A stretch of 33,302 bases of DNA, taken from Candidatus Petromonas tenebris (lineage in GTDB: Bacteria > Bacillota > Clostridia > Peptostreptococcales > Caminicellaceae). The stretch is taken from NCBI GenBank assembly GCA_014236755.1, contig JACCKY010000038.1:1-33302 (forward strand), written 5' to 3'. The notes under the pieces are model-generated. The model was given only the letters and a program-made list of their open reading frames with translations. It was not told the origin of the DNA and ran no database searches. A program made the translations under genes and the position numbers. Shown in pieces: positions 1 to 33,302 of the stretch. Within the stretch, counting starts at the first letter, position 1. Every line of letters begins with the position of its first letter.

Positions 1-107
1 TGTTTTTACCTCTAAATCTTTTTTATATAAAACAGCTCTTCTACGGAGCCAAAAGAGGATTATTGAAGGATATCTATAAGGAACTAGCGAGACGAGTTAA
101 ATTAATT
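1..107 (+). repeat. R1 long-hairpin repeat, copy A (cut by window edge)
   Basis: Right half of the dispersed repeat called R1 here. It carries the loop word CCTCTAAATCTTTT, then AACAGCTCTTCTACGGAGCC, AAAGAGGATTATTGAAGGAT and a GTTAA end. The left arm would lie before base 1. It is over 90 percent identical by eye to the right halves at 1131, 1660, 1910 and 26130. After it, 108-260 is AT-rich sequence in which I recognise no gene. Confidence 0.85.
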
Positions 108-260
108 CATAATATTTCAAAAACGATAAAAATGTATAAAAAACAAGGAGCGACTTTAAGCTTAAATATACTTATTTTCCTCTATATTACTACAAACCCA
201 CAATCTCTTCAATTATTAATCAAAAATTTTTTTCAGTAATTATATACCATTTCTTTTTAT

Positions 261-290
261 GTATTTTTTTTATTTGCCAGGGGAAAACTT
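261..290 (+). promoter_or_regulatory. possible forespore sigma-F/G-type promoter of yyaC
   Basis: GTATT at 261-265 and GGGAAAACTT at 281-290 are 15 bases apart. The second element fits the sigma-F minus-10 consensus GGNRANAMT and the first fits GYWTA except for its last base. The expected start of transcription is near 297, just upstream of the ribosome binding site at 312-317. This would suit a sporulation gene, but the short motif in AT-rich DNA makes it tentative. Confidence 0.4.
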
Positions 291-322
291 TTTATATAAT
301 AAATAGTTAGGCAGGTGGATAT

Positions 323-925
323 ATGACATTATCAGCAACACATAAAAAAAATACTGTTAGCATTGACAATCCAGCAGCTGTTGCTTTTTTTTCTGAAACT
401 TTCTTGTCTTATTTGAAAAATTATTATACAGATAAATATAATGAGGTAGTAGTTCTTTGTATTGGTACAGATAGATCAACAGGAGATTCTTTAGGACCAT
501 TAACTGGATATAAAATAAAAAAACATCTCAAACGATTTAAAAATGTCCACGTTTATGGAACATTGAATGAACCGGTACATGCAAAAAATTTAAAGGAAAC
601 TATAGACATGATTTATGTCTCCCATAACAATCCTTTTATTATTGCAATAGATGCCTGTTTGGGAAAGGTTGATAGGGTTGGATATATTACCGTATCTGAA
701 GGTCCTTTAAAGCCTGGAGCTGGAGTAAAAAAATCCCTCCCCTCTGTAGGAGACATACATATAACTGGTATAGTCAACCTTGGGGGCTTTATGGAATATA
801 TAGTTCTTCAAAACACCAGGCTAAGTCTGGTAATGAACATGGCGGAAACCATTTCCGATTCTATATACTTTGGTTTATGGAAATTTGAAAAGGAAAAAAA
901 GCACACAAAGAGCAGACTAATATAA
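323..925 (+). CDS. yyaC: YyaC family spore protease-like protein
   Basis: A 200-residue protein of the YyaC family, relatives of the germination protease GPR found in spore formers, often near the parAB locus. The body begins with a hydrophobic strand and a GTDRSTGDSLGP motif at about 48-59. A second conserved block, IAIDACLG, lies at about 108-115, followed by KPGAGVKKSLPSVGDI, all typical of the family. The first 35 residues are a poorly conserved extension. The ATG follows AGGCAGGTGG at good spacing. It is transcribed toward oriC, against most neighbours. The family's exact peptidase substrate is not established, so the name rests on family resemblance only. Confidence 0.9.
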   Translation: MTLSATHKKNTVSIDNPAAVAFFSETFLSYLKNYYTDKYNEVVVLCIGTDRSTGDSLGPLTGYKIKKHLKRFKNVHVYGTLNEPVHAKNLKETIDMIYVSHNNPFIIAIDACLGKVDRVGYITVSEGPLKPGAGVKKSLPSVGDIHITGIVNLGGFMEYIVLQNTRLSLVMNMAETISDSIYFGLWKFEKEKKHTKSRLI

Positions 926-940
926 TAACTGCTCTTTTTT
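907..940 (+). terminator. intrinsic terminator of yyaC, overlapping its stop codon
   Basis: AAAGAGCAG (907-915) pairs with CTGCTCTTT (929-937), followed by more T residues. The yyaC stop codon at 923-925 is inside the loop. Confidence 0.8.
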
Positions 941-945
941 TATTG

Positions 946-1130
946 CATAGGAGCTCAAACATTTTTTGAAAAAACTGTAGGTATAAAACAAAGTAAATTC
1001 AAGGGATGCAAGAAATTACAAACTTTTACCAGTTAAATATTAAAAAGGCTAACAGCTAACTGCTGACCGCTCATGGCAAAAAGGTGACAGGCCGTACGAA
1101 CTAACAAAGCGTCGCCAGACGCATTTGTTC
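946..1130 (+). repeat. R2 dispersed repeat, copy 1 (118-bp block, heptads, 36-bp block)
   Basis: Positions 946-1063 are nearly identical to 14637-14755, and 1095-1130 are identical to 14816-14851. Between the two conserved blocks is a variable stretch with 7-base periodicity: GGCTAAC, AGCTAAC, TGCTGAC, CGCTCAT at 1047-1074. The 36-bp block contains a hairpin in which AACAAAGCGTC pairs with GACGC and TTTGTT around GCCA with one bulged A. No coding frame is evident. It ends exactly where the right half of an R1 copy begins. Confidence 0.85.
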
Positions 1131-1220
1131 CCTCTAAATCTTTTCTATTAAAACAGCTCTTCTACGGAGCCAAAAGAGGATTATTGAAGAATATCTATAA
1201 GGAAATAGCGAGCGTGTTAA
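1131..1220 (+). repeat. R1 long-hairpin repeat, copy B (right half only)
   Basis: Starts at the loop word CCTCTAAATC and runs through the right arm to GTTAA. The left arm is absent and replaced by the R2 element. Its right end is 14 bases from the stop codon of the minus-strand UPF0180-like gene. Confidence 0.85.
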
Positions 1221-1234
1221 GTTAATGACCATTA

Positions 1235-1501
1235 TTAGAATAAAGAAGTATGTCTTCTACTCTCTATCATATTTGATATTTCATGAGCTGACTTATTTTT
1301 TGCGTCTACCAAAAAGGCTCCACTATTCATATCAATCACATTATCAAATACACTTAAATAACCGAGAGAGCTATAATCACTATCATAAAGTATCGCATCA
1401 ACATATCCTTCATATCCGCCATCAACTATCACATATCCCATTGATTCTAAATTCTCTATTAACTCCTGTGAGACATTACTTACTGCAATAGTCTTTTTCA
1501 T
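1235..1501 (-). CDS. UPF0180 (YkuS)-like small protein
   Basis: An 88-residue soluble protein starting MKKTIAVSNVSQELIENLES. The layout is a short N-terminal strand (IAVSN), a helix ending in a GYVIV strand, an acidic DAILYD segment, and a C-terminal SGAFLVDAKNKSAHEI stretch. This resembles the UPF0180/YkuS family, which has no assigned function. A longer frame opens at a GTG three codons upstream, but that GTG is inside the ribosome binding site, so the ATG at 1501 is preferred. The gene is boxed between R1 copies B and C, and its ribosome binding site is part of a strong hairpin. The family match is by pattern only. Confidence 0.75.
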   Translation of the reverse strand: MKKTIAVSNVSQELIENLESMGYVIVDGGYEGYVDAILYDSDYSSLGYLSVFDNVIDMNSGAFLVDAKNKSAHEISNMIESRRHTSLF

Positions 1502-1544
1502 AAAAAACACCTCCTGATATTATTGTGCCTAGGAGGTATTTTTT
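1502..1544 (-). promoter_or_regulatory. hairpin that sequesters the ribosome binding site
   Basis: AAAAAACACCTCCT (1502-1515) and AGGAGGTATTTTTT (1531-1544) are complementary over 14 positions with one G-U-type mismatch and a 15-base loop. On the minus-strand transcript the Shine-Dalgarno AGGAGGTG sits in the 3' arm, directly before the ATG at 1501. The structure also has terminator form (stem followed by T6) on either strand. Confidence 0.6.
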
Positions 1545-1569
1545 ATATACCACGTTTTTTTGTGATAAT

Positions 1570-1746
1570 TTAACTTCTTGTAGCAGTTAATCTAATAACA
1601 TAGCTCTAAATATCCCTCAATGTTTCCTTTGAAACGACTTTGAAGAGCTGTTTTTACTTCTAAATCTTTTCTATTAAAACAGCTCTTCTACGGAGCCAAA
1701 AGAGGATTTTTGAAGAATATCTATAAGGAACTAGTGAGGCGAGTTA
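1570..1746 (+). repeat. R1 long-hairpin repeat, copy C (full length)
   Basis: About 177 bp with both arms. The left arm runs from TTAACTTCTTG through TTTGAAGAGCTGTTTTT, the loop is CTTCTAAATCTTTTCTATT, and the right arm runs from AAAACAGCTCTTC to GAGTTA. The arms are imperfect inverted repeats of each other: TTAAC with GTTA(A), ATATCCCTCAA with TTGAAGAATAT, GAAGAGCTGTTTT with AAAACAGCTCTTC. Confidence 0.85.
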
Positions 1747-1762
1747 TCTTATATATACCCTA

Positions 1763-1778
1763 TGTTTCACGTGAAACA
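1763..1778. promoter_or_regulatory. parS: parS site (ParB/Spo0J binding)
   Basis: TGTTTCACGTGAAACA is a perfect 16-bp palindrome and matches the Firmicute parS consensus at every position. It lies in the spacer between R1 copies C and D, about 2.7 kb from the end of parB. ParB loads here as a CTP clamp and recruits SMC. Confidence 0.95.
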
Positions 1779-1831
1779 TTTTTATTTATTTATAAATTGA
1801 AATCCTATATAAAATATAGATAGTTTAATGC

Positions 1832-2007
1832 TTAATTTTGTGCTAAGTACTCTAATAGTATAGCTCTAAAAATCCCTCAATTTTTCCTCTGAAACGACTT
1901 TGAAGAGCTGTTTTTACTTCTAAATCTTTTCTATTAAAACAGCTCTTCTGCGGAACCAAAAGAGGATTTTTGAAGAATATCTATAAGGAACTAGCGAGGC
2001 GAGTTAA
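1832..2007 (+). repeat. R1 long-hairpin repeat, copy D (full length)
   Basis: About 176 bp from TTAATTTTGTGC to GAGTTAA, in direct orientation with copy C and very similar to it, including the shared variant AGAGGATTTTTGAAGAAT. Copies C and D look like a recent tandem duplication or two insertions of the same subfamily. The right end is 48 bases from the stop codon of the next minus-strand gene. Confidence 0.85.
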
Positions 2008-2055
2008 ATTAAATTTTAAAGCTGGATATCTATAGTGAAGTTCCAAAATACCCAT

Positions 2056-3198
2056 CTATATTTCTTCACAAATCTTTTTTATAGCCTCTATAGATTGATC
2101 AATATCTTCCTTAGTATTAAAATAACCAATACTAAATCTCACAGTTCCCTGTTCAAAGGTTCCTATAGTCTTATGAGCCAAAGGAGCACAATGAAGTCCT
2201 GATCTAACAGCTATATCAAAAGCCTTATCTAGAATAAAACTTAACTCAGATGAGTCCAAATCACCAATATTTATTGAAATAACTGAAGCCTGTTTTTTAG
2301 CATCCTGTGGTCCATAAATGTTAACCATATCTATTTTTTTTAGCTCATTTAACATATAATCAGTCAAGTATTCTTCATGCTTCCTAATATTTTCTATTCC
2401 TTTTTCTATTATAAACTTTATCCCTGCGCCTAATCCTACAATACCTGGAGTATTTGGAGTACCGCTTTCATATCTATCCGGAACTATCTCCGGTTGATAA
2501 AGGGATTCTGATTTGCTTCCCGTTCCACCTTCCTTCATCTGTCTCATATCTATACCTTCTCTAATGTATAATCCTCCAGTACCTTGAGGCCCCATTAATC
2601 CCTTATGACCTGGAAAAGCCAGCATATCTATATTCATCTTCTTCACATCTATGTCATAAACTCCTGCTGTTTGCGCCGCATCAACTAATAATATCAGATT
2701 ATTTTCCTTGGCTAGCTTACCTATTTCATCGATAGGCATCACTGTGCCTGTGACATTTGAAGCATGAGTAATAGCAATCATTTTTGTATTTTCCTTTATA
2801 GCCTTTACGATGTCCTTAACATCTATAAACCCTTGCTTATCACACTGAACCACCGTATTTTCAACACCTATTTCTTCTAGTGTTTTTATAGGTCTTATAA
2901 CTGAATTATGTTCCATACTGGATGTTATTACATGGTCACCATTTTTAAGGATTCCCTTTATAGCAAGGTTGAGAGAATCAGTTGCATTACTCGTAAAAAT
3001 GATCTGCATAGGATTATCTATATTAAATAGCTGACAAATCAATTCCCTTGTCTCGTATATGGCTCTCCCTGCTTCAAGTGCCAATTTATGTCCTGATCTC
3101 CCTGGATTTGCACCAAATTCTCTAAAGCATTTATCGACAGCTTTGTACACTGCTTCAGGTTTTGGAAAAGATGTAGCTGCATTATCTAAATAAATCAC
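2056..3198 (-). CDS. cysteine desulfurase family aminotransferase (class V, PLP)
   Basis: A 380-residue class V PLP enzyme of the cysteine desulfurase/selenocysteine lyase type. Counting from the chosen start, LDNAATSFPKP is at 4-14, the cofactor-stacking His of SMEHNS at 97, the VDAAQT aspartate at 173, the PLP-binding lysine of FPGHKG at 199, and the persulfide cysteine of RSGLHCAPLAH at 337. The start taken is GTG at 3198, preceded by AAGGAGTGATA. An ATG 36 bases upstream has no ribosome binding site and would add a non-conserved N-terminus. Sulfur donation to Fe-S clusters, thiolated tRNA or another acceptor is likely, but no scaffold gene is nearby to say which. Confidence 0.88.
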   Translation of the reverse strand: MIYLDNAATSFPKPEAVYKAVDKCFREFGANPGRSGHKLALEAGRAIYETRELICQLFNIDNPMQIIFTSNATDSLNLAIKGILKNGDHVITSSMEHNSVIRPIKTLEEIGVENTVVQCDKQGFIDVKDIVKAIKENTKMIAITHASNVTGTVMPIDEIGKLAKENNLILLVDAAQTAGVYDIDVKKMNIDMLAFPGHKGLMGPQGTGGLYIREGIDMRQMKEGGTGSKSESLYQPEIVPDRYESGTPNTPGIVGLGAGIKFIIEKGIENIRKHEEYLTDYMLNELKKIDMVNIYGPQDAKKQASVISINIGDLDSSELSFILDKAFDIAVRSGLHCAPLAHKTIGTFEQGTVRFSIGYFNTKEDIDQSIEAIKKICEEI

Positions 3199-3295
3199 AT
3201 TATCACTCCTTTTGTTTTTATATATTATATTCATAAATTAACTTAATCTATAATATTTAAATAAAAAAGTATAAAAGAAGGTGGGAGTATTATAA

Positions 3296-4207
3296 TCAGG
3301 TGAGATGAATTTTTCCCTCAATGCTCAAAACAGCTTTTCCTCCAACTTTTATCTCCAGTTCATTATTATTTTTGATTACATTAACGTATATTTGACTGGG
3401 TCTATTCATAAAATATCCTTGTTTGAATAAAATATCAACACTTTTCTCACATTTAATTATTCCATTTTCTATTAAGTATGCCCCTAGGGCACCGTTTGAT
3501 GTTCCAGTTGCAGCCTCTTCATTTATCCCGCAGGCTGGAGCAAAGTTTCTACAAACGACTACATTATTATCTACACTTTCAATCGCAAAAGCATGGACTC
3601 CAGTAACTTTTTTCTCTCTGGTAAATAAGGCTAACTTTGAAAAATCAGGTTTTATTTTTTTAAGAGTCTCTATATCTTTAACAGGAAGCATTATATCAGG
3701 AAGTCCGGTTGAATATATCATGGGTAAAACATGAAAGTCCTTAAGTCCTATGTCACTTTTGCCAATTCCCATTATTGAAGCAATTTCATCTAACTGAGTG
3801 AAAGTATGAATATGTTTAGGTTTTGCTTGAGTCATCATTACTCTAGAAATCTTATTGTTTTTAAAAATAATTTCAACTGGCAAAATTCCTGCCAAAGTTT
3901 TCTGCCTTACAACGATCTTTTCTTTTTGTGAGTCTATCATCCCCAACTTTGCCATCAAAAAAAAAGTTGCTATCGTAGCATGTCCACAGAGAGCTACTTC
4001 CTCTGTTGGAGTAAAAAATCTTATCTGATAATCATATTCTGGATCATTCGATCGAAAAACAAAAGCTGTTTCAGATAAAGCCATCTCATTTGCAATTTTT
4101 TTCATATGAAGATCACTTAAATTGCTACCATCTAAAACTACTCCTGCCGGATTTCCTCCAAAAATGGTATCGGTAAAAGCATCTACCTGATAAATCTTTT
4201 TTTTCAC
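3296..4207 (-). CDS. PhzF family isomerase/epimerase
   Basis: A 303-residue protein with the two-lobed diaminopimelate-epimerase-like fold of the PhzF family. The N-terminus YQVDAFTDTIFGGNPAGVV, the catalytic glutamate of ALSETAFV at 46, and the ALCGHATIA motif at 72-80 are present. The second lobe has FAPACGINEEAATGTSNGALG near 225-245. The start is GTG at 4207 after GGGGTGG. No phenazine or other secondary-metabolite genes surround it, so the substrate is unknown and the general label is safer than a PhzF function. It is about 95 bp upstream of the desulfurase gene and may be cotranscribed with it. Confidence 0.9.
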   Translation of the reverse strand: MKKKIYQVDAFTDTIFGGNPAGVVLDGSNLSDLHMKKIANEMALSETAFVFRSNDPEYDYQIRFFTPTEEVALCGHATIATFFLMAKLGMIDSQKEKIVVRQKTLAGILPVEIIFKNNKISRVMMTQAKPKHIHTFTQLDEIASIMGIGKSDIGLKDFHVLPMIYSTGLPDIMLPVKDIETLKKIKPDFSKLALFTREKKVTGVHAFAIESVDNNVVVCRNFAPACGINEEAATGTSNGALGAYLIENGIIKCEKSVDILFKQGYFMNRPSQIYVNVIKNNNELEIKVGGKAVLSIEGKIHLT

Positions 4208-4230
4208 TAAACCACCCCTTTAGAATAATA

Positions 4231-4250
4231 AAAGCGTCTGGCGACGCTTT
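4231..4250 (-). terminator. perfect hairpin between parB and phzF-like gene
   Basis: AAAGCGTC and GACGCTTT pair perfectly around TGGC. On the minus strand it is followed by TTATTATT and would serve as a weak terminator after parB. The core is the same palindrome found in the 36-bp block of R2 at 1105-1122 and 14828-14843, in opposite orientation. Confidence 0.5.
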
Positions 4251-4258
4251 CTTAGTTT

Positions 4259-4423
4259 TTGGCTCTTAATTAGTCCTTAGTTCTTAGTGCTTAGGAAATT
4301 CGTGGCATTATTTCGGGTTATAATTGTTGGCTTCTCGTAATTACCTACTCGCTACTCGGTTAAGGTTAGACTTTTCGGCATTTCTTAATTAGCCCATAGT
4401 TCTTGGTTCTTAGCAGTTAACTG
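4259..4423 (-). repeat. R2-related heptad repeat tract
   Basis: Degenerate 7-base words are in register: TTAGTCC, TTAGTTC, TTAGTGC, TTAGGAA at 4270-4297, and TTAGCCC, ATAGTTC, TTGGTTC, TTAGCAG, TTAACTG at 4389-4423. The reverse complement of TTAGTTC is GAACTAA, the unit seen at 14774-14825. About 90 bp of non-periodic sequence separates the two runs. No gene is seen from 4208 to 4503. Confidence 0.7.
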
Positions 4424-4487
4424 TCTCTCGGTATCTGTAACCTGTGACCTACTTCTATATACTGTTACTTTCAACTTCATTCTGTAT

Positions 4488-4503
4488 TGTTTCACGTAAA
4501 ACA
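4488..4503. promoter_or_regulatory. degenerate parS-like site abutting parB
   Basis: TGTTTCACGTAAAACA differs from perfect parS at one base (A for G at position 11). It ends immediately before the parB stop codon at 4504-4506. A match this close by chance is unlikely, but binding may be weakened because the central CACGTG is broken to CACGTA. Confidence 0.6.
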
Positions 4504-5400
4504 TCATTGAGTTCTCAATAGAGAAACAATCCTATCTAAATCTTCATCTGTATAATACTCTATCTCAATCTTTCCTTTTTTCTTACCCCTAACGATATTA
4601 ACCTTTGTTCCCAGAGTCTCTTTTAGAGTTTCCTCTAAAAAAATCAAGTTGCTATCCTTTTTAGGCTCCTTGAGTTTTTCTTTCTTCTCCTTACTTTTCA
4701 GCAAACTTGATACCAACTTTTCAGTTTCCCTTACAGTCAAGTTTTCATCAATGATTTTTAAAGCAACTTCCTTTTGCTTTTTAGGGTCTAATAGTCTAAG
4801 TAGCGCCTTTCCGTGTCCCCCGGATATTGTACCCTCTATTATCAAGTCCTTTACTTGATCATTAAGATTTAAAAGTCTTATAGTATTTGCTATGTAGGGT
4901 CTACTTTTGCCAACTAATTTTGCTATTTTATCCTGGGTCATGTTAAATTCATCAATCAGTTTTTTATATGCTAGGGCCTCCTCGATATCATTTAAGTCTT
5001 CCCTCTGAAGATTCTCAATAAGGGATAACTCTATCAGCTTTTCTTCATCAATCTCTTTTATGATACAGGGAATTTCTCTTAAGTTAGCATTTTTTGCTGC
5101 ACGCCATCTTCGCTCTCCTGCCACTATTTCATATCCTTTATCAAGTTTTCTTACTATAATAGGCTGAACTATTCCATGGTCCATTATGGATTCTTCTAAT
5201 GTCTTAATCTTCTCTTTATCGAAGTATTTCCTAGGTTGATTTTTATTTGGTTTTATCTCATCTATATTAATTATATTAACTAATCTATTCTTGTCTCTTT
5301 CACTGATATTATCCTTTTTAAAAGTTTCTTCGTAGTTTTGAGGTATAAGAGCTCCAAGTCCTTTTCCTAATCCCCTTTTATTCTTAGTATTTTTAGCCAA
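4504..5400 (-). CDS. parB: chromosome partitioning protein ParB (Spo0J)
   Basis: A 298-residue ParB CTPase clamp that binds parS and loads condensin at the origin. The N-terminal basic stretch RGLGKGLGALIP (9-20) is the ParA-stimulating motif. The CTP-binding region has GIVQP at 76-80, GERRWR at 95-100 and ENLQRED. A helix-turn-helix follows around 135-155 (DKIAKLVGKSRPYIANTI), then a dimerisation domain at the C-terminus. It starts at TTG at 5400 directly after the parA stop codon with no gap, using GAGGAGG inside the end of parA, so the two are translationally coupled. A near-parS site touches its 3' end. Confidence 0.96.
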   Translation of the reverse strand: MAKNTKNKRGLGKGLGALIPQNYEETFKKDNISERDKNRLVNIINIDEIKPNKNQPRKYFDKEKIKTLEESIMDHGIVQPIIVRKLDKGYEIVAGERRWRAAKNANLREIPCIIKEIDEEKLIELSLIENLQREDLNDIEEALAYKKLIDEFNMTQDKIAKLVGKSRPYIANTIRLLNLNDQVKDLIIEGTISGGHGKALLRLLDPKKQKEVALKIIDENLTVRETEKLVSSLLKSKEKKEKLKEPKKDSNLIFLEETLKETLGTKVNIVRGKKKGKIEIEYYTDEDLDRIVSLLRTQ

Positions 5401-6174
5401 TTATATCACTTCCTCCTCTAGTTCCAAAAATTCCTCTGCCAATTCACTATAGGCTTCTGCACCCTTAGACTTAGGATCATACTCTATTATAGGAAGTCCA
5501 TAGCTCGGCGCCTCAGCAAGCCTAACATTTCTTGGTATAATAGTTGTATATACCTTTCCTCTAAAGTATTTTTTTACTTCGTCCACAACCTGTATAGAAA
5601 GATTAGTTCTTCCATCGAACATACTTAAAACAACACCCTGTATTTCTAAATCAGGGTTGAGGCTTTGTTTCACAAGTTGAATTGTATTCATCAGCTGACT
5701 TACGCCCTCTAGGGCATAATATTCACATTGTATAGGAATTATTACACTATCTACTGCCGTTAAAGAGTTTATAGTTAATAAACCTAGTGAAGGAGGACAG
5801 TCCACAAATATGTAATCATATTCGTCTTTAATTGATTTTATTATGTTTCTAAGTCTAAATTCTCTGCTGTCCATCCTTGTCAGCTCTATTTCTGCTCCTG
5901 CCAGCTGCACATTAGAAGGTATGATATCAATATTTTTAAAGTCTGTTTTTACTATACATTTTTTAATATCTTCGTCTACCAGGAGGGCATCATATATGTT
6001 ATATTCAGTACTGTCTTTATCAATACCGAATCCGCTGGTAGTATTACCCTGAGGATCAATGTCGATAATCAGTACTTTTTTTCCCTTCATAGCTATACAA
6101 GTACTTAAATTAACATTGGTGGTTGTCTTCCCTACTCCACCCTTTTGATTAAATAAGGCAATAGCTTTTCCCAC
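5401..6174 (-). CDS. parA: chromosome partitioning ATPase ParA (Soj)
   Basis: A 257-residue deviant Walker ATPase that cooperates with ParB in origin segregation and, in Bacillus, modulates DnaA. KGGVGKTT is at 11-18, followed by DIDPQGN and the FVDCPPSLG segment. The open frame extends to a GTG at 6183, but that GTG lies inside the ribosome binding site AGGGAGTG. The GTG at 6174, 8 bases after GGGAG, gives the normal MGKAIALFNQKGG terminus and is chosen. First gene of the parA-parB operon. It is divergent from the UPF0016 gene across 278 bp of AT-rich DNA in which I could not fix a promoter. Confidence 0.96.
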   Translation of the reverse strand: MGKAIALFNQKGGVGKTTTNVNLSTCIAMKGKKVLIIDIDPQGNTTSGFGIDKDSTEYNIYDALLVDEDIKKCIVKTDFKNIDIIPSNVQLAGAEIELTRMDSREFRLRNIIKSIKDEYDYIFVDCPPSLGLLTINSLTAVDSVIIPIQCEYYALEGVSQLMNTIQLVKQSLNPDLEIQGVVLSMFDGRTNLSIQVVDEVKKYFRGKVYTTIIPRNVRLAEAPSYGLPIIEYDPKSKGAEAYSELAEEFLELEEEVI

Positions 6175-6452
6175 TAGTATCACTCCCTTTAATATCTAAA
6201 TATATATTTTCGTTCTAATCTAAGTGATTCCTGCTTTAATTTATTGGAAATTTTTAAATAGACACTAATATTTTGCTTTTGCATAATATTAGTTACATAT
6301 TTTACATTTTAATTAATAAAAATATATATGATAATTTTTTATTGCTTCATTAAATCATATATATTACACTAGATATATACTTTGTAATTTCCAAAACTTT
6401 TTATAGATTTAATTTTTTCAAAAGATATATCTATAAACCAGGAGGTCTTTTA

Positions 6453-6722
6453 ATGTGGAAAATAATCTTAACTTCCTTTTGGATGGTATTTATAGCTGAA
6501 TTAGGAGATAAAACACAACTTCAAACCATGCTTCTTGCTACCCAAACCGATTCCAAATGGGGAGTTTTTTTAGGGGCATCAACTGCACTTGTTCTAAGTG
6601 CCTTAATAGGTGTAATTGCAAGTACATATATAACAAAATACGTACCTCAACAATATCTCCAAATAGCTGCAGGTGGAGCCTTTATAATTATAGGAATATT
6701 AACTTTATTGGGAAAGATATAA
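6453..6722 (+). CDS. UPF0016/GDT1 (TMEM165) family membrane protein, single-repeat form
   Basis: An 89-residue integral membrane protein. It carries the family signature ELGDKTQ at 16-22 inside the first hydrophobic region, then membrane segments at about 36-58 and 67-87. Family members are implicated in Mn2+ or Ca2+ export and usually carry two copies of this ELGDKT-containing unit in about 190 residues. This protein has one, so it would have to assemble as a dimer or with a partner encoded elsewhere. The ATG is preceded by CAGGAGG. It is transcribed toward oriC, opposite to both neighbours. Confidence 0.85.
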   Translation: MWKIILTSFWMVFIAELGDKTQLQTMLLATQTDSKWGVFLGASTALVLSALIGVIASTYITKYVPQQYLQIAAGGAFIIIGILTLLGKI

Positions 6723-6818
6723 TAGAACGTATCAATTGTTTACTTTTATTATATAATAATATAAAATTCTTTTTATAGTTTTTATTATTTCTTTACAATA
6801 TAATTTTATTTTTAAAAA

Positions 6819-6848
6819 TAAAAAAAGCCGCAGATTTGATCTGCAACT
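6819..6848 (-). terminator. intrinsic terminator of the noc-like gene
   Basis: On the minus strand AGTTGCAGAT pairs with ATCTGCGGCT (two G-U pairs) around CAA, followed by TTTTTTT. The stem begins at the base next to the stop codon at 6849. Confidence 0.9.
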
Positions 6849-7652
6849 TTACTGACTTTTAGGTATCTTTACAACTACCTGTATGTACTCTCCCTTATCT
6901 TCCTGTTTATATTCGGCATTAAGCCCCGTATCCCTTATGGCATTATAGGCATTTTTTAGAGTATTTAGATATATTCTGAAGTTTAATGCACTCTTTATGT
7001 TTTGTCTCTTCTCAGGCTCCTTCGATTTTGTTAATTCTTCAAGCTTGTCCTTTATTAGACTCTCAGTTTTCTTTACATTCAGGTCCTTTTTGATTACAGT
7101 TTCTAATATTTCGAGTCTCAATTTTTCATCTGGAAGTTTTAACAAAGCCCTTGCATGTCTTTCTGTCAATCCATTCTCCACTATTAACTTTTTTACAGGT
7201 TCTGATAGTTTTAAAATCCTCAACTTATTTGCAACAGTCGACTGGCTTTTACCTACTTTTTCAGCTAGCTCTTGCTGGGTAAACCCATGCTCATTTACCA
7301 GTTGATAATATCCTTCAGCTTCTTCTATAAAGTTAAGGTCTTCCCTTTGAAGGTTCTCAATTAGAGCTACAACCGCTGTATCCTGATCACTCATATCTAC
7401 TACTATTGCAGGTATTAAATCTAGCCCTGCTATTTTAGATGCCCTCAAACGCCTTTCCCCAGCAATTAACTCATATAAGTCCATGTCCTTCTTTCTTACA
7501 CTAACAGGCTGTATAACACCGTAGGATTTTATAGATGAACTGAGCTCTTCCAAGCTTTCCTGAGAAAAGTCCCTTCTAGGCTGGTAGGGATTAGGAATGA
7601 TATTATCGATAGGCAAATATACTACTTTGTTGTTCATGCTTGTATTCTCCAT
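6849..7652 (-). CDS. noc: ParB paralogue, Noc-like nucleoid occlusion protein
   Basis: A 267-residue ParB-family protein with IPNPYQPRRDF at 19-29, GVIQPVSVR, GERRLR at 65-70, ENLQREDLNFIEEAEGY and a helix-turn-helix around 113-135 (TQQELAEKVGKSQSTVANK). Its place next to rsmG, separate from parA-parB, is where noc sits in Bacillus. Bacillus Noc begins with an amphipathic membrane-targeting helix. This one begins MENTSMNNKVVYLPIDNIIP with no such helix, and an in-frame TAG lies directly before the ATG, so no longer start exists. Noc is therefore a positional call. A second ParB with another DNA site is equally possible. Confidence 0.8.
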   Translation of the reverse strand: MENTSMNNKVVYLPIDNIIPNPYQPRRDFSQESLEELSSSIKSYGVIQPVSVRKKDMDLYELIAGERRLRASKIAGLDLIPAIVVDMSDQDTAVVALIENLQREDLNFIEEAEGYYQLVNEHGFTQQELAEKVGKSQSTVANKLRILKLSEPVKKLIVENGLTERHARALLKLPDEKLRLEILETVIKKDLNVKKTESLIKDKLEELTKSKEPEKRQNIKSALNFRIYLNTLKNAYNAIRDTGLNAEYKQEDKGEYIQVVVKIPKSQ

Positions 7653-7833
7653 CTATCTCGTCCCCTCTTTAGAAATACTATTATATTATTTTCGTCATAA
7701 ACCTCTTACTTCCTGCTTATTTTTTTAAAAAACGTTAGATTTTCCTACGACATATTTCCTTATATTATGATATTTTATGCGACAAAATTTTTATCAATAT
7801 ATACTTAATAAAATTAGATTTCAAAGGTAAAAT

Positions 7834-8553
7834 CTATAAAAGGGGTTTTTTGATAGGAGTTCCAGCCTTTCTGGGATATTTCATAGGAGTATGTTTGATT
7901 TTTTGTATAATAACTAAACTATGATTTATGTCACTATAGGGAAGCTGAATCTCGATTTTATTCACTACTTTTCCACCCAGCGTCTTAATAGCTGTCTTGG
8001 CCTTTGAAATTTCCTCATCGATATTAGGCCCTTTCTGAGCAACGAAAAATCCATTTACTTTTACAAAGGGAAGGCAATACTCAGATAGTATACTAAGGTC
8101 TGCTACTGCCCTAGCCACTGCAATATCATAGTTTTCCCTATGCTCTTCCTTTTTTCCGTAGTCCTCTGCTCTACCATGTATAAACTGGACGTTTGATAGA
8201 TTTATTTTTTCACAGACTTCCATGAGATATTTTATTCTTTTATTAAGAGCATCCAAAAGCGTAAGTTTTAAATCTTCATAATAAATCTTTAGGGGAACTC
8301 CAGGAAATCCTGCCCCAGTACCGACATCAATTACTTTTGAGTCTTGTCTGAATACACCGGTATTTATACAGGTCAATGAGTCTAAAAAATGCTTTATTAT
8401 TATTTCCTTTTCGTCAGTTATCCCAGTAAGATTTATTTTCTTATTCCATTCAATCAATAAATCTTTAAAAACAAAGAATTTTTGTGCCATTTTATCGTCA
8501 ATATCCAGTCCAAGTTGGCTTCCCCCAGACTTTAATATATCTAAATTATTCAT
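7834..8553 (-). CDS. rsmG: 16S rRNA (guanine527-N7) methyltransferase RsmG
   Basis: A 239-residue SAM-dependent methyltransferase that modifies G527 of 16S r[11 protein letters not shown] is at 36-43, the SAM-binding motif [12 protein letters not shown] at 74-85, and [11 protein letters not shown] further on, all diagnostic of RsmG (GidB). The frame opens upstream, but ATG at 8553 with AGGAGGGG before it gives the family start. It overlaps the end of mnmG by 8 bases (ATGAATAA), so the two are translationally coupled. Confidence 0.96.
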
Positions 8554-10441
8554 CGTCTTCTCCCCTCCTTCTTCTTTGCTGTTCAAGATATACCAAAAGA
8601 ACCGATACATCAGCAGGAGACACTCCTGATATCCGTGAGGCCTGTCCTACTGATAAGGGTTTTATTTTATCAAGTTTCTCTCTAGCTTCAAGTCTAAGTC
8701 CCTCAATTTTACTGTAGTCAATATCAGGGGATAGTTTTTTCTTTTCAAGTTTTTTAAATTGATCTATTTGTTTAAGTTGCTTAGCTATATATCCTTCATA
8801 TTTAATTTGTATGTCACATTGTCTTTGCACATCTTTTCTAAGCTTAGGTCTATCTTTATCTATTTCCTTTATCAAATCATAATTGAGCTCTGGTCTTTTT
8901 AAAAGATCATAAAGGGATATGCTGTTATTTATACCGGAGCTATTATTTTTCTCTAAAAATTCATTGACATCATTTGGCTTTACATAAGTATTTCTCAATC
9001 TTTTTAGTTCATCTTCTATCTGAGCACGTCTTTCAAGATATTTTTTATATCTCTCCTCCTTTACTAGTCCTACCTTATATCCTTTTTCTGTAAGTCTAAG
9101 GTCAGCATTATCCTGTCTGAGTATTAATCTGTATTCCGCTCTTGACGTCATCATCCTATAAGGCTCATTTGTTCCCTTAGTTACAAGATCATCTATTAAA
9201 ACACCTATATAGGCCTCTGATCTATCTAATATAAAAGGTTCTTTTCCTTGTATTTTTAGTGCCGCATTTATTCCAGCAATAAGTCCTTGAGCTGCAGCCT
9301 CTTCATATCCCGAGGTACCATTAAACTGACCACATGAAAACAGATACTCTATATCTTTACACTCCAATGTCAATTTTAATTGTGTAGGATCTATACAGTC
9401 ATACTCAATTGCATAGGCAGGTCTCATTATCTTTACTTCCTGAAGCCCTGGTATAGTTCTTAAAAAAGAAATCTGAACATCCTCAGGCAGACTAGTTGAC
9501 ATTCCCTGAACATACATTTCATTTGTATCAAGGCCCTCAGGCTCTATAAATAACTGATGTCTATTTTTATCGGCAAATCTTACTATCTTATCTTCTATAG
9601 AAGGACAGTATCTTGGCCCCGTCCCTTCAATTTTTCCGCTATACATTGCTGACCGATGAAGATTCTTATATATTATTCTATGGGTTTCACCATTAGTATA
9701 GGTAAGCCAGCATGATTCCTGATCAATACTTAGGCTATCATTCATAAAGGAAAAGGGAACTATTTCCTCATCCCCTGGTTGTTCCTCCATTTGATTGAAA
9801 TCCAAGGTTTTTTTATCAACTCTGGCTGGAGTTCCTGTTTTAAATCTTCTCATCCTTAATCCCAACTTCTTGAGTTGTTTAGTAAGTTCTAATGATGGCG
9901 CAAGGCCATTTGGTCCGCTTTGGTAGTTAATTTGTCCTATAAAAACCTTACCTCCTAAGTATGTACCTGTAGCCATTATTACTGCCTTGGCTCTATAAAT
10001 TGCCCCCGGTCTCATTATGACTCCTTTTACCCTTTTATCTTCAACTATTAATTCAACAACCTCACCTTGTTTTAGGTCAACATTAGTTTCATTTTCTAAA
10101 GTCTTTTTCATCTCAACATGATATTTACGTTTGTCCGCCTGAGCTCTTAAGGAATGGACAGCAGGTCCCTTAGCAGTGTTAAGCATTCTACTCTGAATAA
10201 ACGTCTTGTCAATATTAATTCCCATCTCGCCTCCAAGGGCATCTATTTCTCTTACAAGATGTCCTTTACCCGTTCCCCCTATGGAAGGATTACAGGGCAT
10301 CATAGCAATAGAATCCAAGTTTATAGATAATATTAGTGTCTTACATCCCATTCTTGCAGCTGCAAGGGCAGCTTCACATCCAGCATGTCCTGCCCCTACC
10401 ACTATCACATCATATGTACCCGCTTCGAATCTTTCAACCAT
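8546..10441 (-). CDS. mnmG: tRNA uridine-34 5-carboxymethylaminomethyl modification enzyme MnmG
   Basis: A 631-residue FAD enzyme that works with MnmE to install the cmnm5 group on wobble uridine of tRNAs. The Rossmann motif [12 protein letters not shown] is near 14-25. [23 protein letters not shown] and the C-terminal [20 protein letters not shown] helical domain are intact, and the length is normal. The frame continues upstream to a TTG and an ATG, but GGAGG is 8 bases before the ATG at 10441, so that start is used. mnmE lies upstream but is separated by 200 bp with an R1 remnant. Confidence 0.97.
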
Positions 10442-10517
10442 TCTCATAACCTCCAAAATATTTTTACAATCAAATATTAATAAATTATAAGCATTAATTT
10501 ATAGTATTTTGATAAAC

Positions 10518-10615
10518 GCTGTTTCCACCTCTTATCTTATATTAAAAAAACACTTTCACTAAGCCTGAAGAGGATTATTGAAGGATATTTGTAAGTAACT
10601 AGCACAATAAGTTAA
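10518..10615 (+). repeat. R1 long-hairpin repeat, copy F (degenerate right half)
   Basis: GCTGTTTCCACCTCTTATC, then GAAGAGGATTATTGAAGGAT, AACTAGCAC and AGTTAA follow the R1 right half in order with many substitutions and a lost CAGCTC segment. The left arm is absent except for the last few bases before the loop. It is 28 bases from the mnmE stop codon, so it again follows a minus-strand gene. Confidence 0.7.
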
Positions 10616-10643
10616 ATTTAGCAACATATATAACTAAACAAAC

Positions 10644-12026
10644 TTACTTTCCTAAACAGAAATTAGCAAATATCTTATCAATTATATTTTCAGCAACTGT
10701 ATCCCCTGTTATTTCTCCTAAATATTGATAACAATCATTCAAGTCAACAGCTATGAGATCAAAAAATAGGCCTTGTTTAATTGCTTCTATTGCCTCCTCT
10801 ATACTTTTAAGAGCTTTTTCTAGGGCATTTTTATGTCTGACATTTGTAACGAAGGAAGCTTCCTTCATTTTGATTTGTCCTCCATAAACCATGTTTACAA
10901 TTTCATCTTCAATCTCCTGAATCCCAAGTTCCTTTATTATAGATATTTTTATTATCTTTTTACCGGGTATCAATTTTTTTATCTCTTCTTCATCTATTTT
11001 TTGAGGTAAATCAGTTTTATTTATTAAAATTATAGATTTTTTATTTTTTACATACTTAATTATTTCCCGGTCTTCATCAGATAACTCTTGAGAGGCATCG
11101 AGTACTAATATAACCAGATCGGCTTTATTAAAAAACTCTTTACTTCTTTCTACTCCAATTTTTTCAACCATGTCCTCCGTTTCCCTGATCCCTGCCGTAT
11201 CTATAATCTTCAGTGGAATACCCTTTATATTTAAATACTCCTCTATAACATCTCTAGTAGTTCCTGGTATGTCAGTAACTATTGCTCTAGATTCCTTAAG
11301 TAATGCATTAAGTAGAGAAGACTTCCCTACATTAGGTTTACCTATAATAACTGTATTAAGACCTTCTCTAATTATCTTTCCCGTATCAGAAGTCTCTAAT
11401 AGCTTTTCTATTTTATTTTTAATTAATTCCGATTGATTTAATAATTCCGGATATGTAATCTCTTCTATATCTTCCTCAGTATAATCTATACTAACTTGAA
11501 GATGGGCTAAAACTTCTATTATAATATCCCTTATCTCTCCAACCTTCTTAGATAAGGTTCCTTCTAACTGACCTAGGGCTACATCAAAGCTTGTATCAGT
11601 TTTAGCACTGATCATATCCATTACGGCCTCAGCCTGAGCTAGATCAATTCTTCCATTTAAAAAAGCTCTCTTTGTAAATTCGCCAGGCTCAGCACTTCTT
11701 GCTCCATTTTTTAAAATTAATTCCAATATATTCCTGGCAGGCACTATGCCACCATGGCAGTTGATTTCCACTACATCTTCTCTGGTATAGGTATAGGGAG
11801 CCTTCATATATACAGAAAGGACTTCATCCACAACCCTTTCTATACTTTTATCAACAATATGTCCATATACAAGTCTTCTTTGGGGAAACTCCCTTATACT
11901 TGCTCCTTTTTTAGATACGAATATCTTATCCAAAATATCTATCGAATCAGGTCCACTCATCCTTATTATGCTTATTCCCGCTTCACCGGGAGCTGTAGCT
12001 ATAGCTACTATAGTATCATCTATCAT
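10644..12026 (-). CDS. mnmE: tRNA modification GTPase MnmE
   Basis: A 460-residue GTPase, partner of MnmG. The N-terminal tetrahydrofolate-binding domain holds IATAPGEAGISIIRMSG. The G domain, inserted in a helical domain, has GKPNVGKSS at 229-237, DIPGTTRD, DTAGIRETED and NKTD. The C-terminus ends CLGK, the conserved CxGK motif with Cys457. The ATG follows GAGGTGA. A strong terminator at 12226 separates it from jag, so it has its own promoter somewhere in 12027-12225, which I could not place with confidence. Confidence 0.97.
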   Translation of the reverse strand: MIDDTIVAIATAPGEAGISIIRMSGPDSIDILDKIFVSKKGASIREFPQRRLVYGHIVDKSIERVVDEVLSVYMKAPYTYTREDVVEINCHGGIVPARNILELILKNGARSAEPGEFTKRAFLNGRIDLAQAEAVMDMISAKTDTSFDVALGQLEGTLSKKVGEIRDIIIEVLAHLQVSIDYTEEDIEEITYPELLNQSELIKNKIEKLLETSDTGKIIREGLNTVIIGKPNVGKSSLLNALLKESRAIVTDIPGTTRDVIEEYLNIKGIPLKIIDTAGIRETEDMVEKIGVERSKEFFNKADLVILVLDASQELSDEDREIIKYVKNKKSIILINKTDLPQKIDEEEIKKLIPGKKIIKISIIKELGIQEIEDEIVNMVYGGQIKMKEASFVTNVRHKNALEKALKSIEEAIEAIKQGLFFDLIAVDLNDCYQYLGEITGDTVAENIIDKIFANFCLGK

Positions 12027-12225
12027 AAAATCACCTCAGATTTAGTTCTTTTTTTATCCATAAAGTTATATGAAAATCAAACTTCAACTGGTTAAACTTT
12101 AGGTTAACAATCCACATCTATTTATATTTTATATAATTTACATCAAGTTTTCTATATACAACCAACTTATAATTTTAATAATACAACTCATAATTATTAT
12201 TCCAATTTTAACATAAAACAATAAC

Positions 12226-12251
12226 AAAACCCAGTATAAATACTGGGTTTT
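12226..12251 (-). terminator. intrinsic terminator after jag
   Basis: AAAACCCAGTA and TACTGGGTTTT form a perfect 11-bp stem around TAAA. It ends the rpmH-rnpA-yidD-yidC-jag transcript 14 bases after the jag stop codon. Confidence 0.88.
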
Positions 12252-12265
12252 TTAAATAATCATCT

Positions 12266-12886
12266 TTATTTGTTTAAAAAGATTACCACCCTTCTATAGG
12301 GTTCTTCTCCTTCACTTTTAGTACTTACATATGGATTGTTTTGGAGAGCTGAGTGAATAACCCTTCTTTCATAAGGATTCATTGGTTCAAGCTTTATACT
12401 CTTTTTAAACTTTTTTACTTTGTAAGCCAGCTTATTAGCCAGTCTAATCAAAGTCTGCTCTCTTTTTCTTCTATAGTTTTCCGTATCTAGTATAACTCTA
12501 ACATAATCATCTTTGTCTGTATTAATAACTAAGCTAACAAGATACTGCAGGGCATCTAATGTTTGTCCCCTTCTTCCTATCAATATAGCAGCATTTTCTC
12601 CAATTATTTCTATATTTAAAGTATTATTCTTTAACCTAGCTTTAAATTCAGCTGAAATTCCCATTTTATCTACAACATTTTTTAAAAAATCAATAGCTTT
12701 CTCTACGGGATCCTCTTTAAGAGTTACTTTAACTCTAGCTGGTTTTGTTCCAAATAAGCCGAATAAACCTTTACTGGGCTCTTCCAGTACTTCAATCTCT
12801 ACCCTGTCTCTAGTAGTATTTAATTCTTTTAATGCACTACTAATTGCCTCTGCAACCGTTTTATCAGTCTTTTCAACAAACTTCAT
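12266..12886 (-). CDS. jag: RNA-binding protein Jag (KhpB)
   Basis: A 206-residue protein with a Jag N-terminal domain (1-55, KFVEKTDKTVAEAI), a KH domain with GRRG at 104-107, and an R3H domain containing the R-x3-H pair at 173 and 177. KhpB proteins bind RNA and affect cell division and sporulation in several Firmicutes. The start is ATG at 12886, ten bases after AAGGAGGAG and one base after the yidC stop codon, so it is coupled to yidC. A longer frame exists but starts within yidC. Confidence 0.95.
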   Translation of the reverse strand: MKFVEKTDKTVAEAISSALKELNTTRDRVEIEVLEEPSKGLFGLFGTKPARVKVTLKEDPVEKAIDFLKNVVDKMGISAEFKARLKNNTLNIEIIGENAAILIGRRGQTLDALQYLVSLVINTDKDDYVRVILDTENYRRKREQTLIRLANKLAYKVKKFKKSIKLEPMNPYERRVIHSALQNNPYVSTKSEGEEPYRRVVIFLNK

Positions 12887-12887
12887 A

Positions 12888-13544
12888 CTAATCTGACTCC
12901 TCCTTAAGCTTATCACCCTTAGGCAAGAAATACTGCTGAGCCATTTGGAAAAGATTGCTTATAACCCAATATAAAGTTAAACCTGCTGGAAAACTTCTAC
13001 CCCACCATAATATCATAAGAGGCAAAATTAAATTCATAGTTTTCATTGACTGAGGCTGTTCACCTGTATTCATTGTATTCATTGACAAGTAAGTAGTAAT
13101 AGCTGCTATTAAAGGTAATATAATAGGATCGGGATCAATTAGGTTTGGAAGCCATAAAAATGATGCATTCGTTGCTTTTTCAAGAAGTTCAGGACTATTT
13201 GGGAAAACGTATACTTCCGGTTTTCTCAAAGCACCAAATAGACCAAAAAGGATAGGTAACTGTATAAGCATAGGAAGGCATCCTCCTACAGGATTTACCT
13301 TATGTTCCTTATAAAGTTCCATCGTCTTCACATTAAGTTTTTCTTTATCATTTTTATACTTTTCCTGAAGTTTCTTTATTTCAGGTTGAAGTTTTTGCAT
13401 TTTCTTTGTCTGCTTAATTTGATTAAAAGTAAGAGGTAACAGCACCAGCTTTACTACTACCGTAAAAAGTATAATTGAAATAGCATAATTATCTACTAAG
13501 GTATAGATATAAAATAATAATGAGCCTAACGCTTTTGAAATCAA
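12888..13544 (-). CDS. yidC: membrane protein insertase YidC/SpoIIIJ family
   Basis: A 218-residue insertase that folds proteins into the inner membrane, with or without Sec. It has about five membrane segments: one near the N-terminus, ISIILFTVVVKLVLLPL, then after a long charged cytoplasmic hairpin GGCLPMLIQLPILFGLFGAL, a segment near IILPLIAAITTYL, and two at the end. The TTG at 13544, seven bases after AGGGGG, is chosen. A TTG 45 bases upstream has no ribosome binding site. There is no lipoprotein signal such as Bacillus SpoIIIJ has. The basic residue in the substrate groove is lysine (VVKLVLLPL), where most family members have arginine. Confidence 0.95.
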   Translation of the reverse strand: MISKALGSLLFYIYTLVDNYAISIILFTVVVKLVLLPLTFNQIKQTKKMQKLQPEIKKLQEKYKNDKEKLNVKTMELYKEHKVNPVGGCLPMLIQLPILFGLFGALRKPEVYVFPNSPELLEKATNASFLWLPNLIDPDPIILPLIAAITTYLSMNTMNTGEQPQSMKTMNLILPLMILWWGRSFPAGLTLYWVISNLFQMAQQYFLPKGDKLKEESD

Positions 13545-13616
13545 AATTTTACCCCCTATCGTTCCTGTCTTAACTTTTCTTATTGCCAAAATATTTATTT
13601 TCCAACAGCCTACGTA

Positions 13617-13826
13617 TTACTTTAAAGGGTCATATCCTCCTGGATGAAAAGGATGACACTTTAATATCCTCTTTATAGACATCATAAAACCTTTTAAAGC
13701 ACCATACTTTGTTATGGCCTCTAGAGCATATTTTGAGCATGTAGGGTAAAACCTACAACTTGGTCTCTTTAGTGGAGATATATATTTTCTATATGCCTTT
13801 ATTAGTAAAATTAAAAGTCTTTTCAC
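13617..13826 (-). CDS. yidD: membrane protein insertion efficiency factor YidD
   Basis: A 69-residue basic protein with a short amphipathic N-terminus and the family block [20 protein letters not shown], then [16 protein letters not shown]. The three cysteines are conserved. It assists YidC-dependent insertion. It starts at GTG (13826) after AAAGGTG, 21 bases from the end of rnpA. Confidence 0.96.
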
Positions 13827-13847
13827 ACTAACACCTTTCTCGAATTA

Positions 13848-14183
13848 TTACTTCTTTAAATTAGCCCTTTCTAAAGCTCTTCTAACAGACTTTTCTACAT
13901 CTTTATAATTGGCATCTTTAATCGCTACTCTAGCAATCAATACAACATCATATCCAAGTTTAATGTTTTCGCTGTTATTTCTAAAAGATTCCTTCATTAG
14001 TCTTCTTGCCCTATTCCTAACTACACTCTTTCCTACCTTTTTGCTTGCAGTAAAACCAACTCTAGTAATATCTTTGTCATTCTTGCAAAAATATACAACT
14101 ACAAATTTATCTGCTATGGATTTTCCTTTTTTATATACTCCCTTGAAATCTATATTCTTTTTTAATCTTTCTATATTTGACAT
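13848..14183 (-). CDS. rnpA: ribonuclease P protein component
   Basis: A 111-residue basic protein that binds RNase P RNA for 5' maturation of tRNA. The RNR motif region VGKSVVRNRARRLMKESFR is intact, preceded by GFTASKK. The frame extends 10 codons upstream, but ATG at 14183 follows GGAGG by nine bases and gives the family terminus (MSNIERLKK). It is the second gene of the rpmH operon. Confidence 0.97.
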   Translation of the reverse strand: MSNIERLKKNIDFKGVYKKGKSIADKFVVVYFCKNDKDITRVGFTASKKVGKSVVRNRARRLMKESFRNNSENIKLGYDVVLIARVAIKDANYKDVEKSVRRALERANLKK

Positions 14184-14300
14184 AGGGCCTTTCCTCCAAC
14201 AGAAGTTACGCAAATTAGTAAGGGGCTTTATTCTCCTACTAAATTAATAGAATCTTATTCAATTCTTTTAAAGAACGAATAAAATTCCACATAATTGCAG

Positions 14301-14324
14301 AAAAAGGCCACTTTTAGCGGCCTT
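14301..14324 (-). terminator. hairpin overlapping the rpmH stop codon (attenuator)
   Basis: On the minus strand AAGGCCGC pairs with GTGGCCTT around TAAAA, followed by TTTC. The 5' arm covers the end of the rpmH stop codon. The short T tract suggests partial termination, so that rpmH is expressed above rnpA and downstream genes. Confidence 0.65.
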
Positions 14325-14457
14325 ATGCAGTCAATTTTTTTCTACCTTTCCTTCTACGTCTTTTTATAACATTTCTTCCAGATTTAGTTTTCATTCTTTT
14401 TCTAAATCCATGCTCTTTTTTTCTTTGCCTCTTTTTTGGTTGATATGTTCTTTTCAA
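14323..14457 (-). CDS. rpmH: 50S ribosomal protein L34
   Basis: A 44-residue, very basic protein, [20 protein letters not shown] through [18 protein letters not shown], the full L34. It starts at TTG at 14457 after GGAGGTG. Standard first gene left of oriC in Firmicutes, with a strong promoter about 80 bases upstream. Confidence 0.98.
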
Positions 14458-14535
14458 ATCCAACACCTCCTTCGGGTTCTACAATGACATATATATTTAA
14501 ATTAGTATGTTCTTTTTCACAAAGTCCGCTAAATA

Positions 14536-14564
14536 ATTATACCTTTATACTAACCCTCTGTCAA
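14536..14564 (-). promoter_or_regulatory. sigma-A promoter of the rpmH operon
   Basis: On the minus strand TTGACA (14564-14559) and TATAAT (14541-14536) are both perfect consensus, separated by 17 bases. The leader to rpmH is about 70 bases. Confidence 0.93.
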
Positions 14565-14636
14565 GAAATTTATGAAAATACATTGACATAATAAATGTAG
14601 TCATTCTAGTTAAAAATTACTTGTGCTTTTTTATTT

Positions 14637-14851
14637 CATAGGAACTCAAACATTTTTTGAAAAAAATTGCAGGTATAAAACAAAGTAAATTCAAGGGATG
14701 CAAGAAATTACAAACTTTTACCAGTTAAATATTAAAAAGGCTAACAGCTAACTGCACGACTAGGTTTTTCCAAGAGCCAAGAGCTAAGAACTAAGAGCTA
14801 ATCAGGGCTAACAACTACGAACTAACAAAGCGTCGCCAGACGCATTTGTTC
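14637..14851 (+). repeat. R2 dispersed repeat, copy 2, bordering oriC
   Basis: Conserved 119-bp block (14637-14755), variable tract (14756-14815), conserved 36-bp block (14816-14851). The variable tract has four consecutive heptads GAGCCAA, GAGCTAA, GAACTAA, GAGCTAA at 14774-14801, then after TCA three more: GGGCTAA at 14805-14811, CAACTAC, GAACTAA. Copy 1 at 946 has a shorter and different tract between the same blocks. No coding frame. Confidence 0.85.
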
Positions 14852-14909
14852 TAAAAAATAGAAGTGAAAAGATTATTCATCTTTAAAACATCCTAAACCT
14901 GTGGAAAAG

Positions 14910-15254
14910 TTATTCACATAAAATAATTTGTGGATAAATTAAATAATCTAATTGAAAATCCCTATTATATTTGATATTATCTAATAAGAACTTGTTGATA
15001 AGTGGATAAAATTATTTAGGAATGTTAATTATGCACAATTTGTGGATAAATTTGTGTATAACTTTAAGTTTTTAAACATATTGTTTGAAAAATTAATAAT
15101 TTACTTTGTTTATATTATTAATATTTATATTGTTAATTATGTTAATTTATAATAAAATATCTTTTTTAATTAAATACTTTCCACAAAAATACTTAAAACA
15201 ATGTGTATATCTTTATTTTACTATAAAATCTATTTATATTTAATATTATTCACA
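14910..15254 (+). other. oriC: oriC, upstream DnaA-box cluster (incA-like)
   Basis: DnaA boxes in both orientations: TTATTCACA at 14910 and 15246, TGTGGATAA at 14929 and 15041, TGTTGATAA at 14993 overlapping AGTGGATAA at 15001, TTATGCACA at 15029, TGTGTATAA at 15053. The three boxes at 15029-15061 are tightly packed. Further TGTGGA words lie at 15260-15276 just before dnaA. The region 15062-15240 is nearly pure A+T. Besides origin function this likely mediates dnaA autoregulation. Confidence 0.92.
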
Positions 15255-15310
15255 ATTTTTGTGGATTTTTTGTGGACTTTATTTAAAAAAGTGTTCAGGA
15301 GGATAATAAA

Positions 15311-16645
15311 ATGAATATTAACCTTCCAGAAGTATGGGAAAAAACTTTAGGACTAATAAAAACTGAATTAACGGAAGTAAGCTACAATACATGGCTAAAA
15401 TCACTGGAACCCATTATAGCTAAAGGAAAAACGATAATTTTAGGTGTTCCAAACGATTTCAATAAGGGAATTCTTGAAACAAGATATGCTACTCTCATCG
15501 CCAATGCCATAAAACAAGTAACTTCCCAAGACTTTAACATAGAATTCGTAGTTCCGGGAAGCGATCAATTTAATAAATTGGCTCAAAAAGATGAAGTAAA
15601 GGAAAATAACCTTTTTGAAGATCCTAATCTTAATCCGAAATACGTTTTTGATACATTTGTAATAGGAAACAGTAATCGATTTGCTCATGCAGCATGCTTA
15701 GCCGTTGCAGAATCCCCAGCTAAAGCTTATAACCCTCTATTTATATACGGTGGTGTGGGACTTGGAAAAACTCACCTTATGCATGCCATAGGTCATTATA
15801 TATTAGGACAAAATCCAAGTACTAGGGTGGTTTATGTTTCTTCAGAAAAATTTACCAATGAGCTCATTAACTCAATTAAGGACGATAAAAACGTAGAATT
15901 TAGAAATAAATACAGAACTGTAGATGTGCTCCTTATAGACGATATTCAATTTATTGCAGGAAAAGAAAGGACTCAGGAGGAATTTTTCCATACCTTCAAT
16001 GCCCTTTACGAAGCTAACAAACAGCTTATAATCTCAAGCGATAGGCCTCCTAAGGAAATACCTACCCTCGAAGATAGGCTTAGATCAAGGTTTGAATGGG
16101 GACTTATAACTGACATACAGCCACCTGACTTTGAAACTAGAATAGCTATACTTAGAAAAAAGGCTGAACTAGAAGGGATAGAAATATCAAATGACGTCCT
16201 TCACTTTATTGCAAAAAAAATTAAATCGAACATTAGAGAATTAGAAGGAGCCTTAATTAGAATAGCTGCCTATTCTTCCTTAACAAACAAAGATGTCTCA
16301 GTAGATCTTGCTAATGAAGCATTAAAGGATATTATTTCCTCTTCAAAACCTAAACAAATTACAATTTCTTATATAAAAGATGTTGTATCAAGACACTTTA
16401 ACGTAAAGGTAGAGAATCTTGATTCAAAAAGACGAACTCGTTCAATAACTTACCCGAGACAAATAGCAATGTATCTATGTAGAGAGCTTACAGACCTTTC
16501 TTTACCTAAAATTGGCGAAGAGTTTGGAGGGCGTGACCACACAACAGTAATACACGCCTATGACAAGATAAGCCAGGACATAATCTCTAATAACGAAATT
16601 AAAGAAAAAATAGAACATATAAAGAAAGAAATACAAGGGGAATAA
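15311..16645 (+). CDS. dnaA: chromosomal replication initiator protein DnaA
   Basis: A 444-residue AAA+ initiator. Domain I is at 1-80, a short linker to about 108, then the ATPase with GGVGLGKT at 147-154 and LLIDDIQFI as Walker B. The C-terminal helix-turn-helix ends with the signature [15 protein letters not shown]. The ATG is eight bases after AGGAGG. DnaA-box clusters flank the gene on both sides. Confidence 0.99.
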
Positions 16646-16682
16646 TAATCAACAGTTTTTTGTTTATAAGACCTTATCAAAA

Positions 16683-16924
16683 TGTTGATAACTTTTTAGT
16701 CTTTTTTATGTGGATAAGTATATCTTTTATTATATTCTTATTAACAATATTCTAAACATCTAAATTAAAGCTCTTATCTTATATTAAAATGTTTATCCAC
16801 AAAATAACAGCCCCTACTACTAGTACTACTATATTATATATATTTTTTTATTTATTAAAAATGAATAAAAAACAATAAAACCTGTGGATAAAATCATTTT
16901 TTTTTATTCACTAAATAATCCACA
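16683..16924 (+). other. oriC: oriC, downstream DnaA-box cluster
   Basis: DnaA boxes TGTTGATAA at 16683, TGTGGATAA at 16709 and 16883, TTATCCACA at 16793, and a one-mismatch TAATCCACA at 16916. Together with the upstream cluster this makes a bipartite origin split by dnaA, as in Bacillus. Confidence 0.93.
16793..16850 (+). other. oriC unwinding element: DnaA box, GC spacer, DnaA-trios, AT-rich DUE
   Basis: Perfect TTATCCACA (16793-16801), a short spacer ending GCCCC, then CTACTACTAGTACTACTA at 16814-16831. The complement read 3' to 5' is GAT GAT GAT CAT GAT GAT: six DnaA-trios, one variant. An A/T-only run follows to 16850. This is the order described for the basal unwinding system of bacterial origins. 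Confidence 0.9.
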
Positions 16925-16988
16925 GCTTAATCATTATATTTATGCTATAAAAAACCTATTTATTCCTCAATAAAAGGAGGTTCTTGTA

Positions 16989-18092
16989 ATGAAAATAATT
17001 TGTTCACAAAAAAAATTATCTAATGCCGTTAATATAGTTCAAAAAGCAGTTTCAACGAAAACAACTTTACCCATACTAAAAGGTATACTTTTAGAAGCTA
17101 ATGAAAATAAGTTAAAGTTAGTTGGAAATGATCTGGATATAGGTATTGAAAGCCATATTGAAGCAAATATTATAAATGAAGGAGCTATAGTTGTATCATC
17201 TAGAATATTTGGAGATATTATAAGAAAACTTCCTGATTCTGACGTTGAAATAGAAGTAGATAGCCAAAATAATATTTCCATCAAATGTGAAAATTCAGAT
17301 TTTAAATTAGTTGGACAAACATCCATAGAATTTCCAGAGCTTCCCCATGTTCAACAGGAAGATACATATGTAATAGGTCAGGATTTATTTAGAAACATGA
17401 TAAGACAGACGGCTTTTGCCACTTCTCAAGATGAAACTAGACCCGTGCTTACTGGTGCTTTAATTGAAATAGAAGATAACAACATATCTATGGTTGCAAT
17501 AGATGGTTATAGATTAGCATTAAGACAGGCCTATCTAAACAGTACTACTTCAAATAAAGCAGTGGTACCTGGAAAAACATTAAATGAAATAAGTAGAATT
17601 CTGAGTAATGAATCTGATGGAAACATATATATATCATTTACAGATAAACATATACTTTTTACAATAGATGAAGTTAGAATAATATCCAGATTATTAGAGG
17701 GAGAATTTATAAACTATGAGCAAATAATACCTAGAGAATATAAATCAAAGGTTAGGGTAAACACAAAGGAATTACTAAATAGTATAGAAAGGGCATCCTT
17801 GTTGGCTAAAGAGGGCAAAAATAATCTTATCAAGTTTTCAATAAAGGATGAGCTGATGTATATAAGCTCAAATGTAGAAATAGGAAGTGTTAAAGAAGAA
17901 GTAAACATAGATCTTGAAGGAGATGATTTAGAAATAGGATTTAATTCAAAGTATCTTCTTGATGCCCTTAAGGTAGTAGATAGTGAAGAAATTAATCTGG
18001 AGTTTACTACAAGCGTAAGTCCTTGTGTAATGAAACCAGCGGATAATGAAAATTACACCTATCTAGTTTTACCTGTTAGACTATCTAAATAA
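16989..18092 (+). CDS. dnaN: DNA polymerase III beta sliding clamp
   Basis: A 367-residue beta clamp of three similar domains. The N-terminus MKIICSQKKLSNAVNIVQKAV, the mid segment DETRPVLTGALIE with DGYRLALR, and the ending NYTYLVLPVRL are typical. The ATG follows AAAGGAGG. Intact and of normal length. Confidence 0.99.
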   Translation: MKIICSQKKLSNAVNIVQKAVSTKTTLPILKGILLEANENKLKLVGNDLDIGIESHIEANIINEGAIVVSSRIFGDIIRKLPDSDVEIEVDSQNNISIKCENSDFKLVGQTSIEFPELPHVQQEDTYVIGQDLFRNMIRQTAFATSQDETRPVLTGALIEIEDNNISMVAIDGYRLALRQAYLNSTTSNKAVVPGKTLNEISRILSNESDGNIYISFTDKHILFTIDEVRIISRLLEGEFINYEQIIPREYKSKVRVNTKELLNSIERASLLAKEGKNNLIKFSIKDELMYISSNVEIGSVKEEVNIDLEGDDLEIGFNSKYLLDALKVVDSEEINLEFTTSVSPCVMKPADNENYTYLVLPVRLSK

Positions 18093-18129
18093 TTTTTCAG
18101 AAAATTAATTTTAACATTAATGTTGTGAG

Positions 18130-18165
18130 TAAGTCCTCTTAATTAAACAGAGGACTTAAATTTTT
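18130..18165 (+). terminator. intrinsic terminator of dnaN
   Basis: TAAGTCCTCT and AGAGGACTTA form a 10-bp perfect stem with a 9-base loop, followed by AATTTTT. It separates dnaA-dnaN from yaaA-recF-gyrBA. Confidence 0.85.
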
Positions 18166-18287
18166 AGGAAAAATTTCATGGTTACAAAGAGAGATACTTA
18201 ATATACAATAAATATGGACATATTTGGAAAAGATATAAAAAAACAGTGAAAATTAATCAGCTTTAAATATATAGAGGAGGAAAAAAG

Positions 18288-18503
18288 ATGAAGGAAGTTA
18301 TGATAAATACAGAGTATATAAAACTTGATCAACTTTTAAAGTATGCCAATATAGTAGGAAGTGGTGGTGAAGCAAAGATTCTAATTAAAGAAGGCAGTGT
18401 CACGGTAAATGGAAAAGTTGTATATCAAAGAGGAAAGAAAATAAGAAAAGGCGATGTAATTGTAGTGGGAGATATAAATATAAAGGTGATAAGTGAAAAG
18501 TAA
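18288..18503 (+). CDS. yaaA: S4-domain RNA-binding protein YaaA
   Basis: A 71-residue protein that is almost entirely one S4 RNA-binding domain: LDQLLKYANIVGSGGEAKIL, GSVTVNGKVV, and RKGDVIVV. Such a gene conventionally lies between dnaN and recF in Firmicutes. The ATG follows GAGGAGG. The RNA target is unknown. It is 100 bp from recF. Confidence 0.95.
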   Translation: MKEVMINTEYIKLDQLLKYANIVGSGGEAKILIKEGSVTVNGKVVYQRGKKIRKGDVIVVGDINIKVISEK

Positions 18504-18603
18504 AATATATTTTTGTTTTAATTTAAAATTTTTGATATAATAAACTGTTAGCTTATTTATACTATTAAACTTTCATATAAAGAAGTAAACTGAGGTGCTT
18601 TTT

Positions 18604-19719
18604 GTGTTCATAAGCAGGCTTAAACTAAATAACTTCAGAAATTATGATAAATTAGAGATTGAGCTTCATGATAAACTTAATATATTTATAGGAAATAACG
18701 CTCAGGGTAAAACCAATATTCTTGAATCTATATATCTTACCGGTTTCGGAAAATCCTTTAGAACTAATAAGGATAAGGATTTGATTAAGCTTGGAAGGGA
18801 AATAGCTTCCGTAAAAGTTGTAGGGGAAAAAAGATATGGAGATATATCTATAGAAATAAGACTATGGAATAACAAAAAAAAGGAGATAAAGACTAACGGT
18901 ATAAGTTTAAGCAAGCTTTCAGAAATTTTAGGAAACGTTAATATAGTTATATTCTCTCCCGAGGATCTAAAGCTGGTAAAGGAAGGACCATCGGAGAGAC
19001 GACGATTTATAGATAGGGAGATATCTCATATAAATAAAAAGTATTACCATGACATAATGTCTTATAATAGAGTTCTATACCAAAGAAACAACCTTTTGAA
19101 AAAGATAAATTATAATAAAAAGCTTATAAAGACTGTTGATATTTGGAATGAAAAATTAGCAGAATTTGGAACAGAAGTGATGCTTAAAAGAAGAGAATTT
19201 ATAAAAAAGATAAATTCTCTAAGTCGGTTAATGCATAGGAAAATTACCGATGGAAGGGAAAACTTGGAAGTAAAATATATAAGTAATATAAAAATAGATG
19301 AAAAAGATAAATATGAAGAAATTTATGAGAGATTTAAAACAAAGCTCGAAAAAGGACAGGAAAAGGATATAGAAAGAGGATATACGATAGCTGGACCCCA
19401 CAAGGATGATTTGGGCCTATATATAAACGAGGTGGATATAAGGACATTTGGCTCTCAGGGACAGCAGAGGACAACGGCTTTATCCTTGAAATTATCAGAA
19501 ATTGAGATAGTAAAGGGTGAGATAGGCGAGTATCCAATACTCTTACTAGATGATGTAATGTCGGAGCTCGATATAAACAGGCAAAAATTTCTAATTAAGA
19601 GTTTAAGGAATGTACAAACTTTTATAACAATAACAGAGATACCAAAGCTTATGGTTCCACTGGTAAAGGAAGGATATATATTTAAAATTTCTAATGGAAA
19701 TGTTACTAAAGAAATATAA
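18604..19719 (+). CDS. recF: DNA replication and repair protein RecF
   Basis: A 371-residue SMC-like ATPase that helps load RecA at gaps. Walker A GNNAQGKT is at 30-37, the ABC-type signature region FGSQGQQRT near 285, and Walker B PILLLDDVMSELD after it. The open frame begins at a GTG at 18595 that falls inside the Shine-Dalgarno GAGGTG. The GTG at 18604 gives MFISRLKLNNFRNY and proper spacing, so it is chosen. Confidence 0.97.
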   Translation: MFISRLKLNNFRNYDKLEIELHDKLNIFIGNNAQGKTNILESIYLTGFGKSFRTNKDKDLIKLGREIASVKVVGEKRYGDISIEIRLWNNKKKEIKTNGISLSKLSEILGNVNIVIFSPEDLKLVKEGPSERRRFIDREISHINKKYYHDIMSYNRVLYQRNNLLKKINYNKKLIKTVDIWNEKLAEFGTEVMLKRREFIKKINSLSRLMHRKITDGRENLEVKYISNIKIDEKDKYEEIYERFKTKLEKGQEKDIERGYTIAGPHKDDLGLYINEVDIRTFGSQGQQRTTALSLKLSEIEIVKGEIGEYPILLLDDVMSELDINRQKFLIKSLRNVQTFITITEIPKLMVPLVKEGYIFKISNGNVTKEI

Positions 19720-19801
19720 GAAATAGTAATGACATGTCAAAATTAGCTTTTAGAATTTAATACCTATAAATAGTTTAATTAGATAGTCAGGAGGGAAATG
19801 A

Positions 19802-21715
<1,914 letters not shown>

Positions 21716-21728
21716 GGAGGGCATTTAG

Positions 21729-24167
21729 ATGGAAGAAAATAAACAAAGTGTTATTCAAATTGATATAGCTGAAGAAATGAAAAAGTCCTATATAGATTAT
21801 GCAATGAGCGTAATTGTAGGTAGAGCCCTTCCAGATGTAAGGGACGGACTTAAGCCTGTCCATAGAAGAATACTGTATGCAATGAATGAATTAGGTTTGT
21901 CTCCGGACAAGCCTTACAGAAAATCCGCCCGTATAGTCGGAGATGTTTTAGGTAAATATCATCCCCATGGAGATAGTTCCGTATATGATGCCATGGTTAG
22001 GCTGGCTCAGGACTTTTCTACAAGGTATATGCTTGTAGATGGTCACGGAAACTTCGGCTCTATAGACGGTGATAGTGCTGCAGCTATGAGATATACAGAG
22101 GCAAGACTTGCAAAACTATCAGTAGAAATGCTTAGAGATATACAAAAAGAAACTATAGACTTTGCTCCGAACTTTGATGAAACACTAAAGGAACCAGTAG
22201 TACTTCCAAGTAGATTTCCAAATCTTCTTGTAAACGGTTCGAGTGGTATAGCTGTAGGAATGGCTACATCCATACCTCCCCACAACCTTAAGGAAGTAAT
22301 AGATGCTACGGTAAAACTTATAGATGATCCTGATGCTGATGTAGAAGATATGATAGATATAGTTAAGGGACCTGACTTTCCTACAGGCGCTATAATAATG
22401 GGAAAAGAAGGGATAAAGGAAGCTTATAGAAAAGGTAAGGGAAGAATTACTGTAAGGGCTCAGGTTGAAATTGAAGATATAGGCAAAGGAAAGCAGGCAA
22501 TAATAGTCAACGAAATACCATATCAAGTAAATAAATCAAAGTTGATTGAAAGTATAGCAAACCTGGTAAAAAATAAAAAGATAGAAGGCATTACGGATTT
22601 AAGGGATGAAAGTGATAGAAATGGTATAAGAGTAGTAATAGAGCTTAAAAAGGATACAAATCCCAATATAGTTCTCAATAAGCTCTATAAACATTCACAG
22701 CTTCAAACTACTTTTAGTATCATTATGATAGCCCTTGTTGACGGACAGCCTAAGGTTTTAAACCTATACCAGATGCTTAAACATTATCTTGACCATCAGA
22801 AGGAAGTAGTAACGAGAAGAACTCAGTATGATCTTAAAAAAGCTGAGGATAGGGCTCATATATTAGAGGGATTAAAGATAGCACTAGATAATATAGATGC
22901 TATAATAAGCCTTATAAGAGGTTCTAAAAACGTAGCTATAGCTAAAGAAGGGCTGATAAAAAACTTTAATCTTACCGATGTACAGGCTCAAGCCATACTT
23001 GATATGAGACTCCAAAAACTTACTGGACTAGAAAGAGAAAAAATAGAGGAAGAATATGAGGAGCTTATAAAACAAATAACAAGATTTAAAGAGATTCTTG
23101 CAAATGAAAGATTATTATTAAATATAATAAAGGAAGAACTAATTGAAATAAGGGATAAATATCGTGATGAGAGAAGAACAAAGATATCCCTTAAAGAAGA
23201 TGAAATAGATATAGAAGATTTGATAGATGAAGAAGATGTATTTATAACACTTACCCATCTAGGTTATATAAAGAGAGTTCCAGCAACTACCTATAGAAGC
23301 CAAAGAAGAGGTGGAAAGGGAGTATCAGGTCTTTCAACGAGGGATGAAGATTTTGTTGAAGACATATTTATAACCTCTACCCATAACTATATACTTTTCT
23401 TTACCAATCGCGGAAAGGTGTATAGATTAAAGGCGTATGAGATACCTGAGGCAAAGAGACAGGCTAAGGGAACCAACATAGTTAATCTACTGTATCTGGA
23501 ACCTAATGAAAAAATAACTGCAGTAATTCCAATAAAGAAATTTAGTAAAAAAGGATACCTAGTAATGGCAACCAGACATGGAATGATTAAGAAGTGTGAG
23601 TTGTCACAATTTGATACTTCAAGAAAAACGGGACTTATAGCAATAAGCCTTAGGGATGGTGACGAACTTATTAGCGTAAAGTCAACCACTGGAAATAATG
23701 AGTTGATTATAGTTACTGAGGAAGCTATGTCAATAAGGTTCAACGAAGAAGATGTTAGAAGCATGGGAAGAACTGCAATGGGAGTAAAGGCCATAACATT
23801 AAACGAAGATGACTATGTAGTTGACATGGGACTAGTGAATGAAGGAGACGATCTGTTAGTAGTAAGTGAAAATGGCTATGGTAAAAGGACAGATTTAGAT
23901 GAATATAGAATTCAATCAAGGGGAGGTAAAGGTATAAAGACCTATAATATAAGCGATAAAACAGGAAAGTTAGTTGGAGCTAAGATAGTCAATGAAAAAG
24001 ACGATATAATGCTTATAAATACTTCTGGTGCGGTGATAAGATTAAAAGTAGATGGAATATCCAGACTAGGAAGAAATACTCAAGGCGTAAGACTTATGAG
24101 ATTTAATGAAGGTAGTAACATAGTTTCCATTGCCAAGTTAGCTAAAGATATGGAAGAAGATAAATAA
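21729..24167 (+). CDS. gyrA: DNA gyrase subunit A
   Basis: An 812-residue GyrA. The catalytic tyrosine is Tyr122 in AAMRYTEA. The quinolone-resistance region [12 protein letters not shown] keeps Ser83 and Asp87, so the numbering matches E. coli and neither common resistance change is present. The GyrA box SQRRGGKG is at about 524-531, which marks a true gyrase and not a topoisomerase IV. A six-bladed C-terminal domain follows. A strong terminator lies directly downstream. Confidence 0.99.
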
Positions 24168-24168
24168 T

Positions 24169-24206
24169 AAAAATGTAAGGGAGTAGTATCTCTTACATTT
24201 TTTTAT
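24169..24206 (+). terminator. intrinsic terminator of gyrBA
   Basis: AAAAATGTAAGGGA pairs with TCTCTTACATTTTT (one G-U) around GTAGTA, then more T. It starts one base after the gyrA stop codon. Confidence 0.92.
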
Positions 24207-24306
24207 ATAATTACTAAATATTAAAAATAATAATAAAATGTATAATAGTTTTTTTAATTTCAAATTTGTTTAATAAAGTAAAAATTTATGATATGATTAA
24301 AAAAAT

Positions 24307-24332
24307 GTTTAGTATAAGTTGAGTATGGGTAT
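24307..24332 (+). promoter_or_regulatory. sigma-B promoter of rsbV-rsbW-sigB
   Basis: GTTTAG (24307-24312), 14 bases, GGGTAT (24327-24332). The Bacillus sigma-B consensus is GTTTAA, 12-14 bases, GGGTAT. It lies about 30 bases before the rsbV start, which implies positive autoregulation. Confidence 0.75.
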
Positions 24333-24364
24333 ATTAAAAATAGTTTTTTTGAGGGGGGCTATGC

Positions 24365-24679
24365 ATGGCTTTAGATATTAAAAAAAGTTTTATAGATGAC
24401 AAAAATTTGTGGAACTTTGAATTAATTGGAGAAGTAGATATTTATACTTCACCTGAACTCAAGGAAATTATAAGTAATTCTTTAAAAGAAAAAGAATCAA
24501 ATATAAGATTGGACTGTGAAAGATTAGAATATATTGATAGTACAGGCCTTGGAGTATTGATAGGCATACTTAAAACACTTAAAAGAAGTGAAAGAGATAT
24601 TATAATCGCTAATCCAAAATCAAATATATCAAAATTATTAAAAATAACCGGGTTAGATAAAATTTTTATTATGGAATAA
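24365..24679 (+). CDS. rsbV: anti-anti-sigma factor RsbV
   Basis: A 104-residue STAS-domain protein that releases sigma-B by binding RsbW when unphosphorylated. The phosphorylation site is Ser59 in YIDSTGLGVLIG. The ATG follows GAGGGGGG. The same fold occurs in SpoIIAA. Here the neighbouring sigma factor and sigma-B-type promoter favour the general stress version, but a SpoIIAA-like role is not excluded by sequence alone. Confidence 0.9.
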   Translation: MALDIKKSFIDDKNLWNFELIGEVDIYTSPELKEIISNSLKEKESNIRLDCERLEYIDSTGLGVLIGILKTLKRSERDIIIANPKSNISKLLKITGLDKIFIME

Positions 24680-24742
24680 GATCTTTTAGGAAGGTGAATT
24701 GCTGCCATGTTTATTAAATCAAAAAAAAAGGTGGAAGACTTG

Positions 24743-25153
24743 ATGAGCGAAAATATCTCAATATCTTTACCCAGTAAACCTGAATATGTAAGTATTGCAA
24801 GGCTTACAGCATCTGTTATCGCAAATAAAATGGGATTTAACGTGGAGGATATAGAGGATATAAAGGTTGCAGTTGGAGAAGCTTGTAACAATGCCGTATT
24901 ACATGGGAATCAAGATGATAACAACTTTGATGTAGAATTTACTGTACAAGATGATAGTTTTATTATTGAAATTAGGGACAAAGGCAAAGGGTTTGAAGTA
25001 GATAAATGTCCCGAGCCAGATCTTTGTGCTCCAAAAGAAAATGGTCTAGGAATATTTATAATAAAGTCACTTATGGATGAGGTTGAAATAGAATCTTTTT
25101 GTGGAAAAGGCACTGTTATAAAGATGTTTAAGTATCTAAAGGAAGAGGTGTAG
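24743..25153 (+). CDS. rsbW: anti-sigma factor serine kinase RsbW
   Basis: A GHKL-fold protein kinase that holds the sigma factor and phosphorylates RsbV. The N box is VGEACNNAVLHG, followed by IEIRDKGKGFEV and the G2-like GLGIFIIKSLMDEV. I take the ATG at 24743 (136 residues, MSENISISLPSKPEYV), which aligns with family starts and has GGTGG upstream. An ATG at 24707 behind AGGAAGG would add 12 residues and is also possible. Confidence 0.9.
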   Translation: MSENISISLPSKPEYVSIARLTASVIANKMGFNVEDIEDIKVAVGEACNNAVLHGNQDDNNFDVEFTVQDDSFIIEIRDKGKGFEVDKCPEPDLCAPKENGLGIFIIKSLMDEVEIESFCGKGTVIKMFKYLKEEV

Positions 25154-25188
25154 ATTCGGTAAAGTGTTTATTTGGGGGATGATGATAC

Positions 25189-25986
25189 ATGGAAAGCGTT
25201 GTTAAGCCAACGATGAAACATAAAGTACGATCCTTAAAAGAAATTGAGAGTAAGGAACTTTTTAAAATGTTTAAAGAAACAAAGGATAAAGCCATAAGAA
25301 ATGAACTGGTTAACAGATATCTTTACATATCTGAAATCCTTGCGAAAAAGTATATAAATAAAGGTATAGATTATGAAGATATATACCAGGTTGCATCTCT
25401 GGGATTAATTTATGCTATAGAAAGATTTGATGTAGATAAGGGCTTTGAATTTTCAAGTTTTGCTACGCCAACTGTTATTGGAGAAATAAAAAAGTACTTT
25501 AGGGATAAGGGATGGTCTGTAAGAGTTCCTAGAAGAATCCAGGAATTATCTAAAAAGGTAAATATAGCCAAGGGAAAACTTCAGCAGGATTTACAAAGAG
25601 TTCCTAAAATAAAAGATATTGCTGATTATCTGCACGTTACAGAGGAGCAGGTAATAGAAGCGATGGAGGCAAGTCATGTGTATACACCTAAATCCCTTGA
25701 TATAACCTATGATAAAAATGGAGATGATAAAGATGTTCAATTAATGGATATTGTAGGTGAAGATGACAAGTATTTTGATACCATTGAGAATAGAGATTTT
25801 ATAAAAAAATGTCTAGAAAATCTCAATGAGGTTGAAATAAAAATAATAAAAGATAGATTCTTTAAAAATAGAACTCAAGTTGAGGTTGCATCTGAATTAG
25901 GAGTTTCTCAAATGACAATTTCCAGAATGGAAAAGAAAATAATTAAAAGACTTAGAAAAGAATATCAGAAAATAAGAGAACTATAA
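25189..25986 (+). CDS. sigB: RNA polymerase sigma factor SigB
   Basis: A 265-residue sigma-70 factor of the SigB/SigF/SigG group with no region 1.1. Region 2 runs over DYEDIYQVASLGLIYAIERF to FRDKGWSVRVPRR (about 63-118), region 3 after it, and region 4 ends with TQVEVASELGVSQMTISRME. The rsbV-rsbW-sigB order without further rsb genes, just after gyrA, is the C. difficile arrangement. Last gene of its operon. Confidence 0.92.
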   Translation: MESVVKPTMKHKVRSLKEIESKELFKMFKETKDKAIRNELVNRYLYISEILAKKYINKGIDYEDIYQVASLGLIYAIERFDVDKGFEFSSFATPTVIGEIKKYFRDKGWSVRVPRRIQELSKKVNIAKGKLQQDLQRVPKIKDIADYLHVTEEQVIEAMEASHVYTPKSLDITYDKNGDDKDVQLMDIVGEDDKYFDTIENRDFIKKCLENLNEVEIKIIKDRFFKNRTQVEVASELGVSQMTISRMEKKIIKRLRKEYQKIREL

Positions 25987-26025
25987 AAAAGCTGACAACT
26001 GTACAAGATAAGTTGTCAGCTTTTT
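25986..26025 (+). terminator. intrinsic terminator of sigB operon
   Basis: AAAAAGCTGACAACT and AGTTGTCAGCTTTTT form a perfect 15-bp stem with a 10-base loop, starting at the sigB stop codon. Confidence 0.95.
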
Positions 26026-26040
26026 GTATTCGGTTAATAA

Positions 26041-26219
26041 GTTAACCTCTTGTGCTAGCTATTCTAACAGTATAGCTTTAAATATCCTTCAAAGTTTCCT
26101 CTGAAGCGACTTTGAAGAGATGTTTTTACCTCTAAATCTTTTCTATTAAAACAGCTCTTCTACGGAGCCAAAAGAGGATTATTGAAGGATATCTATAAGG
26201 AACTAGCGAGGCAAGTTAA
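26041..26219 (+). repeat. R1 long-hairpin repeat, copy E (full length)
   Basis: About 179 bp. The left arm from GTTAACCTCTTGTGCTAG to GAAGAGATGTTTTT is an imperfect inverted repeat of the right arm AAAACAGCTCTTC to GCAAGTTAA. Shared paired words are TTAAC, GCTAG, TATAG, ATATCCTTCAA, TCCTCT and GAAGAG. It lies between the convergent sigB and trpS genes, nine bases from the trpS stop codon. Confidence 0.87.
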
Positions 26220-26228
26220 GTTAAAAAT

Positions 26229-27212
26229 TTAAAAAGAAACAAAACCCATTTTTTTCTTAACTTCATTTAATACTTTGTTTGAAGCTTCTCTTGCTTTTTC
26301 TGCTCCTTCCTTGAGAACTTTTTCAACTTCTCCCGATTCAACAATATCGTAATATTTTTGTTGGATAGGCTCTAGGGTCGATACCACTACGTCAATCAAG
26401 TCCTTTTTAAAGGCACCATAACCCATTCCTTCATATTTCTTTTCAATATTTTCAATAGAGATTCCGCTTAAAATATTATAGATAGTAATTAAATTACTAA
26501 CACCAGGTTTGTTTTCTAGGTCATATCTTACTTGGCTTTCGCTATCTGTTACGGCCTTCATTATACTTTTCTTTATTTTTGAAGGACTGTCCAACAAGTT
26601 GATTTTACTATGTTTGTTTTCATTACTTTTGCTCATTTTGCTTGTAGGATCGTCTAGTGACATTATTCTGGCACCAAATTTTGCTATTAAGGGTTCAGGT
26701 ATAACAAAGGTATTACCATACTTGTTGTTAAATCTCGTTGCAATATCACGGCACAGCTCAAGATGTTGTTTTTGATCTTCGCCAACCGGAACATAATTAG
26801 TATCATAAAGAAGTATGTCTGCTGCCATTAAAACAGGATAAGTATATAGACCTGTAGTAACAGTTTCTTTTCCTTGGCTTTTGTCTTTAAATTGGGTCAT
26901 TCTGTTCAGTTCACCGATGTATGTGTTACATTGTAATAGCCATGCAAGTTCAGTATGGGCAGGCACATGGGATTGTACGAACAAAGTTACTTTTTTTGGA
27001 TCTAATCCTACTGCCATATAAAGGGCTGCAAGCTTTAATGTATTCTCATGGAGATCTTTAGGATCTTGAGGGACCGTAACTGAATGTAAATCAACTATGC
27101 AAAAGAAACAGTCCATTTCATCTTGAAAATCTACAAATCTTCTAATGGCACCAATATAATTTCCCAAATGGATTTCAGAAGTGGGTTGTACACCAGAAAG
27201 AACTCTCTTCAT
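26229..27212 (-). CDS. trpS: tryptophan--tRNA ligase
   Basis: A 327-residue class I synthetase that charges tRNA-Trp. The HIGH-type motif is HLGNY near 17-21 (SGVQPTSEIHLGNYIGAIR), and KMSKS is in DPTSKMSKSNENK near 190-200. The ATG follows GGAGG. Transcribed toward oriC, unlike its neighbours. I looked for a T-box leader upstream and saw none of its conserved elements. No terminator other than the R1 repeat is visible after it. Confidence 0.98.
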   Translation of the reverse strand: MKRVLSGVQPTSEIHLGNYIGAIRRFVDFQDEMDCFFCIVDLHSVTVPQDPKDLHENTLKLAALYMAVGLDPKKVTLFVQSHVPAHTELAWLLQCNTYIGELNRMTQFKDKSQGKETVTTGLYTYPVLMAADILLYDTNYVPVGEDQKQHLELCRDIATRFNNKYGNTFVIPEPLIAKFGARIMSLDDPTSKMSKSNENKHSKINLLDSPSKIKKSIMKAVTDSESQVRYDLENKPGVSNLITIYNILSGISIENIEKKYEGMGYGAFKKDLIDVVVSTLEPIQQKYYDIVESGEVEKVLKEGAEKAREASNKVLNEVKKKMGFVSF

Positions 27213-27385
27213 AAAAATACCTCCATAAAATTATTTAAAAAATGAATTCATACAATATATTTTACTATTACTGATTATAATATACCAATTATTACTATAA
27301 CACAATAAATAATATAATAAAACCTTGAAGAATACAGGTAAAGACTACCAGCATGGAACTTATATAAAAAATGTTATATATCAAA

Positions 27386-27427
27386 TAATATTGTTCTATT
27401 GACAACAATATTACAAAAATTTAAAAT
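27386..27427 (+). promoter_or_regulatory. livK promoter with overlapping inverted-repeat operator
   Basis: TTGACA (27399-27404), 17 bases, TAAAAT (27422-27427). TAATATTGTT (27386-27395) and AACAATATTA (27404-27413) are a perfect 10-bp inverted repeat with an 8-base centre that covers the minus-35 element, as an operator would. The rest of the 323-bp trpS-livK gap is AT-rich with nothing else recognised. Confidence 0.7.
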
Positions 27428-27535
27428 AAAAATAATTATATTAAATAAAATTAAAAAATATTCAATCCAATTTATCAAGCTTAGTTTCAACAATGTTTTT
27501 TTTGATGAAAGATATATATAAGAGGGGGAGTTATT

Positions 27536-28726
27536 TTGAAAAGAAAAATAGCTTTATTATTAGTGTTTGTTTTGATGTTTGCAACCTTTGCAGCTGGATG
27601 TGCCGTAGAGAAAGTTGATAATGAAGAAAAACAAGAATCAAGTAACTCACAAGATTCAGATGTTATCAAGATAGGTGTTTTTGAGCCGCTTACTGGACCA
27701 AATGCTGCTGGTGGGGCATTAGAAAAAGAAGGTATTGAATTAGCAAAAGAGCTTTACCCGGAAGTTTTGGGAAAGAAAATTGAAGTAGTTTATGTTGACA
27801 ATAAATCTGATAAGGTGGAGGCTGCTAATGCAGCGACAAAACTAATTGATCAAGAAAAAGTATCAGTTATTATAGGTAGCTGGGGCAGTGGATTCTCTAT
27901 TTCTGCTGGTGAAGTTATTAAGAAATCCGAAAGAAAGGTTCCGGCAATAGGAACTTCATGTACGAATCCCTTAGTTACTAAAAATAATGATTATTATTTT
28001 AGGGTAGCTTTTGTTGACCCTTTCCAAGGTAAGGTTATGGCAAACTATGCCTACAAAGAAGTTGGCGCTAAAAAAGTAGCATTTATTATTGAAAAAACTA
28101 ATGATTATGCAGTTGGATTAGCCAAATTCTTTGAAGATACTTATAAAGAGTTAACAGGCGATGAAAATGCGGTAGTATATAGAGCATACTATCAGACAGG
28201 AGATCAGGACTTTACTGCTCAGCTAGGAAATATTAAGGAGTCCGGAGCAGAAGCAATATTTGCACCAGGTAACTTTACGGAATCTGCACTTATAATGAAA
28301 CAGGCCAAAGAGCTTGGAATTGAACTTCCAATACTTGGCGGAGACACTTGGGAAACTCCTGAAGTTATAGAAATAGCTGGAGAAGCGGCAGAAGGTGTTG
28401 TATTTTCAACATTCTTTGATGTAAATGCAGAGCTTACAGATACTACTACTGAATTCTTAGAGGCATATAAAGCGAAATATAATAAAGAACCGGCAGCCGT
28501 TACGGCTTTAGCTTTTGATGCATATTTACTTGCACTGGATGCAATTAAAAGGGCAAATAGCACTGATCCTGAAGCCATAAGAGATGCCCTTGAAGCAACT
28601 AAAGATTTTCCAGGAGCAGCAGGAGTTGTTAATTTTGATGAAAACGGCGATGCAGTTAAAGCCGCTGTAATAAAAACTATTAAAGACGGTAAATTTACTT
28701 ACTTGACAACTGTTGAGCCAAATTAA
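27536..28726 (+). CDS. livK: branched-chain amino-acid ABC transporter substrate-binding lipoprotein
   Basis: A 396-residue periplasmic-binding-type protein. It opens with a signal peptide and the lipobox FAAGC, lipidated at Cys22, then an acidic/serine linker. The binding domain starts IKIGVFEPLTGPNAAGGALE, characteristic of the LivK/Leu-Ile-Val family. TTG start at 27536 after AGAGGGGG. It heads livKHMGF. The exact ligand (leucine, isoleucine, valine or another amino acid or amide) cannot be read from the sequence. Confidence 0.92.
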   Translation: MKRKIALLLVFVLMFATFAAGCAVEKVDNEEKQESSNSQDSDVIKIGVFEPLTGPNAAGGALEKEGIELAKELYPEVLGKKIEVVYVDNKSDKVEAANAATKLIDQEKVSVIIGSWGSGFSISAGEVIKKSERKVPAIGTSCTNPLVTKNNDYYFRVAFVDPFQGKVMANYAYKEVGAKKVAFIIEKTNDYAVGLAKFFEDTYKELTGDENAVVYRAYYQTGDQDFTAQLGNIKESGAEAIFAPGNFTESALIMKQAKELGIELPILGGDTWETPEVIEIAGEAAEGVVFSTFFDVNAELTDTTTEFLEAYKAKYNKEPAAVTALAFDAYLLALDAIKRANSTDPEAIRDALEATKDFPGAAGVVNFDENGDAVKAAVIKTIKDGKFTYLTTVEPN

Positions 28727-28764
28727 CTTAATATAAGAGTATATAATATACTATTTTATTATAG

Positions 28765-28792
28765 TGTAGACTTCCCAGAGGGGAAGTCTACA
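28765..28792 (+). terminator. hairpin between livK and livH
   Basis: TGTAGACTTCCC and GGGAAGTCTACA form a perfect 12-bp stem around AGAG. There is no T tract after it, so it is more likely an mRNA-stabilising or partial-stop structure that keeps livK mRNA above the permease genes. Confidence 0.65.
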
Positions 28793-28865
28793 TTACTGTT
28801 AAAAAATCCTTGGAATAATTAAATTAGTATAATAAAAATTTCACATTAGATATGGGGGAAAAAAT

Positions 28866-29759
28866 ATGGCTTTACAAACTATTTTGCAGCACCTAGTCAA
28901 TGGGATTTCCCTCGGTAGCTTATATGCACTTTTGGCTATAGGCTATACGATGGTATATGGTATTCTAAGACTTATTAATTTTGCCCATGGAGATATATTT
29001 ATGTTGGGGACTTATATAGCATTTTATTCAATGACTGCATTCTTCCTTCCTTGGTGGATATCATTTCTAATAGCAATTATAGTTACATGTATTTTTGGTA
29101 TAGTTTTAGAAAGAGCAGCATATAGACCACTTAGAGATTCACCTAGAATTTCTGTTATGATATCAGCTATAGGAGCATCATTCCTCATAGAAAATCTAGC
29201 TATAGTTGTTTTTGGAGGTAGACCAAAGGCTTTTCCAATACCTACTATTTTTTCTAAAATATTAAATATAGGTGGAGTTTCTATAGTAAGTGTTTCAATA
29301 TTTATTCCTATAATAACTGCAATAGCCTTATTTATATTAAACTATCTGGTAAATAATACAAAAATAGGTATGGCTATGAGAGCCGTATCAAAGGATTATG
29401 AAGCAGCAAGATTAATGGGTATAAATGTTAATAACATAATCTCTTTTACCTTTGGAACGGGATCAATTTTAGCAGCTATAGGTGGTGTAATGTGGGGGCT
29501 TAAATATCCTCAGCTGATACCACTTATGGGACTTATGCCCGGACTTAAATGTTTTATAGCTGCTGTTGTTGGAGGAATTGGAAATATTAGAGGTGCAGTT
29601 TTAGGGGGATTTATACTAGGCCTTGGTGAAATATTAATAGTTGCATTTTCGCCGACATTATCAGGATATAGAGATGCTTTTGCATTTGTCCTATTAATAG
29701 TGATACTTCTTGTTAAGCCATCTGGATTATTAGGACAAAATACAACGGAGAAGGTGTAG
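28866..29759 (+). CDS. livH: branched-chain amino-acid ABC transporter permease LivH
   Basis: A 297-residue inner-membrane permease with about eight hydrophobic segments. The N-terminus LVNGISLGSLYALLAIGYTMVYG continuing into INFAHGDIFMLG is the LivH hallmark. The cytoplasmic coupling region RAVSKDYEAARLMGINV is near 175-192. ATG after GGGGG. It ends three bases before livM and pairs with it as the membrane channel. Confidence 0.96.
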   Translation: MALQTILQHLVNGISLGSLYALLAIGYTMVYGILRLINFAHGDIFMLGTYIAFYSMTAFFLPWWISFLIAIIVTCIFGIVLERAAYRPLRDSPRISVMISAIGASFLIENLAIVVFGGRPKAFPIPTIFSKILNIGGVSIVSVSIFIPIITAIALFILNYLVNNTKIGMAMRAVSKDYEAARLMGINVNNIISFTFGTGSILAAIGGVMWGLKYPQLIPLMGLMPGLKCFIAAVVGGIGNIRGAVLGGFILGLGEILIVAFSPTLSGYRDAFAFVLLIVILLVKPSGLLGQNTTEKV

Positions 29760-29762
29760 ATT

Positions 29763-30839
29763 ATGAGTAAAAAGACTAAATTAACATTAATCTCGATTAT
29801 TGCTTGTATAGGTATTTTATTTATTTTAAACAGTACATTGGGCTCTTACCAACTAAGGATTTTAAACTTATGTGGTATTTACGTAATATTGGCCCTAAGC
29901 TTAAACCTTATAAATGGATTTGTTGGATTATTTTCTTTGGGTCATGCAGGATTTATGGCTATAGGAGCTTATACCAGTGCATTACTTACCATGCCTCCAG
30001 AAGCAAAGGAAATGAACTTTTTCCTTAAACCGATAGTTCCTTGGCTTGCAAATGTTCAATTATCATTTCCAATAGCACTTTTTATGGCTGGAGTTCTTGC
30101 TGCAGGAGCAGGAGTTTTAATAGGAGCTCCTGTCTTAAGATTAAAAGATGATTATTTGGCAATAGCTACTTTAGGTTTTAGTGAGATAATAAGAGTCATA
30201 TTTACAAATACACAGAGTATAACTAATGGTGCGTTAGGTATAAAAGGGCTCCCTTATATAGGAATCTTTAACAAAGCAAGTGAAGCCATATGGTGGACTT
30301 GGGGAGTTGCAATAATTACTATAATTTTCATGGCACTACTTATAAATGGAAGTTACGGGAGAGCTTTCAAAGCTATTAGGGAAGATGAAATAGCTGCTGA
30401 AGCTATGGGGATAAATCTGTTTAAACACAAGCTAATGGCTTTTGTAATAGGTTCATTTTTTGCAGGTATAGGAGGGGCACTACTTGGCCATCTTATGGGT
30501 ACAATAGACCCCCTTATGTTTAGATTCCTTTTAACATTCAATATAGTCCTTATTGTTGTTCTTGGAGGTATAGGAAGTATAACGGGGAGCGTTATCTCTG
30601 CCGTTATAGTTACTATAGCTATGGAAGCTCTGAGAGTTCTTGATGGAGATATGCAAATTGGTTCTTATATTATCAAGGGTATACCTGGAACTCGTATGGT
30701 TGTTTTCTCAGCTTTACTTATGATAGTTATAATCTTTTATCAAAGAGGAATTATGGGAACCAATGAATTTACTTGGGATTGGATATTAAAAAGACAGAAG
30801 AAAATATCTGAACCTTTAAATAAAGAAAAAGTCAGTTAA
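29763..30839 (+). CDS. livM: branched-chain amino-acid ABC transporter permease LivM
   Basis: A 358-residue permease of the LivM type. LALSLNLINGFVGLFSLGHA followed by GFMAIGAYTSALL near the N-terminus and the coupling helix region FKAIREDEIAAEAMGIN around 200-216 are diagnostic. About nine hydrophobic segments and a charged C-terminal tail. Starts after AAGGTG at the end of livH and ends 14 bases before livG. Confidence 0.96.
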   Translation: MSKKTKLTLISIIACIGILFILNSTLGSYQLRILNLCGIYVILALSLNLINGFVGLFSLGHAGFMAIGAYTSALLTMPPEAKEMNFFLKPIVPWLANVQLSFPIALFMAGVLAAGAGVLIGAPVLRLKDDYLAIATLGFSEIIRVIFTNTQSITNGALGIKGLPYIGIFNKASEAIWWTWGVAIITIIFMALLINGSYGRAFKAIREDEIAAEAMGINLFKHKLMAFVIGSFFAGIGGALLGHLMGTIDPLMFRFLLTFNIVLIVVLGGIGSITGSVISAVIVTIAMEALRVLDGDMQIGSYIIKGIPGTRMVVFSALLMIVIIFYQRGIMGTNEFTWDWILKRQKKISEPLNKEKVS

Positions 30840-30853
30840 AAGGAAGTGAAAAA

Positions 30854-31615
30854 GTGGCTATTTTAAAGACGGATAAAATAACTATGAAGTTCGGAGGTCT
30901 TACTGCTGTTTCTGAATTTGATATGAAGATAGAAAAAAATGAAATTATTGGTTTGATTGGACCTAATGGAGCCGGGAAAACTACTTGCTTCAATATGATT
31001 ACAGGTGTATATACCCCTACAGAAGGAAAAATATACTTTGAAGATAAAGATATAACAGGAGAGAAAACCCATGAAATAACTAAACTGGGAATAGCGAGAA
31101 CTTTTCAAAATATAAGACTTTTTAAGGAATTATCTGTATTGGATAATGTATTAATAGCAAATCATATGAGACTAGGCTCAAATTTATTTTCTTCAATTAT
31201 AAAAACTCCCGATTACAGGAAAAAAGAAAAGAAAATAAGAGAGAAATCATTATCCCTACTAAGGGATGTAGGGTTAGAAGACCTTAAAGATGAGAAGTCT
31301 TCGTCTTTACCTTATGGTAAACAAAGAAGATTAGAAATAGCTAGAGCGTTGGCTACAGACCCTAAGCTTCTTATTCTTGATGAACCTGCGGCGGGAATGA
31401 ATCCCCAAGAATCAAATGAGCTTATGGATTTTATTAGAGATATTAGAGATAGATTCGATCTTACTATATTTTTGATTGAACATCATATGCAAGTAGTCAT
31501 GGGAGTATGTGAAAGGATATATGTTTTAGACCATGGAGTAAAGATTGCTGATGGAACACCTAATGAGATACAAAATAATGAAAAAGTAATAGAAGCTTAT
31601 TTAGGGGTGGATTAA
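30854..31615 (+). CDS. livG: branched-chain amino-acid ABC transporter ATPase LivG
   Basis: A 253-residue ATPase. Walker A is GPNGAGKTT near 36-44, the signature is the LivG-type LPYGKQRRLEIARALA in place of LSGGQ, and Walker B is LLILDEPAAGMNP followed by the switch histidine in IEHHM. GTG start after AAAAGGAAGTG. The stop codon directly touches the livF ATG. Confidence 0.97.
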   Translation: MAILKTDKITMKFGGLTAVSEFDMKIEKNEIIGLIGPNGAGKTTCFNMITGVYTPTEGKIYFEDKDITGEKTHEITKLGIARTFQNIRLFKELSVLDNVLIANHMRLGSNLFSSIIKTPDYRKKEKKIREKSLSLLRDVGLEDLKDEKSSSLPYGKQRRLEIARALATDPKLLILDEPAAGMNPQESNELMDFIRDIRDRFDLTIFLIEHHMQVVMGVCERIYVLDHGVKIADGTPNEIQNNEKVIEAYLGVD

Positions 31616-32326
31616 ATGCTAAAAATAAGAGATTTAAATGTCCACTACGGTGGTATTCATGCCTTAAGGGGAATAAGTATAGATGTACCGGAAAATAAAA
31701 TCGTTACTTTAATAGGAGCTAATGGTGCTGGAAAAAGTACTACTCTAAGGAGTATTATGGGCTTAGTTAAAAGCTCCAGCGGAGAAGTAGTATATAACGG
31801 TGAAAATATTTTAAATAAAAGAACAAGGGATATAGTGTCAAAGGGAATAGTTATGGTACCCGAGGGAAGAAGGGTTTTTCCAAATCTTAACGTAGAAGAA
31901 AATCTTATTTTAGGTGCTTATATTAGGAAGGATAAAGAAGCTATTAAAAAAGATATGAATTTTGTGTATGAGTTATTTCCCAGACTTAAAGAGAGAAAGT
32001 GGCAAAAAGCTGGAACCATGTCTGGTGGTGAGCAGCAGATGCTTGCTGTTGGAAGAGCACTTATGACAAAACCGAAGCTTTTATTAATGGATGAACCTTC
32101 ATTAGGTCTTGCTCCACTTATTGTAAAGGATATTTTTCAAATAATTAAAGAGATTCACAAAGATGGGGTAACGATACTCCTGGTTGAACAAAATGCAAAG
32201 GCAGCCCTTGAAATTGCTGATTATGGATATGTACTTGAAACGGGAACTATAGTTCTTGAAGGTAAGGGGAAGGATTTATTAAATAATGATGATGTACAAA
32301 GGGCATATCTTGGAGAAGCAAAATAG
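31616..32326 (+). CDS. livF: branched-chain amino-acid ABC transporter ATPase LivF
   Basis: A 236-residue ATPase, partner of LivG. Walker A is GANGAGKST near 34-42, the signature is MSGGEQQMLAVGRALM, and Walker B is LLLMDEPSLGLAP with VEQNAK after it. LNVHYGGIHALRGIS at the N-terminus is typical of LivF. No spacer from livG, so translation is coupled. Last gene of the transporter operon, closed by a terminator. Confidence 0.97.
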   Translation: MLKIRDLNVHYGGIHALRGISIDVPENKIVTLIGANGAGKSTTLRSIMGLVKSSSGEVVYNGENILNKRTRDIVSKGIVMVPEGRRVFPNLNVEENLILGAYIRKDKEAIKKDMNFVYELFPRLKERKWQKAGTMSGGEQQMLAVGRALMTKPKLLLMDEPSLGLAPLIVKDIFQIIKEIHKDGVTILLVEQNAKAALEIADYGYVLETGTIVLEGKGKDLLNNDDVQRAYLGEAK

Positions 32327-32334
32327 AGTGATTG

Positions 32335-32363
32335 AAAGTCAGGTATTTTAACCTGACTTTTAA
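32335..32363 (+). terminator. intrinsic terminator of livKHMGF
   Basis: AAAGTCAGGT and ACCTGACTTT form a perfect 10-bp stem around ATTTTA, with one more T then AAATTT. It lies nine bases after livF. The 180 bp beyond it, before the next gene, are AT-rich with nothing clear. Confidence 0.8.
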
Positions 32364-32547
32364 ATTTGTTGTATTTATTTTTGATAGAATCAGAATAATA
32401 ATGTACGATTAAAGATATATATTTTTATGTTTGATTTGTGGAAATATGAGGTTTTTATCTCATAAGAATAGTTTATTAAAAATATTATAGGTTTTAAATT
32501 AAGGTAATGTATGTTAATTTTCTTTTATATCAAAAGAGGTGATAGAT

Positions 32548-33123
32548 TTGTTAAAATATGAAGAGTATGAAAAGATAAAAAGCAATTGTATAAAGGAAAG
32601 TGATGAACCCATCGTATTTGGGGAAGGAAGCTTGAATGCAAGGGTAGTTTTGGTAGGAGAGGCCCCAGGGGCTAAAGAGATAGAGCTGAGAAGGCCTTTT
32701 GTAGGACAAGCTGGAAAAAATCTTGATGAATTTTTAGATACAGTAGGATTAAAGAGAGAGGATATATATATAACTAATGTGGTAAAAATAAGGCCCTATA
32801 GAATAAATAAGAAAACTGATAGAAAAGTAAATAGACCCCCAAATAAGAGAGAAATAGAAAAATATTCTAAGTATCTTTTTAAAGAATTAAAGATAATAAA
32901 GCCTAATATAATAGTTACCCTTGGGAATGTACCACTAAAAACATTGCTAAATGATTCAAAGATAAAAATAAGTGAAGTCCATGGATTGCCACATATAAAA
33001 GATGATAAAGTTATTTTTCCTCTATATCATCCAGCAGCAGTTATTTATAACAGAAGTTTAAGAGATACTTATTTTGAAGATTTAATTAAACTCAAGGAGT
33101 ACATAAAGAAAAACAATATTTAA
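32548..33123 (+). CDS. uracil-DNA glycosylase-like protein (family 4 type, Fe-S ligands mostly lost)
   Basis: A 191-residue member of the UDG superfamily closest to family 4/5. The order is VFGEGSLNARVVLVGEAPG (23-41, GEAPG motif), RPFVGQAGKNLDEFL, YITNVVKIRP, IIVTLGNVPLKTLL, and the HPA motif at 161-163. Family 4 enzymes hold a 4Fe-4S cluster with four cysteines. Here only Cys14 remains: Glu17, Ile81 and Tyr106 occupy the other positions. TTG at 32548 is chosen because the upstream GTG at 32539 is part of the Shine-Dalgarno GAGGTGA. Activity on uracil is an inference from the superfamily. Confidence 0.85.
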   Translation: MLKYEEYEKIKSNCIKESDEPIVFGEGSLNARVVLVGEAPGAKEIELRRPFVGQAGKNLDEFLDTVGLKREDIYITNVVKIRPYRINKKTDRKVNRPPNKREIEKYSKYLFKELKIIKPNIIVTLGNVPLKTLLNDSKIKISEVHGLPHIKDDKVIFPLYHPAAVIYNRSLRDTYFEDLIKLKEYIKKNNI

Positions 33124-33136
33124 TATAAAATACCAT

Positions 33137-33165
33137 TTGACAATTTTTCTTAAACCTGTTAAGGT
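33137..33165 (+). promoter_or_regulatory. rRNA operon promoter P1 (putative)
   Basis: TTGACA (33137-33142), 17 bases, TAAGGT (33160-33165). The minus-10 is weak but the minus-35 and spacing are ideal, and a related promoter follows 66 bases downstream. Confidence 0.55.
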
Positions 33166-33202
33166 AATTATTGTCGCCGTTGAGGGGGCGACAAAAAAAG
33201 TC

Positions 33203-33231
33203 TTGACAAAAGACAGCTGGCATGATAATAT
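33203..33231 (+). promoter_or_regulatory. rRNA operon promoter P2
   Basis: TTGACA (33203-33208), 17 bases, TAATAT (33226-33231). Strong sigma-A promoter directly ahead of an rRNA-type leader. Confidence 0.85.
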
Positions 33232-33237
33232 ATTCAA

Positions 33238-33302
33238 GTCGGCGATAACCGACGACAAAAAAATGGTCTTTGAAAACTGAACAGTGTAAGGGAAAAAACC
33301 AG
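33238..33302 (+). other. 5' leader of an rRNA transcript (continues past window)
   Basis: GTCGG and CCGAC form a small hairpin, followed by GACAAAAAAATGG and TCTTTGAAAACTGAACAGTG, the antitermination-like sequence common before rRNA genes in Clostridia and Bacilli. The mature 16S is not reached in the window. Confidence 0.8.

Follow-up and report, generated by a model that had tools for sequence, protein, structure and literature searches.

The window, that is, the whole stretch of 33,302 nucleotides analysed here, holds three intergenic sites with 7-base repeats, two of which are copies of one element. Copy 1 spans positions 944–1130 on the forward strand and comprises a left end, a short heptad tract and a right-end hairpin, with an internal deletion of 92 bp relative to the consensus. 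Directly 5' of it, at 909–943 on the same strand, a terminator-like hairpin (AGAGCAG...CTGCTCT) with a T-rich tail ending in TTTAT can be read directly. The heptads of copy 1 at 1047–1074 belong to module G (GCTAACA type), and the right-end hairpin AACAAA-GCGTC/GACGC-TTTGTT lies at 1103–1129, both on the forward strand. Copy 2 lies at 14635–14851, also on the forward strand, between the rpmH region and dnaA; its left end follows TTTTTTAT and leads into heptad modules G, D and E, with D and E at 14774–14825 and the right-end hairpin at 14824–14850. The two copies have in common a block of 102 bp with 96% identity (962–1063 and 14654–14755) and a block of 36 bp with 100% identity (1095–1130 and 14816–14851). 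The third site, on the reverse strand at 4231–4452 (the boundary near 4452 was judged by eye), is a heptad mosaic that lacks the left block and lies downstream of parB, in the direction of that gene. It ends in a hairpin of the right-end type at 4231–4250, its module D (CTAAGAA type) occupies 4270–4297 and a second heptad tract occupies 4389–4423; positions 4227–4257 are an inverted version of the terminal block with 90% complementarity. The conserved blocks that an earlier note on this DNA had described around the heptads are thus shared by two of the sites, and the 118-bp block is absent from the third. A second dispersed family, about 190 bp long, hairpin-rich and of the form AACAGCTCTTC...GAAGAGCTG, has several copies in the window (4–91, 1125–1212, 1565–1756, 1825–2016 and 26037–26228), and part of it lies directly 3' of element copy 1. 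Near parA and parB, TGTTTCACGTGAAACA (1763–1778) and TGTTTCACGTAAAACA (4488–4503) resemble parS sites.

The 7-base periodicity first noticed by eye is confirmed at all four tracts by the lag-7 identities, which are 15/21 at 1047–1074, 16/21 at 4270–4297, 17/28 at 4389–4423 and 28/45 at 14774–14825. Lag 7 was not visible in overall lag-by-lag identity or in runs of at least 12 matches, and a window statistic was adopted in place of these measures. Lag 7 gave the top 21-base window among lags 4–14 in the three intergenic regions, scoring 16 against 13 for the next lag, 17 against 13 and 18 against 17, and its score was reached by 6, 0 and 2 of 2000 first-order shuffles. The window statistic was applied to the genome from which the window comes (hereafter the host genome, G000; 2,941,394 bases, or 2.94 Mb, in 120 contigs), using 20 stretches of 20 kb picked blind to heptads. 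The sample contained 17 lag-7 clusters in 60,660 intergenic bases, none in 318,528 coding bases and none over five shuffles, so that autocorrelation at 7 is stronger than in shuffled DNA. Each of the other lags from 4 to 20 gave 0–2 clusters, except lag 14, a harmonic, which gave eight. A CTAAG-heptad pattern matched the host genome 218 times against 11 in the control, adjacent registers of a single array being scored separately.

The left block recurs well beyond the window. Its 39-base core is found 53 times in the host genome with up to three mismatches, against none for the reversed-pattern control, and 46 of the 53 copies were retrieved for analysis. The three intergenic sites of the earlier note are therefore a single-window view of something genome-wide: the blocks and heptads it described are real, and it missed that together they make up a single dispersed element, one that has fixed ends, inserts in a preferred context and conserves a hairpin at its right end. 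A full copy is about 280 bp long and consists of a conserved left end, heptad modules and the right-end hairpin. It has no genes of its own and occupies dozens of sites, mostly just 3' of genes. The left end starts with TGCATAGG, TGTCTAGG or AGTAAAGG and continues with AACTCAAACATTTTTT or near variants, and about 100 conserved bases follow this start before the heptad modules begin. The modules are, in turn, G (GCTAACA type), A (GGTGACG type), the spacer P, GACCC(A/T)AAAGA..GACC, Q, GGATTTGCCAAG, D (CTAAGAA type) and E (CTACGAA type). The element closes with an interrupted hairpin, AACAAA-GCGTC-loop-GACGC-TTTGTTC.

Module order was read from 22 chains in the unselected host sample and the window. 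Because the left-end and G-module patterns often match reversed DNA (9 against 12 for the left end and 6 against 14 for G), only chains of at least two modules were used. The order is largely fixed: the left end comes first in all 40 of its pairings with other modules, P and Q precede D (7:0 and 8:0), and D precedes E (8:0) and the right end (10:0). Exceptions occur with modules G, A and C, which stand before D in ratios of 5:1, 4:1 and 3:1, respectively. Mosaics without the left block carry additional heptad types (CCCAGTG, GAGTAGC and GAGTTAA), and of the 14 places at which such mosaics were read, several occupy the gap from a gene's stop codon to the start of the gene that follows.

The two ends are conserved in different ways. 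In the right-end stem both sides have changed in four of five pairs, and 89.3% of cells are paired over 28 variants against at most 54.3% in slid controls, with the qualification that the variants were picked by hand, which favours pairing somewhat, mainly from 219 matches of which most are chance or reverse-strand duplicates. The left end is conserved in sequence; single left-half copies do fold, although their 26-row alignment gives no consensus structure (0 kcal by RNAalifold), and TGCAA-GAAA-TTGCA can be read in several left ends of a related metagenome-derived genome (MAG). Terminal inverted repeats are absent, TGCATAGG... and ...TTTGTTC not being complementary.

The left end could be placed in 39 of the 46 retrieved copies. 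It is directly preceded by the pentanucleotide TTTAT in 21 of the 39, by ATTTT in seven and by something else in 11, so TTTAT is absent from 18. The 45 bases before the left end fold at −8 kcal/mol or below in 26 of these 39 copies; among control positions the share is 16.2% for the 1646 that are T-rich and 12.3% for the 2770 that are intergenic. The strong preceding hairpin is absent in the other 13. The upstream gene runs in the direction of the element in 37 of the 44 copies for which one was called, among the 46. In the unselected sample and the window both neighbours are co-directional in 14 of 22 chains; in these the element always shares their direction, whether the chain has a left end (five) or not (nine). 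Both ends were called in 35 copies, a set in which about ten right-end calls are false, and empty sites were found for two of them; a loose right-end pattern had given 42 calls, about ten of them false and on shortened copies, and filtering left 31. Copy L024 sits inside a member of the second dispersed family, and the uninterrupted member L215 gives the exact junction, the search having returned 39 match pairs in total from overlapping loci. Copy L029 interrupts a truncated reading frame of a group II intron, in the 3' portion of that frame, and its empty site is L198, with one base uncertain (a further match, L213, is less clean). Target duplication could be assessed for these two of the 35 copies only, and to within one base neither shows it.

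A scan with 19 bases of the left end over one genome per species returned 18 stretches; judged by reading, the element is present in eight of them, and the other ten match by chance. The eight come from Maledivibacter halophilus M1 (two), the Clostridia MAG PL23a_bin.55 (five) and Thermohalobacter berrensis CTT3 (one). A search with a Thermohalobacter copy found 41 matches in the MAG, and in Thermohalobacter itself four that are strong; with a MAG copy as query, all five genomes of the family that were searched gave matches with E ≤0.001, the three in G003 being weak and reading as decayed or heptad-only pieces. One host-genome copy found no match among plasmids and phages in a distant-mode search, and two exact patterns found none among viral contigs. 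The relatives keep the same ends and carry other heptads. The units ACTTGGA and ACTTGCA occur both in the MAG and in Maledivibacter; further copies in the MAG have CTACTAA and CCACGAA, and Thermohalobacter has CTAAGAG. In Thermohalobacter, a neighbouring element in L257 (around 1440–1525) has a different left half, TGTCTAGAAAAGTATATTTCTATGAATTGC, and the same kind of right end, CTAACAAATCGACAAAGTAGATTTTGTTC. Two genera also have heptads in what is apparently a corresponding flagellar intergenic position (545–585 of L311, in G003:C10, and around 1530 of L188, in G000:C58), the units being of TTAGTAG type in one and of GGTGACG and CTAAGAA types in the other.

The lengths of the tracts change in steps of one unit. 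In the MAG, the distance from a fixed spacer to the right-end hairpin is 18, 25, 32, 39, 46, 53 or 67 bases, and all 15 copies in which both flanking blocks were found, out of at least 43 matches in that genome, fall in one length class modulo 7, with two to nine heptads. The MAG copies are interrelated, so their common length class may partly reflect descent despite the seven different lengths. Two Maledivibacter copies have two and three heptads, and four other sequences (L094, L049, L058 and L201) complete the 21 rows of this comparison. In the host genome, 35 indel events relative to the consensus were counted over the 31 copies with a true right end, ten of which have none. Sixteen events measure exactly 7 or 14 bases; the remaining 19 comprise four of 38 bases, ten single deletions in the range 44–108 bases, and another five events with sizes of 1, 1, 10, 13 and 27 bases. 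Since the 7- and 14-base indels all fall at about three positions shared by descent, the independent events number fewer than 16. Substitutions in the heptad half amount to 103 transitions and 37 transversions. The 7-base steps lend support to the slippage proposed in the earlier note, and together with the different heptads between the same ends in other genera they bear out its view that the tract evolves faster than its frame. Its suggestion of a protein that recognises heptads is not supported, given that unit sequence varies by genus and that nearly heptad-less copies retain both ends: L178, L137 and copy 1 of the window have lost most of their heptads and kept both. Such changes between genera and the almost total loss that is possible make the heptads look like a passenger, and from these comparisons of sequence we infer that the tract is probably carried along and is not a binding array.

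Taken together, these observations are best read as a short, non-autonomous mobile DNA element with slipping heptads that has probably multiplied here and in related Clostridia. How it would have moved is less certain. IS200/IS605 elements carry subterminal palindromes at both ends, and their derivatives include the group A IStrons and the PATEs. Insertion in this family is described (PMC4227781) as following a T-rich 5' pentanucleotide such as TTTAT without 3' specificity, with neither target duplication nor terminal inverted repeats. The present element resembles it in its T-rich 5' target, in the absence of target duplication and of terminal inverted repeats, and in having a right-end hairpin; this combination suggests by analogy a single-strand, Y1-type route in trans, to which we give close to, if slightly under, an even chance. 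In this scheme a transposase of the IS200/IS605 type (Y1, HUH), supplied in trans, would move the element in single-stranded form. The target would be the T-rich tail of terminators, and landing there would place the element after genes with little damage; the heptads would turn over through slippage, or through units pairing with one another, as the strand is copied. Such a route would explain the one-way orientation behind T-tails. The differences from IS200/IS605 are that the element has neither a transposase nor a partner found for it and no consensus palindrome at the left end, that it contains heptad arrays and that it is strongly linked to terminator-like tails. Also against this reading stand the mosaics without the left block, which are sense-oriented as well, and the left flanks that lack TTTAT (18 of 39) or a strong hairpin (13 of 39).

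No transposase reading frame is present in any copy read. The host genome has only two Y1_Tnp matches, both RAYT-like in their length; the flanks of one carry a different repeat, and the other gene starts at a contig end, with one side unseen. The Y1 genes are not supported as the mobiliser: none of the 16 whose flanks were read (in five genomes, and for part of their Y1 genes) has the ends of this element, and when the element was compared with 19 Y1 loci by BLAST the best E was 0.045. Most of the 16 genes have a repeat of their own in their flanks, of GGGACGGTTC, GGGACGTTTC and CAGGCTTGAA types. The RAYT-like genes at 2799–3830 of L170 (G000:C13), in L161 and in L316–L324 are mostly framed by their own repeats, and repeats of TTCAAGCCTGACCCC, GGGACGGTTC and GGGACGTTTC types stand on one or both sides of such genes in several genomes.

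Several other accounts have to be weighed, and as they overlap with the mobile-element reading, the probabilities we attach to them do not sum to one. The nearest is a special case of the single-strand route, in which the host would have a single-copy Y1 transposase that acts on the element in the way RAYTs mobilise REPs. The RAYT family uses the same single-strand chemistry (Y1), and Y1_Tnp frames of about 210–320 residues exist in the host genome (two), in G001, G002 and G004 and in Thermohalobacter; the element shares with REPs that it is short, dispersed and has a hairpin. It differs in size, at about 280 bp against the 20–40 bp of REPs, and the RAYT-like genes here have other repeats or none seen in their flanks, which makes this account unlikely. 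Somewhat less likely again is simple-sequence slippage alone, in which easily slipping 7-base units arise and drift between genes, and nothing is to be read into the shared blocks. According to PMC4679880 and PMC4692102, which cite a 2007 survey, no class of repeat is more abundant than heptads in most of the genomes surveyed, and lag-7 clusters abound in a distant genome of the order, G033. Yet slippage alone leaves unexplained the dispersed copies with fixed ends, the empty sites, the module order and the compensatory changes in the right-end hairpin, and as a full account it is already contradicted. For the change in tract length it is the likeliest explanation, and to that extent it overlaps with the reading as a mobile element.

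Two further accounts were weighed. A terminator-targeting reverse transcriptase of group II (IIC-like) intron machinery might insert copies of an element RNA. Intron domains are seen at three places in the host genome, and group IIC introns typically insert behind terminators in sense orientation, as most copies here do. The element itself has no Rfam match, either over the window at gathering scores or over eight loci at E ≤1, its left end differs from the GUGYG start of group II introns, and the sole intron seen adjoining a copy is the one that hosts L029, so that we regard this account as improbable. Still more improbable is a regulatory RNA or protein-binding array in which the heptads are selected regulator sites after genes. 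The sense orientation of the element relative to genes would suit it, and a regulatory hypothesis has a precedent in the TAACTGA repeats (PMC4679880); against it stand the unit sequence that varies between genera, the copies that persist with nearly all heptads deleted and the left half without consensus structure. A MITE of a DDE transposase, of the kind represented by BOX, was rejected on the two empty sites without target duplication and the absence of terminal inverted repeats. The mobile element with slipping heptads remains the preferred reading.

Among known repeats, BOX of Streptococcus pneumoniae is similar in that it is dispersed and has two end modules around variable tandem units in the middle, and differs in its terminal inverted repeats and target duplications (PMC3049150). 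The TAACTGA repeats of marine Beggiatoaceae likewise form many intergenic heptad sets, in the genome described mostly oriented with genes; they have one nearly invariant unit and lie mostly just before start codons, and flanking blocks or element ends are not described for them in the accessible text (PMC4679880). The heptameric simple sequence repeats GGGNATC of Xanthomonas and GGGGAYT of Nostoc are intergenic, of period seven and variable in length, and the excerpted account describes no fixed ends, module order or insertion site (PMC4692102). The heptad tract of the element, with its tandem 7-base units in varying copy number, qualifies as such a repeat. The boxB unit of BOX, for its part, is far longer than 7 bases. 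Layout, insertion mode and heptad tract thus each resemble known systems, and their combination appears new: in the open-licence papers we found no report that joins a BOX-like layout with IS200/IS605-like insertion and a heptad tract, none that unites RAYT, REP and Firmicutes, and none with the exact right-end string. Heptads are known as abundant bacterial repeats for which polymerase slippage has been proposed and of whose spread little has been said. If the preferred reading is right, one class of them can now be assigned to a mobile element whose ends are mapped, whose insertion context is described and whose unit steps can be counted, and this turns the mobiliser and the seven-base unit into testable questions, with Maledivibacter halophilus and Thermohalobacter berrensis as named relatives in which they can be pursued. 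It also adds a BOX-like modular repeat found mostly behind terminator-like tails.

Period seven recurs beyond these relatives with different sequences, but patchily. At one mismatch the CTAA-heptad pattern matches 42 of 118 genomes, and its reversed control matches many too. G033, from another family of the same order, has 54 lag-7 clusters in 113 kb (one of them masked bases), in a sample for which nine of ten contigs had been selected for heptad matches; the clusters give 21 consensus unit strings, several of them one change apart, and other lags that are not multiples of 7 give one to five clusters. By contrast, G002, G004, G005 and G039 show 0 to 2 lag-7 clusters per 100 kb, not above other lags, and G113, with 73 CTAA-pattern matches against none in the control, has three, of which one is masked bases, in a sample of 200 kb drawn from the starts of contigs, again not above other lags. 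The contact length of the polymerase has been suggested as a reason for heptads (PMC4679880 and PMC4692102). A bolder and doubtful extension is that heptad arrays across the order, in their many unrelated sequences, are the footprint of a single copying process that advances by a fixed 7-base step on the single strands of hairpin-ended elements. Were this so, the step size would belong to the enzyme and not to the sequence, and mobile elements would give rise to new heptad families, which would go on to fill the DNA between genes. A link between arrays and nearby perfect hairpins was considered and dropped for want of a consistent association: in G033 such hairpins accompany 28 of 53 arrays and 37% of controls, whereas in the host genome they accompany 1 of 17 arrays and 13% of controls. 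The arrays of G033 (L295–L300 and L327–L336) are of many unit types, and some of them lie beside AGAAATTTTGC...GCAAAATTTCTTCC hairpins.
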